64,000 bases of DNA from Kordia jejudonensis (GTDB lineage Bacteria; Bacteroidota; Bacteroidia; Flavobacteriales; Flavobacteriaceae). Location of the stretch: contig NZ_LBMG01000004.1 in NCBI RefSeq assembly GCF_001005315.1, positions 1-64,000 of the forward strand, given 5' to 3'. Each line of letters begins with the position of its first letter. Position 1 is the first letter of the stretch. Both the position numbers and the translations under genes were made by a program. Below are positions 1 to 64,000 of the stretch, piece after piece. Under the pieces are notes generated by a model. It was not told the DNA's origin. It saw only the letters and a list, made by a program, of their open reading frames with translations, and ran no database searches.

Positions 1-42
1 AAAACGGTCAACTCTATTTAGGGAAGTACAAAATTAAATTTC

Positions 43-81
43 ACCTAAACACCTAAACACCTAAACACCCAAACACCTAAA
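43..81. repeat. octamer tandem repeat upstream of hisS
   Basis: Five consecutive units of the octamer acctaaac (the fourth has one substitution, the fifth is partial) lie about 35 bp upstream of the hisS promoter box. The array is short and perfectly phased. It could vary in length by slippage, but nothing shows that it does. Confidence 0.8.
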
Positions 82-116
82 AAGCTCAAATTTTTCAATC
101 CCCAAAAAAATAGACT

Positions 117-124
117 TATATTTG
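117..124 (+). promoter_or_regulatory. candidate hisS promoter -7 box (TATATTTG)
   Basis: TATATTTG matches the Bacteroidetes -7 consensus TAnnTTTG and sits 17 bp before the hisS ATG, which implies a very short leader. No clear TTG -33 element is seen. Confidence 0.5.
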
Positions 125-141
125 CGCCACAATACAGAATC

Positions 142-1509
142 ATGGCACAAAAACCTAGCATACCAAAAGGAACACGAGATTTTTCTCCGATAGAAGTAGC
201 AAAACGAAACTACATTTTTAACATCATAAAAACGGCTTTTCAAAGCTTTGGATTTCAACCTATTGAAACCCCATGTTTTGAAAAATCAGAAACGTTACTT
301 GGGAAATATGGAGAAGAAGGCGATCGCTTAATTTTTAAAATCTTAAACTCTGGCGAAAAAGTAAAAAAAGCAGATTTGAAAGCGTTAGAAGCTGGAAACT
401 TAGCGCGTTTTTCAAATTCGTTAGCCGAAAAAGCATTGCGCTATGATTTAACAGTTCCGTTTGCACGATACGTAGTACAACACCAAAATGATATTACATT
501 TCCGTTCAAACGCTATCAAATTCAGCCAGTTTGGCGAGCTGACAGACCGCAACACGGAAGATTTCAAGAGTTTTTTCAGTGTGATGCAGATGTTGTCGGT
601 TCAACGTCACTTTGGCAAGAAGTAGAATTTGTGCAATTATACGATCAAGTATTCTCAAACTTAGGTTTGGAAGGTGTTACTATTAAAATTAACAATCGTA
701 AAATCCTCTCTGGAATTGCAGAAGTTATCGGAGCAAAGGATAAATTAATCGATTTCACAGTCGCGTTGGACAAACTCGATAAAATTGGCGAACAAGGCGT
801 AAAGGACGAAATGCTTGACAAAGGTATTTCTGCGGAAGCGATAGAAAAAGTACAACCATTATTCGGTTTCTCAGGAAATTTAGACGAAAAATTAAATCAA
901 CTCAAAGGTTTATTGGCAAGTTCGGAAGAAGGAATGCAAGGAATTGCCGATTTAGAATTCGTCTTTGAAGCTGTTGAGGTTTTAGGATTAAAAACGGCTA
1001 CCTTAGATTTAGATATTACGCTTGCTAGAGGTTTAAACTACTACACAGGCGCAATTTACGAAGTTGCTGCACCAGAAGGTGTAAAAATGGGCTCCATTGG
1101 CGGCGGCGGACGTTACGACGATTTAACAGGAATTTTTGGCTTGAAAAATGTTAGTGGCGTTGGAATTTCTTTTGGTTTAGATCGAATTTACTTAGTATTA
1201 GAAGAACTAGATTTGTTCCCTGAAACGGTTTCCGATAAAGTGGATGTATTATGTATCAATTTTGGCGAAAAAGAAGCGCTTGCTTCTATGAAATTGATCA
1301 AAATATTACGTGAAGCAGGAAAAAGTGCTGAGTTGTATCCTGATGCTGCAAAAATGAAAAAGCAGATGAACTACGCAAACAAACGCGATATTCCATATGT
1401 TATTATTATTGGTGGAAACGAATTGGAAAACAATACCTGCATCGTAAAAAATATGAAATCAGGAACACAGTTAGAGGTAGCTTTTGACGAAGTGTTGACT
1501 GCTTTTTAG
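142..1509 (+). CDS. hisS: histidine--tRNA ligase
   Basis: Class II aminoacyl-tRNA synthetase that charges tRNA-His in the cytoplasm. The 455-residue product has the usual length for the Bacteroidetes enzyme. Visible signatures are the N-terminal KGTRDF motif, class II motif 2 around the HGRFQEFFQCD stretch, the histidine-binding RGLNYYTG motif, GGGGRYDDL, and motif 3 as GVGISFGLDRI. The C-terminal 90 or so residues form the anticodon-binding domain. The ATG at 142 follows a TATATTTG promoter box closely, and there is no Shine-Dalgarno sequence, as is normal in this phylum. The gene appears to be transcribed alone. Confidence 0.97.
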   Translation: MAQKPSIPKGTRDFSPIEVAKRNYIFNIIKTAFQSFGFQPIETPCFEKSETLLGKYGEEGDRLIFKILNSGEKVKKADLKALEAGNLARFSNSLAEKALRYDLTVPFARYVVQHQNDITFPFKRYQIQPVWRADRPQHGRFQEFFQCDADVVGSTSLWQEVEFVQLYDQVFSNLGLEGVTIKINNRKILSGIAEVIGAKDKLIDFTVALDKLDKIGEQGVKDEMLDKGISAEAIEKVQPLFGFSGNLDEKLNQLKGLLASSEEGMQGIADLEFVFEAVEVLGLKTATLDLDITLARGLNYYTGAIYEVAAPEGVKMGSIGGGGRYDDLTGIFGLKNVSGVGISFGLDRIYLVLEELDLFPETVSDKVDVLCINFGEKEALASMKLIKILREAGKSAELYPDAAKMKKQMNYANKRDIPYVIIIGGNELENNTCIVKNMKSGTQLEVAFDEVLTAF

Positions 1510-1570
1510 AGACTTATTTTAGTGACTTTTAATCTGATTATTGTTAAAAAATCTAATTTAGTAACAATTC

Positions 1571-1680
1571 GTGTACTATTTTTCTGAATATTAACTTTTT
1601 GAAATTGTAAAATCATTTTCTATGATGTAATTTGCTGTACCAAAACATTTTAGTAATTACTAATTTTAAATGAATTAATC
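1571..1680 (+). repeat. duplicated upstream region, copy 1 (pairs with 1971-2080)
   Basis: This 110-bp stretch ends exactly at the ATG of the first double-glycine peptide gene and aligns without gaps to 1971-2080 in front of the second; I count about 14 mismatches by eye. The invariant parts include tttttctgaa, ttaactttttgaaattgt, a TAATTTG box and the last 20 or so bases before the ATG. The promoter and leader were therefore duplicated together with the gene, and the invariant parts probably mark the promoter. Confidence 0.85.
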
Positions 1681-1878
1681 ATGAAAAAACACATTTCAAG
1701 TATCGGGAAAGTTTTAAGCAAAACGGAACAGAAATCTATCAATGGAGGCTTACTAAGTGGCGGACTTGGTAATCCGTGTCCTATAGTATTATTGGCAGCA
1801 CCACCAGAAGGTTGTCGTTGGGTAGGTATTCCAGTATGTAGGTATAAGTTAGTTTGTGACGCGATCACGATTTACTAA
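1681..1878 (+). CDS. double-glycine leader cysteine peptide (RiPP/bacteriocin-like precursor), copy 1
   Basis: A 65-residue peptide with a 23-residue leader ending in INGG, the classic double-glycine site cut by C39-type peptidases of bacteriocin ABC exporters. The core of 42 residues has four cysteines spaced C-x11-C-x7-C-x5-C, an APPEGC turn and a YKLVC motif. The core has almost no Ser or Thr, so lanthionine rings are unlikely; two disulfides or another cysteine modification fit better. It is a paralogue of the gene at 2081-2284, with the same cysteine spacing and a duplicated upstream region. No modification enzyme or C39 exporter is encoded in this window, so export would depend on genes elsewhere. 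Its biological role (antimicrobial or signal) is unknown. Confidence 0.75.
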   Translation: MKKHISSIGKVLSKTEQKSINGGLLSGGLGNPCPIVLLAAPPEGCRWVGIPVCRYKLVCDAITIY

Positions 1879-1901
1879 ATCTAGTTTTAGATTTTTTAAG
1901 G

Positions 1902-1933
1902 AAACCTTCTCTTCAAACGGAGAAGGTTTTTTT
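1902..1933 (+). terminator. Rho-independent terminator after peptide copy 1
   Basis: The arms aaaccttct and agaaggttt pair perfectly around a short loop and are followed by a T tract. This separates the two peptide genes into independent transcription units. Confidence 0.8.
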
Positions 1934-1970
1934 AATATTTATTTTTTCTGCAACGAATTTAGAGTCGTAT

Positions 1971-2080
1971 GTGTGCTATTTTTCTGAACATTAACTTTTT
2001 GAAATTGTGAAATCATTTTCTATAGCGTAATTTGTTACACCAAAAATTTTTAACGATTACTAATTTTAAATGAATTAATC
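1971..2080 (+). repeat. duplicated upstream region, copy 2 (pairs with 1571-1680)
   Basis: Second copy of the 110-bp upstream module, exactly 400 bp from the first and again ending at an ATG. The last bases before the start codon are identical in both copies. Confidence 0.85.
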
Positions 2081-2284
2081 ATGAAAAAACACATTTTAAG
2101 CATCGGGAAAGCTTTAAGCAAAACAGAACAAAAAGCAATTAACGGAGGCGCAATAGTGCCAACTTCAATTGATTTTCCATGTGAAGAACCTGTATTAGCG
2201 CCGCCACCAATTGGATGCAACTACAAACGTATCAGACCATGTACATACATTTTAGTATGTTTGAGCGACATTACTCTTCATTAA
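2081..2284 (+). CDS. double-glycine leader cysteine peptide (RiPP/bacteriocin-like precursor), copy 2
   Basis: A 67-residue paralogue of the preceding peptide. The 23-residue leader is nearly identical (MKKHIxSIGKxLSKTEQK, ending INGG), while the 44-residue core has diverged at most positions. The core keeps the four cysteines at exactly the same spacing (C-x11-C-x7-C-x5-C), the APPxxGC turn and the YxLVC motif. Conservation of leader and cysteine frame with a variable core is the usual pattern of secreted bacteriocin or pheromone families. Function, modification and target are not known. Confidence 0.75.
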   Translation: MKKHILSIGKALSKTEQKAINGGAIVPTSIDFPCEEPVLAPPPIGCNYKRIRPCTYILVCLSDITLH

Positions 2285-2295
2285 ATTGAATACAG

Positions 2296-2352
2296 AAGCT
2301 GTCTAAAAATTATTATTACAGATTTGGTAAGATAATTTTTTAGATAGCTTTT
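2296..2352. terminator. likely bidirectional terminator between peptide copy 2 and the CHAP gene
   Basis: The sequences agctgtctaaaaattat and ataattttttagatagct pair along most of their length and are flanked by T-rich sequence on the right. They lie between convergent genes, so one hairpin probably serves both. Confidence 0.6.
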
Positions 2353-2365
2353 AATATTTTTTAGA

Positions 2366-2962
2366 TTACTCTTTTCGCAACCAACCTACAACTCTAGCGT
2401 TTGAAATTTTCCAACGATTATCTTCTTGATGTAAATCATATGAAACACGCGTATTACTAAACGGACCTGCATTCTGTTGGATAATTGTGACGGTATTTTC
2501 AGTTACTTTCGTAATAATTGCAACATGTCCGAAACTATTATACCAAGAACTTTGAAACACTAAAATATCATTGATTTTCGGTTTTGAGATGCTTCCATTT
2601 GTATATTGAATCAAATCGCGTTGTATATTTCGTTTACCATCTTTTACGTTCGGATTAAAAAAATCTTTTGCATGACCGTAACTATCTGGCATTTTATGGT
2701 GTAAATATTCATAATAATACCGTTTGACAAATTCAACACATTGAAACTGTAATCCTAAATTATATCCATCTTTTGTTGTATTTCGTTTTTCTACATGATT
2801 TACCGCGCCATTATAATACACAGATACATTATTGAAGGAATCAAGTTCTTCGCCAATAGTTTTAAAAGGATTTAAATTGATACATTTTGAAGATACAATC
2901 AACCCAATTGCAAGTATGCCTAAACAAATAATGAAAATATAAATTCGCTTCACTTTTATCAA
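2366..2962 (-). CDS. CHAP-domain amidase/peptidase, membrane-anchored
   Basis: A 198-residue protein with an N-terminal hydrophobic segment (about residues 7-25), then a CHAP domain. The catalytic Cys is residue 75 in FQCVEF and the His is residue 146 in FGHVAI, followed by a polar N164 in IQQNAG, the usual Cys-His-Asn order. CHAP enzymes cut peptidoglycan cross-links or glutathionylspermidine; this one probably acts on peptidoglycan outside the cytoplasmic membrane. No ATG is available near the N-terminus, so the start is a TTG at 2962 or the GTG at 2953. It lies 7 bp after a small membrane protein gene on the same strand, so the two are probably cotranscribed. Whether it relates to the nearby secreted peptides is unknown. 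Confidence 0.75.
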   Translation of the reverse strand: MIKVKRIYIFIICLGILAIGLIVSSKCINLNPFKTIGEELDSFNNVSVYYNGAVNHVEKRNTTKDGYNLGLQFQCVEFVKRYYYEYLHHKMPDSYGHAKDFFNPNVKDGKRNIQRDLIQYTNGSISKPKINDILVFQSSWYNSFGHVAIITKVTENTVTIIQQNAGPFSNTRVSYDLHQEDNRWKISNARVVGWLRKE

Positions 2963-2969
2963 TCCTTTA

Positions 2970-3485
2970 TTAAAAAATTGTTATTGAATGAATACAACTA
3001 ATTGTTAGAATGATGATTCCAATAATCATAATAATCTTGTTTTTAAGACCGAATCCATATTTTTTTCTAAATGGTTTTTTAATTAACAATGTAATCATAA
3101 ATACTGAAATTACATTTAATGCAATTGCTAAAAGAAAATCTGAAATAAAGAAATCTAGCATATCATTGAAGTCAAGGTAAGTGACTGTAAATAAGAATGA
3201 TATTAGAAGAGTAAACCAGAAAATAATACTACCAATCCAGCCATTTTTATGATTTTGGTATAGCATGATTATCGAAAAGCAGCCTAAAACTATTAGACTA
3301 AAATCAAAATAAAACTCTCTTGTGTAATATGCTAATGATAGTTCTTCCCAAGTAGTCAACTTGTATTTTATGGGTAAAAAGATAGATTCTCTAAGTTTTA
3401 TATAAAAGAAGTACGTTAGTATTAGAATTGTTATTGATTGAACAGCAACAATAATTTTAGTCATTTCGTGAGTATCATTAGTCAT
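2970..3485 (-). CDS. small multi-pass membrane protein, unknown function
   Basis: About 171 residues from the ATG at 3485 (an upstream in-frame TTG at 3536 would add 17 residues and is less likely). Four or five hydrophobic segments are visible, with short charged loops, and there is no recognisable domain. It precedes the CHAP-domain gene by 7 bp on the same strand. I do not recognise the family. Confidence 0.6.
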   Translation of the reverse strand: MTNDTHEMTKIIVAVQSITILILTYFFYIKLRESIFLPIKYKLTTWEELSLAYYTREFYFDFSLIVLGCFSIIMLYQNHKNGWIGSIIFWFTLLISFLFTVTYLDFNDMLDFFISDFLLAIALNVISVFMITLLIKKPFRKKYGFGLKNKIIMIIGIIILTISCIHSITIF

Positions 3486-3620
3486 GTTTAGAGTGTCTAG
3501 TTTTTTAAAGTAAATCTTATTCGTTTTAAGATGCAAAATAATGCTTTAGTATGTACCTAAATTTGATAATAAATTTACAAAGATGAATTTTAGTGTATAA
3601 CTGTAAAACTAATTAATTCG

Positions 3621-3628
3621 TACCTTTG
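3621..3628 (+). promoter_or_regulatory. candidate promoter -7 box (TACCTTTG) of the radical SAM gene
   Basis: TACCTTTG is a perfect TAnnTTTG box 7 bp before the ATG at 3636, implying a nearly leaderless transcript. No convincing -33 TTG is seen at the expected distance. Confidence 0.5.
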
Positions 3629-3635
3629 CACTCTT

Positions 3636-5588
3636 ATGCAAGCAAATAAACTCTCAGATTGGTTACCAACAACAAAAAAAGAAGTAAAAATTCGAGGTTG
3701 GGAAGAACTAGATGTAATTCTATTTAGCGGTGACGCGTATGTAGATCATCCATCATTTGGACCTGCCGTTATTGGTCGTATCTTGGAAAGTTATGGACTA
3801 AAAGTAGCTATAGTTCCGCAACCAAGTGTACACGACGATTTGCAAGATTTTACAAAACTAGGAACGCCAAAATTGTTTTTTGGAGTTACGGGCGGTTGCA
3901 TGGATCCTATGGTGAGTAATTACACTGCAAGTAAAAAACGAAGAGATAAAGACGCCTACACGCCAAACGGTGATAAAGGTTTTCGACCAGATTATGCCAC
4001 ATCAGTATATTCAAATATCTTAAAAGAAAAATTTCCAGATGTTCCTGTGTTAATCGGAGGAATTGAAGCTTCATTACGCCGTGTAACACACTATGATTAT
4101 TGGAGTGATAAACTCATGCCAACCATTTTAGAAACCTCTAAAGCAGATATGTTAGTCTATGGAATGGGCGAACAGCCTTTGCGAGAAGTTGTAAAACTAT
4201 TGCAAAAAGGAGTGCCTTTTTCAAGCTTAAGAACCATAAAACAAACCGCTTTTTTAGTACATAAAGACGAAGAGATTCCTAAAAATAAAAATTGGGATGA
4301 TGTCGAAATTCATTCGCACTATGTTTGTTTAAAGAATAAGAAAAAATTTGCGTCTAACTTTAAAGTCATCGAGCAAGAATCGAATAAACTAAAAGCAAGA
4401 CGAATTTTTCAAGGTGTAAATGACAAGACTTTGGTAATAAATCCACCATATCCTACAATGACGGAACAGGAAATTGATGCTTCTTTCGATTTACCATACA
4501 CACGTTTGCCACATCCAAAATACAACAAGCGCGGACCAATTCCTGCGTTTGAAATGATTAAAACGTCTATCAACATTCATCGTGGTTGCTTTGGCGGTTG
4601 TAGTTTCTGTACAATTTCTGCACATCAAGGAAAATTTATTGCAAGTCGTAGTAAAGAATCTATCTTAAGAGAAGTTGATAAAGTGGCAAACATGCCCGAT
4701 TTTAAAGGCTATTTATCAGATATTGGCGGACCATCTGCTAACATGTATCAAATGAAAGGAAAAGTACAATCGATCTGTGATAAATGTGTCGCACCTTCCT
4801 GTATTTCGCCTGTAATTTGCAGTAATTTAGATACATCTCATAAACCATTAACTGAATTGTATCAAGCAGTAGATAGTCATCCGAAAGTAAAAAAATCATT
4901 CATCGGAAGTGGAATTCGTCACGATATGTTAGTACCAGAATTCAATAAAAATGCAGATGCAAAAGAATTGGATGATTATACAGAAGAAGTGATGACAAAA
5001 CACGTTTCGGGACGTTTAAAAGTAGCTCCAGAGCATACATCTGATCCAGTTTTAAAACTGATGCGTAAGCCTTCATTTGAATATTTTCATAAATTTAAAG
5101 AACGTTTTGATAAAATCAACATCAAGAAAAAATTGAAACTTCAGTTGATTCCGTACTTTATTTCAAATCATCCAGCTTGCGAAGTAGAAGATATGGCAAA
5201 TTTAGCTGCTGAAACCAAAGAAATGGGCTTTCAGTTAGAGCAAGTACAAGGATTTACACCAACACCAATGACGGTTGCAACGGTAATTTACTACAGTGGA
5301 TATCATCCATATACACTAAAACCAACCAAAACACCGAAAACTAAGAAAGAAAAAGAGGAACAACATCGTTTTTTCTTTTGGTATAAAAAGGATAACAAAG
5401 GTTGGATTCGAAGAACGCTGAATAAACTTGGTAGAAAAGATTTAGTAGAAGCGTTGGTGCCTGAAGAAGAAACGAATACGTGGAAAAGTATCAAGCCTAA
5501 AAAGGTGAAAAATACGTTTGATAATGCAATTCCTGCGCATCACGCACGTTCTAAAAAGAAACACAAACCCAAAAAGAAGCGTCGTTAA
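3636..5588 (+). CDS. YgiQ family radical SAM protein
   Basis: The 650-residue product matches the UPF0313/YgiQ family in length and layout. An N-terminal region of about 300 residues contains the family motif GDAYVDHPSFG, followed by a radical SAM core whose 4Fe-4S ligands are C318, C322 and C325 in GCFGGCSFC. A further group of cysteines (around CDKCVAPSCISPVIC) may bind a second cluster. The C-terminus is a basic tail rich in Lys. The reaction of this family is not established. An RluA pseudouridine synthase follows 65 bp downstream on the same strand. The start is supported by a TAnnTTTG box directly upstream. Confidence 0.93.
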   Translation: MQANKLSDWLPTTKKEVKIRGWEELDVILFSGDAYVDHPSFGPAVIGRILESYGLKVAIVPQPSVHDDLQDFTKLGTPKLFFGVTGGCMDPMVSNYTASKKRRDKDAYTPNGDKGFRPDYATSVYSNILKEKFPDVPVLIGGIEASLRRVTHYDYWSDKLMPTILETSKADMLVYGMGEQPLREVVKLLQKGVPFSSLRTIKQTAFLVHKDEEIPKNKNWDDVEIHSHYVCLKNKKKFASNFKVIEQESNKLKARRIFQGVNDKTLVINPPYPTMTEQEIDASFDLPYTRLPHPKYNKRGPIPAFEMIKTSINIHRGCFGGCSFCTISAHQGKFIASRSKESILREVDKVANMPDFKGYLSDIGGPSANMYQMKGKVQSICDKCVAPSCISPVICSNLDTSHKPLTELYQAVDSHPKVKKSFIGSGIRHDMLVPEFNKNADAKELDDYTEEVMTKHVSGRLKVAPEHTSDPVLKLMRKPSFEYFHKFKERFDKINIKKKLKLQLIPYFISNHPACEVEDMANLAAETKEMGFQLEQVQGFTPTPMTVATVIYYSGYHPYTLKPTKTPKTKKEKEEQHRFFFWYKKDNKGWIRRTLNKLGRKDLVEALVPEEETNTWKSIKPKKVKNTFDNAIPAHHARSKKKHKPKKKRR

Positions 5589-5653
5589 ATTAGCGACTAG
5601 CTTTGATGTGAAATAATGTCTGCAATTTTAAAATTTCATAAAGAAAGCCCTGA

Positions 5654-6322
5654 ATGTCTAAGCTTACAATCATACATGAAAACAACGATTACATTGTTGT
5701 AAATAAAGCTGCTGGATTGATAAGTGAGCAAAGCCCGTATGAAGCTATCACTATTGAAAATCAGGTGTTTAATCATATTTTGCAAAGCAAGCGAAAACCC
5801 TATGTTGGTATCATTCATCGGTTAGATCGAGTGACGAGCGGCGTTCTAATTTTAGCAAAAAAGAAAAGTGTTTTAGTAAGGTTTAATACGTTATTCAGTA
5901 GCCGAAAAGTTCAAAAAACATATCTGGCAATTGTTACAAACAAACCAGCAAAAAACAACGGAAACTTAGTCAATTTTCTCAGAAAAAACACCAAAGAAAA
6001 AAAAGCAGAAATAGTTCCATCCAAAACAAAAGACACCCAAAATTGTATGCTTTCTTATAAAGTAATCGGTAAAAATGATACGGGTTATCTATTAGAAGTT
6101 AGACCAAAAACGGGTAGATTTCATCAAATACGTGCGCAATTGGCTAATATTGGACTTCCTATCGTGGGCGATGCTACCTATGGATCTGATCAAAAATATT
6201 TACCATTATCAATTTGTCTCCATGCTTGGAAACTAACTTTTGAAGATGCTGATGCTAAGGAAACTATAATGTATGAAGCATCTTTGCCGACGCATGATTT
6301 TTGGAAATTTGATGCTATTTAG
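5654..6322 (+). CDS. RluA family RNA pseudouridine synthase
   Basis: A 222-residue enzyme that isomerises uridine to pseudouridine in rRNA or tRNA. The catalytic motif HRLDRVTSG is present with the nucleophilic Asp at residue 58. Other family signatures include the KTYLAIV strand after the catalytic domain and the RPKTGRFHQIRAQLA motif. There is no N-terminal S4 domain, so this is a short RluA-type enzyme of unknown target. It probably shares a transcript with the upstream radical SAM gene. Confidence 0.93.
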   Translation: MSKLTIIHENNDYIVVNKAAGLISEQSPYEAITIENQVFNHILQSKRKPYVGIIHRLDRVTSGVLILAKKKSVLVRFNTLFSSRKVQKTYLAIVTNKPAKNNGNLVNFLRKNTKEKKAEIVPSKTKDTQNCMLSYKVIGKNDTGYLLEVRPKTGRFHQIRAQLANIGLPIVGDATYGSDQKYLPLSICLHAWKLTFEDADAKETIMYEASLPTHDFWKFDAI

Positions 6323-6768
6323 CAATGCCAATTATTTTTGATAAGTAAAGGAGTTCGACGTAAAAAATTTAGTTCGATACTCTTCTTTTCCGAAGTATAG
6401 CAGGGATTTTCCGTTAAAAATTTTTGAATCCTTGGAAAAAATTTAGGGAAATTCATGCGGTTTTAGTTTTTCCCTAAAAGAAAAACTAAAAATACCTCTG
6501 GAAAAGTTCCCTTTCTTTTGTTTCTTTTCTTTGGGAAAGCAAAGAAAATGAAAATTAAATGCTGAAAATGTGGGAATTAATAAAGAGTTTTCAAACTTAA
6601 ATATAAATTTGATTACTTATATTTAACTGACGTTAAGTATTATTCTACAGATACACGTTACCCAAACAGATTGCAACACTCAATATCACAATACTATCTT
6701 TAAAAGTGTCAAAAGTTTACAATCTCTAAACAAATTCTTTCGTATTTTTACAAAAAACTAAAAACCTC
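6323..6768. other. 446-bp intergenic region with a strong hairpin
   Basis: I see no gene here. At 6462-6490 the arms tttagtttttc and gaaaaactaaa form a perfect 11-bp stem with a 7-base loop. The purine/pyrimidine-rich stretch at about 6505-6550 (repeated ttctttt on one side, aaagaaaa on the other) can also fold back. The hairpin may terminate the pseudouridine synthase transcript, although it lies 140 bp past its stop; dispersed intergenic repeats of this kind are common in flavobacteria. Confidence 0.5.
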
Positions 6769-7380
6769 ATGAGAATATTTATGTTACTGCTTATGGTTTG
6801 TGCTGTAAGTTGTACTTCAAAACCGAAAGAAAAAGCAAAAGAAACTGCTTTACATCAAGAAACGACAACTAAAACAACATCTGAAAAAACCATGGAAAAA
6901 GGATCAATACATCAGTTTACTGTAAAAGATATTGCTGGAAACGTCTTTAAATTAGCCGATTTAAAAGGGAAAAAAGTACTATTTGTCAACACAGCATCTG
7001 AATGTGGATTAACGCCACAATACGAAGTATTACAAGAAGTATACGATACATACAAAGATAAAAACTTTACGATTATTGGTTTTCCTGCAAACAACTTTGG
7101 CGGACAAGAACCTGGAAGTGATCAACAAATTGCAAAATTTTGCAAAGCTAATTACGGCGTAACATTCCCGATGATGAGCAAAATTTCTGTTAAAGGAGCT
7201 GACATGCACGAAGTGTATAAATTCTTAACTCAAAAATCGCAAAACGGATTGCAAGATTCTGAAGTTGCTTGGAATTTTCAAAAATACTTAGTAAACGCTA
7301 ACGGAGAACTTGAAAAAGTAGTTTCTCCACAAACCTTACCAAACGACGAAAGTGTATTGGCTTGGATTGAAGGAAAATAA
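6769..7380 (+). CDS. glutathione peroxidase family lipoprotein
   Basis: Thioredoxin-fold peroxidase of 203 residues. The N-terminus is a lipoprotein signal with lipobox Cys at residue 15 (AVSC), followed by a Lys/Thr-rich linker and the GPx domain from about residue 45. The catalytic triad of the family is complete: Cys79 in ASECGLT, Gln113 in NNFGGQEPG and Trp168 in AWNF. It is a cysteine-type, not selenocysteine, enzyme. Such proteins usually reduce lipid hydroperoxides with thioredoxin as donor; here the lipid anchor places it in the periplasm. A PLP trans-sulfuration enzyme begins 12 bp downstream, suggesting an operon. Confidence 0.93.
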   Translation: MRIFMLLLMVCAVSCTSKPKEKAKETALHQETTTKTTSEKTMEKGSIHQFTVKDIAGNVFKLADLKGKKVLFVNTASECGLTPQYEVLQEVYDTYKDKNFTIIGFPANNFGGQEPGSDQQIAKFCKANYGVTFPMMSKISVKGADMHEVYKFLTQKSQNGLQDSEVAWNFQKYLVNANGELEKVVSPQTLPNDESVLAWIEGK

Positions 7381-7392
7381 TCGAAGTTATTT

Positions 7393-8556
7393 ATGAAGAT
7401 AAAAAAACAAAAGTTAGGGCTCAATACAGTTTGTACACATACGGGAGAAGTAGAAGACAAGCAATTTAAAGGAGCCGTTTCCCCAATCTATCTAAGTAGT
7501 TCGTATGCTTTTGAAGATATTGATGAAAAACGCTATCCAAGGTACTTTAATACACCAAATCAGCAAGCACTTTGTAAAAAAGTTGCCGCGCTAGAACATA
7601 CAGAAGCCGCAATGATTTTTGGTAGCGGAATGGCAGCTGTAAGTACAAGTTTGTTGGCATTTTTGCACAAAGGCGATCATGTTGTACTGCAAAATGCATT
7701 GTATGGTGGAACGATGAATTTAGTGTTGGAAGAATTTGATAAATACGGAATAGAATATTCATTTACCCAAAGCCTGAACATCAAAGATTTTAAGAAGGAA
7801 ATCAAGAAGAACACCAAAGTGATTTATATTGAAACACCTTCAAATCCGCTGTTGAAAATTACGGATATTCGTAAAGTTGCCAAACTTGCCAAAAAGCACG
7901 ATTTGGTTACCATGATCGATAATACTTTTGCAAGTCCTGTAAACCAATTGCCAGCTACGATGGGAATTGATATTGTAATTCACAGCGCAACTAAATATTT
8001 TGGCGGACATAGTGATATATTGGCTGGAGCTGTTGCGGCTTCTGCGGAACATATGAATCAAATATTTCAATTGGCAAAAAATCTTGGCGGAAGCCTGAGT
8101 GATTTTACAGTTTGGATGTTGGAAAGAAGTATGAAAACTTTAGGAATTCGCGTAAAAGAACAAAATAAGAACGCGTTAAAATTAGCGAGCTTTTTGGAAA
8201 AGCATGAAGCGGTTGAAAACGTTTATTATCCAGGTTTAACATCGCATCCTGATTACGAATTGGCAGCATCGCAAATGTCAGGTTTTGGCGGAATGATGTC
8301 GTTTGAATTAAAGTCAGAATACAATGTTTCAAAATTTTTCAAGTCTTTACAATTAATCAAACCATCCATGAGTTTGGCAGGTGTTGAAAGTACCATGTTG
8401 AGTCCGACACAAACCTCGCATGCTTTATTAACTCCTGAAGAACGTAAAAAGCAAGGAATTTCAGATGGATTGATTCGTTTTTCGGTTGGAATAGAGGAGA
8501 AGCAGGATCTCATTTCAGACATTAAACAGGCTATAAAAAAGTCGAAAAAGAAGTAA
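7393..8556 (+). CDS. PLP-dependent trans-sulfuration enzyme (cystathionine gamma-synthase/lyase family)
   Basis: A 387-residue Cys/Met metabolism PLP enzyme. The PLP lysine is K201 in SATKYFGGH, and the cofactor loop GSGMAAVS and ETPSNP substrate motif are present. Family members include cystathionine gamma-synthase, cystathionine gamma-lyase, methionine gamma-lyase and O-acylhomoserine sulfhydrylase, and sequence reading alone does not separate them. It follows a glutathione peroxidase by 12 bp, so sulfur amino acid supply and thiol peroxidase activity may be co-regulated. Confidence 0.9.
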   Translation: MKIKKQKLGLNTVCTHTGEVEDKQFKGAVSPIYLSSSYAFEDIDEKRYPRYFNTPNQQALCKKVAALEHTEAAMIFGSGMAAVSTSLLAFLHKGDHVVLQNALYGGTMNLVLEEFDKYGIEYSFTQSLNIKDFKKEIKKNTKVIYIETPSNPLLKITDIRKVAKLAKKHDLVTMIDNTFASPVNQLPATMGIDIVIHSATKYFGGHSDILAGAVAASAEHMNQIFQLAKNLGGSLSDFTVWMLERSMKTLGIRVKEQNKNALKLASFLEKHEAVENVYYPGLTSHPDYELAASQMSGFGGMMSFELKSEYNVSKFFKSLQLIKPSMSLAGVESTMLSPTQTSHALLTPEERKKQGISDGLIRFSVGIEEKQDLISDIKQAIKKSKKK

Positions 8557-8569
8557 CATAAACAGACTA

Positions 8570-8612
8570 TATCGTCCTAAAGTGACATTATTGTTTTAGG
8601 ACGATACAGTAT
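8570..8612. terminator. strong bidirectional terminator
   Basis: The arms tatcgtcctaaa (8570-8581) and tttaggacgata (8595-8606) form a perfect 12-bp stem between convergent genes, followed by a T tract near 8611. Confidence 0.85.
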
Positions 8613-8621
8613 TTTTTATGC

Positions 8622-9368
8622 TTAAATAATCTTCTTAATCACACGAAGTCGATGTGTGTGACGATTGGTTTCTACATTGAAAATTCCTGAATGATCAATA
8701 CGATCAATACGAACCTTTCCATGTGCATGAATGATGTAATTATCTTCCATAATGATACCTACATGAATAATATTTCCTTCCTCATTATCAAAAAATGCCA
8801 AATCGCCTGGTTCGCTTTCTTCAATAAAACTCAATGCTTCGCCTTGTGTCGCTTGTTGTGAAGCATCACGCAAAAGTTTGTAACCGTTCAACTTATACAC
8901 CATTTGTGTAAAACCTGAACAATCAATTCCAAACGGAGTTTTTCCGCCCCACAAATATGGTGCACCCAAGTACATATAGGAAGTTTTTATAATGTTTTCT
9001 TTGGGAAGAATGCCTTTTAAAACATTTCCATCATATTGATGCGATAATAATGACAACGGATTCAACACTGAGCCAATAGGAATCGGCATCAAATGTTTAT
9101 CATCTGTAATAAATTCTACCAAATCGGCAGACAATTGCAATTCTTCGCTATCTTTTTCTTTATAAATAGCTTCGGTAATTTCTAAATACTGCTTATTATC
9201 AATCCAACCTTCATACTTATCATATGCAATACGAATGCGACTCCATTTTTTGCGTTGTTCTAACACTTTAAAATGTTCGCCATACAATACTTGTGATACA
9301 AGTTCACTCATATCACTTGGTTCCCCACGAAGCGGAACAATACTCAAATTGCAAATTCCGTATTGCAT
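8622..9368 (-). CDS. C40 family (NlpC/P60) peptidase with SH3 domain
   Basis: A 248-residue cell-wall peptidase. Residues about 8-65 form a bacterial SH3-like domain, and the NlpC/P60 domain occupies about 125-245. The catalytic Cys is C150 in GIDCSGF, with H202 in IIHVGI and H214 in IIHAHG completing the Cys-His-His triad. Enzymes of this layout hydrolyse gamma-D-Glu-diaminopimelate bonds, often in muropeptides. No signal peptide is seen, so it may be cytoplasmic and serve in recycling. It lies 35 bp downstream of the thiolase gene on the same strand. Confidence 0.9.
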   Translation of the reverse strand: MQYGICNLSIVPLRGEPSDMSELVSQVLYGEHFKVLEQRKKWSRIRIAYDKYEGWIDNKQYLEITEAIYKEKDSEELQLSADLVEFITDDKHLMPIPIGSVLNPLSLLSHQYDGNVLKGILPKENIIKTSYMYLGAPYLWGGKTPFGIDCSGFTQMVYKLNGYKLLRDASQQATQGEALSFIEESEPGDLAFFDNEEGNIIHVGIIMEDNYIIHAHGKVRIDRIDHSGIFNVETNRHTHRLRVIKKII

Positions 9369-9403
9369 GTATTAAATTCGGATGATTTTTTAAATTGAAA
9401 ATA

Positions 9404-10582
9404 TTAAGCTCTTTCTAATACCAAGGCTGAAGCGCCACCGCCACCATTACAAATAGCTGCAGCTCCAAGTTTGGCATTATTTTGTTCTAACACATTTAGT
9501 AACGTAATTAGGATACGAACTCCCGAACATCCTAATGGATGTCCTAAAGAAACAGCTCCACCATTTACATTTACTTTATCATCAGACAAGCCTAAGATTT
9601 TCATATTTGCCAATCCAACTACTGAAAATGCTTCATTAAATTCAAAATAGTTAATAGCATCAATATCAAGATTAGCTTTCGCTAAGGCTTTTGGAAGTGC
9701 TTTCGCTGGCGCAGTTGTAAACCATTTTGGTTCGTGTGCGGCATCTGCGTAACTTTTTATCGTTGCTAACGGTTGTAAACCTAGTTCAGCGGCTTTTTCG
9801 GCACTCATTAAAACCATTGCTCCAGCACCATCATTAATAGTAGATGCATTGGCAGCAGTTACGGTACCATCTTTTGTAAAAGCAGGACGTAAGGCAGGAA
9901 TTTTTTCCATCTTTACGTTCTTAAACTCTTCATCTTCACTAACAACAACAGGTTCTCCACGACGTTGTGGAACTTCAACAGGAACTACTTCATTGGCAAA
10001 CTTTCCTTCTGCCCATGCTTTTGCTGAACGTTCGTAAGATTGAATAGCAAATGCATCTTGATCTTCTCTAGAAAATTCATATTCAGTTGCACAGGCATCT
10101 GCACAAACGCCCATCGCTACATTATCATACACATCTACCAGACCATCTTTTTGCATTCCGTCTTCCATTTTGGCAGGACCAAATTTCGTTGCTTGGCGTG
10201 CGTGGTAGTAATGTGGAATTAAACTCATGTTTTCCATTCCTCCAGCAACTACAATATCAGCATCACCTAATGCGATGGCTTGTGCAGCTTGCATTACGGC
10301 TTTCATACCTGAAGCACAGACTTTATTTACCGTAGTACATGGAACGGTATCTGGAATTCCAGCAAAAATTGCGGCTTGTCGTGCAGGAGCTTGTCCTGTT
10401 CCAGCTTGTACAACATTCCCCATAATCACTTCTTGTACATGTTCTGGTGCCAAATTTATTTGTGCCAAAGCACCTTTAATGGCTGTTGCTCCTAACTTTG
10501 GAGCTGGTATAGTGGATAAAGCGCCTAAAAAACTTCCGATTGGAGTTCTTGCAGCTGCTACAATAACAACTTCTTTACTCAT
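9404..10582 (-). CDS. acetyl-CoA C-acyltransferase (thiolase)
   Basis: A 392-residue thiolase with all catalytic motifs: nucleophile C89 in NKVCASG, H348 in GHPLG and C378 in ICNGGGGA. It condenses or cleaves acetoacetyl-CoA and longer 3-ketoacyl-CoA. It resembles the biosynthetic acetyl-CoA acetyltransferase type, but the substrate length cannot be read from sequence. The gene is divergent from the PgpH-type gene, with a 131-bp promoter region between them, and is probably cotranscribed with the NlpC/P60 gene. Confidence 0.93.
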   Translation of the reverse strand: MSKEVVIVAAARTPIGSFLGALSTIPAPKLGATAIKGALAQINLAPEHVQEVIMGNVVQAGTGQAPARQAAIFAGIPDTVPCTTVNKVCASGMKAVMQAAQAIALGDADIVVAGGMENMSLIPHYYHARQATKFGPAKMEDGMQKDGLVDVYDNVAMGVCADACATEYEFSREDQDAFAIQSYERSAKAWAEGKFANEVVPVEVPQRRGEPVVVSEDEEFKNVKMEKIPALRPAFTKDGTVTAANASTINDGAGAMVLMSAEKAAELGLQPLATIKSYADAAHEPKWFTTAPAKALPKALAKANLDIDAINYFEFNEAFSVVGLANMKILGLSDDKVNVNGGAVSLGHPLGCSGVRILITLLNVLEQNNAKLGAAAICNGGGGASALVLERA

Positions 10583-10713
10583 GATTTTTGCTTAACGTTT
10601 AATTGCTGCGAATTTAATTATTTTTTAGAAGATATCCGTATAAATTATCAATTTAAGCGATAATAAGACACGCTTAATTTTAGTATTTTTGAATATTACC
10701 ATATATTCGTTCA

Positions 10714-12804
10714 ATGAAGCAGCTCATCAACAAGTTATACAAAAATCAATCGTTAGTCTATAAAATCTTTTTATACATACTAACTACTTTTTTGGTGGTA
10801 TATCTTTTTCCAAAAGGCGGGCAGTTTCAATATGAATTTCAAAAGGGAAAACCTTGGCAGTACGAAACTTTAATTGCACCTTTTGATTTCCCAATTGCAA
10901 AAACTCCACAAGAAATTGAAGCTGAAAAATCCGAAATTATTGCCAACGCAAATACCTATTATTATTATGATACAACAATTGCAGAACGTGTAGAAAGTGA
11001 TTTTAATGAAGAGTTTGATAGGCTTTTTGGAAATGATAGTATTGCGGAAACACGAGCATTTTCTACGTTAAAATCAAAGGCGACGCGATTGTTAGGAAAT
11101 TTTTACAAAAACGGTGTTATTGAAGTTGTTGATGAATCTAAAAAGGACAAACTCGTCATTTTGACACAAGGTAATGAAGAACGAAATGTGAGTTATAATT
11201 CATTCATCAAATTAAATAATCTTCAAAAATATATCAGTGATTTTGCCGCGCGTGAGTCATTAGAAAACTACGAAACACAATTGTATAGCTTGTTTTTCGA
11301 TGTGGTAGAACCCAATGTGACAATCAATACTGAAATCACAAATAGTGAATTGTCTGCGAGGTTAGAGCAAATGGCGTACACACATGGAAATGTGCAAGAA
11401 GGTATCCGAATTATTGCCAAAGGTGAAGTAGTTGAAGGTGACAAGCTAGCGCAATTAGAATCGCTCAAAAAAGAATATGAATCACAGATTTGGAATGAAT
11501 CTAATTACAATTGGATCGTTTTCGGTTATACTATTTTAGTAGCATTGGCATTGTTAATGTTGTTGTTATTCATTCGAAAATACCGTCCTGAAATTTATGA
11601 AAATAATAATAAAGTGACGTTTATTTTCATGAATATTGTTTTTATGATTGTACTAACAACGTTGGTTGTAAAATACAATGCTAACTATGTATATATCGTT
11701 CCATTATGTATATTGCCATTAATTCTGAAAGCATTTTTTGATGCACGTTTGGGTTTATTTGCACATGTATTAACCGTACTACTTTTAGGATTTATAGTTC
11801 CAAACAGTTCAGAATATATCTTTTTACAAATCATAGCTGGTATCGTTACCATTTTAACAGTTTCTGAGTTATACAAGCGAGCCAATCTCTTTATTTCTGT
11901 CGGACAGATTACCTTAATTTACATCATAGCATATTTTGCTTTTTACATTACACATGAAGGTGGCATCAAATTTACAGAAGTATTTAGTAAGAATGAATTA
12001 GGCAACGTACATGTAACGTGGATTTATTTCATGCAATTCATGTTATGTGGATTGGCAACGTTGTTTGTGCAACCGTTAATATATATTTACGAGAAGATTT
12101 TCGGACTGGTGTCAGATGTGTCTTTGTTAGAATTATCAGATACTAATTCAAAACTCTTAAAACGACTCGCGAATGAAGCACCTGGAACATTTCATCACTC
12201 ATTACAAGTGGCGAACTTGGCGGAAGCCGCAGCAAGTGAAATTGGCGCAAATACCATGTTGGTTAGAGTAGGAGCATTGTATCATGATATTGGAAAGATG
12301 AACAATCCGACTTTTTTCATTGAAAATCAGGCAACTTCGGTAAATCCGCATGATGAATTGGCACCAGATGAAAGTGCGGCAATGATTATTGATCATGTAT
12401 TGGATGGAATTGAAATCGCGAAAAGCAATAAAATTCCAGACAGAATTATAGATTTCATACGAACACATCACGGAACATCTACAGTTTATTACTTTTATCA
12501 AAAAGCAAAAGAACTCGATGAAGAAGTGTCTAAAGAACAATTTCAATACCCTGGACCGATCCCATTTTCTAAAGAAACGGCAATTTTAATGATGGCAGAT
12601 TCTGTGGAAGCGGCTTCAAAAAGTTTAAAAGAGCCAACATCGCAGAAAATTGATCAATTTGTAGAGCGCATTATTGACAAACAAATGGATGAACAACAAT
12701 TTATGAATGCAGATATTACCTTAAAAGAAATTGTAACCATCAAAAAGGTGTTAAAAAAGAAGCTAAATAATAGCTATCATTTACGAATAGAATATCCAGA
12801 ATAA
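10714..12804 (+). CDS. 7TM-HD phosphohydrolase (PgpH/YqfF type, probable c-di-AMP phosphodiesterase)
   Basis: A 696-residue membrane protein. After one N-terminal TM helix (about 18-36) comes a large extracytoplasmic domain of about 220 residues (7TMR-HDED type), then a block of about seven TM helices (from about 266 to 465), then a cytoplasmic HD domain. The HD motif is H524-D525 in LYHDIGK, with upstream H in TFHHSLQVA and a later HHG motif. Characterised members hydrolyse cyclic di-AMP to pApA. Function in this organism is inferred from the family. Confidence 0.9.
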   Translation: MKQLINKLYKNQSLVYKIFLYILTTFLVVYLFPKGGQFQYEFQKGKPWQYETLIAPFDFPIAKTPQEIEAEKSEIIANANTYYYYDTTIAERVESDFNEEFDRLFGNDSIAETRAFSTLKSKATRLLGNFYKNGVIEVVDESKKDKLVILTQGNEERNVSYNSFIKLNNLQKYISDFAARESLENYETQLYSLFFDVVEPNVTINTEITNSELSARLEQMAYTHGNVQEGIRIIAKGEVVEGDKLAQLESLKKEYESQIWNESNYNWIVFGYTILVALALLMLLLFIRKYRPEIYENNNKVTFIFMNIVFMIVLTTLVVKYNANYVYIVPLCILPLILKAFFDARLGLFAHVLTVLLLGFIVPNSSEYIFLQIIAGIVTILTVSELYKRANLFISVGQITLIYIIAYFAFYITHEGGIKFTEVFSKNELGNVHVTWIYFMQFMLCGLATLFVQPLIYIYEKIFGLVSDVSLLELSDTNSKLLKRLANEAPGTFHHSLQVANLAEAAASEIGANTMLVRVGALYHDIGKMNNPTFFIENQATSVNPHDELAPDESAAMIIDHVLDGIEIAKSNKIPDRIIDFIRTHHGTSTVYYFYQKAKELDEEVSKEQFQYPGPIPFSKETAILMMADSVEAASKSLKEPTSQKIDQFVERIIDKQMDEQQFMNADITLKEIVTIKKVLKKKLNNSYHLRIEYPE

Positions 12805-12879
12805 ACGGTAGTTTCTTGAAAATTAAATTATTGAAAAAAAAATAGTAAAAAAACACTAAAAAAAACCGCAAATAGTTGT

Positions 12880-12906
12880 TTGATATTAAATGAACAGTTA
12901 CATTTG
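12880..12906 (+). promoter_or_regulatory. candidate promoter of the tRNA cluster
   Basis: A TTG at 12880-12882 (or 12876-12878) and TACATTTG at 12899-12906 match the Bacteroidetes -33/-7 pattern about 50 bp upstream of tRNA-Ser. It probably drives all three tRNA genes. Confidence 0.55.
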
Positions 12907-12954
12907 CAACCGCAATTTCACAGTTGCGTAAGTTCTTAATTCATAAAGAATATT

Positions 12955-13036
12955 GGAGAGGTGGCAGAGTGGTAATGCAGCAGCCTGCTAAGCTGTCAAC
13001 CTTCGGGTTGCCTGGGTTCGAATCCCAGTCTCTCCG
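12955..13036 (+). tRNA. tRNA-Ser (GCT)
   Basis: The acceptor arm ggagagg pairs with tctctcc. The anticodon loop ctgctaa reads GCT, a long variable arm (caaccttcgggttg region) marks the serine class, and the T arm contains ggttcgaatcc. It decodes AGC/AGT and is first in a three-tRNA cluster. Confidence 0.95.
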
Positions 13037-13062
13037 CTTTTTTTGAATTATATATAGTATTT

Positions 13063-13137
13063 CGGGGTGTAGCGTAGCCCGGTTATCGCGCCGCGTTTGG
13101 GACGCGGAGGTCGCAGGTTCGAATCCTGCCACCCCGA
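13063..13137 (+). tRNA. tRNA-Pro (TGG)
   Basis: The acceptor arm cggggtg pairs with caccccg and the discriminator is A. The anticodon stem ccgcg/cgcgg encloses tttggga, giving TGG. It is the second gene of the cluster. Confidence 0.95.
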
Positions 13138-13160
13138 CAAATCGAAATACAAAAAATAAG

Positions 13161-13234
13161 GGTCGCGTAGCTCAGTTGGATAGAGCATCTGCCTTCTAAG
13201 CAGACGGTCACAGGTTCGAATCCTGTCGCGATCA
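13161..13234 (+). tRNA. tRNA-Arg (TCT), target of the integrated element
   Basis: The acceptor arm ggtcgcg pairs with cgcgatc with one G-U pair. The anticodon stem tctgc/gcaga encloses cttctaa, giving TCT. From the anticodon loop to past the 3' end the sequence recurs at 26643-26687, so an element has integrated here and restored the tRNA. Confidence 0.95.
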
Positions 13235-13237
13235 CAA
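13193..13237 (+). repeat. attL core (45-bp direct repeat within tRNA-Arg)
   Basis: Identical to 26643-26687; it starts in the anticodon loop (cttctaag) and runs three bases past the tRNA end. This copy belongs to the intact tRNA gene. Confidence 0.93.
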
Positions 13238-13244
13238 GTATAAC

Positions 13245-13275
13245 AAGGCTTTCAAGAAATTGAGAGCCTTTCTTG
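13245..13275 (+). terminator. terminator after tRNA-Arg
   Basis: aaggct (13245-13250) pairs with agcctt (13265-13270), extended by tcaa/ttga, followed by tcttgtttt. It lies inside the element, so it replaced the original chromosomal terminator of the tRNA cluster. Confidence 0.6.
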
Positions 13276-13280
13276 TTTTC

Positions 13281-13305
13281 AATTTGCACAAAATTTGCAC
13301 AAAAA
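13281..13305 (+). repeat. candidate left arm-type integrase site
   Basis: A 25-bp stretch made of two overlapping aatttgcacaa units; an identical 25-mer lies at 26503-26527 just upstream of the integrase gene. Their places near both element ends suggest arm-type binding sites for the integrase or excisionase. Confidence 0.6.
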
Positions 13306-13338
13306 ATCAAAATTAAGGCTTGTAATCATTATATCTAC

Positions 13339-13581
13339 TTATGGTAAATCGTTTGCTAGTTTTTCTAAGGATTTAATTTTGTAATCCGTAGTTTGATACT
13401 TTGCTTTTGGTTCAAAAGTTTTGAGTTCTTCAAACAAACCGTTTTCTAGTATAAAGAAATACAGTCCGTTTTTAATACTCTTTTCAACTTCAAAATCATT
13501 TTTGCAACGTACTAGCTTAGTTCTGCATTCTGCTAGTTCCTTAACTAGCTTTTTGTTGAGTTCTTGCTGATTTGTTACCAT
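13339..13581 (-). CDS. hypothetical 80-residue protein at the left end of the element
   Basis: A short, charged, mostly helical protein with a Lys/Glu-rich N-terminal half (an N-terminal coiled coil is possible) and no recognised domain. Its start is 139 bp from the divergent XRE regulator, so the two may share a control region. It lies just inside attL. I do not recognise a function. Confidence 0.5.
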   Translation of the reverse strand: MVTNQQELNKKLVKELAECRTKLVRCKNDFEVEKSIKNGLYFFILENGLFEELKTFEPKAKYQTTDYKIKSLEKLANDLP

Positions 13582-13720
13582 TGTAAATTGATTTGTAATT
13601 TAATCGTATAAGTATTAGTTTTAAATTAAAACCAAATATAAGTTATAATTAATTTAAATGCAATTAATGCTTATATTTAGTGTGATTTTGTAATATTTAC
13701 TTATATCTCATAAACTTCTC

Positions 13721-14017
13721 ATGTTAAGACTCGATGTAATTTTAAAGGAAAAAGGAATTTCCAATACGGAATTTGCTGAATTGATAGGCGTTTCAGTAAC
13801 TTCTGCAAGTGCATTTAAAACAGGCAATATAAAACCTAAGTTTGATACTTTGGTAAAAATTGCTGAGGTTTTAGAAGTAGATATTAGGCAATTGTTTAAA
13901 CCCACAAAAGGTGGTTCTTTACTGAATGGATTTGTAGAGCATGAAAATGAAGTATACCGTATTTATTCAATAGATGACTTGGAAAATTTACTAAATATCG
14001 TAAAAGGAAATAAATAA
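13721..14017 (+). CDS. XRE family helix-turn-helix regulator
   Basis: A 98-residue protein whose first 65 residues form a Cro/C1-type HTH: a helix around LKEKGISNTEFAELIGVS, the recognition helix around SVTSASAFKTGNI and the stabilising LVKIAEVLEVD. The C-terminal 30 residues (VYRIYSIDDLENLLNIV) may mediate dimerisation. It is divergent from the 80-residue gene and convergent with the unknown gene at 14021, and probably represses genes of the element, possibly controlling R-M expression or excision. Confidence 0.85.
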   Translation: MLRLDVILKEKGISNTEFAELIGVSVTSASAFKTGNIKPKFDTLVKIAEVLEVDIRQLFKPTKGGSLLNGFVEHENEVYRIYSIDDLENLLNIVKGNK

Positions 14018-14020
14018 TTG

Positions 14021-14608
14021 TTACATCAAAAATAGTTGCTCTATTTCGTGTACATCAAAGCGTTGCGCATCATTAATTCTTTTCATTAGTTTTGAATATC
14101 GCTTTGTAGGCTTTCCGTTGTAATATTTTTTAAAGTGTTTTTTGTAAAGTTCTCTGTAGTACTCGTCTACATCAAAATAGTTTCCGTAGACTTTTTCAAT
14201 GTTTCGCCACTTTTTAGAATGTGTTTGCGTTGTGTACATTCCACTTGGTAAGGCTGAACGGTGTATAAAACGTTCGCTTATTAAGTATAGCTTTCTACAT
14301 CGTGTATGCGTATGAGGGCAAATAAAGTACCATAGTAAACCGTTTCCGATATTTGATGGTATGGTAACCAAATCTATAGTATAGTTGTAGTCTGTACCGT
14401 TAGATGTGTATATTAAAGTAGTTGTGCCACTTGAATCAAAAATATGTGTTTGTATTGTAATACTACCAATTTCGACACCATTGCTTTTCCACCTAAGAAC
14501 GCCTTTTGTACTTGTATTCTTTGTTAAGTACTTCAGCTTTTTTAAATCTGTAATACTTAGCTGTTTTACTTCATTAAATAGTAGCGGAAATGTTTGTGGC
14601 TTTGGCAT
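14021..14608 (-). CDS. unknown protein, paralogue of 22017-22655 (copy B)
   Basis: A 195-residue protein with no domain I recognise. It aligns with the 212-residue protein at 22017-22655 along most of its length: a beta-rich N-terminal half, the shared VTIPSNIGNGLLWYFICPHT block (VSVPSNLGKGQVLYFRCP in the other), an RCRKLYL strand, and a C-terminal helical region with W, Y and Lys-rich segments ending in a KR...DVHEIE helix. The single Cys-Pro pair plus a second Cys could suggest a half zinc ribbon, but this is weak. It sits downstream of hsdR, while its paralogue sits upstream of hsdM, so the pair brackets the R-M operon. Confidence 0.65.
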   Translation of the reverse strand: MPKPQTFPLLFNEVKQLSITDLKKLKYLTKNTSTKGVLRWKSNGVEIGSITIQTHIFDSSGTTTLIYTSNGTDYNYTIDLVTIPSNIGNGLLWYFICPHTHTRCRKLYLISERFIHRSALPSGMYTTQTHSKKWRNIEKVYGNYFDVDEYYRELYKKHFKKYYNGKPTKRYSKLMKRINDAQRFDVHEIEQLFLM

Positions 14609-14622
14609 ATTTTCTTTTTTGT

Positions 14623-14640
14623 CTCGCGTGCGCGTGCGAG
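14623..14640. other. GC-rich hairpin between hsdR and copy B
   Basis: ctcgcgtgcgcgtgcgag is almost its own reverse complement and stands out in AT-rich DNA. It lies 36 bp past the hsdR stop and may act as a terminator-like structure or recombination scar. Confidence 0.4.
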
Positions 14641-14676
14641 GAAACCTAAATAACTAAGGAACTTTTATTTGTGTCT

Positions 14677-17511
14677 TTACATTCCATCAATAAATATTTC
14701 TACAAAGTCAATAATTTTTGTGGTAATACGTTCGGAAACTTTGGCGCGTTCTCGCAAACTTGGGCGTACTTCCAGTAAGTTAATAATATCATCACGTAAC
14801 GGTGTTTTTCGTGTGAATAAATAGTTGCTGATGAGGTCTACTAGCTTTTTGTAATCTAAGTTTTCTTCGTTGCTTAGTAATTGTACAGCTTTCTTTTTCT
14901 CAATAGTCCAGTAGTTATCAAATTCGTCGGCTACAAGGTCGGAATCTCTAACTAATGGTAAGTTTTCTTCAATAAAGCGTTCAATGAGTTCTTTTTTGCT
15001 TCGTAACTCGCTGTTAGATGCAAGTATGTCTGAAATTGTTTTACGCTGTTGTTCCTGATCTTTTGGCTTCTTACTTCCTGCTAATTTGGCTAATAGTGTC
15101 AATATATACGCAACGTTGATTTCGTCACGTCGTATGAGTTCTATTTCAAAATCGATGTCGTTTAAAATGGAAACTTTTTCTTTGTGTTGTTTTACATCGT
15201 CACGAATATCTAAATACTTGGTTTGGTAGTCTGCAAATTCTTGTTCCGTAATGTCTAAGTCATCATAACTAAATTCTGTAAACGTTGTCAATACATTTTT
15301 TAAACGCATTAATTGTCTAAAGGTTTTTACAAATTCTAGTATTTCCGTTTCCGATGGCAACTCGTTTACGCTATCAACCGTTGGTGCAATTTCTTTGAGT
15401 CGTTCAATGGCTTCGGTAAATTTTTTAGTGTAATCTTCATACGGTTGCACTATGATTTCTTCAATAGCGTCTTTGTTTGAAAATAGCGTAATAGCTTCGT
15501 CAGTATTGTCTTTTAAATTTCTAAAACAAACGACGTTCCCTTGGGATTTAAGCTCGTTTAAGATTCTATTAGTACGTGAATATGCTTGTATTAAACCGTG
15601 ATAACGTAAGTTTTTATCAACATAGATGGTGTTTAGATATTTGGAATCAAAACCAGTTAAAAACATATTGACCACTAATAATATATCAACGTCTTGGTGT
15701 TTTACACGCTGACCGATGTCTTGGTAGTACGAATAGAACTGTAATGTGTCATAATTGGTATTAAACATTTCATTATAATCGACAATAAAGCTTTCTAGTT
15801 TTTCGCGGGTATGTGAATATATTGTTGCAGGTTCTTTTACTACTTTAAAATCGTCGTAGTCTTCATCGGGAATGAAACCGTTTGCATCTTCGGGTAATTC
15901 GTTGGCACGATATGAAAATATCGTAGCTACATTTAAATCGTGTTTGCCTTGTTCCTTTTTGGTTTTAAACAACTCATAGTATTTGATGAGCGTTTTTACA
16001 TTGGATACACAAAAGATGGCTGTAAACTTATTCGCTTTTGTTTTACGGCTATGATTGGCAATGATATATTCTGCAATATTGTTTAAACGTTGCGGTGCTT
16101 CCATCACTTCCGTTTTATCAATACTGTCTGCGTTAATGTCTACACTTTCATTGTCTTCTTTACTTTTGAATGTGCTGATGTATTCAATAGAAAATTTTAA
16201 TACGTTTTTGTCGCGTATCGCATCTGTAATGACGTATTTATGTAAGCATTCATCAAATAAATCTTTGGTAGTGCGTTTTCCTAAATCGTTTTTAACAGAA
16301 TTGTCTGCAAATATTGGCGTTCCTGTAAAACCAAATAGTTGCGAGTTTTCAAAGAATGCTTTGATACGGTTGTGCGTTTCTCCAAATTGACTTCGATGGC
16401 ATTCGTCAAAAATAAATACGATGCGTTCTTTTTTGAGTCGTTCCATCTTTGCCAAATATTTTGGTTTGTAGATGGCAGTATTGAGTTTTTGAATGGTCGT
16501 TACGATGAGTTTGGTATCATCAGAAAACTGTTTTACCAAACTGTTGGTATTGTTGGTTGCGTCAATACTTCCCTCACTAAAACTATTAAATTCTTTGATG
16601 GTTTGATAATCCAAATCTTTACGATCAACTACAAAAACCACTTTTGTAACCTCATCTAAGTTTGTGAGTATTTGTGCCGCTTTAAATGATGTGAGTGTTT
16701 TTCCTGAACCAGTCGTATGCCATATGTAACCAAATTTGGAACTGTTTTTTACACGTTGTACAATGGCTTCGGTGGCGTAATATTGATACGGACGCAATAC
16801 CATCATGAGTTTTGAGGAGTTGAGTACCATATATTTGGTAATCATTTTGGACAAATGACACGGTTCTAAAAACAAGTTTGTAAACTCGTTAAGTTGTGTA
16901 ATGATTTTATTTTCTTTGTCTGCCCAATAAAACGTTTGTTTGAATGTGAGTGCGCCAATAGGATTGTTAGCGTAGTATTTGGTATTAACTCCATTGCTTA
17001 TGACAAATAGTTGAATAAACTGAAATAAGCCTTTTCCTGCGCTATACGAATGTCGTTTGTAACGTACGGTTTGGTTAAAGGCTTCTTTGAGTTCCAAACC
17101 ACGTTTTTTGAGTTCTATTTGTACCAATGGTAAACCATTGATTAAGATGGTCACATCATAACGGTTTTCGTATTTGCCTGTCATTGTGACTTGGTGAGTC
17201 ACTTGGTATTGATTTTTGCACCAATGTATTTGGTTGATGAGTTGCAAATAGCCTGTACTGCCATCGTCTTTGGTGTAACTAAGTTTTTGGCGTAGCGTGG
17301 TGGCTTTTTCAAATATGTTCCCTTTTGACAACACGTTGAGTACTTGCTTAAACTCATTAGCCGACAATGTACACTTGTTGTGCTTTTCCAATTGCGTACG
17401 CAAGTTTGCGATGAGGTCAGCTTCATCTTTGATAACGACTTTTGTATAGCCAGTTTCCGTAAGTTGCTGTACTAAGTTTTCTTCTAGTATTTGTTCGGGT
17501 TGTGTGGTCAT
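14677..17511 (-). CDS. hsdR: type I restriction endonuclease subunit R (HsdR)
   Basis: The 944-residue motor and nuclease subunit of a type I restriction enzyme. The N-terminal PD-(D/E)xK nuclease is visible as ...YDVTILINGLPLVQIELKK at about residues 125-145. The SF2 helicase follows, with Walker A TTGSGKT near 268 and the DECH box (DECHRSQFG) near 370, then helicase motif SRTNR. The C-terminal helical domain that binds HsdM/HsdS ends the protein. Its ATG overlaps the stop of the small upstream gene by four bases (ATGA), so it is translationally coupled to the operon. No frameshift is seen, so it should be active. Confidence 0.96.
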   Translation of the reverse strand: MTTQPEQILEENLVQQLTETGYTKVVIKDEADLIANLRTQLEKHNKCTLSANEFKQVLNVLSKGNIFEKATTLRQKLSYTKDDGSTGYLQLINQIHWCKNQYQVTHQVTMTGKYENRYDVTILINGLPLVQIELKKRGLELKEAFNQTVRYKRHSYSAGKGLFQFIQLFVISNGVNTKYYANNPIGALTFKQTFYWADKENKIITQLNEFTNLFLEPCHLSKMITKYMVLNSSKLMMVLRPYQYYATEAIVQRVKNSSKFGYIWHTTGSGKTLTSFKAAQILTNLDEVTKVVFVVDRKDLDYQTIKEFNSFSEGSIDATNNTNSLVKQFSDDTKLIVTTIQKLNTAIYKPKYLAKMERLKKERIVFIFDECHRSQFGETHNRIKAFFENSQLFGFTGTPIFADNSVKNDLGKRTTKDLFDECLHKYVITDAIRDKNVLKFSIEYISTFKSKEDNESVDINADSIDKTEVMEAPQRLNNIAEYIIANHSRKTKANKFTAIFCVSNVKTLIKYYELFKTKKEQGKHDLNVATIFSYRANELPEDANGFIPDEDYDDFKVVKEPATIYSHTREKLESFIVDYNEMFNTNYDTLQFYSYYQDIGQRVKHQDVDILLVVNMFLTGFDSKYLNTIYVDKNLRYHGLIQAYSRTNRILNELKSQGNVVCFRNLKDNTDEAITLFSNKDAIEEIIVQPYEDYTKKFTEAIERLKEIAPTVDSVNELPSETEILEFVKTFRQLMRLKNVLTTFTEFSYDDLDITEQEFADYQTKYLDIRDDVKQHKEKVSILNDIDFEIELIRRDEINVAYILTLLAKLAGSKKPKDQEQQRKTISDILASNSELRSKKELIERFIEENLPLVRDSDLVADEFDNYWTIEKKKAVQLLSNEENLDYKKLVDLISNYLFTRKTPLRDDIINLLEVRPSLRERAKVSERITTKIIDFVEIFIDGM

Positions 17512-17702
17512 TTCAGCTTATTTATTTTGTCTTTCATATTCAAAGCCTTAATTTTTGCTTCAACTAACTTTTTTTTATCCTCAAACTTTTGAATAGTTTC
17601 TAAACGCACACTTTGTTCCATATCATGGAATTCAAATTTATACGCCCAAATGGTATTTTCTATTCCGTTTAGTTCTTTTTGTAAGTCTTCTTTTGTGCTC
17701 AT
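17508..17702 (-). CDS. small coiled-coil protein within the hsd operon
   Basis: A 64-residue protein from the ATG at 17702 (a TTG two codons upstream is possible). It is strongly helical and charged (DLQKELNGIEN, KKKLVEAKIKAL), so a coiled coil is likely. It overlaps hsdR by four bases and follows the membrane protein gene by 16 bp, so it is made in step with HsdR. I do not recognise the family; it could be a regulator or a structural partner of HsdR. Confidence 0.55.
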   Translation of the reverse strand: MSTKEDLQKELNGIENTIWAYKFEFHDMEQSVRLETIQKFEDKKKLVEAKIKALNMKDKINKLK

Positions 17703-17718
17703 AAGCAAACGCCTTTTG

Positions 17719-19050
17719 TTATTTATATTTTCTAAAAGCTTGAATGGTTTGATATATTCCGTAACCTACAAAAATTCTACCGATAAAATCCCATATAAAA
17801 AACCATGTTTGTGGGTTTTCGTCAATAGCTTTTATATAATCAAATCGGTGTGTTGGGTTTAGGAATTGTACAAAATATTCCCATTGCCATTTGTCGTAGT
17901 ATGTTATAAACTCAGAACTCTCTACATGAAATAAAGATAAGCTAAAGAACAAGCCACCAATCAAAACCGTGAAAAGCACACCTTGTATGTATGATGAGCC
18001 GAACCAATTTGAAATCGCATTTAAAGATAAGATCCCTAGATTTGCAATAGAATCTAAAAAATTACCATGTTTGAACTTTAGCCATGATTCTAAAAGAAGT
18101 GTTTTGCTTTCAAGTCTTTTGTAATGTACAGCGGCTATAAAGTTTTTTTGACTTTCCAAATGATATTTTAAAATTCGGTAGGTTTCTCGCTTATTTTCAA
18201 TAGGTATTAAATGATTTTTTGATACTGCATTTTCATACACTTGTTCATAAGCTCTGGTAAATGAATATGTATAAGAATCTTTTTTATAAATAGCATTCAC
18301 ATCTTTATAAATAGATGTATATGTTTTAAAATTATTAATTCTTAACTTAAATAAACTTAAACTTCCTTTAATTATTGCTAAGGAAATATCGAATCCTTTT
18401 TCTGCAAATGCACCTCTCAATAACATTAGATCTTTAACAACTGTATATGAAAACAAAACATTTTCTTTAAATGTTACTGCTGAAAAAACTACAATACCGA
18501 AAAACTTAGTTTTATGAAAAGTTACAGGTTTGTGAAATGTACTCTGAAAAAAATTAATTAAATTATGAAAAGTAGTTCCTCTAAAATTTACTTCGTATAT
18601 TTCACAAGTATATAATTTTAATTTTCCTCCTTTGTTATTTTCTTCATTTCCTATATCAGTATTGCCACAGTACAAATGATTAATTACACAATATAATAGT
18701 TTTACATTACAAGAAATAGAAGCTATTTTTAAGTTTTTACTCAAAAAATGACAGTTGTAAAATTCAATTTTTAATTTAACATTTTCAATATCAATAATAT
18801 CTGTAGCTTTATAGAAATAACAATTTTCAAAAGAAAGATAGTCTTCAGTTTCTTTTAAATCAGAGTTTTCATTTATAAAATTAAAAAAACGGAGAACGCA
18901 AAAATGAAAATGAATATCAACTGAATTAATTCTATATAACAAAAGGTTAGATGCTGGTAAAATTTGTTTTGAATGTTTTTCATTTGTAAATAAGTCATTT
19001 CTACAAATTTTAATCAACTCCTCTAAACTATTTGCTACTCGTCTTTCCAT
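17719..19050 (-). CDS. pentapeptide-repeat-like membrane protein inside the hsd operon
   Basis: A 443-residue protein. The first 230 residues contain many F-centred beta-repeat segments (ENCYFYKA, FYNCHFLSK, LYTCEIYEVNFRGTTFHN, HKTKFFGIVVFSAVTF), which resemble degenerate pentapeptide repeats forming a right-handed beta helix. A helical linker with the RETYRILKYHLESQKN motif follows, as seen in some pentapeptide-repeat membrane proteins. One clear TM helix (about 355-375) and a second hydrophobic segment near 415-432 end the protein. It lies between hsdS (10 bp) and the coiled-coil gene, in the same operon. Such genes are not part of the standard R-M machinery; a backup membrane effector or anti-phage role is conceivable but unproven. 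Confidence 0.6.
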   Translation of the reverse strand: MERRVANSLEELIKICRNDLFTNEKHSKQILPASNLLLYRINSVDIHFHFCVLRFFNFINENSDLKETEDYLSFENCYFYKATDIIDIENVKLKIEFYNCHFLSKNLKIASISCNVKLLYCVINHLYCGNTDIGNEENNKGGKLKLYTCEIYEVNFRGTTFHNLINFFQSTFHKPVTFHKTKFFGIVVFSAVTFKENVLFSYTVVKDLMLLRGAFAEKGFDISLAIIKGSLSLFKLRINNFKTYTSIYKDVNAIYKKDSYTYSFTRAYEQVYENAVSKNHLIPIENKRETYRILKYHLESQKNFIAAVHYKRLESKTLLLESWLKFKHGNFLDSIANLGILSLNAISNWFGSSYIQGVLFTVLIGGLFFSLSLFHVESSEFITYYDKWQWEYFVQFLNPTHRFDYIKAIDENPQTWFFIWDFIGRIFVGYGIYQTIQAFRKYK

Positions 19051-19060
19051 ATTAAATCAA

Positions 19061-20320
19061 CTAAACAAACATCTGCTGCAACAACCCTTTTTTAAACTGT
19101 TGCGTGTTTTCTATTTGGGTGGCTACCAATGCTATTTTATTGTCTATAGCGGATAAAAAGGTTGCGATTTTGGTTTGTTCTTTTAGTGACGGTAATTGGA
19201 TTTTTAATTTATTTAATGATTCTTGATTAATATTAGTATTTGCACTTGTGGTACTTAAAGAAATTAAATTATTTCTGAAACTTTTACTAGAAAAACAATA
19301 TTTTTTATAGTTCAAATCAATTTTAATTTTATTATCTCGAAATCTAATTAAAAACCCACTGTAAACAGTATTTTTTAAATCTCTTAACACAACGGATGTT
19401 TCTCCAACACCAGATTGCTTAACTGATGATCGTATGAATAAAACATCTCCTTTTTTTAACTCATACAACTCTAATTCTTTATCATTAACGTTTACTAAAT
19501 CAAGGTCTAAGTCAGAAATAGTTGGTTTGCCAAATACATCCATTAAATTGATAAATGGAAACCCAAAACCGAAATCTTTTTTATCTTTATTAATGCCATT
19601 TTTAAATTCTCCAACATCCTTCAATCTCTTTTCTTCCCACTTCGGAAACTCATTTCCATCAACATCTTTAAATCGTAATTGCTGACTGAATATTTGTTGC
19701 ATGACACCTTTTTTGTAGTGCGTCAAATGGTCTTTTTTTTGTTGTAATAGATTGAGTTTGGTATCTACGGACGAAAGAAAGGATGCTATTTTTTTTTGTT
19801 CTTTTAAGGATGGAAACCCGATTTTAAATTCTTTTATTTGTTTAGAGCTTATATGAGGTATTCCCGAACTCGTATTAACAACATCAACGTATCTATGAAA
19901 CTTACTAGAAAAAATATGTTGATATATATATCTTATATCTGACAACCTATTAGCTCGTATTCTAGCGACTCTTTGAATTAATAGAGAACCTTTATCTTTA
20001 TCAGTTATCAATGCAACATTTTTGCCAACTTTAGAACCATCCATTCCAAGTACCAAGTCGTCAACTTCTAATATTATTTTTTTGAATTTGGATATGTCTC
20101 CTTTGTAGTATCTATCTATATTAACATCATGTCTTATGTAACCCTCAGTAATATTAATACCTCTAAGTATTCGCGTACCTGCTTCATCTTCAGAAATATC
20201 ATCTCCTTTGAAAGCATGACCTGACAGTAAATCAATATAATTACCAATTGGTTCAATTTTCCAATCTTCTGAAAACTCCTTAAATCGCAACTTCGGTACT
20301 TTGTTAACGTCTTTCTGCAT
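19061..20320 (-). CDS. hsdS: type I restriction-modification specificity subunit S (HsdS)
   Basis: A 419-residue DNA recognition subunit with two target recognition domains (about 10-150 and 215-360), each followed by a conserved helical spacer: FPSLKEQKKIASFLSSVDTKL and LPSLKEQTKIATFLSAIDNKI (one per half). The two spacers set the distance between the halves of a bipartite target. The start lies 1 bp after the hsdM stop, which implies coupling. No inverted repeats or extra TRD fragments that would indicate shuffling are seen. Confidence 0.95.
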   Translation of the reverse strand: MQKDVNKVPKLRFKEFSEDWKIEPIGNYIDLLSGHAFKGDDISEDEAGTRILRGINITEGYIRHDVNIDRYYKGDISKFKKIILEVDDLVLGMDGSKVGKNVALITDKDKGSLLIQRVARIRANRLSDIRYIYQHIFSSKFHRYVDVVNTSSGIPHISSKQIKEFKIGFPSLKEQKKIASFLSSVDTKLNLLQQKKDHLTHYKKGVMQQIFSQQLRFKDVDGNEFPKWEEKRLKDVGEFKNGINKDKKDFGFGFPFINLMDVFGKPTISDLDLDLVNVNDKELELYELKKGDVLFIRSSVKQSGVGETSVVLRDLKNTVYSGFLIRFRDNKIKIDLNYKKYCFSSKSFRNNLISLSTTSANTNINQESLNKLKIQLPSLKEQTKIATFLSAIDNKIALVATQIENTQQFKKGLLQQMFV

Positions 20321-20321
20321 A

Positions 20322-21884
20322 CTAAAACGGTGTTTTTATATTCAATTGTTGACAAAAGTCCGCTATGGTGGTGTTTACTTCGGCAATTTCCGTTTCTAGG
20401 GCTTGTAAGGCGTTGGCAACTTCGTTTAGGTCTACGGCTTCTTCTACTTCAAAGGTGTCTACGTAGCGCGGTATGTTTAGGTTATAGTCGTTTTCTATAA
20501 TCTCGTCCATTGTGGCTACATAGCTAAATTTGTCAATGGTGGTACGCTCTCTAAACGTGGTTACAATTTTGTCAATATGTTCCTCTTGCAACTTATTTTT
20601 GTTACCGTCTTTTTCAAATTCTTTGCTCGCGTCAATAAAAAGTACGTTTTCGCTATGTACACGGCATTTGCTCAATACCAATATTGCCGTGGGGATACTT
20701 GTCCCAAAAAAGATATTCGGTGGTAAGCCAATGACAGCATCTAAATAGTTGAGGTTTTCAATTAGGTACTGGCGTATCGTTCCTTCTGCCGAACCTCTAA
20801 ATAAAACACCATGCGGTAATACGCACGCCATTGTTCCGTTTTCTGCCAATTGGTGTATCATGTGTTGCACAAAGGCAAAATCGGCTTTGCTTGTTGGCGC
20901 AAGTCGTCCGTATTGGCTAAAACGGTCATCGTTTTCATTGATCGGGTTGTTTTTCCCTTTCCATTTTGCCGAAAATGGTGGATTGGCTACAATGGCTTCA
21001 AAACGTTGTTCGGTGTGTTGTGGTTTTTCTAAGGTATCTTCTTGGCGTATGTCAAACTGACGAAAGTGTACATCGTGCAATATCATGTTCATACGTGCTA
21101 AGTTGTAGGTCGTACGGTTTAATTCTTGTCCGTAAAACTCGCTTACCTCAACTTCACGCGCTACACGTAACAATAGCGAACCACTTCCGCAGGTTGGGTC
21201 GTATACATTTTTGAGTCGTTTTTTGCCTGTTGTGACTATTTGTGCCAGTATTTTAGAAACTTGTTGCGGCGTGTAAAATTCGCCTGCTTTTTTTCCTGCG
21301 CCACTTGCAAACTGTGAAATTAGATATTCGTATGCGTCTCCGAGTACATCGGCTTCGGTGTCTTCTAAGGCAAAGTCTATTTTATCTAAATGAAATAATA
21401 CTTTTGCAATGAGTTTGTTTCGTGCTTCTGCGCTTCTGCCTAATTTTGTACTTGTTAAGTCGAGGTCTTCAAAAAGTTGGTTAAAATCGTCTTCGCTTTC
21501 CGTTCCCATCGTGCTTTGTTCGATGCTGTTTAAGATGCTTTCTAGGTCTTCCAGTATAAAATTGTCTTCAACTTCGGTATTGGCGTTTCCTTTTTTTGCA
21601 ATGGCACTAAACAATTCGTTTGGCAGTAAAAAGTACCCTAATTGTAATAAGGATTCTTCTTTGATGGCTTCCAAATCGTCTTCGTTGGTTACGTTCGCGT
21701 AGTCTTTGATGTCTTCCGTTTCCAGTAGACTATTGGCGTATAGGTATTGTTTTTCGGATAAGTATTTGTAAAAGATAAACCCAAGTATGTAATCTCTAAA
21801 TTCGTCTGCATCCATTTTGCCACGTAGTTCGTTGGCAATGTTCCACAATTGGGTTTCTAAGAGTTTTTTTTGATCTTCTGACAT
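20322..21884 (-). CDS. hsdM: type I restriction-modification DNA methyltransferase (HsdM)
   Basis: A 520-residue N6-adenine methyltransferase subunit. An N-terminal helical domain (LWNIANELRGKMDADEFRDYILG) is followed by the SAM-binding motif DPTCGSGSLLLRV (about 223-235) and the catalytic NPPF motif (ANPPFSAKW). The C-terminus contacts HsdS. It is the first gene of the five-gene operon hsdM-hsdS-(membrane protein)-(coiled coil)-hsdR; a promoter should lie in the AT-rich 131 bp upstream. Confidence 0.96.
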   Translation of the reverse strand: MSEDQKKLLETQLWNIANELRGKMDADEFRDYILGFIFYKYLSEKQYLYANSLLETEDIKDYANVTNEDDLEAIKEESLLQLGYFLLPNELFSAIAKKGNANTEVEDNFILEDLESILNSIEQSTMGTESEDDFNQLFEDLDLTSTKLGRSAEARNKLIAKVLFHLDKIDFALEDTEADVLGDAYEYLISQFASGAGKKAGEFYTPQQVSKILAQIVTTGKKRLKNVYDPTCGSGSLLLRVAREVEVSEFYGQELNRTTYNLARMNMILHDVHFRQFDIRQEDTLEKPQHTEQRFEAIVANPPFSAKWKGKNNPINENDDRFSQYGRLAPTSKADFAFVQHMIHQLAENGTMACVLPHGVLFRGSAEGTIRQYLIENLNYLDAVIGLPPNIFFGTSIPTAILVLSKCRVHSENVLFIDASKEFEKDGNKNKLQEEHIDKIVTTFRERTTIDKFSYVATMDEIIENDYNLNIPRYVDTFEVEEAVDLNEVANALQALETEIAEVNTTIADFCQQLNIKTPF

Positions 21885-22016
21885 GAATTTGAATAAGTAA
21901 GAATTTTAATATTTCCGAAAATACTAAATTTTAGTTTGTGATACTTCCTGTATTTTAAAAACCTTGTTACAATAGTACATTTTAGCTAGTATTAATTTTT
22001 ACGGGAAACCTCATCT

Positions 22017-22655
22017 TTATGGTATATTTTCATATTTATACACAACTTTTCGTAGTGCTTCACACCGCTTTATATCGTAGTGCATCATTTTTTCTTTTAG
22101 CTGACGTAATTTTTTAAAGTGTCGGGTTTCTTTTCCACGATAGGTTCTTTTCCATTGTTTGAATGTTAGTAGGTACTTTTCAAACGATTCAACTTGCCTT
22201 TTATAATTAAAGTACATGGTGTTGTTGTACCAATCTTTAGATGCTATTTGCGAGTTGTAAAATAGTCGTTGTCCGTAATGGTCTTTGTAATAATCACGAT
22301 GTAAAAACAAATCGTTTCCATATGTGGAATATAAAACCCGCGCACGCTTTCCTGTTTTTGGACACCTAAAATATAAAACTTGTCCTTTGCCTAAATTACT
22401 AGGAACTGATACCAACTGTATTTTGTAATCGTGTTTTGTCGTACTACCGTAACGGTTGGTTGTGGTATACATAACATGTAGATATTTTTCATTTTCAAAT
22501 ACTTTACTTTCAAAAGATATTGCACCACCATGTTCCCAATTTATTGAGCCGCCTAAATGACGATTTTTACATATTGAACCATCCTTTAACATAATTCGTA
22601 AATCTAGTTTACATGCGCTTTCTATGCTTTGTGCGGTTGTTGTATTTCTTCCCAT
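22017..22655 (-). CDS. unknown protein, paralogue of 14021-14608 (copy A)
   Basis: A 212-residue protein related to the 195-residue product at 14021. Shared features include the VSVPSNLGKGQVLYFRCPKTGKR block, the following strand with LFLHRD, a YNSQIASKDW segment and a Lys-rich helical C-terminus with a DIKRCEAL helix. No known domain is recognised. It sits between the Rep-like gene and hsdM, on the opposite side of the R-M cassette from its paralogue. A nucleic-acid-binding role is suggested by the basic C-terminus only. Confidence 0.65.
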   Translation of the reverse strand: MGRNTTTAQSIESACKLDLRIMLKDGSICKNRHLGGSINWEHGGAISFESKVFENEKYLHVMYTTTNRYGSTTKHDYKIQLVSVPSNLGKGQVLYFRCPKTGKRARVLYSTYGNDLFLHRDYYKDHYGQRLFYNSQIASKDWYNNTMYFNYKRQVESFEKYLLTFKQWKRTYRGKETRHFKKLRQLKEKMMHYDIKRCEALRKVVYKYENIP

Positions 22656-22678
22656 AATAACCTAAATCTTTAAGAGAA

Positions 22679-22775
22679 CTTTACACGATGTAAATGTGTA
22701 AAGAATATCACTATACTTTGAACTGTTAATTATTACACACATGCATTTTTAGAAAGTTGGTTAATTATTACACAC
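22679..22775. other. iteron-like repeats and hairpin beside the Rep-like gene (possible origin)
   Basis: ctttacac (22679-22686) and gtgtaaag (22696-22703) form a perfect 8-bp inverted repeat with a 9-base loop. Next to it gttaattattacacac occurs twice in direct orientation at 22725-22740 and 22760-22775, spaced 35 bp. All four share the TTACAC/GTGTAA core. The repeats overlap the 3' end of the Rep-like gene, a position where origins of small replicons are often found. Confidence 0.45.
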
Positions 22776-23677
22776 TTTTGAATGATGTTTTGCTTTATGA
22801 TTTGATGCAAGTTTGTTGAGTTGTCCTTATTGATTTTCGCCAATCGTTTCTTGTGTCGATCTCTGTGGTTTGGTTTTAAATCATCAATCCAGTATCTAGG
22901 ATTGGAATAGTTGTTTATTTGCTCTTTTTGACACGTTGAAAGGTTCTTTTTGTTAATTGTATTATCAAAGTAAACAACCTCATCAAAACGCTTTAAAAGT
23001 AAGTCTTTTGCCTTGTTTAGTGTTGAGGTGTTTATATCTGCAAACGTTTTGACTCCGATATGTTTTATTTCTTCCATCTTAAAAATTTTTAGCTCTACAC
23101 GTAGCGTATTTTTTGCCATTCCGTATTGTCGTGACTTGTTGTAAATTTTTAGAAAATATCTTTGATGCACCACTTGTGCAAAACTTCTTTTATGTTTTTC
23201 CTCAAACAAAATACCTTTGTGGAAAAGCAGTCCATTTATGTATGTGTTTGGATTGAAATTTATGTTTGTATTTACGCCAAATTCAATGTTTTGTAGGACC
23301 ATTTGATGAGGTTTGCAATTGAATAACATTTGCAAATAGTTTCTAATTTCAAAAATGTCATCGATTGTAAATTGATTGCCGTTAAAACCTTTGTATTTGG
23401 CTTTTTGCTGTTTTGTCAACGTATCGTAAAAAGGTGCTTTGATTCCGTGAATCGAATTTCGCATTTTGTGGATGCTTCCTGAAAACTGTATAAAACCGTT
23501 ATCATATACTTTGATTTTGCAAAAGTGATGTTTTGCTACAATGTATTTTTGACATTCGCCAGTAGTTTCAGAAATAACTCTATTGAAGTCTAAAAAATCG
23601 TGTGTAGTCAGATAGTTGGTATCTGCATTTCGGATTGCTATTTTAATGTAGTCGATCACTTTGGAAGTATGAAACAT
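22733..23677 (-). CDS. Rep-like protein (putative replication initiator of the element)
   Basis: A 314-residue basic protein. The stretch FLKIYNKSRQYG followed by NTLRVELKI resembles the K(I)YDKxxx...RxE pattern seen in Rep proteins of filamentous phages and rolling-circle plasmids, and an N-terminal HxH-containing segment (AKHHFCKIKVYDNG) could supply metal ligands. This assignment is tentative. It lies 7 bp downstream of the excisionase-like gene and beside iteron-like repeats at 22679-22775, which supports a replication role. An alternative is a phage/plasmid DNA-binding protein of another kind. Confidence 0.5.
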   Translation of the reverse strand: MFHTSKVIDYIKIAIRNADTNYLTTHDFLDFNRVISETTGECQKYIVAKHHFCKIKVYDNGFIQFSGSIHKMRNSIHGIKAPFYDTLTKQQKAKYKGFNGNQFTIDDIFEIRNYLQMLFNCKPHQMVLQNIEFGVNTNINFNPNTYINGLLFHKGILFEEKHKRSFAQVVHQRYFLKIYNKSRQYGMAKNTLRVELKIFKMEEIKHIGVKTFADINTSTLNKAKDLLLKRFDEVVYFDNTINKKNLSTCQKEQINNYSNPRYWIDDLKPNHRDRHKKRLAKINKDNSTNLHQIIKQNIIQKCVIINQLSKNACV

Positions 23678-23684
23678 CGTGAGA

Positions 23685-23999
23685 TTATTTCTTTTTCTTT
23701 CCTAGAAAGTCGTCGGCTTCGGCTTGAATTTCGGAGACTGTTTTGACTTTTCCCTCTTTAATCCAGTTGATAATACTAGACTTTAAAAACATTAATTTCC
23801 TGCCTTGTTTAAAAAAGGGAATTTTGTTTTTTTGAGTATAACTGTAAAGCGTAGGAACTGATAAGTTTAAAAGCTTTGAACATTCTTTAATAGTTAGAAT
23901 TTGTTCCGAGTCTTTTTCGTTTGAAGTTTGATGTAGCAATAAGCCTTTTAATTCGCTTATTTCATTTCGTAGTGAAGTAAATTCTTTTTGTAAATCCAT
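23685..23999 (-). CDS. helix-turn-helix protein, excisionase-like
   Basis: 104 residues from the ATG at 23999 (a TTG 14 codons upstream is less likely). A short N-terminal coiled coil is followed by a MerR/excisionase-type HTH: ILTIKECSKLLNLSVPTLYSY and the wing KIPFFKQGRKLMFLKSSI. Proteins of this type act as recombination directionality factors in Bacteroidetes integrative elements. It is placed between the interrupted gene and the Rep-like gene, on the same strand as the integrase, consistent with a Xis role. Confidence 0.75.
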   Translation of the reverse strand: MDLQKEFTSLRNEISELKGLLLHQTSNEKDSEQILTIKECSKLLNLSVPTLYSYTQKNKIPFFKQGRKLMFLKSSIINWIKEGKVKTVSEIQAEADDFLGKKKK

Positions 24000-24080
24000 T
24001 GTAACAAGTTTTTTTGTTGAACTTGTCGCAAATGAACTCAATAGTTATTACCCGCTATTTCCTTGATTTGCCAAAGGAAA

Positions 24081-25214
24081 TTAGGTAACTATTTTTAGTA
24101 GTAAGTCTTTGTAGTTGTCGTCATAAATCTTTGATGTGTTATCAAAAGTTTTTCCATCTTTTCCTAAGTTAAAGTCTTTGATTTCATGATTACAAACCTC
24201 TGCCAAAACTTGTCTATTGAATTTCTTATTAATAATACCTTTGGTTTGTAAATGATTAATCCAACAACAAATAACGCCCTTATGTTTTCTTGGTTTACCT
24301 ATGAAGTTCCAATTTTCATCTATTACAGGATTTTCAACTTGATATAGTGCATTGATATATTTTTCGTAATCATCAACGGTAAAAATTTCTTTGAAAGTGT
24401 TGGTTTTTGTTTTTTTTGCATCTACAATATTTTCTTCATAAGATTTGATTTTTTCAATCAAGTCATTTAAAGCTACTTTATATTTAGAAAGCAATTGTAC
24501 TTTAAAAACTTTTTTAAGATGGTCTAAGGTGTCGTATTTGAATTCTGTTTGTTTATTACCTTCTAGGTTTTTAAAAATGTAATAATACCTAAATTCATAA
24601 TTATCTATTCTTTTACAAAATGATTCAAAGTGTTTACTTTCGAGAGGTTATAATTTACTTTGCAAATCAAAATTCCCAGTAGTATGGTAATGATCCAAAT
24701 AATATTTACAACTAAAATCTACAATAGCTTTGGGGAATTGATTTTCTATTAAGTTAATTATGTTTATACATCTTGATACAATTTGGTTAATAGAAAAATT
24801 TTTAAAACTATAATTTTTTATAAAATGTTTTTTACCGTAGATAGTACTAAAGAGTTGCCAATAGCCATCGTTTTCTAAAGTCGATATAGTATGGAAATCT
24901 GTTTCAGAAACTACGCCGCTTGTTCCATCTTCATTGAAGTAATTAAACCCGTTTTTTATGATTTTATAAGGTAATCCATCCAAATCTATGTTCCATAGTT
25001 CAACAATGTTTGTGCATTTTTGATTTATGTTTTTTAATGCTTCTATATTTTTACACTCATTATTTAAAACAAATGATTGAAGTTTAAAATAACTAATAAA
25101 ATTATCGTTATCATTTACTAAGAAATTATATATAATAGATTTTTTTTGTAGGTCGTTCTTGAGTAAATTCTCAATTTTAGTGAGCTGTAATGTTAGAATG
25201 TTTACTATATCCAT
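24081..25214 (-). pseudogene. unknown element gene interrupted by one in-frame stop
   Basis: The ATG at 25214 overlaps the integrase stop by one base (TGATG). The frame stays open for 188 codons to a TAA at 24648-24650 and then, in the same frame and without any shift, continues for another 188 codons to 24081. Read-through around the stop gives ...FDLQSKL-stop-PLESKHFESFC..., and both sides have the same style of Lys/Asn/Ile-rich soluble protein. A single base change (for example from CAA, GAA or AAA) therefore split one gene of about 377 residues. The downstream half could restart at a TTG near 24494. I do not recognise a family. Confidence 0.7.
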
Positions 25215-26482
25215 CAAAAATCCATTAAATTTTTTGCAAACTCTTTTTTGGTTTCATCTTCAAAACCAGCAAAGTAATTTTTGGTAACACTTAAATTACT
25301 ATGATTTAAAGCATCGCTTATAAACTCCATAGATGCACCTTTCTGTATAGATAACGTTGCAAATGAATGTCGCGCCCAATACGTAGATATTTTAAATGTA
25401 AAGCCATTGTTTTTGGCTAACTTGTTAAAGTGTAGATTTACGAAACTTGTAAAGTTTTTAATCTTTCGTTGTTGTTCTGCTACATCATCATCTTTTAAAA
25501 ATATTGGGAAAATAACCTGCTTTTTGGTTTGGGTTTTATGTCCGTATTTTTCAATGATGCTTTTGGCATAATCATTTAAAAACACCCTAATTTCTTTTAG
25601 GTTTCCTTTCTTAGTATTAATTGTTTTAGCACGAAAGTATTTAATCGTATCATCGTTTAAATTTTCGTACCTCAACAGAGCAATATCTTTCATATTCATT
25701 CCATTACATGCATAACTAAAAAACCAAAAATCCTTTGCTTTTTCTTGTTCGGGTGTTTGCGGTTCTGCATTGAAAAGAATGGCTAATTGTTGTTTTGAAA
25801 GTGCTTGTTTCTTTTGTGTGGTTTGTGGTATTTGATATTTGCCTTTTCCAAAGGGATAAATTTCTCTTTTGATCTCATTTTCTCTTATAGCATCATTGAA
25901 AATAGTACGTAATGTTCTTAGGTAAATTGAAACGGTGGTAAGGCTTCTCTCTTTATCATTGGTCATATACTTTTCATACTTATTCAACAAATCAACCGTA
26001 ACATCATAGAAAGTGAGTTTTTTTAAAGTTGTTTTTGTCTTTAACTTTAAAAAGGAATCAAATGTTTTTAGTGTCAAATCATAATTACTAGCAGTAGATA
26101 ACTGTTTGTTGTCTTTTAAAGCTTTGATTTTGTTTTGATAATGGTACTTTACATTAATTGAAGCATCTTTTGCCCTAAACATTTTCTTTTCAAAAGTTTC
26201 GAAAGTAAAAGGGTTGAGGTTCTTGGCAACATCTTCTGCATTACTCTGAATACGTTGCACAAGTATTTTAGTTTCTTTTTTCTTTCCACGTACTTTGGTA
26301 TCTGAATTGAAAATTTCTTCAAAGTCTGTTATACTTAAATCAATTCCAGTAGGGTAGAGCTTGGCTTTTTTTGTGAGGTTGGAATATAAACGAAGTTTTA
26401 CAGGGAAAAGGGTGTTAATTTTTTTACTTGATTTTCTTCTATCCAGATAGATAGATGTATTATACTGCATAGTCCTGTCCAT
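25214..26482 (-). CDS. tyrosine-type site-specific integrase
   Basis: A 422-residue phage-integrase family recombinase of the Bacteroidetes type. It has an N-terminal arm-binding region, a core-binding (SAM-like) domain at about 105-205, and a catalytic domain from about 225. Catalytic residues appear in order: an Arg in the ALLRYENL region, Lys in the following beta hairpin, HxxR-like WARHSFATLS, an H/N near LNHSNLSVTKN and the nucleophilic Tyr in NYFAGF. The gene reads inward from attR, and a 25-bp repeat that also occurs near attL lies 20 bp upstream of its start. It mediates integration at tRNA-Arg. Confidence 0.95.
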   Translation of the reverse strand: MDRTMQYNTSIYLDRRKSSKKINTLFPVKLRLYSNLTKKAKLYPTGIDLSITDFEEIFNSDTKVRGKKKETKILVQRIQSNAEDVAKNLNPFTFETFEKKMFRAKDASINVKYHYQNKIKALKDNKQLSTASNYDLTLKTFDSFLKLKTKTTLKKLTFYDVTVDLLNKYEKYMTNDKERSLTTVSIYLRTLRTIFNDAIRENEIKREIYPFGKGKYQIPQTTQKKQALSKQQLAILFNAEPQTPEQEKAKDFWFFSYACNGMNMKDIALLRYENLNDDTIKYFRAKTINTKKGNLKEIRVFLNDYAKSIIEKYGHKTQTKKQVIFPIFLKDDDVAEQQRKIKNFTSFVNLHFNKLAKNNGFTFKISTYWARHSFATLSIQKGASMEFISDALNHSNLSVTKNYFAGFEDETKKEFAKNLMDF

Positions 26483-26502
26483 TAGTTAGTTACTAAGTTA
26501 AG

Positions 26503-26527
26503 AATTTGCACAAAATTTGCACAAAAA
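26503..26527 (+). repeat. candidate right arm-type integrase site
   Basis: Identical 25-mer to 13281-13305, in the same orientation, 20 bp upstream of the integrase ATG. It could also let the integrase regulate its own gene. Confidence 0.6.
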
Positions 26528-26642
26528 TGTTATTAATAAACTACCAATACTTATTAACAACTATAAAGTGAATCTTTGTGAAGTACTGTAAATACTAAGA
26601 AACTGATAATTGTAATAAATATTGATAGTCAAATAATTACGA

Positions 26643-26687
26643 CTTCTAAGCAGACGGTCACAGGTTCGAATCCTGTCGCGATCACAA
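26643..26687 (+). repeat. attR core (45-bp direct repeat of tRNA-Arg 3' part)
   Basis: Perfect copy of 13193-13237. Only the part from the anticodon loop onward is present, so this is not a second tRNA gene. Confidence 0.93.
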
Positions 26688-26695
26688 AAAATGTA

Positions 26696-26733
26696 AAAAC
26701 CTGTAATTTAAAAGATTACAGGTTTTTTGTTTT
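26696..26733 (+). terminator. terminator downstream of attR
   Basis: aaaacctgtaat and attacaggtttt pair as a 12-bp stem followed by a T-rich tail. It was probably the native terminator of the tRNA cluster before integration. Confidence 0.8.
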
Positions 26734-26830
26734 TATACCCGAGCGGATAATTTTATTATAAGTTGTTGATTTCAAATTATTTAAAAGTTAGAATTGTTTC
26801 ATACAAACACAATTCCTAATGGTTTTACTT

Positions 26831-27565
26831 TTATTCTTCAAAATTTATTTCTGATATTATTTGTCTATCTAAATCTTCACCTATCATTTTATATGAATAG
26901 AAAAATTTATCAAACGCAGAAATAAAAGTTGATTGAACTTCATTTGTTTCCTTAATTTCCTTTAAGAGTGTTAATTGTAAATCTTTTACGAATTTGTCTA
27001 TTTCACTTTTTATTGTTTTTAAGCTTGTTTTGAATTCATTTATGTCTTTTAATGAAGCAAAATTTATATAATTTGTATTAAGAGATTTGGAAATTTTAGA
27101 GAAAACTTCATAAAGTAGTAATAGTATCTCTGTTTTATTATTCTTGCTTTTTTGAAATGCCATTAGTGCCAATACTAAGGGAGAAATTATTTTTTTATTT
27201 TTGAATAAATCAATAGATAAATTTCTTTCAAAAAGTGTGTTATGTATTATTTTTATTTTTGAATCTTTACTAAGAGCTGTTGTAAAATAATTATTATTTG
27301 GGGAATTAAGTAGTGAAAATCTAATAACATCGATGAATAGACTTTTTGTATGGTTATTTTTCATTTGCTTAGATACTAGATCAAATGGTTCTTTTACAGA
27401 TTCATAATCAAATGGGATATTTTGAAAATTAATTTTCCGAACTATTTTCTGAAATTTTCTAACTGCTTCATATCTTGGAGTTGATTTTCTTATAATACTT
27501 CCGTGTGAGGTATTTTGTAAATAATACTTTAACACCTTAATATCTACCAAATCTGTCTCACTCAT
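26831..27565 (-). CDS. unknown protein, second gene of a two-gene module
   Basis: 244 residues from the ATG at 27565 (an ATG at 27655 would add a hydrophobic 30-residue extension that overlaps the upstream gene; I prefer the shorter form). The protein is all-helical by appearance, Lys/Ser/Asn-rich and without a domain I recognise. A patch KIIHNTLFERNLSIDLF and a long C-terminal helical region with a coiled-coil tendency (EFKTSLKTIKSEIDKFVKDL) are visible. It follows the membrane-associated gene at 27630-28289 on the same strand. Base composition is more AT-rich than in the core genes. The position in a tRNA hotspot suggests defence or toxin-like cargo, but this is inference. Confidence 0.55.
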   Translation of the reverse strand: MSETDLVDIKVLKYYLQNTSHGSIIRKSTPRYEAVRKFQKIVRKINFQNIPFDYESVKEPFDLVSKQMKNNHTKSLFIDVIRFSLLNSPNNNYFTTALSKDSKIKIIHNTLFERNLSIDLFKNKKIISPLVLALMAFQKSKNNKTEILLLLYEVFSKISKSLNTNYINFASLKDINEFKTSLKTIKSEIDKFVKDLQLTLLKEIKETNEVQSTFISAFDKFFYSYKMIGEDLDRQIISEINFEE

Positions 27566-27629
27566 ACATATTTTGTTGTTTGACTTTTGAAAAAAATAGA
27601 CTAAAAATATAATATCAATTGAAAAATTT

Positions 27630-28289
27630 TCAAAATGGAAAAAACACATATTCATATATATGTAATGGGGATATTAAAAAGCATTGTTCAGATTTTAAGC
27701 TTAATTTAATTGCAATCCCAATCGCTTTAGAGTATTCCTCTATCTTTTGATAGGACTCTTTTAAAGTCGAGATGTCTATCTTTTTATTTTTGGACTCACT
27801 TAAAGTTTCTTTTTCTATGTAATTCAATATATCATTTATCGATATGAAATATTTGAGAAAAATTTCATTTTCGTCTTCCAAAAATTTAATTCTTTCATTC
27901 ATGGTTTTAAATGAGTGCTTGTATTCTTCATTTAACTTCTCAAAGTATTCATTAATATTTGAATCAATTTTAGATTTAATGGTTGGAAGTCTTTTTTTCC
28001 ATTCTTGGCTTAGTACATCTATTTGCTCCAAAGTTTCTTTAAATATTGGAAACTCAATTAATTCGGAAACTAAATCTTCGGTAGATTTCTTATTAGAATA
28101 TAAAACTCTAACCTCTTTTTCTAATTCTCTTAATTTGTTAATTAATTCATTTTCCTTTAGAGAGCCTTTAATGCCAAAAGTAATTTGATCAATCGATGAG
28201 CCTACATAAGGAATCAACAATATTATTGCTCTAGTAAAATTTTTTAATATGATTTTTGACTTCTTCACAATTACTAGTAATTCATACAT
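27630..28289 (-). CDS. unknown coiled-coil protein with N-terminal hydrophobic segment, first gene of a two-gene module
   Basis: A 219-residue protein. Residues about 18-32 (FTRAIILLIPYVGSS) form a short hydrophobic, glycine-containing segment that could insert into or touch a membrane; the rest is long amphipathic helices (about 45-190) typical of a coiled coil. I do not recognise the family. Proteins with a hydrophobic IPYVG-like N-terminus and a helical body occur in immunity and toxin modules, which is only a weak hint. Its stop is 64 bp before the ATG of the partner gene. Confidence 0.55.
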   Translation of the reverse strand: MYELLVIVKKSKIILKNFTRAIILLIPYVGSSIDQITFGIKGSLKENELINKLRELEKEVRVLYSNKKSTEDLVSELIEFPIFKETLEQIDVLSQEWKKRLPTIKSKIDSNINEYFEKLNEEYKHSFKTMNERIKFLEDENEIFLKYFISINDILNYIEKETLSESKNKKIDISTLKESYQKIEEYSKAIGIAIKLSLKSEQCFLISPLHIYEYVFFPF

Positions 28290-28355
28290 CTATGGAATTT
28301 AGTGCATTTTAATATAGTATATACTTATTTAAAAGTAGATAAATGTATGCTTAAA

Positions 28356-28460
28356 TCAAAATGAAGAAGTATTTAATAACACAGAAAACTCTTTCACAAA
28401 CACCCCAATCTCCCTCAAATCCTCCACCAAAAAGTTCGAACTTTGAAGGTTCGGAGTCAC
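28356..28460 (-). pseudogene. C-terminal remnant of an unknown protein, copy A
   Basis: The minus strand reads 34 codons ending in TGA with the core NLQSSNFLVEDLREIGVFV. A second remnant at 35295-35393 has the same core; most differences are synonymous or conservative (agg/cgg, gtg/ttg, gag/gac), a pattern expected for protein-coding sequence. Each remnant begins right at a tRNA-end-like gtcac/gatcac sequence, so both were truncated at an attachment-like site. The parent protein is unknown. The segment also contains a perfect 14-bp palindrome (28431-28444). Confidence 0.5.
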
Positions 28461-28468
28461 AAAAATTA

Positions 28469-28523
28469 TAAAAACCTGTAATTTAAAAGATTACAGGGTT
28501 TTTTGTTTTTATACCCGAGCGGA
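28469..28523 (+). repeat. duplicated post-tRNA block with terminator (pairs with 26694-26747)
   Basis: Nearly identical to 26694-26747 apart from one inserted G: the hairpin aaaacctgtaat/attacagg, a T-rich tail, and the sequence tatacccgagcgga. This indicates that the DNA just downstream of the tRNA was duplicated, as happens when elements insert serially. Confidence 0.85.
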
Positions 28524-28685
28524 CAGTTTTATATATGTATTTGATTTTAAAAAAATCTAAAAGTTAGATTACTTACAATATTTATAAGAGGATAGTAAGT
28601 AAATTCCCCTAATTTTAAAAAGAAATCAAATTCTTATGGCTACTTCTTAGTACTTTCATAAAGTAAACCATAAATTATAATCTCT

Positions 28686-29603
28686 ATGAAACGTATTATG
28701 CTCTTAAACTTTATTTTTATTATTTGTAATTTTTCAACTGTGTATGCGCAAGATTTTGATGTAGAACTCAAAAAATTAGCAGAAACTATTGCTGCCAAAT
28801 TAAATGGAAAAGAAAAAAAGAAAATTGCTGTTTGGGGATTTGTTACCGAAAATGGGGAACGGACTTCTTTAGGGAATTATATTACTGAAGACTTTTCAAT
28901 TTATATTACCAATGCAGGAGAACAATTTGAAGTGATAGATCGCAATCACTTAGACACACTTTTAAAAGAACACAAACTTAACTCAGAAGGTTATATTGAT
29001 GACGCTACAGCCAAAAAGCTAGGGAAAATTATTGCTGTGGATGCTGTTATCACTGGAACTTATACTGTTTTAGATAAAAATATAAAAGTCCGTGTAAAAG
29101 TACTAGACACCGAAACAGCTTTACAATTTGCAGCAGCGATTTCAAAATTAGCCATCAATGAAGATGTAGCCTCGTATGTTGGTGTTGGTGTAAATGGTAG
29201 TAATACCAAAAATAAAGGCTTTAACAGACCCTTGGCTTCAGGCGAATCCGTAAATAACCCAGAAACTGTGGATCCAAAATGTAAAGAAGAAAAATTTGGA
29301 GATCTATGTTTTTACAATTCTACTAATGAAAAAGTAATAGTTTTAATAAAATACTTTCTTAATTCAAAAAGTAGGAGATTTGATAAGAAAAAAGATATTT
29401 ACTTACGTCCTAGCGAAACTAAATGTATATATAGAATAGCAAGTAGAGAGTCTCAGTTTTATATCGCTACTTGGAGCAAATTTAATAAGGAACTTCTAGG
29501 CAGTTTAGGTGTGATAACTAATTCTAACAATAGAAAGCACCTAAAAGACTTCGGCGAACTCAAAGTAGAAACTTGTAAATCAAAAACCTATACCATTAAA
29601 TAA
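28686..29603 (+). CDS. secreted FlgO-like/CsgG-like domain protein
   Basis: A 305-residue protein with a signal peptide (cleavage after VYA, about residue 21). Residues 35-165 match the FlgO/CsgG-type fold: KKIAVWGFVTENGERTSLGNYITEDFSIYIT, then FEVIDRNHLDTLLKEH and the ...DAVITGTYTVLDKNIKVRVKVLDTET strand pattern. The C-terminal 110 residues, with several Cys and aromatic residues, have no family I recognise. In other bacteria such domains sit in outer-membrane-associated complexes. It is convergent, with only 6 bp between stops, to a membrane protein with an N-terminal cytoplasmic domain. Confidence 0.7.
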   Translation: MKRIMLLNFIFIICNFSTVYAQDFDVELKKLAETIAAKLNGKEKKKIAVWGFVTENGERTSLGNYITEDFSIYITNAGEQFEVIDRNHLDTLLKEHKLNSEGYIDDATAKKLGKIIAVDAVITGTYTVLDKNIKVRVKVLDTETALQFAAAISKLAINEDVASYVGVGVNGSNTKNKGFNRPLASGESVNNPETVDPKCKEEKFGDLCFYNSTNEKVIVLIKYFLNSKSRRFDKKKDIYLRPSETKCIYRIASRESQFYIATWSKFNKELLGSLGVITNSNNRKHLKDFGELKVETCKSKTYTIK

Positions 29604-29609
29604 TTAGTT

Positions 29610-30521
29610 TTACAGTTTAAGAATCGCATTCGCTTGGGCTTCTGTTTTTGTAAATCCATTGGCACGTATATTTCGTGTATTTGAAAATTGTGATAGAAAG
29701 TTTCCGTCACTATCATACGTCGCATACTGTAATTGAAGTTCACATATTATGAGTTGGGAATTTGTTTCTGCCTGTCTAAAACGATAAGAGACTGTGCCAA
29801 TACAATAATAATGTGAGCTTTTATTTTTGATGATATTGATATCTCCCTGTTGTAACTTTTGTAATGTAACTGCATTTATATTTGAAAGCTGTATGAATGT
29901 AATCTTGTAATTTTTAAAGAGATTTTCTTGTAATTTTCTAGTTATGTTTAAGTCTAAGCTACCATTGTGAAAAATTCCTAATTTCACTGATTGTTCAATT
30001 ATTTTTTCTTCCTGTTTTTTTAGTTGCTCAATCAACTTAGAACCATCTTTTTTTATTTCTGATGTTACATTTTTTGTAGTGTCAATTCCTGTTTCATTGT
30101 TATTGTAGTTAATATTGTAATTATTCCATACAATAGTGATTCCTGATGTAAAAAAAAGGATTCCAAAAATAATATAAACCATTTTCCTTGATCGCCTATT
30201 TTTCTGCGGTAACTCATCTTCATTTTTAGAAATTACAGAAGAGTTTGTATTTAAATAATCTTGATAATTTTCATATCCTAAATACATACATAATAAATCT
30301 ACAGTTACAATTCCAGGTGTAGAAACCTCTTCTTTTTGGTTGATATATTTATCAAACATTCTTGAAATAGTCTTAATACTTAGTTGCTCATTGTATTTTT
30401 CATCTAGAACTTCATGAACGTGTTTAGCAAATCTAGTTTTATTATCTCTTAAACAATTCTGTTCTGCTTTTAGATAAACTTCTTCCACTATTTTTTTAAT
30501 ATTTTCTTCTGAAAAACTCAT
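29610..30521 (-). CDS. single-pass membrane protein with N-terminal HTH-like domain, unknown
   Basis: A 303-residue protein. The first 95 residues are helical, with a segment LSIKTISRMFDKYINQKEEVSTP resembling the small DNA-binding-like domains found at the N-terminus of flavobacterial membrane proteins. A basic stretch RRSRK and a TM helix (about 127-147) follow, then a coiled coil (SKLIEQLKKQEEKIIEQ) and a periplasmic C-terminal domain of about 110 residues. This layout suits a one-component signal transducer, but no function is known. Confidence 0.55.
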   Translation of the reverse strand: MSFSEENIKKIVEEVYLKAEQNCLRDNKTRFAKHVHEVLDEKYNEQLSIKTISRMFDKYINQKEEVSTPGIVTVDLLCMYLGYENYQDYLNTNSSVISKNEDELPQKNRRSRKMVYIIFGILFFTSGITIVWNNYNINYNNNETGIDTTKNVTSEIKKDGSKLIEQLKKQEEKIIEQSVKLGIFHNGSLDLNITRKLQENLFKNYKITFIQLSNINAVTLQKLQQGDINIIKNKSSHYYCIGTVSYRFRQAETNSQLIICELQLQYATYDSDGNFLSQFSNTRNIRANGFTKTEAQANAILKL

Positions 30522-30865
30522 GTATTGTTCAAATTTTAATTGTTTTCTATAGATTTTAAATAGCTGTAATCCTTTGTCCTTATTGGTGTCTACAACTTGT
30601 CCAAAAGTTGTCGATGTCTTGTCTACACATTTCTACACTTCTCATTGTTCATTTGTACCAAGCATAGAAATCGTGGTGTATAGCTAACACTGCTTGTACA
30701 GTTTGTATGCTTCGGAAATCACTTTGTGTTTGACGTATAGAAATTGGGAACTCCGTACTTCATCACATTTTGATTTCCATTTCCCAACAAAGGAGTACTC
30801 CTAACTCTAAAGCATGTCAATTTTTAAAACTGACAGCGCACATTCAATAATTAAAAAGAGAAACA
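30522..30865. other. 344-bp intergenic region
   Basis: Promoter region for the minus-strand gene at 29610 and the plus-strand lipoprotein at 30866. It contains several partly complementary segments, for example ctccgtact near 30752 and agtactcct near 30793, that could form a leader hairpin. I see no gene. Confidence 0.4.
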
Positions 30866-31033
30866 ATGAGAACATTCATATTTTATACGCTAACTATAGT
30901 GTGGTTTATAAACTTGACATCTTGTACTCCAGAAATGCTGGAATCTGAAGCTTTTGCTGCTGATGATACAACAGAACTTCAAGTAGATCCTCAAACGGAG
31001 GAAGAAGACGATGAACTTGAACCATCAAGTTAA
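30866..31033 (+). CDS. small acidic lipoprotein
   Basis: A 55-residue protein. The N-terminus is a lipoprotein signal with lipobox Cys at residue 20 (LTSC), and the mature part is very acidic (TEEEDDELEPSS at the C-terminus). It is convergent with the response regulator gene at 31075. No family is recognised. Size, signal and clean start support a real gene. Confidence 0.6.
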   Translation: MRTFIFYTLTIVWFINLTSCTPEMLESEAFAADDTTELQVDPQTEEEDDELEPSS

Positions 31034-31074
31034 TTCATAACCTGCGAGCATACTTTAAAAGTGTGCTCGCACTA

Positions 31075-31740
31075 TTATTTTTTAAAAGGCGCTGTGGTAT
31101 CATCTATATTTTCGCGAGTGGCACTTTTATAACGAATATATTTGGTGATAAGTTCTACCGAATTTTTAACTTCATGTCGCTTACATAAATTTCTGATATG
31201 ATTTTCAACTGTTCGAGCGGCTATAAATAGTTGTACCCCAATTTCTTTTTGTGTGAGTCCTTCCGCCAATAATTGAATAACATCTTTTTCCCTAGGAGAA
31301 ATGTCCATCCATCGTCCAATACTTAGCATTTTGGAAATATTGGCATCAATATATTTTTCATGTTTTAACACTTTATCAATAGCAATAAATGTTTCCTCTA
31401 TACTCAATTGTTTATCCAAATACGCATCCACATTACATTCATCAAATAGTGTTTCATAGTGATCAATTTGTGCATATTGTGTAAGTACCATAATTTTTAT
31501 TTTTGGATATAATTTTTTTATTTTTTTGGCGATTACAAAGCCATCATATTTTACGGTGTCAAAGTTTAAATCTAACAAAACGATGTCAACAGCATTCGAT
31601 TGTAAATACTGCATGGTTAACTCGTATGTATGTTTTAAAGTGATATTTTCTATGCGCTTTTGTTGTGTTAAAAGCATTTGTAAACCCTCAGCAAACATGA
31701 TAGAATCGTCTACGATTAATACACTTATTTTTGATTTCAT
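31075..31740 (-). CDS. NarL/LuxR family response regulator
   Basis: A 221-residue two-component regulator. The receiver domain has acidic residues D11/D12, phosphoacceptor D57 (VLLDLNF) and a conserved Lys near 110 (YLDKQ). The C-terminal LuxR-type HTH is PREKDVIQLLAEGLTQKEIGVQLFIAARTVENHI (split here by its turn), which binds DNA. It lies 7 bp after the histidine kinase gene on the same strand and is its cognate regulator by position. Confidence 0.93.
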   Translation of the reverse strand: MKSKISVLIVDDSIMFAEGLQMLLTQQKRIENITLKHTYELTMQYLQSNAVDIVLLDLNFDTVKYDGFVIAKKIKKLYPKIKIMVLTQYAQIDHYETLFDECNVDAYLDKQLSIEETFIAIDKVLKHEKYIDANISKMLSIGRWMDISPREKDVIQLLAEGLTQKEIGVQLFIAARTVENHIRNLCKRHEVKNSVELITKYIRYKSATRENIDDTTAPFKK

Positions 31741-31747
31741 AATATGA

Positions 31748-33754
31748 TTATTTGTAGTTTAATGGAAATTGTATTTCTATAGCCAATCCTTTCTCTGTAG
31801 ATTGAAAAGAAATCGTTCCTTGCAATAATTTTATACGCTGTTTCATATTTAAAATACCAATACCTTCAACGCTTTTTTCTTGTATTCCAATTCCGTTGTC
31901 TTGTACTTGTAAGAGATAAGTTTTGGGATTGATTATTTTATTTTCAATACAGACCTCTGTAGCCTGAGAATGTTTTGAAATATTATTCAGCAACTCCAAA
32001 AAGATTCCATAAAAATTGGTTTGATTATCTAAAGATATCTGATTCAACTCTTGTAAGAAAGGTGTCTTCAAAGTCACATGGATATTGCCAAACAATTGAA
32101 ATTCGGATAAACGTGCTTTAATAATCTCCGTGAGTTTGTATTTTTTTATTTTATCATCTAACGGAGATAATCTATGAGAGATGAGTCGTACTTGCTGATT
32201 TAACTCTATAATTTCTTCAGATATATGATCTGCTAGTTTTTTAGTTTTAACATCATTCATTCCTAATGAAAGTACTTTGAGTCGAAGTCCGTCAAATCCC
32301 GATGCAATAATGTCATGAAGATCTTTTCCTATTTGCTTTCTAATGACTTCTTGTCCATCAAAAATTGCTTTCAAATTTTGTAAGGCTACTTCCTTTTTTT
32401 GTGCTTTTTGACGTAATCTTAAAAAGAAGTACGTTCCGATAAATGCGAGAAATAGAATTAAAAAAATCAATATGTACAGATTTTTCTCTTTTATTTTTTT
32501 TGTTTGATTTAGAATTGTATTCTCTTGTTTTACTGTTTTTAAAGAAAGTTTTAAAATATCATTTTGTTTTTGCTCGGTTTCATATTTTTCTTGTGCATTG
32601 AAGATGCGTTCTGCTTGCTCCTCATCATATAAATTGGTGTAGATATCTTGATATATTAACTGCTTTTCGTAAGCTTTTTTATATTGTTGTAGCTTTACAT
32701 GATACAGCGTTTGTAATTTTAAATTCCGCAATTGAAATACTTTATCATTACCAGTATTAAATATGGATTGTGTTGCGGCAATATATTTTTTCGCGATAGG
32801 TAATCTATCTTCATCCAGAGCAATCGCTAATAATTCATTATATGTATATCCAATAGAAAGCGAATCTTTAAAGCATTTTTTATTTCCTAAAGCTTCCAAA
32901 TACGTTTTTTTTGCTAGCGTAACATTTCCTTTTTTATAATAACTAATTCCAATATTATGAAGTGTAATACCATATGATTTTGAAGTTCTTTTTTTAAGTT
33001 TTAGCGCCTTTTCGTAGTAATTAATTGCACTATCAAAATCATTGATTTCTTTGTGAAAATTGCCGAGATTATTAAAACTTTTGGCAATACTAGCGGTATC
33101 TTTTAGTTGCTTTCGTAGTTGTAGTGCTTCGGTATAGTAATCCCTAGCTTTTTCAATATTACCTAATTCCCGTTGTATTTCAGCAATGGCATTTTTAGTG
33201 GCGGCTAACTTTTTATAATCTTTCAAAACCTCAAATCCCGATGCAGCTTTGAGTAAATTTTGGGTTGCCTTGTCGTAATGTTGTTTGTTTTTATAGATAA
33301 TTCCAGCATTCAAAAATGAGTTGAATGTTTCTTTCTCATACGGAAATCGCTCATACAATTGTAATCCCTTTTCAATGTTGGGAAGAATACTATCTCTATT
33401 CTTTAATTTTCTATGAACTAACCCCAACGCACTATAAGCATTAGCTGAAGCATAACTTATTGGATGAAGTTGAAGCGTTTTTTTATATGCTATTTTTGCA
33501 GCTTCATACTTTTTTAAAAAATAATAAATAGCACCTATCTTATTGTGAATTAATGTGGAAGTTCCATTATTGTTACTCTTTTCTGTAATTGAGAGCGCTT
33601 TTTTATAATAATCCAATGCCTTTTGATATTGTTTTACTTTTTTTAAACTATCTCCTTTAGAGACTAATACATCAAACTCACTGTTTTCAGTGTGTGCAAA
33701 AACTGAAAATAGCATACACAAGCAACAAAAACATTTTATAAATAAATATTTCAC
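31748..33754 (-). CDS. TPR-containing sensor histidine kinase (NarX/LytS-like HisKA_3 type)
   Basis: A 668-residue sensor. A signal/TM region of about 20 residues is followed by about ten TPR units (about 25-400), a TM helix (about 428-446), a coiled coil, a dimerisation/phosphoacceptor helix with the phosphorylated His near 480 (IGKDLHDIIASG), and a HATPase domain ending in VQDNGIGIQ and GIGILNMKQRI. The start is a GTG. The TPR region lies outside the membrane, so it probably senses an envelope signal. It is paired with the downstream response regulator. Confidence 0.93.
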   Translation of the reverse strand: MKYLFIKCFCCLCMLFSVFAHTENSEFDVLVSKGDSLKKVKQYQKALDYYKKALSITEKSNNNGTSTLIHNKIGAIYYFLKKYEAAKIAYKKTLQLHPISYASANAYSALGLVHRKLKNRDSILPNIEKGLQLYERFPYEKETFNSFLNAGIIYKNKQHYDKATQNLLKAASGFEVLKDYKKLAATKNAIAEIQRELGNIEKARDYYTEALQLRKQLKDTASIAKSFNNLGNFHKEINDFDSAINYYEKALKLKKRTSKSYGITLHNIGISYYKKGNVTLAKKTYLEALGNKKCFKDSLSIGYTYNELLAIALDEDRLPIAKKYIAATQSIFNTGNDKVFQLRNLKLQTLYHVKLQQYKKAYEKQLIYQDIYTNLYDEEQAERIFNAQEKYETEQKQNDILKLSLKTVKQENTILNQTKKIKEKNLYILIFLILFLAFIGTYFFLRLRQKAQKKEVALQNLKAIFDGQEVIRKQIGKDLHDIIASGFDGLRLKVLSLGMNDVKTKKLADHISEEIIELNQQVRLISHRLSPLDDKIKKYKLTEIIKARLSEFQLFGNIHVTLKTPFLQELNQISLDNQTNFYGIFLELLNNISKHSQATEVCIENKIINPKTYLLQVQDNGIGIQEKSVEGIGILNMKQRIKLLQGTISFQSTEKGLAIEIQFPLNYK

Positions 33755-33800
33755 ATTATGTTTGTTAGTTGCTCTAAATTAATCATTTATAAAGTACTCT

Positions 33801-33888
33801 CATAATGCTCTTTCTATTATTGAGGGAATTTACCTATTGATTTAAGTCTTTTTTACGGATAGTTTTACACTTGAACATGAGCATTATG
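33801..33888. promoter_or_regulatory. widely spaced inverted repeat upstream of the kinase
   Basis: cataatgctc (33801-33810) and gagcattatg (33879-33888) are perfect inverted copies 68 bp apart between the kinase start and the lipoprotein gene. They may be operator half sites. Confidence 0.3.
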
Positions 33889-34026
33889 ATTTCAAAAAAG
33901 TCGTGTAAAAATATAGGAGATAATTTTTCACTCTAAAAGCACAAAGTAATAGTTGTTTAGATCAACTTAATCATACTGCTCATAGTTTTTTTAATATTCA
34001 ATTTATTCTAATTAAATCTTATAAGT

Positions 34027-34311
34027 ATGAAAAAAGTAACCTTATTCATGATGATACTATCGTTTTTGATTACCAGTTGTGGTTCTATCGAAAGTGATGC
34101 TGAAAAATTAGCCGAATTACAGTGCAAAGCGGTAAAACTACAACAAAAAGGAATGTCTGGAGATACATCAGTACTTTCTGAAAGTAAAAAACTTGCTCAA
34201 GAAGCAGCAGCTTTAGCGATAGAATTTACAAAAAAATACAACTCAGGCGAAGATGCATTGAAGTTTCGAGAAGCATTACAAAAAGCATCACAAAATGCAA
34301 ACTGTAACTAA
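34027..34311 (+). CDS. small lipoprotein, unknown
   Basis: A 94-residue protein with a lipobox at SCG (residue 18), followed by a helical, Ala/Lys/Glu-rich region (ESKKLAQEAAALAIEFTKKY). A C-terminal Cys and an internal Cys in LQCKAV could form a disulfide. It is the first of three closely spaced genes of the same strand (12 and 24 bp gaps). Function unknown. Confidence 0.65.
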   Translation: MKKVTLFMMILSFLITSCGSIESDAEKLAELQCKAVKLQQKGMSGDTSVLSESKKLAQEAAALAIEFTKKYNSGEDALKFREALQKASQNANCN

Positions 34312-34323
34312 TATAAAAGTGGT

Positions 34324-34851
34324 ATGAAAAAAATATTAATCTTAGCGTTGTTGACTTTAATTAGTTGTGATTCTGGAAATCTGACAAATTCAAAAGCAAA
34401 AACAATTATTGAAACATGTTTGGAAAAAAAGCCATTGCAACGAACTGTTCAACTTCAAATAAATAAAACACGGTTTTATAAATCTCAAATAAAGGAATTA
34501 CTCCCAAAGTATGAAAAGCTCCAAGAAAAGGGTCTTTTAGAAATAAAGTCTTTAGAAAAAAACAAAAGAAAGTTCGAAGTGACTATCACAGAATCAGGAA
34601 AAAAGCTTATTGAAGAACTTCGAGAAGGAAGTAATTTTGTCCTTATGAGAAGTCATAAATATGAGGTTGATGAAGTTTTAGAGGTCATAGAAAATCCTAT
34701 GCAAAATACAGCAGTAGTTAAAGTTCAGTATAAAGCAACAGATATTACACCTTTTTCTATTCTGAATAGAAGCGATATGAATGAATTCATCATACAAGAT
34801 ATAAAAATGATTAAGACTTCAAATGGATGGAAATATTGTGATAATTATTAA
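34324..34851 (+). CDS. lipoprotein, unknown
   Basis: A 175-residue protein with a lipoprotein signal (lipobox ISC, Cys at about residue 15) and a helical-plus-beta body that includes two Cys. A winged-helix-like stretch (KYEKLQEKGLLEIKSLEKNKRKFEVTITESGKKL) is visible, which is unusual outside the cytoplasm and may reflect a structural reuse of the fold. It follows the 94-residue lipoprotein by 12 bp. Confidence 0.6.
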   Translation: MKKILILALLTLISCDSGNLTNSKAKTIIETCLEKKPLQRTVQLQINKTRFYKSQIKELLPKYEKLQEKGLLEIKSLEKNKRKFEVTITESGKKLIEELREGSNFVLMRSHKYEVDEVLEVIENPMQNTAVVKVQYKATDITPFSILNRSDMNEFIIQDIKMIKTSNGWKYCDNY

Positions 34852-34875
34852 TAAAAACTTAAAAAATAGTACCCT

Positions 34876-35283
34876 ATGAGTTTAAAAAAATTAGATTACG
34901 GACAGATATTATTAAAAGTGTTGAGGCTAGTTATTTTAGAGCCTTTACTATTACCTTTTAATATTTATAAAAATGCGCTAGTAAAACTTTCAAATAGCAA
35001 AGCAGAAGATTCGGAAGAACGTAACCTTTCAGACGATTTTCCTTTGTATATATGGTTTTTAGGAATTTTTAATGCCATTATTGTACTTACTTATCCCTTG
35101 GGAATTGTTTTGGCAATCATTACAGCTATCTATGCGTATGGAAATGGATTTTCTATTTTCCTAATGATTATAATTTACACGTATTTTGCTCCTTTAGCTT
35201 ATGGATTGATCCGAGAAATTTATATGATTCCCATAAAAGGAATTTTATACTTAAAACTAATTTCTAAAAAAATAAATTCTTAA
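34876..35283 (+). CDS. small membrane protein, unknown
   Basis: A 135-residue protein with two strong TM helices (about 54-82 and 90-112), and possibly a third short hydrophobic segment near the N-terminus. It is third in the run of small envelope genes. The family is not recognised. Confidence 0.55.
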   Translation: MSLKKLDYGQILLKVLRLVILEPLLLPFNIYKNALVKLSNSKAEDSEERNLSDDFPLYIWFLGIFNAIIVLTYPLGIVLAIITAIYAYGNGFSIFLMIIIYTYFAPLAYGLIREIYMIPIKGILYLKLISKKINS

Positions 35284-35294
35284 TATACTCTTGA

Positions 35295-35393
35295 TTAATA
35301 AGTGTTTAATAATACGAAATGGTCATTAACAAACAACCCAATCTCCCGCAAATCCTCCAGCAAAAAGTTCGAACTTTGAAGGTTCGCGATCAC
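35295..35393 (-). pseudogene. C-terminal remnant of an unknown protein, copy B
   Basis: The minus strand reads 32 codons ending in TAA with the core NLQSSNFLLEDLREIGLFV, homologous to the remnant at 28356-28460. Its upstream end abuts cgcgatcacaag, which is identical to the end of tRNA-Arg plus four following bases at 13227-13238. It therefore looks like a protein-coding gene cut at an attachment site. Confidence 0.5.
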
Positions 35394-35398
35394 AAGAC

Positions 35399-35431
35399 AA
35401 AGCCTTACTAGCAATAGTAAGGCTTTCTTGT
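35399..35431 (+). terminator. terminator after the second scar
   Basis: aaagccttacta and tagtaaggcttt form a perfect 12-bp stem with a 4-base loop and a tcttgttttt tail. The tail resembles the one after tRNA-Arg at 13271. Confidence 0.8.
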
Positions 35432-35928
35432 TTTTATTACATATGGTGCAATTTTAAAACGGGTAATTAGTATGGAGTGGAATAATACCAAATAAACTAA
35501 AAGATACAACATATAAACTCGTTCAGTTGGCAGTATAGTTCCTTGCGGCTTCTTTCCGTAGCTATAGTTCTTTTACCAGAATCTTAACTCAAAATTAAAG
35601 CTATTTAAAAGTATTTTTTCATACTTCCAAAATGCTTTTCATCGACACAAAAGTTTAAAAAAATGTTTTTAAAACATATGAACTATTCATTTATTTAAAT
35701 TAGCACTGAAAAAGTGCATTTGCGTTAATGCTCTAAGTGTTTTTTAAGTACATTTGTTCAACATATTCGTCGTTTCAATAAACAGCAAATGATTTATATG
35801 AATGGCTTGACTTTTGAGGCAATTGTTGCTTTACGAGTACAATTCAAAAATTAAATCATCCATTTTTAGTAAAAATTAGTTAGAAAGTATCCGATAAAAA
35901 GAGGTAACGTTTATTTATAAAAATAGTA

Positions 35929-38900
35929 ATGGAACAACAAAAGAAAACAAAAAAATCTTTGTTTTGGAAAATCACTAAGAGAATAATTCTGGTTGTTCTT
36001 GTACTTTTTGTTGCGCTTATCTTATTCATTAGAAGTTCTTGGGGACAAAATATTATTATAACGGAAGTCACCGATTATATTTCAAATAAGACAAATACGA
36101 AAGTAGAAATTGAAAAATTCTATGTCACTTTTTCTGGAAATCTATTGCTTGAAGGTCTTTACTTAGAAGATAAACAAGGAGACACGCTCGTGTATTCTAA
36201 AAACATGGAAGCTTCCATCGCACTAATGCCACTTATTCGCGGAAATACATTCAATCTAAAGTCGTTCGCTTCGGATGGATTAAAAGCTAATATTTACAGA
36301 AAAGACAGTATATCTAAATTTAACTATGAATTTTTAATTGATGCTTTCGCCACAGCAGATACTACCACTACACAAGACTCGGGAGAGTCATTGAAAATAA
36401 TAGTAGGAGCACTCAATTTTAAAGATATTGACGTAACCTATACTGATGCAGTTTTAGGAATTGATAGCGGCGTGAAATTAAACACACTCACTATTGAAAC
36501 GAATAAAGTTGATCTGGAACAAATGCGTTTTGATATCGAAAATGTTACAATTTCTGACGGAAACGTAAAATACAATCAAACAAAAACATTTCCTACAACT
36601 TCGGGCGAAGAAATAAAACTACCTTTTCTAGCGATTCAAAATGTTGATGTAAAGAAAACGTACATGACGTACAATTCAGCTCCAGAATATCTTGAAACGG
36701 ATCTGACAATTGACGAACTAAGCACACAAATACCTGCTTTAGACTTGGAAAAACAGACGATTGGTGTCACTAATTTCAATTTAAAAAATTCAATTGTAAA
36801 AATTCAACAACGCATTCCATCTAGTCAAACAATAGTTGTAAATCCTACGAATATTGCATGGCCACAATGGCAATTAACGGCAGAAACTATAACGCTCGAA
36901 AATAATGAAATTTATGCTAAAACGGGCAATGCAATTTCGGCTAGAAACGTTTTTAACGCAGAGAATATTCAGTTGAAAGACGTTAACCTAAAAGCCAATT
37001 CTATTGCATACAAACCAGAAAATATAAGCGCAACAATAGAAGCGATTTCGTTTGTAGACAGAAGCGGTTTTCAATTAAAAAACGGAGTCACTCAGTTGCA
37101 AATCAATAACATTTCCACAAGTCTGAAAAATCTTTCTGTACGAACAAATAACAATGCTATCAGTGGAACTGTGTATATAAATTACAATTCAATAAATTCT
37201 TTCATAGAAAATCCTGATCTAAGTAAACTTTCAGTAACAATTCCAAATTTGAATGTGAATCCTAAAGATGCTTATTTTTTCTTGCCAGAATTAAAAAATA
37301 ATACATACATCACGGAACTTTCAAAGAAGCAATTAAAAGGTTCGCTAGCATTAACAGGGACTTTAAACAATTTTGAGATTCCTGAAACAACACTAAATTG
37401 GGGAACTGACACAAAAATCAATCTTCAAGGAAATATTAAAAATGCAGTAGACATTGACAAATTAACGCTAGATTTTAAAAATTTCAATATCGTATCTACT
37501 AAAAAAGACGCGTTCAACTTTATTGATCCTGAAATATTGACGGTGGAAGTTCCTGAAAAGTTTCAACTCAAAGGCACATTAAATGGCGGTTTAACGAACT
37601 TTACAACGAATGCACGACTTACAACTTCCGATGGCAATGTGCTTATAAAAGGAAATTTTAAAAACAGTAAAGTCATTGCTTTCAATGGTAGTTTTAACGT
37701 AGACAATCTGGCGCTTGGCAAAATTCTTAAAAATGAAAAATTAGGAACGTATTCATTCACAACCACGGTAAAAGGCGAAGGAAATAGTTTGAATACGTTG
37801 GATGCAACTTTGGCAACTAACTTTAAAAAACTATCCTATAATGGATATGATTTCTCTGATTTAAATTTTGATGGAAAAATTACGAATGGAAACGGAACAC
37901 TAAACCTAGATTTTAAAGATAAAAACTTGGATTTTGAAATGGTCAACACGATTCAATTGGATACGGTTGCTTCCAAAATTCATACGGTTTTGGATCTAAA
38001 AGGCGTCAATTTTCAAACACTTAAACTTGCAGAAGAAGATGTGCGTGCAAAATTAAAACTTGAAGCAGATATCATTGGGAATTCTATCTATGATCTTATG
38101 TTTGATGGAATCATTACAGATGCACTTTCTGTTCGAAATAATAGACCTTATTTGCTTGGAAACATTACGTTTAGCGGAAAACTAACCGATAAAACTACCA
38201 ATTTTACGATTGATAGTAATCCTATAAAAGCAACATTGGTTTCCAATACGGATGTACTAAATCTTCTTGACGAATTGCAACAACAATTTGACAATTATTT
38301 CAAGGAAGATATCGCCGTTTCGGAAAATTTAATCATATCAAATACTACAATGAAATTTGATGCAACGGTAAAACAAGCTCCGATTTTAAAAGACCTATTT
38401 TTACCGAAGTTAGAATCGCTAAAACCCATAGCAATTACAGTCGATTTTAGCGCAGAAAACAATTCATTCAAAGCTATTGCCAAAGCACCAAGAATAATTT
38501 ATAACGGAAATACAATTGACAGTCTCGATTTTTCATTAAATGCAGAAAAACAGGCGTTAGATTTCGATTTTGAACTTGGAAAACTAAAAACAACAGCGCT
38601 TGCAATTCAGAAAATCCGCTTAGATGGAAATTTAAAAGACAAAATATTATACACGAATTTCATTGCGAAAGATTCTACAGAAACGCTGATTAATATCGCA
38701 TCTGAAATTACGAGAGAAAACGACAGTACGAAGTTTCATATCGATCCTGAAAACTTAATATTAAACAAGCAAAATTGGACAATTCTTCCAAGTAATGAAA
38801 TCACGTTTGCAACTGATTATTTAGGCTTCAATGATTTTAAGATGAGCCAAAACATGCAAGAAATTACCATTAGTAATACGTTGCCAAGCGAAACGCTTCC

Positions 38901-40914
38901 GCATGTAGGTTTTGATTTTAAAAATTTCAAGTTGAGTACCATTACGAGCATCTTCAATCAAGAAAAATTGTTAGCTTCTGGGAAACTAAATGGAGAATTT
39001 ATAGCGGAAAATCCGTTTGGAGACATGGGAATTCTAGCGAAAGCAAATATTACCAACTTAAAAGTAATGGAAGTGCCGTTTGGAACGCTTAATCTAGATG
39101 CAAAATCATTGAACACGTCCAAATACGATCTTAATTTGGCAGTTTCAGGAGAAAATTTGAACCTTTCCATTATTGGAGATTATACCGCAAATGAAGACGG
39201 CGCACCTATTAATTTTGATATCGACCTCAAAAACTTAGAATTAAAAGCGATTGAAGAATTTTCAAAAAAATACATCTCAAAAACTTCTGGTACTATTTCT
39301 GGAAACTTTAAAGTATCGGGTACGACAAATGTGCCCAAACTTCTAGGAGCTATAAAATTTAACAATGCAGGAGTTACGGTTAATGCTTTTAATGCCGCTT
39401 TTACACTTCCGAAAGAATCTATAAAAATTGATGATACAGGCATTTATTTTGATAAATTCACAATGTTAGATACAAATCAAAATCCGTTTGTATTGGATGG
39501 TGATATCACGACAAAAACATTGACAAATCCATCATTTGCACTTACGTTAAAAGCGAAAAATATTGAAGTGCTCAACTCTACAAAAGAAGCACACGATTTA
39601 TTTTATGGTAAAGTAAATTTGGATACTGATGTTTCTATAAAAGGTACGTTGCAACATCCTATTGTAAGAGGAAGTTTAATGATCAATGACAGTTCAGATT
39701 TTACGTATGTAATTCCTGAAGATGAAGTCAATTTGGTGGAAAGAGACGGAATTGTCATTTTTGTAAACAAGGAAAATCCGGATGATATATTAACAAATCA
39801 AAGAGATGTTTCATCGAAAGCTGTGTTAAGAGGATATGACATAGATGCAAAACTAAGCGTTTCAAACAAAGCAATTTTTAATATCATTGTCGATGAACGC
39901 ACAGGCGATAATTTACAAGTATCTGGTACAGGAGATTTTAACTTTGGTATTTCCGAAAACGGCGACATGTCACTCTCAGGAAAATATGAAGTCAATAGCG
40001 GACATTACGAAGTAAGTCTGTATAATTTGGTAAGAAGACATTTTGAAATTGCAAAAGGGAGCAGCATTGTTTGGCGTGGAAATCCGCTAGAAGCCGACAT
40101 GGATATTCGTGCAATATATAAAGTTGAAACAGCGGCTTCCGGTTTAATGGCAAGTCAACTTACAGGCGAAAGTGCAAGTGTGACGAGTAAATACCGTCAG
40201 AAACTTCCATTTCTTGTCTATCTTAATTTAAATGGACAATTGCTAAGTCCTGAAATTTCATTCAATCTTGATATTCCGAGAGACAATCAAGGAGAACTTG
40301 GGGGCGCTGTGTATGCACAAGTACAGCAGTTAAATACAAGAGAAGATGAACTGAACAAACAAGTATTTTCGTTATTGGTATTGAATCAATTTTTTCCTTC
40401 AGCTACGAATGATGGAAGCTCAGGTGGATCACTTTCTATCGCAAGAGACAATGCAAACAATGTACTTTCGAATCAATTGAATAATTTCTCAAATAAATTA
40501 TTTGGCAAATCGGGTATTGAGATTGACTTTGGCTTGAACAGTTACACAGATTACCAAGGAAATTCAGCAACTGACAGGACGCAATTAGATATCAGCGCTC
40601 GAAAGCGATTGTTTAATGATAAACTGATTGTAGAAATAGGAAGTGGCGTAGACATTCAAGAAAATTCGCAAAATGCAGGACAAACTACGCCGTTGGTTGG
40701 TACGGTAAATATTCAATATTTATTTGATGAGAATGGACGTTGGCGATTGAAAGCATATCGTAAAAACGATTTTGAAAACGTGATTGATGGGCAAGTGATT
40801 CTCACAGGAATTTCATTAATTTTCAATCAAGAATTCAATAAGTTTGAGGAATTATTTGCGAAAGCAGTAAAAGAAGAAGTGACGAAAACCAAAACGGAAG
40901 AAAAAAAGCAGTGA
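35929..40914 (+). CDS. tamB: translocation and assembly module protein TamB
   Basis: A 1661-residue protein with one N-terminal TM helix (about 17-40), a very long beta-rich periplasmic region with AsmA-like repeats, and the C-terminal DUF490 domain (conserved FGLNSYTDYQG... region near 1540). TamB bridges the inner and outer membranes and, with a TamA-like partner, takes part in outer-membrane protein insertion and lipid transport. The length is at the long end of the family, as is usual for Bacteroidetes. The TamL gene follows 30 bp downstream. Confidence 0.93.
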   Translation: MEQQKKTKKSLFWKITKRIILVVLVLFVALILFIRSSWGQNIIITEVTDYISNKTNTKVEIEKFYVTFSGNLLLEGLYLEDKQGDTLVYSKNMEASIALMPLIRGNTFNLKSFASDGLKANIYRKDSISKFNYEFLIDAFATADTTTTQDSGESLKIIVGALNFKDIDVTYTDAVLGIDSGVKLNTLTIETNKVDLEQMRFDIENVTISDGNVKYNQTKTFPTTSGEEIKLPFLAIQNVDVKKTYMTYNSAPEYLETDLTIDELSTQIPALDLEKQTIGVTNFNLKNSIVKIQQRIPSSQTIVVNPTNIAWPQWQLTAETITLENNEIYAKTGNAISARNVFNAENIQLKDVNLKANSIAYKPENISATIEAISFVDRSGFQLKNGVTQLQINNISTSLKNLSVRTNNNAISGTVYINYNSINSFIENPDLSKLSVTIPNLNVNPKDAYFFLPELKNNTYITELSKKQLKGSLALTGTLNNFEIPETTLNWGTDTKINLQGNIKNAVDIDKLTLDFKNFNIVSTKKDAFNFIDPEILTVEVPEKFQLKGTLNGGLTNFTTNARLTTSDGNVLIKGNFKNSKVIAFNGSFNVDNLALGKILKNEKLGTYSFTTTVKGEGNSLNTLDATLATNFKKLSYNGYDFSDLNFDGKITNGNGTLNLDFKDKNLDFEMVNTIQLDTVASKIHTVLDLKGVNFQTLKLAEEDVRAKLKLEADIIGNSIYDLMFDGIITDALSVRNNRPYLLGNITFSGKLTDKTTNFTIDSNPIKATLVSNTDVLNLLDELQQQFDNYFKEDIAVSENLIISNTTMKFDATVKQAPILKDLFLPKLESLKPIAITVDFSAENNSFKAIAKAPRIIYNGNTIDSLDFSLNAEKQALDFDFELGKLKTTALAIQKIRLDGNLKDKILYTNFIAKDSTETLINIASEITRENDSTKFHIDPENLILNKQNWTILPSNEITFATDYLGFNDFKMSQNMQEITISNTLPSETLPHVGFDFKNFKLSTITSIFNQEKLLASGKLNGEFIAENPFGDMGILAKANITNLKVMEVPFGTLNLDAKSLNTSKYDLNLAVSGENLNLSIIGDYTANEDGAPINFDIDLKNLELKAIEEFSKKYISKTSGTISGNFKVSGTTNVPKLLGAIKFNNAGVTVNAFNAAFTLPKESIKIDDTGIYFDKFTMLDTNQNPFVLDGDITTKTLTNPSFALTLKAKNIEVLNSTKEAHDLFYGKVNLDTDVSIKGTLQHPIVRGSLMINDSSDFTYVIPEDEVNLVERDGIVIFVNKENPDDILTNQRDVSSKAVLRGYDIDAKLSVSNKAIFNIIVDERTGDNLQVSGTGDFNFGISENGDMSLSGKYEVNSGHYEVSLYNLVRRHFEIAKGSSIVWRGNPLEADMDIRAIYKVETAASGLMASQLTGESASVTSKYRQKLPFLVYLNLNGQLLSPEISFNLDIPRDNQGELGGAVYAQVQQLNTREDELNKQVFSLLVLNQFFPSATNDGSSGGSLSIARDNANNVLSNQLNNFSNKLFGKSGIEIDFGLNSYTDYQGNSATDRTQLDISARKRLFNDKLIVEIGSGVDIQENSQNAGQTTPLVGTVNIQYLFDENGRWRLKAYRKNDFENVIDGQVILTGISLIFNQEFNKFEELFAKAVKEEVTKTKTEEKKQ

Positions 40915-40944
40915 AACAGTGATGAAAAAAGATAAATTGAACCA

Positions 40945-43200
40945 ATGAAACGAAACTATTTTTTGCTGTTATTTTTTGTAATAGTACTCTATTCATGTAG
41001 TGTAAAACGGTTTATACCTGAAAATGAAACGTTGTATGAAGGCGCAACTTTCAAGATTGAATCTAAAGAAGAAATTGCGGATGATCAAGCTATAAAAGAA
41101 GCGCTTCAAGAAGTATTAAGACCGCAACCAAATTCTTCAAAATTAGGATTGTTGGCACATTACAAAGTTGAAACAGGAAAACCAGGATTTATCTATCGTT
41201 TTATTGATAAACGATTGGGCGAAGAACCTGTATATCAATCGGATGTAGATATTTCAAATACGGAAAACTTGATTCTAAATCGCTTAGAAAATTTAGGTTT
41301 TTTCTACAGTTCGGTGACTTCTGAAATTATTAAAAATGATAAAACAAGTGAAGTTGTATACACCATTCAACTCGCAAAACCATATACGATGGAAACCTAT
41401 CAATTAGCGGCAGATACACTTTCCATTCACAAAGAAATTCAAAAAACATTAGATCAATCTTTCATTAAAAAAGGCGAACGTTTCAATCTTGCTCGGCTAA
41501 AAGTAGAGCGCGAACGTATTGATGCCGATCTAAAATCAAAAGGCTATTATAATTTTAATGCTGATTTTTTAATTTTTGAAATCGATACCAATCAATATAA
41601 AAACAAACGTTTTGATTTATTCTTACGTTTAAAGAAAAATACACCCATAAAAGCATTGTTTGCTTATAAATTGAAAACGGTTAATATATATCCAAATACT
41701 TCGGTAAATAACGATTACAAACATGCAGACACAACTACGATGAAAGGTGTCAATTTTATACAAGACACGTTATTTTTTAAGCCAAAAAGATTGCGTCCTT
41801 TTGTATTGTTTGAAGAAGGACAATTGTATGATCCGAAGAAATTTAAAGCAACAAGCAGGCGATTATCGTCCATAAGTACGTATAAATTTGTGAATGTTCA
41901 GTTTGAAGAACAACCAATTACAGACCGAGATACTATTGGCTATTTGAACACGAGTGTATATTTATCTCCTTTAAACAAGCGCGCATTGAGTGCAGAATTG
42001 CAAGCAAACGCAAAATCGAGTGGTTTTACAGGTCCAACATTGGCGTTAAGTTACACAAATCGAAATCTTTTTAAAGGTGGAGAAGTGTTAAAAATAACGG
42101 GGAAATTTGGCTATGAAGCGCAACTTAGAGGAAAAGCAAATAATACTACAGGACTCAATAGTACACAATTGGGATTAACGGCAGATCTGCTTTTTCCAAG
42201 ATTGCTATTTCCTATGGATGTTTCGGAGCAGTTTAAATATAACATTCCTAAAACGAAAATAAGTGCTGGTATTGAGTATCTAAATAGAAACCAATTGTAT
42301 AGTTTAAGTAGTTTTAATACGAGTTTTGGATACCAATGGAATGCAAATACGTACGTATATCATACCATCAATCCGATTAGTACAAATTACATTCGATTGT
42401 CCAATAGCACCGATGAATTTGATGCTATATTGGAAGATAATCTTTTTTTAAAAAATAGTTTTGAGCAACAATTAATTTCTGGATTAACGTATAATTTTAC
42501 GTATAACGAACTAGGCGATTTTAATAAAAAGAATCCTTTTTTCTTTAGTTCTAATATCGATATTGCTGGAAACTCGCTAAGTTTATTAGGATCAAAAGAT
42601 GACATCACAGGAAGGAAAACGATTTTGGGTGTGGAGTTTGCTCAATATGCAAAAATTGATTTTGATGCACGTTTTTACTTGAGATTTAAGAATGAACAAA
42701 CTTTAATTACAAGACTTTTTGCTGGTTTGGGATATGCTTACGGAAACTCAGATGTACTTCCTTTTTCCAGACAATTTTTTGCAGGTGGTCCGTACAGTAT
42801 TCGCGCTTTTAGAACACGTTCTGTAGGTCCAGGAACATACGTGCCCGAAAATCCAGATATTAGTTCTTTCTTTGACAGATCGGGAGATATCCGATTGGAA
42901 GCAAATGTAGAATATCGTTTTCCGCTGTATTCGTACTTTAAAGGTGCGTTTTTTGTGGATGCTGGAAATGTATGGTTGCGCAATGAAAATTCAGAATTGC
43001 CTGGTGGAAAGTTTACCAAAAATTTTATGAACGAATTGGCTATTGGTGCTGGTGCAGGTTTGCGTGTAGATATTCAAGGATTTGTACTTCGATTGGATTG
43101 GGCAGCTCCAGTACATGCGCCAGTGCAAAATGAAACAAGTAAGTATACGTTTGATGCAGGTAACGGAATTTTCAATTTTGCAATTGGCTATCCGTTTTAG
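40945..43200 (+). CDS. tamL: TamA-like BamA-family outer membrane lipoprotein (TamL)
   Basis: A 751-residue Omp85 protein. The N-terminal lipobox LYSC (Cys at about residue 18) is typical of the Bacteroidetes TamL variant. POTRA-type repeats occupy about 40-340, and the barrel ends with the family signature around FFAGGPYSIRAFRTRSVGPG, a long strand DIRLEANVEYRFPL and a terminal aromatic residue. It forms the outer-membrane partner of TamB and is encoded in the same operon. Confidence 0.93.
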   Translation: MKRNYFLLLFFVIVLYSCSVKRFIPENETLYEGATFKIESKEEIADDQAIKEALQEVLRPQPNSSKLGLLAHYKVETGKPGFIYRFIDKRLGEEPVYQSDVDISNTENLILNRLENLGFFYSSVTSEIIKNDKTSEVVYTIQLAKPYTMETYQLAADTLSIHKEIQKTLDQSFIKKGERFNLARLKVERERIDADLKSKGYYNFNADFLIFEIDTNQYKNKRFDLFLRLKKNTPIKALFAYKLKTVNIYPNTSVNNDYKHADTTTMKGVNFIQDTLFFKPKRLRPFVLFEEGQLYDPKKFKATSRRLSSISTYKFVNVQFEEQPITDRDTIGYLNTSVYLSPLNKRALSAELQANAKSSGFTGPTLALSYTNRNLFKGGEVLKITGKFGYEAQLRGKANNTTGLNSTQLGLTADLLFPRLLFPMDVSEQFKYNIPKTKISAGIEYLNRNQLYSLSSFNTSFGYQWNANTYVYHTINPISTNYIRLSNSTDEFDAILEDNLFLKNSFEQQLISGLTYNFTYNELGDFNKKNPFFFSSNIDIAGNSLSLLGSKDDITGRKTILGVEFAQYAKIDFDARFYLRFKNEQTLITRLFAGLGYAYGNSDVLPFSRQFFAGGPYSIRAFRTRSVGPGTYVPENPDISSFFDRSGDIRLEANVEYRFPLYSYFKGAFFVDAGNVWLRNENSELPGGKFTKNFMNELAIGAGAGLRVDIQGFVLRLDWAAPVHAPVQNETSKYTFDAGNGIFNFAIGYPF

Positions 43201-43234
43201 TGTGATTGTCCGCTTTTTGTCTCATAACTAGCTA

Positions 43235-43266
43235 GTCACCTTGAACTTGATTCAAGGTCTCATTAT
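43235..43266. repeat. dispersed intergenic palindrome, copy 1
   Basis: The segment contains cttgaacttgattcaag, a near-perfect palindrome followed by gtctcatta, with a related segment at 63221-63252. It looks like a short dispersed intergenic (REP-like) element. Confidence 0.5.
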
Positions 43267-43383
43267 ATACTTTTGATTTACAGTGATATGTGATTTTGAA
43301 TCAAGTTTAGAATAATGTATTTTATTTAAATGCACAATGGTTGTTATATAAATATACGTGTTATTTTAACCGATTTACGATAG

Positions 43384-44400
43384 TTATTGCCGCACTTTTT
43401 TCTTGTATTGTCTAGGAGAACAACCGTATTCTCTTTTAAAAATTTTGCAAAAATAACTTCTGCTTGTAAAACCTACAGAGTATACAATTTCAGAAATATT
43501 CAAATCGCTTGATACAATTAATCGCTGTGCTTCTATAAGTCGTACATGACGTATGTAATCTGAAACCGTTCTGTTATGTAATGTTTTGAAACCTTCTTGT
43601 AATTTTGCAGGCGATAATCTGGTTATTCCACAAAGCATGTCGATAGAATACGCATCTTGCGGATTTGCATTGATGAGTTCAATAGCAGATAAAATACTTT
43701 TTAATTCTCTATTATTTAGTACGGAACTGTTTTCAGATTTGATAGATTCGTGATACAATTGATCAATATGATTTGCCAAAATAAAATGACTTAGTCCTTG
43801 AAAACGCATCGATTCTGTCATATAATCTTCTTCATTTGAGTCTAATAAAGATTTTACATACTCACCAATTTTTAGACTATATGAACCAAAATATATTTGC
43901 TTTTCTTTTAAGTTTAAGGTTTCTAATAAGCTGATCAGCTGTGATTTGGCTAAATAAGCAGCATTGTTTTGTTTTTTAAAATAAACGGATTTATCTAAGG
44001 AAATAATATTTATTATTGTGTTCACTTTGGGTCTAATGTGAATGGAACTTTGTATATTTTCACAATTTTCGGTAACTGCAGTTTGCAATTCTTCAATTTT
44101 TTTGATCTTAGGTGAATTTTCAAAAGAATGTGAGCAATGACCTTCTAGGCAGAAAATAAAATGGATAGCTTCTGAAGTTAGATTTCCCAAAGAAAATGTC
44201 AAATTAGAAGTCAAGCTTACCTCCAAATTAATGGTTTCTAAGACATCATCTATGACTAAATGTTTCATGCGACCAACACCATTGGCATTGTCGAAATGAA
44301 GTGTGTTGATACCATTCACAACCTCTAATGTTCCATCCAAGTGCATATGCAACTTTTCAAGATTTAGAAATGATACTTTTTGTTTTTTTATGATAGACAT
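43384..44400 (-). CDS. AraC family transcriptional regulator (paralogue 1)
   Basis: A 338-residue protein with an unusual N-terminal domain of about 230 residues and a C-terminal AraC HTH (about 235-338). The second HTH contains ISEIVYSVGFTSRSYFCKIFKREYGCSPRQY. It is a paralogue of the proteins at 45321, 46512 and 57973. The N-terminal domain lacks an obvious sensor family. The gene is divergent from the SRAP gene, with 223 bp between the starts. Confidence 0.9.
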   Translation of the reverse strand: MSIIKKQKVSFLNLEKLHMHLDGTLEVVNGINTLHFDNANGVGRMKHLVIDDVLETINLEVSLTSNLTFSLGNLTSEAIHFIFCLEGHCSHSFENSPKIKKIEELQTAVTENCENIQSSIHIRPKVNTIINIISLDKSVYFKKQNNAAYLAKSQLISLLETLNLKEKQIYFGSYSLKIGEYVKSLLDSNEEDYMTESMRFQGLSHFILANHIDQLYHESIKSENSSVLNNRELKSILSAIELINANPQDAYSIDMLCGITRLSPAKLQEGFKTLHNRTVSDYIRHVRLIEAQRLIVSSDLNISEIVYSVGFTSRSYFCKIFKREYGCSPRQYKKKVRQ

Positions 44401-44523
44401 TTTATGGGTTATTCCGAGTGTTGATGACCTCGTTTAGAATAGTATAAAATTAACGATACGATTTTTGACAACTTGCCGTTTTAACAACTAAGTGTAACGC
44501 ATTTGGGCATTTGACATAATTTG

Positions 44524-44535
44524 TATGCATGCATA
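44524..44535. promoter_or_regulatory. candidate operator palindrome
   Basis: TATGCATGCATA is a perfect 12-bp palindrome in the divergent intergenic region between AraC paralogue 1 and the SRAP gene. A regulator binding site is possible. Confidence 0.3.
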
Positions 44536-44623
44536 AAAAAATAATTTAAATGCGTCATTATTAAAACGTTTAAAGGCAAAAAGTATACGAAACATTTAGG
44601 AAATTTGTATAAAAAATAAGATA

Positions 44624-45328
44624 ATGTGTTATAAAATATCAAATACTGCTGGAAAGGAAGAAATTGAGGATGTATTTAATGCCACATTTAAGTTTCCAAA
44701 GCTCCATGAAAAAACTCCTGTTATAGATGGCTTGGTAGAGTCGCCAATTTCTATTATTAAAATGTCTAATAGGGAAGAAATTACATTGGCAATTTGGGGA
44801 TTGTTGCCAGAAACGTTTCAAGATGATTGGCAATATTTCCAAAATGTACAAAATACATTAAATGTAGATTTAAAAGGAATAGAGGAAGACCCAAAGTATG
44901 AAAATGCGCTACAAGAAAGACGTTGTTTGATTATTGCTACAGGTTTTTTTACCTATTATTTGCACGAAGGAAATTTGTATCCATATTACGTACACTTGCC
45001 ATCCAACGAACCATTTGCCATTGCTGGCGTTTATAATGAGTTGGATGACGGATTTGTAACGTGTTCTATTGTAGTATCTAAGGCAAATGAATTTATCAAA
45101 GAAATACACAATTCAGATACTTCTATGCCAGTTGTACTCAATACATTCAATCAAGATATGTGGTTAGATGCCAATACGAGTCAAGAACTTATTGAAACCA
45201 TTGTAGAAACCACTTCCGAACTGTCATTTCATGCACACACCATCGCAAAGGAATTTCACAAATTGGGTGTAGACTTTGATTCTGTTTTGGAACCTGTTAG
45301 TTATAAAAATGTACCAAAAACTAAGTAG
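44624..45328 (+). CDS. SRAP/YedK-like protein (divergent)
   Basis: A 234-residue protein of the SOS-response-associated peptidase (HMCES/YedK) family, which covalently caps abasic sites in single-stranded DNA through Cys2. The sequence starts MCYK, so Cys2 is present once the initiator Met is removed. Other marks are AIWGLLPE (WGLxP), N80 at the place of the catalytic Asn, RRCLIIATGFF and IHNS...MPVVL with H162. The usual catalytic Glu in GF(Y/F)EW is replaced by T110 (GFFTY), and the NARAET motif is largely lost. It is therefore a divergent, possibly altered member. The stop overlaps the converging AraC gene. Confidence 0.8.
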   Translation: MCYKISNTAGKEEIEDVFNATFKFPKLHEKTPVIDGLVESPISIIKMSNREEITLAIWGLLPETFQDDWQYFQNVQNTLNVDLKGIEEDPKYENALQERRCLIIATGFFTYYLHEGNLYPYYVHLPSNEPFAIAGVYNELDDGFVTCSIVVSKANEFIKEIHNSDTSMPVVLNTFNQDMWLDANTSQELIETIVETTSELSFHAHTIAKEFHKLGVDFDSVLEPVSYKNVPKTK

Positions 45329-46343
45329 TTTTTCGGATATTATTTCTATAATCTTTTGGTAAAATTTTATAGCGTTCAAAGAAAATTTTACTGAAATAGC
45401 TTCTACTTTTAAACCCTATATAGTAAACTATCTCTGAAATAGTTAAGTCCGAATTTTTTAATTGATCCCTAGCAATTTCTAGTTTCAAGTCTCTGATGTA
45501 TTCATTTACAGATTTTGAGTACAGTACTTTAAAACCTAATTGTAATTTTTTTGAACTCAGTTCTGCTACTTTCGAAAGAGATTCTACTGATAAATTCTCA
45601 GATATATTTTCTGCAATATAAGTAGAAACTTGATGGATTTTTTTAATGTGTTCTTGTGATAAAGAATCGGGCAATGTTTGCTTTACACTAGAGTTTTCAT
45701 GTTCTAGCATTTGCATTGCCATAATCAAATTTAATTGTCCTTCAATTGACAGCGTTCGTATGATACCAGCATTGTGCGCATTGTCAAGTTCTTTTATCTC
45801 ATCCGCAATTTTAAGATTGTAATTGCCTAAATGATGATAGGAAACATTTTGATTTTGACTTTCAAAAACCGTCCGCAATGCTTTGTCTAAATAGCTTAGA
45901 TTGTTATTCTTCTTTTTCTGGTAATTTTCAGTTTCTAATTGGATAATATTTACTTTTACCTGAGTTGCTTTAGGAAAAATAAATACTTTCTTTGACGGTA
46001 CTTTATTTGAAATGATAATATTCTGATAGCGATCAAAGTTTAAAAATGTGGCCGCTTCTTCTTCTTTAAATTCTAAATTACCTTCTGAAATAAAGATAAA
46101 TTCAACTAACTTTCGTTCATTGTTTTCAAAAGTAATTTTAGTGACTTCAACAAAATTGACATTAAAATCAATTAATGATAGTCCCCAATCAAAATCAATA
46201 CCTCTAATGACACCTTTACCTAGTTTATTGTCAAAAGTCATCGTGTATTCGCCCCAAGCCTCATTTAGTTCGCCGCCCAAATTTTCTTTTAATTGTATGA
46301 GCGCATCTTTAGTACTTGTGTTTTTTACATGTATCTTGTGCAT
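45321..46343 (-). CDS. AraC family transcriptional regulator (paralogue 2)
   Basis: A 340-residue paralogue with the same architecture: an N-terminal domain of about 230 residues and a C-terminal AraC-type HTH ending ISEIVYYIGFKSRSYFSKIFFERYKILPKDY. The shared N-terminal block (LGKGVIRGIDFDWGLSLIDF here, VGRMKHLVIDDVLETINLE in paralogue 1) is recognisable. It overlaps the 3' end of the SRAP gene by 8 bp on the opposite strand. Confidence 0.9.
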   Translation of the reverse strand: MHKIHVKNTSTKDALIQLKENLGGELNEAWGEYTMTFDNKLGKGVIRGIDFDWGLSLIDFNVNFVEVTKITFENNERKLVEFIFISEGNLEFKEEEAATFLNFDRYQNIIISNKVPSKKVFIFPKATQVKVNIIQLETENYQKKKNNNLSYLDKALRTVFESQNQNVSYHHLGNYNLKIADEIKELDNAHNAGIIRTLSIEGQLNLIMAMQMLEHENSSVKQTLPDSLSQEHIKKIHQVSTYIAENISENLSVESLSKVAELSSKKLQLGFKVLYSKSVNEYIRDLKLEIARDQLKNSDLTISEIVYYIGFKSRSYFSKIFFERYKILPKDYRNNIRKTT

Positions 46344-46511
46344 CGTTCTTCTCCTTTTTCCGTGGAACTTTTAGGATGCAAAGATTAAACAATAACTAAA
46401 TTTTCGTTAACACAAATGCCACGATAAATAACACTTTTGAGTACAAATATTAACACTATTGCTCAGTTTTATACAAATTGTAAGAAGTGAAAAGTGAAAT
46501 TTAATTACATT

Positions 46512-47543
46512 TTAGGCAGATTTGTCACCTCTGGTTTTTTTCAAGTAGGCTTTTGGTGTAATTCCGTATCTTTTTTTGAATATTTTAGAGAAGTAACTTC
46601 TAGAATTAATCCCAATTTTGTACGTAATCTCTGTGATATTTAGCGAAGAAGTTTCCAAAAGTTCTTTCGCTTTTTCAATACGATGATTTTTAATATATTC
46701 ATTTACAGAGGATTTGTATAAGTGTTTAAATCCATTTTGAAGTGTATTAGGATTAATGCCAACACGTTTGGCCAACACGGAAACATTATCAATACTGGCA
46801 ATTTCATTTTTAATAATTTCCACGGCTTCTTCAATACTTTCCATGGTTGCTTTTCTAATAATCTTACGTTTTTCGGGCGTATTTAAGTCATCAAGATATT
46901 GCTGTAAGTAATGTACAAGTATTTCATAGGCTTTTCCTTCTAGAAATACAGCTTTCATGAAACCTTCCAACTCACATTCTGTAAATTCTTCAATAAATTT
47001 TGCAATGTCCAAACTATACTGACCTTTGTAAAAGAATTTACGAATTCCGTTGGCATCTCTAAAAACATTTACCAAATCTTCGTTCATTTCCGCTAAGAAA
47101 GATTCTATTTTTTCTTCAAATAATTTTCGATTGATTTCAATGCTAAAAACACAAATAGCAGTATTTGCAGGAATTTTAAAGAAGTGATTGTTGGTTGGTG
47201 TGCTAGAAAGCATTACACTATCTAACCTATTGATAATTTGCGAATCAGTATCCTCCGTGAATTTATGTTCAAAAGGAGATTGTCTGTTAAACATAATTTT
47301 AAGCGGATGCACAACTCCCTTTTTGAGTTCGAAATGCAGTTCCTTTTTTAATAAATAATCAGACTCTAATACGCTGATTCCGTTATCAAAAATGGTTGCT
47401 TTTACGAATCCTGTACCAAATTTTTCAGGAATTCTTAAACAATATTCGTTATGATTTTCATCATAATCAACATTAAGAACGCTTGCCATATCTTTTACAA
47501 TATCGCTAGCTTCCATGTCGCCTACAGATAATTTCTTACTCAC
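46512..47543 (-). CDS. AraC family transcriptional regulator (paralogue 3)
   Basis: A 343-residue paralogue with a C-terminal HTH ending ITEITYKIGINSRSYFSKIFKKRYGITPKAY. The GTG at 47543 is the best start; an ATG nine codons later is an alternative. It shares the N-terminal layout with its neighbours, is the second AraC gene in a row on this strand and lies 168 bp upstream of paralogue 2, far enough for a separate promoter. Confidence 0.88.
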   Translation of the reverse strand: MSKKLSVGDMEASDIVKDMASVLNVDYDENHNEYCLRIPEKFGTGFVKATIFDNGISVLESDYLLKKELHFELKKGVVHPLKIMFNRQSPFEHKFTEDTDSQIINRLDSVMLSSTPTNNHFFKIPANTAICVFSIEINRKLFEEKIESFLAEMNEDLVNVFRDANGIRKFFYKGQYSLDIAKFIEEFTECELEGFMKAVFLEGKAYEILVHYLQQYLDDLNTPEKRKIIRKATMESIEEAVEIIKNEIASIDNVSVLAKRVGINPNTLQNGFKHLYKSSVNEYIKNHRIEKAKELLETSSLNITEITYKIGINSRSYFSKIFKKRYGITPKAYLKKTRGDKSA

Positions 47544-47726
47544 TTTTTTCTAAGATTAGTATTATATAAATATAGTCTTTTTAATGCTATTGGATGGGAT
47601 TAATTTCTTTTGCGATAAAAATTTAATTAATAGAGCTAATCTTGGCAATCAAAATTTATGAAGTTTGTATAAGTAATTCGATACACGATTTTACTTTTAT
47701 CAACAAACCACCAAAACCACTACAAC

Positions 47727-47885
47727 ATGTTACGTTGGACCATTACATTTATCATATTGGCATTAGTTGCAGGCGTATTAGGATTTGGCGGAATTGCCTC
47801 AGGTGCAGCCGTAATCGCAAAAATTTTATTCTTCATATTCTTAGTATTATTTATACTATCAATAATTAGAGGAAAACGTGTTTAG
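47727..47885 (+). CDS. DUF1328 (YtjA-type) small membrane protein
   Basis: A 52-residue protein with two hydrophobic helices separated by a glycine-rich turn ([18 protein letters not shown]), which is the signature of the UPF0391/DUF1328 family. Members are stress-associated inner membrane proteins of unknown function. A terminator hairpin follows at 47989-48026. Confidence 0.85.
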
Positions 47886-47988
47886 ATCAAACAAGAAAGT
47901 AGCGTTCTAAACAACTATAAAAATTTAGGTTAGTTTTATGATTGGTCAGCTGGTAGGTACTAGTCACTAGTTGATTTTTAATTTTGTA

Positions 47989-48026
47989 AAAAGGTAGTAT
48001 TGAGATGTGTTTCAAGCTACCTTTTT
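47989..48026 (+). terminator. terminator after the DUF1328 gene
   Basis: aaaaggtag and ctacctttt pair across a 19-base loop and are followed by T residues. It is well placed but the loop is long. Confidence 0.6.
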
Positions 48027-48121
48027 TAATTATTTGTAGTGCAAATATTGGTTTTTTGCATCAATTATAAAAATATCCGTGTAGTAATTTAGAATATGTT
48101 TTTTTATAAAATTAAATTGAT

Positions 48122-48721
48122 ATGATACAGTCACAATTACCTTCTTATAGAGATTTTGGTATTAGAGGAAACAAATCAATTCCAGAATATTTTAAAAATG
48201 AAGTGCTCAAAGCATTGTCATTTTTTCCAGAACTCGAACATACTTCAATAACATTTCAACTATCTAAAAAAACAGCAAAACATATAATGCACACGCATGT
48301 TTCGCTTTCTAGTTTACTCTTCAATAAACATAAAAGAGCGTATACAATTATCATCAGCAATAATTTTTATTTGCAAAATGCTGAAATTCGGATGAGTTTT
48401 ATTCCGAAAGATGTATTAATAGGTTGGTTAGGAGTAGAGTTGGCAAAAATTTTGGCTTATGAATCAATTTCTACTTATCAATTACTTACAGAAATGTTTT
48501 CGTATCAAGTGTCTAAAGAGTTTGTGAAAAAGAAAGAATTGAAAGCTAATCGTTGCGCTAAGAAAAGAATGAAAACGTACGTTCCTGCTGCACGAAAATT
48601 TATTATAGACAAAAGCAATTTGCCTCTTCAAGTAGTTGAAAAAGTGAATACCATGTACACATCGCCAGCATTAATTGTAAATTTTATAAACGCACATTCA
48701 GCTGTGAAAAAAACTAAATAA
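48122..48721 (+). CDS. unknown protein, possible degenerate metallopeptidase
   Basis: A 199-residue basic protein without a signal peptide. The segment IGWLGVELAKILAYE resembles the GHELAHI..YE helix of small zinc metallopeptidases, but both His residues are replaced (V and K), so it would not bind zinc that way. The rest contains paired hydrophobic strands and a Lys-rich C-terminus. No firm family is recognised. Confidence 0.5.
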   Translation: MIQSQLPSYRDFGIRGNKSIPEYFKNEVLKALSFFPELEHTSITFQLSKKTAKHIMHTHVSLSSLLFNKHKRAYTIIISNNFYLQNAEIRMSFIPKDVLIGWLGVELAKILAYESISTYQLLTEMFSYQVSKEFVKKKELKANRCAKKRMKTYVPAARKFIIDKSNLPLQVVEKVNTMYTSPALIVNFINAHSAVKKTK

Positions 48722-49221
48722 TCCTCTTTCGAAGCTTCCTGTTTATTATAATCAAGGATGAAGTTGATTAGGTGTACATGTCCTTAGATTTTAAAATTTT
48801 TTTGACTTTATTGTTGTAAATTAAGCTCAATCATGAATATGAATTGAATCACTTATATCGAACTGACGTTAATTATACAAATTGTTTTGTAACATGTATG
48901 GACAGATGCAACAAGGACAAAAAAGATTTTTTGAAAACTAAAAGCAGACAAGCTACATGCGAAAGTGTAGATTTTTCTCCAATGATAACATAATAGAACG
49001 TACATTTGATAATTAGGAAATGGTATAGATTCTTGTAAAGAATTCGTATTATTGTTCTTATTAATTGTCAAAATAAACAAAAAGTACCGAATCTCTAATT
49101 TGTAGAAAATTAGGTTATTACCTAAAACAATTCTGAATGATATCATAAAATTAGTCCCAACATTTTCATGTCATCTTCACACAAAAAATATAAGCAACTT
49201 AAAAAATAATTACATATCATT
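48722..49221. other. 500-bp intergenic region, nothing certain
   Basis: AT-rich DNA with no gene I can support. A minus-strand reading frame at 48853-49146 lacks any recognisable protein character. The region probably holds only promoter elements of the DUF2652 gene. Confidence 0.5.
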
Positions 49222-49824
49222 ATGAAAGCAAAACCAACGTTAATTTGTATTCCTGATATTAGTGGTTTTACAGAGTTTATGAGTTCTACCAATATAGAGT
49301 TGAGCTCACAAGTAATTCCTGCGCTTCTGAATAAAGTTATTTACGCCAATACAATAGGTTTAAAAGTTTCTGAAATAGAAGGAGATGCTATTTTGTTTTA
49401 CAAAACTGGAGATTTGCCAACTTTTGAAGAACTTATTACGCAATGCCGATTGTTCTATACAGAATTTTACAAGCAATTACGTTTACTGCACACACAATTT
49501 AAACACAATGACGATAAAATAAATATCCCAAGTGTATTAGGTTTAAAAATTGTAGTACATTTTGGGGAGAAAATTAGTGCCGTTCCTATTGGAAAAAATA
49601 TAAAATTAATGGGAGAAGATGTAATTATTGCTCACAGACTTTTGAAAAATAAAATTCCATTTGACGAATATATTTTACTGTCTGAAAACATTTTAGATCA
49701 ATATAAAGATAAAATAATTGAGCGCAATTTTGGTTGGGGAACATTACACGAAAAGGATACTTCTTACAAGCATATTGGAGATATAAGTTATAGTTATATT
49801 GATTTAACGCCACTCGTTGATTAA
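49222..49824 (+). CDS. DUF2652 protein (class III cyclase-like fold)
   Basis: A 200-residue protein. The N-terminal PDISGFTEFM and the EIEGDAILFY motif place aspartates D12 and D55 at the two metal-binding positions of class III adenylate/guanylate cyclases. DUF2652 proteins form part of that fold superfamily, but no catalytic activity is established for them. It is tail-to-tail with a DUF3095 protein that has the same two-aspartate pattern (34 bp apart), which suggests a functional link. Confidence 0.85.
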   Translation: MKAKPTLICIPDISGFTEFMSSTNIELSSQVIPALLNKVIYANTIGLKVSEIEGDAILFYKTGDLPTFEELITQCRLFYTEFYKQLRLLHTQFKHNDDKINIPSVLGLKIVVHFGEKISAVPIGKNIKLMGEDVIIAHRLLKNKIPFDEYILLSENILDQYKDKIIERNFGWGTLHEKDTSYKHIGDISYSYIDLTPLVD

Positions 49825-49858
49825 ATTGAAATCAATATGAAAATAACAGTTGATATTG

Positions 49859-51019
49859 TTAAATTTTTTTCAACTTACCTTTATATACAATAGCTGCTGA
49901 GGTGTAACCGCCTTCGGTGCCATCTACAAAATGAATGTGATTTTCTTTTCGGTCTTGTACATAACACGACATTATTGATGAATGTGTAATGTGCATTCCG
50001 TAAGTAATTTCCTTTTCAGATTCGAGCGTATCTAAGAAAATTTGAAGCTTATTTATTTGTTTGCTGCTTCCAGAAATAACCGTGTTAATAGCGCCATCTA
50101 ACATAATGGTATCACTTAATTGTGTAACACGATATAAGTAGCGTTTTCCTTCTGGAAAAATTTTAAAATAATACTTCCCAAAAACGGTAATCAACCAATT
50201 GTCAATTAAATATTTCCGATCATGCTTGCCAATTTTCGCCATCATTTCCTTTCGGATTTTTTCAATAGACGTATTCAGCTTTAACTTTAAGGTCGTAATC
50301 GGTCTTCGTTCATCTAGTGAGCCAAAAAGATAATTGATTTCGTCCATAATACTCTTAAACACTTGTGCTTGTTTCGTTTCATCGTGACAACTGACCAACA
50401 AGCAAACGACTTTATTTTCGGAACTATTTGGCTTAATTTCGTCCCATCTACATTCCATTCCAGTCAAATCAATGACTTTTTCATTATTTCCGAAGATATC
50501 AGTTGGTTTAAAATTATCTTTAATATACGCTTCCGCGAATTTTAATCCGTTACCCAAAACAACAGGTGTTGTCAAATACTTATTGTGTCTAAGTTTTGCA
50601 ATACGAGCGGTCACATTGTTTTTATAAACTTCTTCTAGGATCACATTTCCGACTCTTAAATTGAGCTGTAATGTTTTCTTTATATGTACGCTATACGTGT
50701 TTAAAGCTGAAATAACTTGCGTAATAATGGCATCTGGAATTATAAAAGTGGCACCATCACCGCCAAAAAAGTAAGGAACTTTAATGGAAGCATCAATTGA
50801 TTTAATCTCGTTTAAAACGGTAATAATACTTCCTGTTGCCGTCAAATTAATATCATTGTGTTGTCCGTTTTCTACAGCTATGCTAGAGCCTTCGATATCT
50901 GTAACGACAATGTGCCAATTTTTGGGTATGCCAGTAAACAGACTTTCATCCTTCAATAAATCTCTTAAAGGCGTAAAATGCTTAGGAAGATCTGAATAAA
51001 ACGTGATTAAATCTTTCAT
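49859..51019 (-). CDS. DUF3095 protein (cyclase-like)
   Basis: A 386-residue protein. Its N-terminal cyclase-like domain has VVTDIEGSS (D41) and FFGGDGATF (D88), again the two-aspartate arrangement. A helical C-terminal domain of about 180 residues follows (about 200-386), with a GMHITHSSIMSCYV motif typical of DUF3095. The biochemical role is unknown. Convergent with the DUF2652 gene. Confidence 0.88.
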   Translation of the reverse strand: MKDLITFYSDLPKHFTPLRDLLKDESLFTGIPKNWHIVVTDIEGSSIAVENGQHNDINLTATGSIITVLNEIKSIDASIKVPYFFGGDGATFIIPDAIITQVISALNTYSVHIKKTLQLNLRVGNVILEEVYKNNVTARIAKLRHNKYLTTPVVLGNGLKFAEAYIKDNFKPTDIFGNNEKVIDLTGMECRWDEIKPNSSENKVVCLLVSCHDETKQAQVFKSIMDEINYLFGSLDERRPITTLKLKLNTSIEKIRKEMMAKIGKHDRKYLIDNWLITVFGKYYFKIFPEGKRYLYRVTQLSDTIMLDGAINTVISGSSKQINKLQIFLDTLESEKEITYGMHITHSSIMSCYVQDRKENHIHFVDGTEGGYTSAAIVYKGKLKKI

Positions 51020-51196
51020 GATGTATTAATACTACGGTAGTACAAATTTAACCTATAAAGCCATACAAAATGCGCTCATTAGATTAAATCTGAAAAAAGG
51101 GAAAGTTTTTAAAACAATTGGCATGAACAGAAATTATATAACAGACGATTAAAATTATGTAATACGGTAACGATCAAAATAAATACTTTTGTATCG

Positions 51197-51204
51197 TATC
51201 TTCG
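51197..51204 (+). promoter_or_regulatory. candidate promoter -7 box (TATCTTCG)
   Basis: TATCTTCG is one base from the TAnnTTTG box, with TTTTG about 8 bp further up. It lies 13 bp before the first ATG of the AI-2E gene, so the ATG at 51266 may be the real start. Confidence 0.4.
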
Positions 51205-51217
51205 CACACATGTATAC

Positions 51218-52396
51218 ATGAAAAGATACATTTTGAACATTTACAATAAAAAACAATCATTAGCAATGACCTCTAAAATATCAATTTCAAATCGTGCAAT
51301 GGGACTATTTGCTATCATTGCAATTGTTTTTTCACTCTACATATTGAAACCCTTAATTATGCCTTTGTTATTTGCAATGATATTAGGTGTAATGATTTTT
51401 CCCGTACAACAGTTTTTTGAAAGAAGATGGAAGTGTAGCAGAATATTTGCTACTATTTTTTCAATCATTATCATCTTTTCAATTACCGCAATTTTGTTTC
51501 TAATAATTTTCATTCAGCTGCAAGGCTTTGTGAATAGTGGAGAAGACTATGTTATTAGAATTACGGAGCTATACGAAAATATTGTAAATTACATGGGAGA
51601 CGCTTTTAATATCAGCAACAGCAAAGTTATAAACAATAAGGATATAAAATTTGATCAATTGTTGAAAGGTAATCTAGGAAGAGTAACCGTTTTTATCTCA
51701 GAATCTGGTTCATTTATGAGTGATCTTATTTTGGTGCCGATCTATCTGTTCTTTTTCTTATACTACCGCCGTTTTCTGCGCACTTTTGCCTACAAAGTAT
51801 TCAAAAATAAAACACAATCATTTGTAAATACAATGATTAATAAAATTTATAATGTTCAAAAAAATTACTTGGCTGGTTTGCTAAAAGTAATGCTGATTGT
51901 AGGTGTTTTAAATACCATAACCTTGTTCGTTTTAGGTATAGAAAACGCTTTCTTCTTCGGCTTTTTTGCAGCGTTGCTACTCTTAATACCCTATATTGGA
52001 GTCATTATTGGTGCATTATTACCCACAATTGTTGCCTTAGCAACCAAAGATTCTATTTGGTATGCTTTTGCGGTTATGGGTGTTTTTGGTTTTATTCAAT
52101 TTTTGGAAGGAAACTTTATTACGCCAAAAATTACGGGTTCAAAAGTAAGTATGAATTCATTTATAGCTATCTTTTCATTAATTGCATTTGCCATGCTTTG
52201 GGGAATATCAGGAATGATTGTAGCCTTACCAATAACAGCTTCTTTAAAAATAATTTTTGATCATACACCTGGATATGAAGCGTATGGTTTTGTTATGGGA
52301 GAGCCTGTAGATGCGCTATTACAAAGTAAAGCCAAGCAACGACTCAAAGTTTGGAAAACACTTCGTCAAGAAAAGGCAAACAGTCGTAAATCGTAA
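51218..52396 (+). CDS. AI-2E family transporter
   Basis: A 392-residue permease with about eight TM helices and a large central loop, typical of the AI-2E/PerM (UPF0118) family. The C-terminal half has the conserved ...IPYIGVIIGALLPTIVAL and QFLEGNFITPKITGSKVSMN motifs. Family members export small molecules or ions; specificity is not predictable. The ATG at 51218 is followed by an alternative ATG at 51266 (MTSKISISN), which is favoured if the upstream promoter box is correct. Confidence 0.9.
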   Translation: MKRYILNIYNKKQSLAMTSKISISNRAMGLFAIIAIVFSLYILKPLIMPLLFAMILGVMIFPVQQFFERRWKCSRIFATIFSIIIIFSITAILFLIIFIQLQGFVNSGEDYVIRITELYENIVNYMGDAFNISNSKVINNKDIKFDQLLKGNLGRVTVFISESGSFMSDLILVPIYLFFFLYYRRFLRTFAYKVFKNKTQSFVNTMINKIYNVQKNYLAGLLKVMLIVGVLNTITLFVLGIENAFFFGFFAALLLLIPYIGVIIGALLPTIVALATKDSIWYAFAVMGVFGFIQFLEGNFITPKITGSKVSMNSFIAIFSLIAFAMLWGISGMIVALPITASLKIIFDHTPGYEAYGFVMGEPVDALLQSKAKQRLKVWKTLRQEKANSRKS

Positions 52397-52462
52397 AAGT
52401 TTTATCAAGCACGTTTATAAAAAAGAAATAGTTTAAATTTACACAATAAACTTATCCTTAAA

Positions 52463-53023
52463 ATGAAATTATTTGTAAAGTTTGACTTTAATGCAGTTTG
52501 CACCAAGGTATTAACTGAAAAATTAGATGCGCTCGACGTAAAATACAATCTATTAGGTTTTGGTGAAGTAGAACTTTTGGAAAAATTATCTTCCGAAAAA
52601 TACGCAGCTTTTACGAATGCTTTAAGTGAATACAATATTGAAATTGTTGAAAATCAGAAAAGCATCTTGGTTCAAAAAATTAAAGACACGATCATAGACA
52701 TGGTTTTCAATGAGGAAACGATTGTGAACGTTAAGACATCTGCATACTTGGCGGATACGTTGGAACACAGTTACGGATATTTGTCCAATTTATTCTCGGA
52801 AGTAACATATACTTCCATAGAAAATTTTATCATTCTTCAAAAAATAGAATATACAAAACAATTAATTATAGAAGGGAATTTGAGTTTAACTGAAATAGCG
52901 TTTCAACTCAACTATTCTAGTGTGGCACACTTAAGCACACAATTTAAAAACACAACTGGAATCACACCAAGTGCTTTTCAGCGCATTATAACCAAACGTC
53001 GCGAAATTCAACAAAATAACTAG
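52463..53023 (+). CDS. AraC-type HTH protein with small N-terminal domain
   Basis: A 186-residue protein. The first 70 residues form a beta-alpha-beta domain (KLFVKFDFNAVCTKVLTEKL..., possible ferredoxin-like), followed by a helical HTH_18 domain (about 85-180) with the second helix-turn-helix LSLTEIAFQLNYSSVAHLSTQFKNTTGITPSAF. It is far shorter than the other AraC proteins here and unrelated to them at the N-terminus. It begins an operon with a response regulator (8 bp gap) and a hybrid-free kinase. Confidence 0.85.
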   Translation: MKLFVKFDFNAVCTKVLTEKLDALDVKYNLLGFGEVELLEKLSSEKYAAFTNALSEYNIEIVENQKSILVQKIKDTIIDMVFNEETIVNVKTSAYLADTLEHSYGYLSNLFSEVTYTSIENFIILQKIEYTKQLIIEGNLSLTEIAFQLNYSSVAHLSTQFKNTTGITPSAFQRIITKRREIQQNN

Positions 53024-53031
53024 CCAAACAG

Positions 53032-53478
53032 ATGAATGAAGATTACATACACATAGTATTAGCAGATGATGATGAAGATGATCGTCTCTTTTTTACGGAT
53101 GCTTTCGAGGAACTCAAAATAACCACTAAAGTACAGACATACAATGATGGAGTGTATTTAATGGATTATTTAAATAGTGAAGATGCCATTTTGCCAAATG
53201 TATTATTTCTGGATTTAAACATGCCACGAAAAAACGGAATGGAATGTTTAAAAGAAATAAAAGCCAATGAAAAGTTTGCAGACATTGCAATTGCGATATA
53301 CTCAACTTCTGCTTCTGAAGAAGATATTGAAAATACATTTATACACGGCGCAAATATTTACATAAAAAAGCCCGATAATTTTAAAAAGCTTAAAAAGGCA
53401 TTGTCCGAAGTTGTTACCATCAATTGGCAATACCATACTAGCGGATTGAATAAAGATAACTTTTTATTAAGATTGTAA
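53032..53478 (+). CDS. single-domain response regulator (Rcp1-like)
   Basis: A 148-residue stand-alone receiver domain. The acidic pocket is D12-D14 (ADDDEDD), the phosphoacceptor is D61 (FLDLNMP), and K112/K113 ends the active site (YIKKPDNF). Single-domain receivers with this look commonly serve as output or phosphate sink for the next kinase. Gap to the kinase start is 2 bp. Confidence 0.92.
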   Translation: MNEDYIHIVLADDDEDDRLFFTDAFEELKITTKVQTYNDGVYLMDYLNSEDAILPNVLFLDLNMPRKNGMECLKEIKANEKFADIAIAIYSTSASEEDIENTFIHGANIYIKKPDNFKKLKKALSEVVTINWQYHTSGLNKDNFLLRL

Positions 53479-53480
53479 TT

Positions 53481-55274
53481 ATGCCATTAAAATCTATTTA
53501 CAGAGCACCTTGGTTTGTAAAAGCGGTATTTGTAATATCCTTTTTTCTTATATTTTTTGTTGCGGGTGTTACCTATAAAAACATGAGCGATTTGTCTGAT
53601 TCTTCGGATTTGGTCACAGAAAAATATGAAGTCGCTATTGAGTTAGAACAAATTTTATCTTATTTAAAAGATGCCGAAACTGGACAACGTGGCTTTGTAA
53701 TCATAAAAGATTCAACATATTTAGAACCGTATTTTTCTGGAAGGGAAAACATCAATAATAGTCTTGCAGAACTTAAAGAGTTGATTAAAGATGAACCCGA
53801 ACAAGGACAAAACTTAATCGAATTGAACTTTTTAATCGATAATTGCTTGGCAAATTTAGAACAAGTACAGCGATTTATCTTAAAAGAACAAAACAACATC
53901 AACAGTCCAGCTTTTGAACCACTATTTGCTAGGGGAAAAAAAATCATGGATCAAATTCGAGCTAAAATAAAAGTCATGCTCGATGTGCAAAACAAAAAAT
54001 TAGAAATAAATCAAAAAGAATACGAGAATAATTTAAAAGTGACTCCGATTTTCTTGTACCTTCTAATGTTATTGTCGTTACTATTATTAATAGGTGCATA
54101 TTTTAAAATCATTTCAAATCTTAAAAAGCTAGAAGCATCTAACCAAGCATTGGAGCTTTTTAAAGAATCTGCCAATCAATCAGAAATCGTAAGCAAACAT
54201 GGTAATTGGACATGGAATATTGAAAAAGATACGTTTAGTTTCTCCGACAATTTATACCGTTTATTAGGAGAAGAACCACATTCGTTCGCGCCTACAATTG
54301 CAAATTTTATGAAATTTGTACATCCTGAAGATTTGGAAAAGCTAAGTGCGCAAGTGGAAGAAATGAAGGAAAATGAAAATTTACCGTTTATTTATTATCG
54401 TGTCATCCACAAAAATGGAACTATTAAACATTTAAAAGCGTATGGAAAAGTAGTTGTTAGTGGTGAAAATAGACGTAACTTATTAGGAACGACTACTGAT
54501 ATTACAGACGAAATAGAAAGTTTTAGAGCGTTGGAAAAACGAAATCTTGAACTGGAGCGAAACAACAAAGAACTTTCTGCCTTCAACCATGTAGCAAGTC
54601 ATGATTTACAGGAACCGTTACGAAAAATACAAACTTTCTTATCGCGATTGGAAGACAAAGAAGAGGATAATTTATCAGAATCTGGTTTAAAATACATGTC
54701 ACGAATCAAGAATGCAGCTACTCGAATGCGTTTGCTTATTGATGATTTGTTACAATTCTCAAGAACCAACAAAGCGGATAAGGTTTTTGAAGTTTCAAAC
54801 ATTAACTTACTGCTAGAAGGTGCAAAGCAAGATTTGGCAGAAGTAATTGCTCGGGAGAATGCCACAATCAATGCGGATGCTTTTCCAGTCATAAATGTAA
54901 TTCCATTTCAAATACAACAATTATTTGCCAACCTAATTGGAAACTCGTTAAAATACAAATCTGAAGATCGTACACCAGAAATCAATATTACGTACGAAAT
55001 GGTAAAAACGGAATCTGAAAAATTACTTACCAACGCAACGGCCGATTCCTATCATAAAATAGAATTCAAAGACAATGGTATTGGTTTTGACAATGAATAT
55101 GCCGAAAGAATCTTTGTACTATTCAATCGACTTCACAACAAAGATGAATATACAGGAACCGGAATTGGATTGTCTATTTGTAAAAAAATTATAGAAAATC
55201 ATCAAGGATTTATTTTTGCAAACGGAGAAACTGGTGTTGGAGCAACATTTACCATATACATTCCTGTAGTATAA
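53481..55274 (+). CDS. CHASE3-PAS sensor histidine kinase
   Basis: A 597-residue kinase. TM1 (about 12-30) and TM2 (about 190-212) enclose a CHASE3-type extracellular domain with the signature LKDAETGQRGFVI. A PAS domain (about 230-350) follows, then a HisKA domain with the phosphoacceptor H374 (SHDLQEPLRK) and a HATPase domain (NLIGNSLKY, DNGIGFD, TGIGLSICK). Together with the upstream AraC-like protein and receiver it forms a three-gene signalling operon. Confidence 0.93.
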   Translation: MPLKSIYRAPWFVKAVFVISFFLIFFVAGVTYKNMSDLSDSSDLVTEKYEVAIELEQILSYLKDAETGQRGFVIIKDSTYLEPYFSGRENINNSLAELKELIKDEPEQGQNLIELNFLIDNCLANLEQVQRFILKEQNNINSPAFEPLFARGKKIMDQIRAKIKVMLDVQNKKLEINQKEYENNLKVTPIFLYLLMLLSLLLLIGAYFKIISNLKKLEASNQALELFKESANQSEIVSKHGNWTWNIEKDTFSFSDNLYRLLGEEPHSFAPTIANFMKFVHPEDLEKLSAQVEEMKENENLPFIYYRVIHKNGTIKHLKAYGKVVVSGENRRNLLGTTTDITDEIESFRALEKRNLELERNNKELSAFNHVASHDLQEPLRKIQTFLSRLEDKEEDNLSESGLKYMSRIKNAATRMRLLIDDLLQFSRTNKADKVFEVSNINLLLEGAKQDLAEVIARENATINADAFPVINVIPFQIQQLFANLIGNSLKYKSEDRTPEINITYEMVKTESEKLLTNATADSYHKIEFKDNGIGFDNEYAERIFVLFNRLHNKDEYTGTGIGLSICKKIIENHQGFIFANGETGVGATFTIYIPVV

Positions 55275-55305
55275 AATAGCAACAAATACTACATTGAAAA
55301 GCCTT

Positions 55306-55329
55306 AAGCCTTGTGTTTGAGGCTTTTTT
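55306..55329 (+). terminator. terminator after the kinase gene
   Basis: aagcct and aggctt form a 6-bp stem around ttgtgttt, followed by a T tract. Confidence 0.75.
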
Positions 55330-55370
55330 GCGTCTAATTCTTCCCGAAAGTAGAAATCCTATAACGAAGT

Positions 55371-55520
55371 CTGAAAATCGTGTAACACGCAACCTGTGTT
55401 TCCGCGGTACATTTGTAGTGTACAAAATAAGTAGTACAATACTTAAAAATTACACGTCTATAACATACAAATGAAAATCGTGTAACAAACATTAAAAATG
55501 ATGTAACGCAAAAAGACAAA
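55371..55520 (+). promoter_or_regulatory. repeated tgtaac motifs upstream of the stress cassette
   Basis: gaaaatcgtgtaac occurs at about 55374 and about 55472, and aaaatgatgtaacgc at about 55496. Related forms (aattatataac, aaattgtataacac) occur upstream of the AraC gene at 57973 and the AI-2E gene. They look like binding sites of a shared regulator, possibly one of the AraC paralogues. Confidence 0.35.
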
Positions 55521-55558
55521 AGCTGTCGCATCTTTGTAGAAACGAAAATGAAGAAAGA

Positions 55559-56134
55559 ATGAAATTAAACAGAAACATATTTATCGTAACAAGTCTCGCT
55601 CTGATAGCGCTTGTATCTGTAAGTTTTAATTCTTGTGAATATTTTATTAAAAGTGAGAATTCAGAAAACATTCAGAAATCAAAATCTAACAATAACATAA
55701 CAACAGGACAAAGTGAAGCTAAATTATTAGTTCAAGCTTCCAAAAACAACTTAGACGTCATAGAATTATGTAGTATCATAGAAGATGTAAGCAGTGATGA
55801 TGAAGTTAAAAATTTAGTTGAAGAAATAAAAAATGAACAACTAAAAGTACTTGAAACCTATAGTAAAGTAGCTTCCGAAAACGTCATTTCCTTACCGAGA
55901 TATACAAATATGAGTTTTGAAGATATTACGAAATTAAATGATTCTTTAGACTTAGAATTACATCTAAAACTATTAAGTAAAAAGATACATAAGCAAAAAG
56001 ATTTACTGAATAAATTATCAGATACAACAAACAATGAAGATTTTAAAGAATTGGTACAATCTGCTAACGATGTTTTAGAGGAAAGTTTTGATAAATCAGT
56101 ACAGACACTAGAAATATTAAATTCAGACAGTTAA
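55559..56134 (+). CDS. DUF4142-like lipoprotein/secreted protein
   Basis: A 191-residue exported protein with an N-terminal signal (Cys near residue 26 could be a lipobox, FNSC). The rest is a ferritin-like four-helix arrangement (ELCSIIEDVSSDDEVKNLVEEIKNEQ..., ...DFKELVQSANDVLEE) consistent with DUF4142 family proteins, which are commonly associated with envelope stress. It starts the run of five small envelope genes. Confidence 0.6.
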   Translation: MKLNRNIFIVTSLALIALVSVSFNSCEYFIKSENSENIQKSKSNNNITTGQSEAKLLVQASKNNLDVIELCSIIEDVSSDDEVKNLVEEIKNEQLKVLETYSKVASENVISLPRYTNMSFEDITKLNDSLDLELHLKLLSKKIHKQKDLLNKLSDTTNNEDFKELVQSANDVLEESFDKSVQTLEILNSDS

Positions 56135-56173
56135 AAAATAGTAAAATCATAAATCATTAAAACCACATAAACC

Positions 56174-56329
56174 ATGAGAAGTTTATTATATATCATAGCC
56201 GTTATATTAGTCATAGGATGGGTATTAGGATTCTTTGTGTACAGCGCAAGTGGATTGATACATATACTATTAGTAATAGCAGTAATTGCAATACTATTAC
56301 GACTCATAAAAGGTGGCAAAGCAGTCTAA
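56174..56329 (+). CDS. Lmo0937-family small membrane protein
   Basis: A 51-residue protein with two TM helices (MRSLLYIIAVILVIGWVLG and LIHILLVIAVIAIL) and the basic C-terminus RLIKGGKAV, typical of the Lmo0937/DUF5670 family. It is too short for automatic reading-frame detection but has a well-formed start and stop. Lies 39 bp after the DUF4142-like gene. Confidence 0.8.
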   Translation: MRSLLYIIAVILVIGWVLGFFVYSASGLIHILLVIAVIAILLRLIKGGKAV

Positions 56330-56382
56330 TCCACTCAAAAGGATAAACACAAAATAATTATTAATTTAAAAACACAGAAAAG

Positions 56383-56676
56383 ATGAAAATTAACAACACA
56401 GTATTAGTATTAGGAAGCGTAGCAGTAGGAGCAGCATTAGGAATTTTATTTGCACCAAAAAAAGGTGAAGAAACTAGAAAAGAAATTGCTGACGGAACGA
56501 AAGATTTAGCAAACAGCGTAAAAGATAACGTTGATAAAGTAATGAATGAAGTTTCTCAAAAGTTCAACGAACTTAAAAACGATGGAAGAGAAATCATTGC
56601 GAAAGGAAAAGAAAAAATCAATACTGCGTCACGTATTGCTACAGATGCAAAAGAAGAATTTCAACAAGAAGTATAG
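56383..56676 (+). CDS. YtxH domain-containing protein
   Basis: A 97-residue protein with an N-terminal glycine-rich TM helix (LGSVAVGAALGILFAPKKGEETRKE), the hallmark of YtxH, followed by a long amphipathic helix rich in Lys, Asp and Asn. Known members respond to general stress. It is 53 bp from the Lmo0937-like gene and 37 bp from the holin-X-like gene. Confidence 0.88.
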   Translation: MKINNTVLVLGSVAVGAALGILFAPKKGEETRKEIADGTKDLANSVKDNVDKVMNEVSQKFNELKNDGREIIAKGKEKINTASRIATDAKEEFQQEV

Positions 56677-56713
56677 TCAATATACAGCAAAAAATTAACA
56701 ATAACAATCAATA

Positions 56714-57115
56714 ATGGAATCTACTGCATCACACATAGAGTCAATCTACGAAAGGGCAAAAGCCTACACGGAAACAAGCATAGAGTTATATAAACTCAAC
56801 GCCATAGATAAAACAGCAGATGTTGTATCATCTTTAGTTTCGTGGATCGTATTGGGCTCTGTAGCAGCAGTATTTTTATTATTCATCAATATAGGAATCA
56901 GTTTGTACATAGGTACATTGCTAGGAGCAGGTTATCTCGGTTTCCTAATAGTTTCATCATTTTATTTGGTATTAGGCATTTGTCTGTACATTTTTAATGG
57001 AAAACTAATTATGCAACCAATTACTGACCTAGTAATCTCAAAATTGATGCGAAAGAAAAAAGAAGATATATTAACCGCTAATATTGCAATCCATGAAGAA
57101 GAGAATACGAAATAA
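56714..57115 (+). CDS. holin-X/DUF1469-like membrane protein
   Basis: A 133-residue protein with an N-terminal amphipathic region (YERAKAYTETSIELYKLNAIDKTADVV) and two TM helices (about 48-72 and 80-100), the layout of the putative holin superfamily III (DUF1469/YqjE). Despite the name it is a chromosomal envelope protein. A companion gene overlaps its 3' end. Confidence 0.75.
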   Translation: MESTASHIESIYERAKAYTETSIELYKLNAIDKTADVVSSLVSWIVLGSVAAVFLLFINIGISLYIGTLLGAGYLGFLIVSSFYLVLGICLYIFNGKLIMQPITDLVISKLMRKKKEDILTANIAIHEEENTK

Positions 57116-57434
57116 TATAGACCTAGAACTAGCAATATTAGAATTGAAAACTCAGAAAGCAATTGACTATGAGGCATTAAAATCTCAAATGGCACTTTCT
57201 TATGAGCAATTAAGACCCGTGAATGTTGTAAAACGTGTCTACTCAGACTTAAAGGATGAACCAAAAATAAAGAACAATGTTTTGGAATCCGTAATCAGTA
57301 TTGCAGTAGGATACATTTCGAAACGCGTCTTAATAGGAAAATCTAATTCTTTTATGAAATCAATGTTGGGTTACCTTGTTCAAATAGGAGCCACAAAAAT
57401 AGTATCCAATACAATAACAACAGATAAAAAATAA
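57093..57434 (+). CDS. companion protein of the holin-X-like gene, unknown
   Basis: A 113-residue protein from the ATG at 57093 (an in-frame TTG at 57084 is less likely). A Lys/Glu-rich N-terminal helix is followed by a weakly hydrophobic C-terminal segment (ESVISIAVGYISKRV, MLGYLVQIGATKIV). It overlaps the upstream gene by 23 bp, so they are cotranslated. Similar small proteins usually accompany YqjE-like genes. Confidence 0.65.
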   Translation: MKKRIRNNIDLELAILELKTQKAIDYEALKSQMALSYEQLRPVNVVKRVYSDLKDEPKIKNNVLESVISIAVGYISKRVLIGKSNSFMKSMLGYLVQIGATKIVSNTITTDKK

Positions 57435-57465
57435 AATTAACACCTAATATAAAATAATACTTATT

Positions 57466-57696
57466 ATGAAAAAATTACTAACATTAGCAATCGTATCAGT
57501 TTTTACAATATCAACGTTTACTTCTTGTGAAGAAAAAACAAAAGAAGAAAAACTAATTGAACAAATGGAGGCAGATGGAGCAGAGATAAAAACAAATGAA
57601 GATGGAACAAAAGTTAAAATGGAGACGGAAGATACGAAAGTGAAAATCAAGAAGGAAGATGGTGAAACGGAAATTAAAGTAAAAGATAAGCAGTAA
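57466..57696 (+). CDS. small charged lipoprotein
   Basis: A 76-residue protein with a lipobox (TSC, Cys at residue 21) and a mature part of alternating Lys/Glu/Thr with pseudo-repeats (DGAEIKTNEDGTKVKM, ETEDTKVKIKKEDGETEIKV), which form beta-like strands. It ends the stress cassette and is followed by a terminator in the first of two tandem copies of an 87-bp unit. Confidence 0.65.
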   Translation: MKKLLTLAIVSVFTISTFTSCEEKTKEEKLIEQMEADGAEIKTNEDGTKVKMETEDTKVKIKKEDGETEIKVKDKQ

Positions 57697-57703
57697 TTTT
57701 CAT

Positions 57704-57874
57704 CATATAAGTATTGACAAAAGGCTATTTGAATTATCAAATAGCCTTTTTTTTGTTTAACAAAATTGTATAATTATATAACAGTTTCGTCATGTAAGTA
57801 TTGATAAAAGGCTATTTTAATTATCAAATAGATTTTTTTCGTTTAACGGAATTGTAAAATTATATAACAGTTTC
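57704..57874. repeat. tandem duplication of about 87 bp with a terminator
   Basis: Unit 1 (57704-57790) and unit 2 (57791-57874) share catRtaagtattga, an aaaggctattt hairpin arm, the atcaaatag arm, a tttaac stretch and atataacagtttc. In unit 1 the hairpin aaaggctattt/aaatagccttt is perfect and is followed by eight T residues; in unit 2 the right arm has changed to atagattttt, so the terminator has decayed. The second copy lies in the promoter region of the AraC gene. Confidence 0.75.
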
Positions 57875-57972
57875 AAAAAATTGTATAACACAAAAAGGGC
57901 TTCTTCTTTGCATCTTTGTAATGTACTTAGAAATAGGTGTATATACGAAATGCTAACTTAAAACCTTTAAAG

Positions 57973-59001
57973 ATGAAAACTATACAAATAAACATTAGTA
58001 ACATTGAGGCTACTTTTAATAGTTTAGAGAGAGAATGTCAGGGTAATTTAAAAGAAGTAGAAACCGAAAGATCATTAGAATTTGAAAACCACATTGGCGC
58101 AGGAACCATTACGGGTTTTAACTTTAATAACAACATTGCATACATAACGTATGATGTAAAGTTCAGCGAAAATACAGTAGTAATATTCAATCAAGAAGCA
58201 AATGAGCAATCCCTCAATTATGTATATTGCTCACAAGGAGAATTGCGTCACAGTTTTGGAGAAACTAACGAGAACGTAAGTTTCGCGGAAATGCAAACAG
58301 CTATCTTTTCAAACTCTATCGGAAAAGCAAATCATTTATACTTTAAAAAAGATACATACCAAAAATTCACAATGATTAGTTTCTTGGCAAGCAAGCCAGT
58401 CTCAGAAACAACCGACGAATTTACAACACAATTAATGCAATTATTCCAATCGAAAGAAGTAGAAGGAAAATTTGCATACATAAGTTCATACAACTTAAAA
58501 ATACAAGAACGATTAGATCAAATTGAAGCAGTATCAAGCAATAGCATTGTAGACCAACTACTCAAAAAAGGAATATTGCAAGTATCGCTTTCAATGATCG
58601 TAAATCAATACTTTGATGATGTACAAAACAATGCTAAAAGTTCCAATGTATTAACACAAACCGAAATGGAAACGGTAAAAGACATTAGCGAATTCATCAA
58701 AAACTATCCAGACTATCAATTCAATCTTAACTATCTAAGCAAAAAGTCAGGTTTAACGCCAGCTAAATTGCAAGAAGGTTTCAAAGCACTTTTTGGAAGA
58801 ACAGTTTCAAACTTCATAAAAAACGTACGCGTAGAATTGGCAGAACGACTCATAAAAACTTCAGATTTAAGTATCTCAGAAATAGTTTATACAATTGGTT
58901 TTAGCAGTAGAAGCTACTTTTCAAAAATCTTCAAAGAAAGATACAATTGTAGTCCAAAAGAATATCAAGATATGAAGTCTTCGTATAGAATGACAGCTTA
59001 A
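57973..59001 (+). CDS. AraC family transcriptional regulator (paralogue 4)
   Basis: 342 residues from the ATG at 57973 (a GTG 12 codons upstream is less likely). It has the same N-terminal layout (HIGAGTITGFNFNNNIAYITYDV) and a C-terminal HTH ending ISEIVYTIGFSSRSYFSKIFKERYNCSPKEY. Among the four paralogues its HTH is closest to paralogue 1. It directly follows the stress cassette and may control it. Confidence 0.9.
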   Translation: MKTIQINISNIEATFNSLERECQGNLKEVETERSLEFENHIGAGTITGFNFNNNIAYITYDVKFSENTVVIFNQEANEQSLNYVYCSQGELRHSFGETNENVSFAEMQTAIFSNSIGKANHLYFKKDTYQKFTMISFLASKPVSETTDEFTTQLMQLFQSKEVEGKFAYISSYNLKIQERLDQIEAVSSNSIVDQLLKKGILQVSLSMIVNQYFDDVQNNAKSSNVLTQTEMETVKDISEFIKNYPDYQFNLNYLSKKSGLTPAKLQEGFKALFGRTVSNFIKNVRVELAERLIKTSDLSISEIVYTIGFSSRSYFSKIFKERYNCSPKEYQDMKSSYRMTA

Positions 59002-59110
59002 AAATCAGTTAGTTACCATAAAAAATAAAGAATATATTTTTAAATAGCATTTCAACATAAATTTACCTAACTTGAAAGCATTTTGGTATGTTAATTGCAC
59101 TATATATACC

Positions 59111-60028
59111 ATGAAAACATTTGATAAATTTATGCATTTAAAAATAAGCAACGTACTCACACTTTTTTTCTTACTCGTAAGCACTGGTGTTTTCTCGCAG
59201 CAGCAGAAATTGCCAATAAGTCATGCAGAAGAAATTGAGCCCATAGGAGATTTAAAAGATGCTACACTACAGCTATTACTAGAATCGCAAGTAGAAAGCA
59301 ATCCGAAATGGAAAGCCTTGGCGCGAAACAAAAAGTTGTCGATCGGTATTGTCGATTTAAGCGATCCTACAAACATAAAATACGCAGGAATCAACGATGA
59401 TGAAATGATGTATGCTGCAAGTTTGCCTAAAATTGCCATCTTATTATCGGCAATGGATGCTATTGAAAAAGGAGAATTAAAATACACAAAAGAAGTCAAA
59501 AAAGATTTACGTCTAATGATTAGTAAATCTAACAACAAAGCGTCTACACGAATGATAGATCGTTTAGGATATGAAAAAATTGAAGCCGTTTTACGTTCGC
59601 CTCAAACAAAACTATACGATGAAGAAACGGGTGGTGGACTTTGGGTTGGAAAGCGATATGCAGCTGGAGGAAAACGAAATCCAGATCCGATGAAAGGACT
59701 TAGTCATGCCGCAACTACGCGACAAGTATGTAGTTTTTACTACCAACTAGCCATGGGAAACTTGGTTTCTACGCAGTGCTCAAAAGAAATGTTAAACATT
59801 ATGAAAGATCCTGCGTTGCACCATAAATTTGTAAACGTATTAGACGAAATAGCTCCAAAAGCAACAGTATACAGAAAATCTGGTTCTTGGAAAAATTTTC
59901 ATTCCGATTCCGCAATGGTTTGGGGACCAAATCGTAAATACATTATTGTCGCTTTGGTAGAAGATGGACAAGGAGAACAAATTATGAGAAAACTCGTAAA
60001 ACCGTTGGACGTGTTGCTAAAGAGATAA
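59111..60028 (+). CDS. class A beta-lactamase-like serine hydrolase
   Basis: 305 residues from the ATG at 59111 (a TTG 13 codons upstream is less likely). After a signal peptide the SxxK motif is ASLPK (S104, K107), the SxN motif is SNN (S140) and the KTG motif appears as KSG (YRKSGSW). These three define the serine beta-lactamase/transpeptidase family. It need not be a resistance enzyme; similar envelope hydrolases exist. A related, truncated gene lies at 63371 to the window end. Confidence 0.82.
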   Translation: MKTFDKFMHLKISNVLTLFFLLVSTGVFSQQQKLPISHAEEIEPIGDLKDATLQLLLESQVESNPKWKALARNKKLSIGIVDLSDPTNIKYAGINDDEMMYAASLPKIAILLSAMDAIEKGELKYTKEVKKDLRLMISKSNNKASTRMIDRLGYEKIEAVLRSPQTKLYDEETGGGLWVGKRYAAGGKRNPDPMKGLSHAATTRQVCSFYYQLAMGNLVSTQCSKEMLNIMKDPALHHKFVNVLDEIAPKATVYRKSGSWKNFHSDSAMVWGPNRKYIIVALVEDGQGEQIMRKLVKPLDVLLKR

Positions 60029-60052
60029 CGTTAACAAACTAAAAAATAGTAA

Positions 60053-62890
60053 ATGCTGAAAGGCTTTTTGAACAAAACATTTGGATTAAGAGATGGTGAA
60101 ATATACATCTCTTTTTTAATGCAGTTATATATCTTTTTGATTATAACTGTATTACTTATTGTAAAGCCTACTGTAAATGCCATATTTCTATCACAATTAG
60201 GAGCCGAACATTTACCATACGGATACTTATTAGTTGCGCTAATCGCTGTTATTACTTCCTATTTTTACAACAAAGCGATTAGGAGATTTTCACTCATAAA
60301 AGTGACAGTGACCTCGATACTTTTTTTCAGTCTCGGATTCATCATACTAAGTGCTTTACTACATTTCTCATTAATTAACGACTGGATTTTATACGTATAT
60401 TATTTAGGCGTTTCGCTATTTGCGGTTGTTGCAACTTCACAATTTTGGATTCTTGCCAACATGGTATACAATTCCAGGGAAGCCAAAAGGTTATTTGGAT
60501 TTATCGGCGCTGGCGCTATTGCTGGTGGTGTTTTTGGCGGTTATCTTACCAGTTTAGTAGTTTCAGCTTTTGGAAACAAAACGGTGGTATTACTCGCGGC
60601 AGCACTATTACTCTGTTGTATTCCCATCATTCAAAAAGTATGGAAAATACGACTAAAAGTAATGAACATGTATGTGCGTAATCAGCGTAAATTTAATGAA
60701 ACAAACACGGAAGAAGCTTCTATAAAAATCATATCAAAATCCAAACATCTCACTTATTTGGCGCTCATTACAGGAATTAGTGTTGTCGTTGCAAAATTAG
60801 TTGATTTTCAGTTTAGTGATTTTGCAAACAAAGCCATTAACAATCCTGAAGAATTAGCCGCCTTTTTTGGATTTTGGTTTTCAACCTTCAATGTATTGGC
60901 GTTAATATTACAACTCTTTTTTACTAATCGCGTATTGAGTAAATTGGGTGTTTCTAGCACATTACTCATCTTACCATTAGGAATTGCTTTAGGATGTTTA
61001 CTATTTCTAACGTTTCCAGAGTTGTGGGTTTTGGTCATCATCAAAGGAATTGATGGAAGCTTCAAACAATCGGTCAACAAAGCTGCTTTTGAGTTGTCAA
61101 TTATGCCAATTCCGCTCAACATAAAAAATCAGGCAAAATCATACATAGATGTTGTGGTAGATAGTATTGCAACAGGATTGTCAGGTTTTATGCTTATATT
61201 TTTGATCAGAAAATTAGATTTAGACACTTCCTATATAACAATTATTGTCCTCTTTTTTGTTTTTATTTGGATTCTTCTCATCTACAAACTTCGCGAAGCG
61301 TATTACAATTCATTCAGAAAAAACATTGAAAGTACCATTCTTAAAAATGATGATTCGCTTGATGAAGGTCGCAAGCCAGAAACAACCATTACTGCTGCGC
61401 GTCGTATTCTAAGCGGCGATGATGAGGTTGCGATATTAAATTTGTTGGACAGATTGAGTAATTATAAAGTAAAATCATTAAAAAGTAGTATTGTTAAATT
61501 ACTTACGCATCCTTCAAACAAAGTAAAAACGGAAGCCATACAACAATTATACACGTATGATGATGCCATTGAGCTTGAAAAAGTTACTAAATTAATTTAT
61601 GAAAAAGACGACGATCTTGTCTTAGCTGCGCTCGATTATGTGTTGCATCATTCCGTATCTGAAACAGAATTTTTTGAAACCTATCTAAATAATGAAAACG
61701 AATACATTGCCAACGCAGCCTTATTCTGTTTGGCAAAAGAAGCTTCAAGCAACAAAGAATTGGCTTCAAAATTTGAACTCAACAATAGAATTACTGAAAA
61801 GATAAATTCCATAAATGGGGCAGAAGTGGATACACGAGCTGCAGCAGTTGCCGATTTGTTAATAGCAATTGCGTATGCCGAATTGCCCGAACATTACTAT
61901 TTCATTGAAAAATACCTCAAAAGTCACAACAATACGATAAAATCCCACGCGATAAAAGCAGCAGGAATTATCAAAGGAGAACGATTTATTGATGCATTAT
62001 TTGAATGTCTTTCTGAAAAGGAATATCGAAAAAAAGCCATCAAAGCTCTAAAAAGTTATGGACCTGGAATTACAACGACAATTCTAAATTTAGACAAACG
62101 AGAGGCATTAAAAGCTAAAAATAAGCGTTTTGTACCTAGAATTATTGAAGCTTTCAAAACTCAAAATGCCGTTAATATGTTATTGAGTTTAATGAAAAGT
62201 CGCGATTTCATAATTCGATTAGAAGCGTCTCGTTCACTTCTAAAACTAAACCAAAAACGAGAACGCTTAGTTTTCAGTACACGATTGATTAAAAGTTTAA
62301 TTTTAAAAGAAACGAAGCATTACAAAGAAGCCTTAGAAGCACAATATTTCCTAAATCAACTTATTGAATTAGATACTGAAGAAACAATTGAAACCGTGAA
62401 TGTGCCTGAGTTAACACTTGCTAGACAGAACATTGTGGAAGTTTTGGAAGAACAACTAGACATCAGTTTGAAAACCATTTTTAAACTTCTAGCGATTATA
62501 TATGAAGAAAATGATATTAAAATTGCCTATTCTGGTTTGCTAAGTGATGTAAATGAAGCCAGAATAAATGCCTTGGAATTTTTAGACAATTTGCTCAAAG
62601 GACAGTTAAAGTTTAAATTAATTCCCTTGTTAGAACATTATGTTAATGAAAATGATTCGTTGCAACATATGCTTTCTCGAACTAAAATTGTGGACGAAAA
62701 AATGTGTCTTACGTTATTGGTTAAAAATAGGGGCAAACGCATTAAACTTGAAGTTTTAGAACTCATCAGAATCTCAAATGATAATCAATATCGTGCCATT
62801 GTAAAAGCATTGAAAAAACATAAAAGTGTAGAAGTAAAATATGCAGCTACGCAAACATTGAAACACTTGCAAAACCTTGCTTTGAAGTAA
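60053..62890 (+). CDS. ADP/ATP-carrier-like transporter fused to HEAT repeats
   Basis: A 945-residue protein. The N-terminal half (about 1-425) has about twelve TM helices and resembles the MFS-type NTT nucleotide carrier family (FGLRDGEIYISFLMQLYIF and ...KPTVNAIFLSQLG). The C-terminal half (about 440-940) is soluble and made of repeated helical pairs (HEAT-like: ...SSIVKLLTHPSNKVKTEAIQ, ...KSHAIKAAGIIKGERFIDAL). A nucleotide carrier fused to HEAT repeats is unusual outside Bacteroidetes; substrate is unknown. It starts 24 bp after the serine hydrolase gene. Confidence 0.8.
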   Translation: MLKGFLNKTFGLRDGEIYISFLMQLYIFLIITVLLIVKPTVNAIFLSQLGAEHLPYGYLLVALIAVITSYFYNKAIRRFSLIKVTVTSILFFSLGFIILSALLHFSLINDWILYVYYLGVSLFAVVATSQFWILANMVYNSREAKRLFGFIGAGAIAGGVFGGYLTSLVVSAFGNKTVVLLAAALLLCCIPIIQKVWKIRLKVMNMYVRNQRKFNETNTEEASIKIISKSKHLTYLALITGISVVVAKLVDFQFSDFANKAINNPEELAAFFGFWFSTFNVLALILQLFFTNRVLSKLGVSSTLLILPLGIALGCLLFLTFPELWVLVIIKGIDGSFKQSVNKAAFELSIMPIPLNIKNQAKSYIDVVVDSIATGLSGFMLIFLIRKLDLDTSYITIIVLFFVFIWILLIYKLREAYYNSFRKNIESTILKNDDSLDEGRKPETTITAARRILSGDDEVAILNLLDRLSNYKVKSLKSSIVKLLTHPSNKVKTEAIQQLYTYDDAIELEKVTKLIYEKDDDLVLAALDYVLHHSVSETEFFETYLNNENEYIANAALFCLAKEASSNKELASKFELNNRITEKINSINGAEVDTRAAAVADLLIAIAYAELPEHYYFIEKYLKSHNNTIKSHAIKAAGIIKGERFIDALFECLSEKEYRKKAIKALKSYGPGITTTILNLDKREALKAKNKRFVPRIIEAFKTQNAVNMLLSLMKSRDFIIRLEASRSLLKLNQKRERLVFSTRLIKSLILKETKHYKEALEAQYFLNQLIELDTEETIETVNVPELTLARQNIVEVLEEQLDISLKTIFKLLAIIYEENDIKIAYSGLLSDVNEARINALEFLDNLLKGQLKFKLIPLLEHYVNENDSLQHMLSRTKIVDEKMCLTLLVKNRGKRIKLEVLELIRISNDNQYRAIVKALKKHKSVEVKYAATQTLKHLQNLALK

Positions 62891-63370
62891 TACCAATTCT
62901 CCTATAAACCTGAGTTCAATTTATGATTTCATACAAAACAGTAATTATCAATAAACTATACATATGTCAAATCGAGCGCAGTCGAGATTCTTTTGAAATT
63001 ACAAGTTCTAAGCTGTTCTCATGAGCTATGTTTGGTATTTATGATAATGCTTGAACTGACAATCGTTTGTTTTTACAGTAGAGTTGAGATAATATACTTT
63101 TATTTATTGGCTCAAGAAAAAAGCTAAAGTAAATTTTGAATCATTGTGAAACAACTACTTTTGCAGTGCCAAGATTCTCAGAAATACAAAAAAAGAGACC
63201 GTTCAAAAGTACTCAAAACCGTCATTCTGAGCTTGACTCAGAATCTCATTACGTTGATTTCCAACTGTTATGAGAAACCGAATCGAGTCCGGTTTGACGA
63301 AATCTGTACTTTTTAGACAGCCTTTTTTTTTTATCTTTTTAATTTAAATTGAGTTTAAGAAACGAACATA
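62891..63370. other. 480-bp intergenic region with dispersed palindromes
   Basis: No gene is seen. It holds a palindromic element (63221-63252, attctgagcttgactcagaat) related to the one at 43235, and other short self-complementary segments (around 62970 and 63280). Convergent genes flank it. Confidence 0.6.
63221..63252. repeat. dispersed intergenic palindrome, copy 2
   Basis: attctgagcttgactcagaat followed by ctcattac, with the same layout as the element at 43235-43266 (arm-loop-arm then ctcatta). REP-like. Confidence 0.5.
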
Positions 63371-64000
63371 TCAATTTCCATCACCTTCATCTTCAGGATC
63401 TTTATAATTTTCGTTTAAAACTTCGTTATCATCGTTGTTTTTTGTGATTAAATTATCAATTTTACTCGCCAGATACATGTGTGCACCTGCTGAATTTTTA
63501 TTCAATACATTACTCATTAAACACACAATATATTTGATGCCGTTTGGATGTTCTACGATAATGACAGAATTCATATAATTAAATACATTTCCTGCATAAC
63601 TTTTACAATCAGGATTTTTCTCTCGGTCACATTTATAATAACTTCCCGATTTAAAATATACTGCTGCGCTGTCTAATTTTCTAGATCTCGCATAGCGAAT
63701 GCGTCTGTCAGTAAGGTATAACAAACGTTTCATTTCCAAGCTCGATTCTTGATCAACAACCTTTCCTTGTTCTAGTTTTACTAAAAACTTCATTAAACCT
63801 CTTGGAGTTCCAATACTTCCGCCTTTACGACCAACATATTTTCCAGCAGGACGTGTAAACATTCCGCCCAAACGCCAATCGTCTTCTGTAATTCCTAACT
63901 CACGCAATGGTTCATTTACTACAGTATTTGCCAAATTTGTCAAGGAATCTCTTGGAGTTTCTTTAAAGTAACGTTCGCCTTCTTCTTCTGTTAAGTTTAC
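63371..64000 (-). CDS. class A beta-lactamase-like serine hydrolase, partial (5' end outside the window)
   Basis: The reading frame is open to the window edge, so the N-terminus is missing; the visible 210 residues include a KSGSY motif in place of KTG (YFKSGSYYK) and a C-terminal acidic tail rich in Asp/Glu/Asn. An earlier segment GGSIGTPRGLMKFLVKLEQG resembles the SxN-to-KTG spacing helix of the family. It is a relative of the enzyme at 59111. The active-site serine is expected in the missing part. Confidence 0.7.
   Translation of the reverse strand, partial: VNLTEEEGERYFKETPRDSLTNLANTVVNEPLRELGITEDDWRLGGMFTRPAGKYVGRKGGSIGTPRGLMKFLVKLEQGKVVDQESSLEMKRLLYLTDRRIRYARSRKLDSAAVYFKSGSYYKCDREKNPDCKSYAGNVFNYMNSVIIVEHPNGIKYIVCLMSNVLNKNSAGAHMYLASKIDNLITKNNDDNEVLNENYKDPEDEGDGN

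What the first reader, a model, noticed from the sequence alone, without database searches (positions are those of the whole stretch)
1571..2284. Tandem pair of double-glycine cysteine peptides with duplicated upstream regions and invariant Cys frame
Two neighbouring genes encode 65- and 67-residue peptides whose leaders are nearly identical and whose cores differ but keep C-x11-C-x7-C-x5-C. The 110 bp upstream of each was duplicated with the gene. This is how diversifying secreted peptide families behave, and the family is not one I recognise.
Basis: partly seen in the sequence, partly recalled or inferred. Interest (0 to 1): 0.75.

Follow-up and report, generated by a model that had tools for sequence, protein, structure and literature searches.

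The report
Paired disulfide peptides with shared leader
Two neighbouring genes in a marine Kordia bacterium encode small, probably disulfide-bonded secreted peptides that share one export tag with dozens of unrelated peptides in the same bacterial family, pointing to a common secretion and oxidation route for peptides whose job is still unknown.

Summary
ORFs 1681-1878 (65 aa, 'A') and 2081-2284 (67 aa, 'B') sit on a 179-nt direct repeat (87%, spacing 400) that ends exactly at the leader's GG. Both cores read C-x11-C-x7-C-x5-C.

A and B are an old paralogue pair, seen only in Kordia: both in 6 of 11 genomes, B alone in 2, neither in 3. Cores form two clades (100/100) under purifying selection (omega 0.28), so this pair is not diversifying. 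Upstream+leader sequence does not follow that split, consistent with gene conversion.

The 23-residue leader marks a wider Flavobacteriaceae class with mostly unalignable cores. Of 109 distinct cores, 101 have an even number of cysteines, the signature of disulfides. In 299 family genomes the leader co-occurs with VKOR-domain proteins (20 of 22; p = 2.7e-17) and C39 exporters (20 of 22), often within 10 kb. The window's genome holds one C39 exporter with HlyD and two VKOR fusions, one beside a same-leader peptide.

Best reading: secreted disulfide-bonded peptides, processed in trans by that machinery, working like bacteroidetocins but not shown to be members. Activity (antibacterial or signalling) is undetermined.

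The parts
1571..1680 (+). 110 nt upstream of gene A, repeat copy 1; holds the block 1605-1636 that is shared with copy 2
   Evidence: the repeat finder; block found only twice in the window, 0 expected
1681..1749 (+). 23-residue double-glycine leader of peptide A
   Evidence: leader profile E 6.2e-14 (this row is part of the profile)
1750..1878 (+). core of peptide A (42 residues + stop), C-x11-C-x7-C-x5-C
   Evidence: AlphaFold2 model weak, mean pLDDT 66.9, strands at core residues 22-27 and 31-36
1896..1935 (+). terminator-like hairpin between the two genes
   Evidence: 1 found; mean 0.3 in shuffles
1971..2080 (+). 110 nt upstream of gene B, repeat copy 2; shared block 2005-2036
2081..2149 (+). 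23-residue double-glycine leader of peptide B
   Evidence: leader profile E 4.7e-14 (this row is part of the profile)
2150..2284 (+). core of peptide B (44 residues + stop), C-x11-C-x7-C-x5-C

Best explanation
A and B are precursors of small secreted peptides with two disulfide bonds each. The 23-residue leader addresses them to a C39 peptidase-ABC exporter (PCAT), which cuts after the double glycine and passes the core out with a HlyD adaptor. A membrane VKOR protein fused to a thioredoxin-like part and to an N-terminal C39-like domain without the catalytic cysteine supplies the disulfides. Because no such gene lies near the pair, the machinery must act in trans: the single C39 exporter found in this genome (contig C143) and a VKOR fusion (contig C24 or C101). 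Shown: the sequences, conservation, the leader class, the cysteine parity, and co-occurrence with the machinery. Inferred: cleavage, export, disulfides, the in-trans assignment. The released peptides most likely act outside the cell, as antibacterial peptides of bacteroidetocin kind or as signals; antibacterial is slightly favoured only by precedent.
For: Leader conserved: 6 invariant columns in 22 diverse peptides; hits at E <= 0.1 in 11 of 11 Kordia genomes and 7 of 49 others of the 60 searched, most of those 7 weak. Even cysteines: 78 of 82 distinct cores, 50 of 54 clusters, p = 1.9e-11, shuffled maximum 38 of 54; second set fetched later 23 of 27, p = 1.6e-4. Co-occurrence in 299 family genomes: leader in 22, VKOR in 43, both in 20, p = 2.7e-17; C39 in 86, with leader in 20, p = 3.6e-10; 28 of 57 leader sites lie within 10 kb of a VKOR, 26 within 10 kb of a C39 exporter. 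VKOR hit in 11 of 11 Kordia; same-leader peptide within 2 kb of one in 9 of 11. Own exporter: C39 + ABC domains, HlyD_3 protein next door, 95-98% identical in the 10 other Kordia genomes. Own VKOR fusions: no cysteine in the first 140 residues of either. Purifying selection on cores.
Against: No exporter, oxidase or evident immunity gene lies beside the pair. The only C39 exporter found in G000 sits in a lanthipeptide-type locus, so its cargo may be lanthipeptides. Two leader genomes lack a VKOR hit (G362, G417) and two lack a C39 hit (G417, G515) at the thresholds used. 8 of 109 cores have an odd number of cysteines. The C39-like part of the VKOR fusions is a weak match: 18.0 and 20.2 bits in G000, under the cut-off of 22, but 23.3 bits, over it, in Tenacibaculum. 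In 6 of 17 Kordia fusions the first 140 residues do hold one or two cysteines; whether one is at the catalytic place was not checked by a residue alignment. The structure model is too weak to prove disulfide pairing. No expression or mass data.
Confidence: 0.66

Rival explanations
1. A and B are the two halves of a class IIb-type two-peptide bacteriocin that act together.
For: Tandem arrangement, same leader, similar size; both kept in 6 of 11 Kordia genomes.
Against: B occurs without A in 2 genomes (G005, G008). The order of A and B differs between genomes and a terminator-like hairpin separates them here. No evident immunity gene beside them; the conserved CHAP neighbour is also present in the three genomes without the peptides.
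Confidence: 0.12
2. Class I lanthipeptide precursors: the cysteines form thioethers with dehydrated Ser/Thr, made by the lanthipeptide-type enzymes next to the exporter on C143.
For: A lanthipeptide-type locus carries the only C39 exporter found in the genome; 12 of 22 leaders have a weak match to lant_leader_L1a, best E 0.013.
Against: Cores have only 2-5 Ser+Thr and none is invariant; the A core of G000 has 2 for 4 Cys. Even cysteine number is expected for disulfides, not thioethers. The precursors at that locus carry a different leader.
Confidence: 0.07
3. Secreted signalling peptides (pheromones) sensed by the genus, rather than antibacterial peptides. This overlaps with the best explanation, which leaves the activity open.
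For: Purifying selection on both cores, no evident immunity gene nearby, two distinct types kept over the genus.
Against: No receptor gene recognised beside the pair; three Kordia genomes lack it. Bacteroidetocin loci have no obvious immunity gene either (PMC6671954, passages), so that point does not separate the two.
Confidence: 0.3
4. Not secreted: cytoplasmic or periplasmic small proteins whose GG is coincidental.
For: No local export gene; AlphaFold2 gives no confident fold.
Against: The leader is shared with peptides that lie close to C39 exporters and VKOR genes; cores are cysteine-rich with even parity.
Confidence: 0.06

Closest known systems
Bacteroidetocins (proposed class IIf; PMC6671954, passages read)
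   Same: Bacteroidota; double-glycine leader; mature peptides of 42 aa with four Cys in A and B (42-48 aa in three further ones); C39 ABC exporter and a thiol oxidoreductase whose deletion attenuates toxin activity; no obvious immunity protein.
   Different: Leader 23 aa, not 15-16; genes unlinked to the machinery; paired; leader class shared by many unrelated cores. No direct sequence comparison with bacteroidetocins was run.
NCBIfam NF047798 leader_Chryseo, 'bacteriocin-like protein'
   Same: The second half of the leader (residues 12-23) aligns to profile positions 7-18 of 18.
   Different: 13.6 and 13.0 bits for the whole peptides, 16.4 for the A leader alone; cut-off 23.5: below the family's threshold.
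Class II bacteriocins/microcins with C39 (PCAT) export
   Same: GG leader, small core, disulfides inferred.
   Different: No match to any Pfam model and only leader_Chryseo in NCBIfam, for two peptides; no solved structure matched.

Membership tests
Double-glycine peptides exported by C39 ABC transporters | Conserved leader ending in GG | tested here: met
Double-glycine peptides exported by C39 ABC transporters | C39 ABC exporter in the genome | tested here: met
   one in G000 at E <= 1e-4, on another contig
Double-glycine peptides exported by C39 ABC transporters | Exporter gene linked to the peptide gene | tested here: not met
   no C39 hit on contig C152 and none recognised in the flanks of the 7 other A/B loci; met for other members of the leader class
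Double-glycine peptides exported by C39 ABC transporters | Cleavage after GG | not testable with these tools
   needs mass spectrometry
Bacteroidetocins | Leader of 15-16 aa | tested here: not met
   leader is 23 aa; figure from PMC6671954
Bacteroidetocins | At least two Cys, mature size near 42-48 aa | tested here: met
   four Cys, 42 and 44 aa cores
Bacteroidetocins | Same gene region (TM protein, peptide, thiol oxidoreductase, exporter) | tested here: not met
Bacteroidetocins | Sequence similarity to bacteroidetocin A/B | not tested
   no bacteroidetocin sequence was fetched or compared
Class I lanthipeptides | Leader model lant_leader_L1a (22 bits) | tested here: not met
   14.0 bits for the A leader
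Class I lanthipeptides | Conserved Ser/Thr for ring formation | tested here: not met
   no invariant Ser/Thr in 14 cores
NF047798 leader_Chryseo | Score over 23.5 bits | tested here: not met
   13.6 and 13.0 bits for the peptides, 16.4 for the A leader alone
Class IIb two-peptide bacteriocins | Both partners always present | tested here: not met
   B alone in 2 of 8 genomes with the family

The most novel reading that the evidence does not exclude
A leader-addressed disulfide pathway: the dead C39-like domain of the VKOR-thioredoxin protein binds the same leader as the live C39 domain of the exporter, so that one short tag sends dozens of unrelated, genome-scattered cysteine peptides both to their oxidase and to their exporter. 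Kordia would then keep a genus-wide library of orphan peptides served in trans, whose leaders (and in the window's genome the promoter region) are homogenised by gene conversion while the cores stay separate.
Probability: 0.33. Interest if true: 0.78.

Novelty: new variant of a known kind. Interest (0 to 1): 0.54.

Why it matters
It gives a simple, testable rule for finding disulfide peptides in marine Bacteroidota: look for the leader, not the core. About half of the leader sites lie more than 10 kb from a VKOR or C39 gene, so mining by gene cluster would tend to miss them (inference). The searches made here listed no paper on such a fusion (open-licence library, showing 10 of 67) and the passages seen of two Kordia/Flavobacteriaceae genome papers do not describe these peptides.

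Tried and rejected
Solved structures: profile of the 14 peptides, 0 hits at E up to 5. Core profile in 296 genomes of the phylum: 31 genomes match at E <= 0.1, only G000 convincingly; no other Kordia genome is among the 31. The best other hit (E 7.1e-4, G131) lies in a GC-rich stretch where the ORFs listed are no cysteine peptide and is taken as chance; the others were not inspected.

CHAP-domain neighbour (2366-2962, minus) as partner or immunity gene: present in 10 of 11 Kordia, including the three without the peptides, and missing in one (G010) with them: rejected.

Promoter: the shared block contains TTG and, 20 nt on, TAATTTG, but a strict search for the Bacteroidetes pattern TTG...TAnnTTTG (recalled consensus) found none in 14 upstream regions; the one reported hit, G005_B, came from a relaxed alternative. 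No promoter claim is made. The sigma-70 scan gave 2 sites against a mean of 4.5 in shuffles.

AlphaFold2 of the A core: mean pLDDT 66.9, pTM 0.37, a hairpin only. The fold search could not be run.

In the first protein alignment the five minus-strand rows were cut one codon off (first Met missing); it was used only for the PDB profile search. Later alignments used corrected coordinates.

Full report
WHAT IS THERE. The window lies in a Kordia genome (the genus is named through matching records of K. aestuariivivens and an uncultured Kordia, whose contig lengths equal those of G006 and G001). It holds two short genes, A at 1681-1878 and B at 2081-2284. A 179-nt direct repeat (87%, spacing 400) covers 110 nt upstream and the 69-nt leader of each and stops at the double glycine. 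A terminator-like hairpin lies between them. The leaders agree at 20 of 23 residues; both cores read C-x11-C-x7-C-x5-C.

ORTHOLOGUES. Among 11 Kordia genomes (own included), 6 have A and B, 2 have B only, 3 have neither. In two of those three (G004, G007) the CHAP-domain gene and a second window neighbour (6769-7380) stand side by side without the peptide genes; in the third (G009) the CHAP gene is present. All 14 cores keep four cysteines and further invariant L, P, P, G, Y, L positions. The cores form two clades, A and B, support 100/100. A/A core identity is 60-84%, B/B 56-88%, A/B 39-56%. Codon models give omega 0.281 (A core) and 0.277 (B core), 0.107 and 0.071 for the leaders. So the pair is old and conserved, not rapidly diversifying; these are short alignments (38 and 43 codons) and site-wise positive selection was not tested.

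MOSAIC EVOLUTION. The leader alone, or upstream+leader, does not give the A/B split: the AU test rejects A as one clade (p = 0.0195 and 0.0148), and the two copies of the window's genome are sisters (97/95) in the upstream+leader tree. Most other branches of those trees are weak. In G002 the two leaders differ by dS 0.08 while the cores differ by dS 0.92. Gene conversion limited to leader, with or without promoter region, is the simplest reading. The upstream is not homogenised in every genome: in G001, G002, G003 and G010 the A and B upstreams are only 39-58% identical in the alignment used, in G006 66%, in G000 78% (140 nt, gapped).

THE LEADER CLASS. A 22-row leader profile finds members in 11 of 11 Kordia genomes (4-17 each at E <= 0.1) and in 7 of 49 others of the 60 searched. 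Cores behind the leader are mostly unalignable. With a bit cut-off of 14, the loci then in hand gave 82 distinct cores (14 of them A or B): 5 with two, 41 with four, 1 with five, 32 with six, 3 with seven cysteines; 50 of 54 clusters even, p = 1.9e-11 against one half, shuffled pool mean 27 and maximum 38. Loci fetched later gave 27 further cores, 23 even, p = 1.6e-4. This is strong indirect evidence for paired cysteines. The cores are not fully independent by descent.

THE MACHINERY. In a Tenacibaculum record (L023) 16 same-leader peptides stand with a VKOR fusion, a C39 ABC exporter and a HlyD-like gene (the HlyD label there is from the look of its start, not from a search). In 299 family genomes (three searches that I take to be the same draw, as counts and listed handles agree) the leader at E <= 1e-5 is in 22, VKOR at E <= 1e-5 in 43, C39 at E <= 1e-15 in 86. 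Of the 22 leader genomes 20 have VKOR (p = 2.7e-17), each with at least one VKOR open frame of 519 codons or more, the size of the fusion (read); 20 of 22 have C39 (p = 3.6e-10). Without three genomes known to have fed the profile it is 17 of 19 (p = 7e-15); the Tenacibaculum and Dokdonia records that also fed it could not be matched to handles. 28 of 57 leader sites lie within 10 kb of a VKOR, 26 of a C39 exporter, 24 of both. The leader search scored at most 29 candidates a genome, so its counts are lower bounds. Fisher tests ignore shared descent. VKOR occurs in 11 of 11 Kordia genomes (17 sites), with a same-leader peptide within 2 kb of one in 9; G005 shows only a partial leader match there and none was found in G003.

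IN THE WINDOW'S OWN GENOME. One C39 exporter at E <= 1e-4, on contig C143 (L044:7257-9464), with a HlyD_3 protein (9466-10824); the exporter is 95-98% identical in the 10 other Kordia genomes. It stands in a lanthipeptide-type locus: thiopep_ocin 269.7 bits (over its cut-off), a lanthionine-cyclase-like protein (best LanM 66.2 bits, below its cut-off of 304), a precursor with lant_leader_L1a at 19.4 bits (cut-off 22); the 751-aa protein that looks like a LanB dehydratase by its start (recalled) matched no NCBIfam model. Two VKOR fusions: on C24 (L047:5672-7234; VKOR 46 bits; same-leader peptide 166 nt downstream) and on C101 (L048:6300-7919; VKOR 26.4 bits against a cut-off of 27.5 in Pfam, over it). 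Their C39 matches begin at profile positions 29 and 23 and score 18.0 and 20.2 bits (cut-off 22); Thioredoxin_4 scores 18.5 and 26.3 bits (cut-off 23.2). Neither has a cysteine in its first 140 residues and each has two CxxC motifs. The Tenacibaculum fusion passes all three cut-offs.

HOW IT MOST LIKELY WORKS. Leader-tagged A and B are made in the cytoplasm, recognised and cut by the C143 exporter, carried out with HlyD, and oxidised by a VKOR fusion. The first part rests on the known role of C39 exporters (established knowledge; also PMC6671954 passages), the oxidase on co-occurrence and parity. That the C39-like part of the VKOR fusion reads the leader is a hypothesis. What the peptides do is open: bacteroidetocins are the nearest precedent for an antibacterial role, whereas conservation without hypervariability fits signalling as well.

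NOVELTY. Core: outside Kordia only leader-level matches, or leader plus the first core residues, in what was searched (reaches close relatives only). Leader: below the cut-off of the NCBIfam models it matches, nearest 'leader_Chryseo' and lant_leader_L1a. Literature: nine searches of the open-licence library listed no paper on this family or on a C39-VKOR fusion; several listings were capped (for example 12 of 2,142, 10 of 67) and subscription papers are not held. Of papers, only passages were seen (PMC6671954, PMC10352776, PMC10734526, PMC7477175). Overall a new variant of a known kind.

Noticed in passing
L035:2609-2827 and 2940-4661; L037:1629-1844 and 1954-3690; L044:11993-13705: Large proteins next to small GG-type peptide genes in Kordia; the L035 one has TPR repeats and an AraC-type helix-turn-helix. 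Homologues of the L044 one recur beside the conserved exporter in the 10 other Kordia genomes. This looks like a peptide-sensing or peptide-regulating arrangement.
   Followed up: partly
L108:589-750, L109:680-841, L110:459-623 and 676-837, L111:2129-2290, L112:701-862, L113:697-858, L114:701-865, L125:2005-2184: A short same-leader peptide (core about 30-37 aa) near the VKOR fusion: C-x2-C-GG in six Kordia genomes, variants of it in two more. In the window's genome a different peptide takes its place.
   Followed up: partly
L044:10914-17922: Lanthipeptide-type locus next to the only C39 exporter found in the window's genome, with two precursor-like genes.
   Followed up: partly
L120:1374-1565 and 1816-2028 (G000 contig C163): A second neighbouring pair in the window's genome with a 25-residue variant of the leader and six cysteines in each core.
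   Followed up: no
L023:5950-11515: Tenacibaculum array of 16 different same-leader cysteine peptides with an exporter and a VKOR fusion.
   Followed up: partly
window 2366-2962 (-): CHAP-domain protein, conserved in 10 of 11 Kordia genomes; next to the peptide genes in 6 of the 8 genomes that have them, but also present in the three without them.
   Followed up: yes
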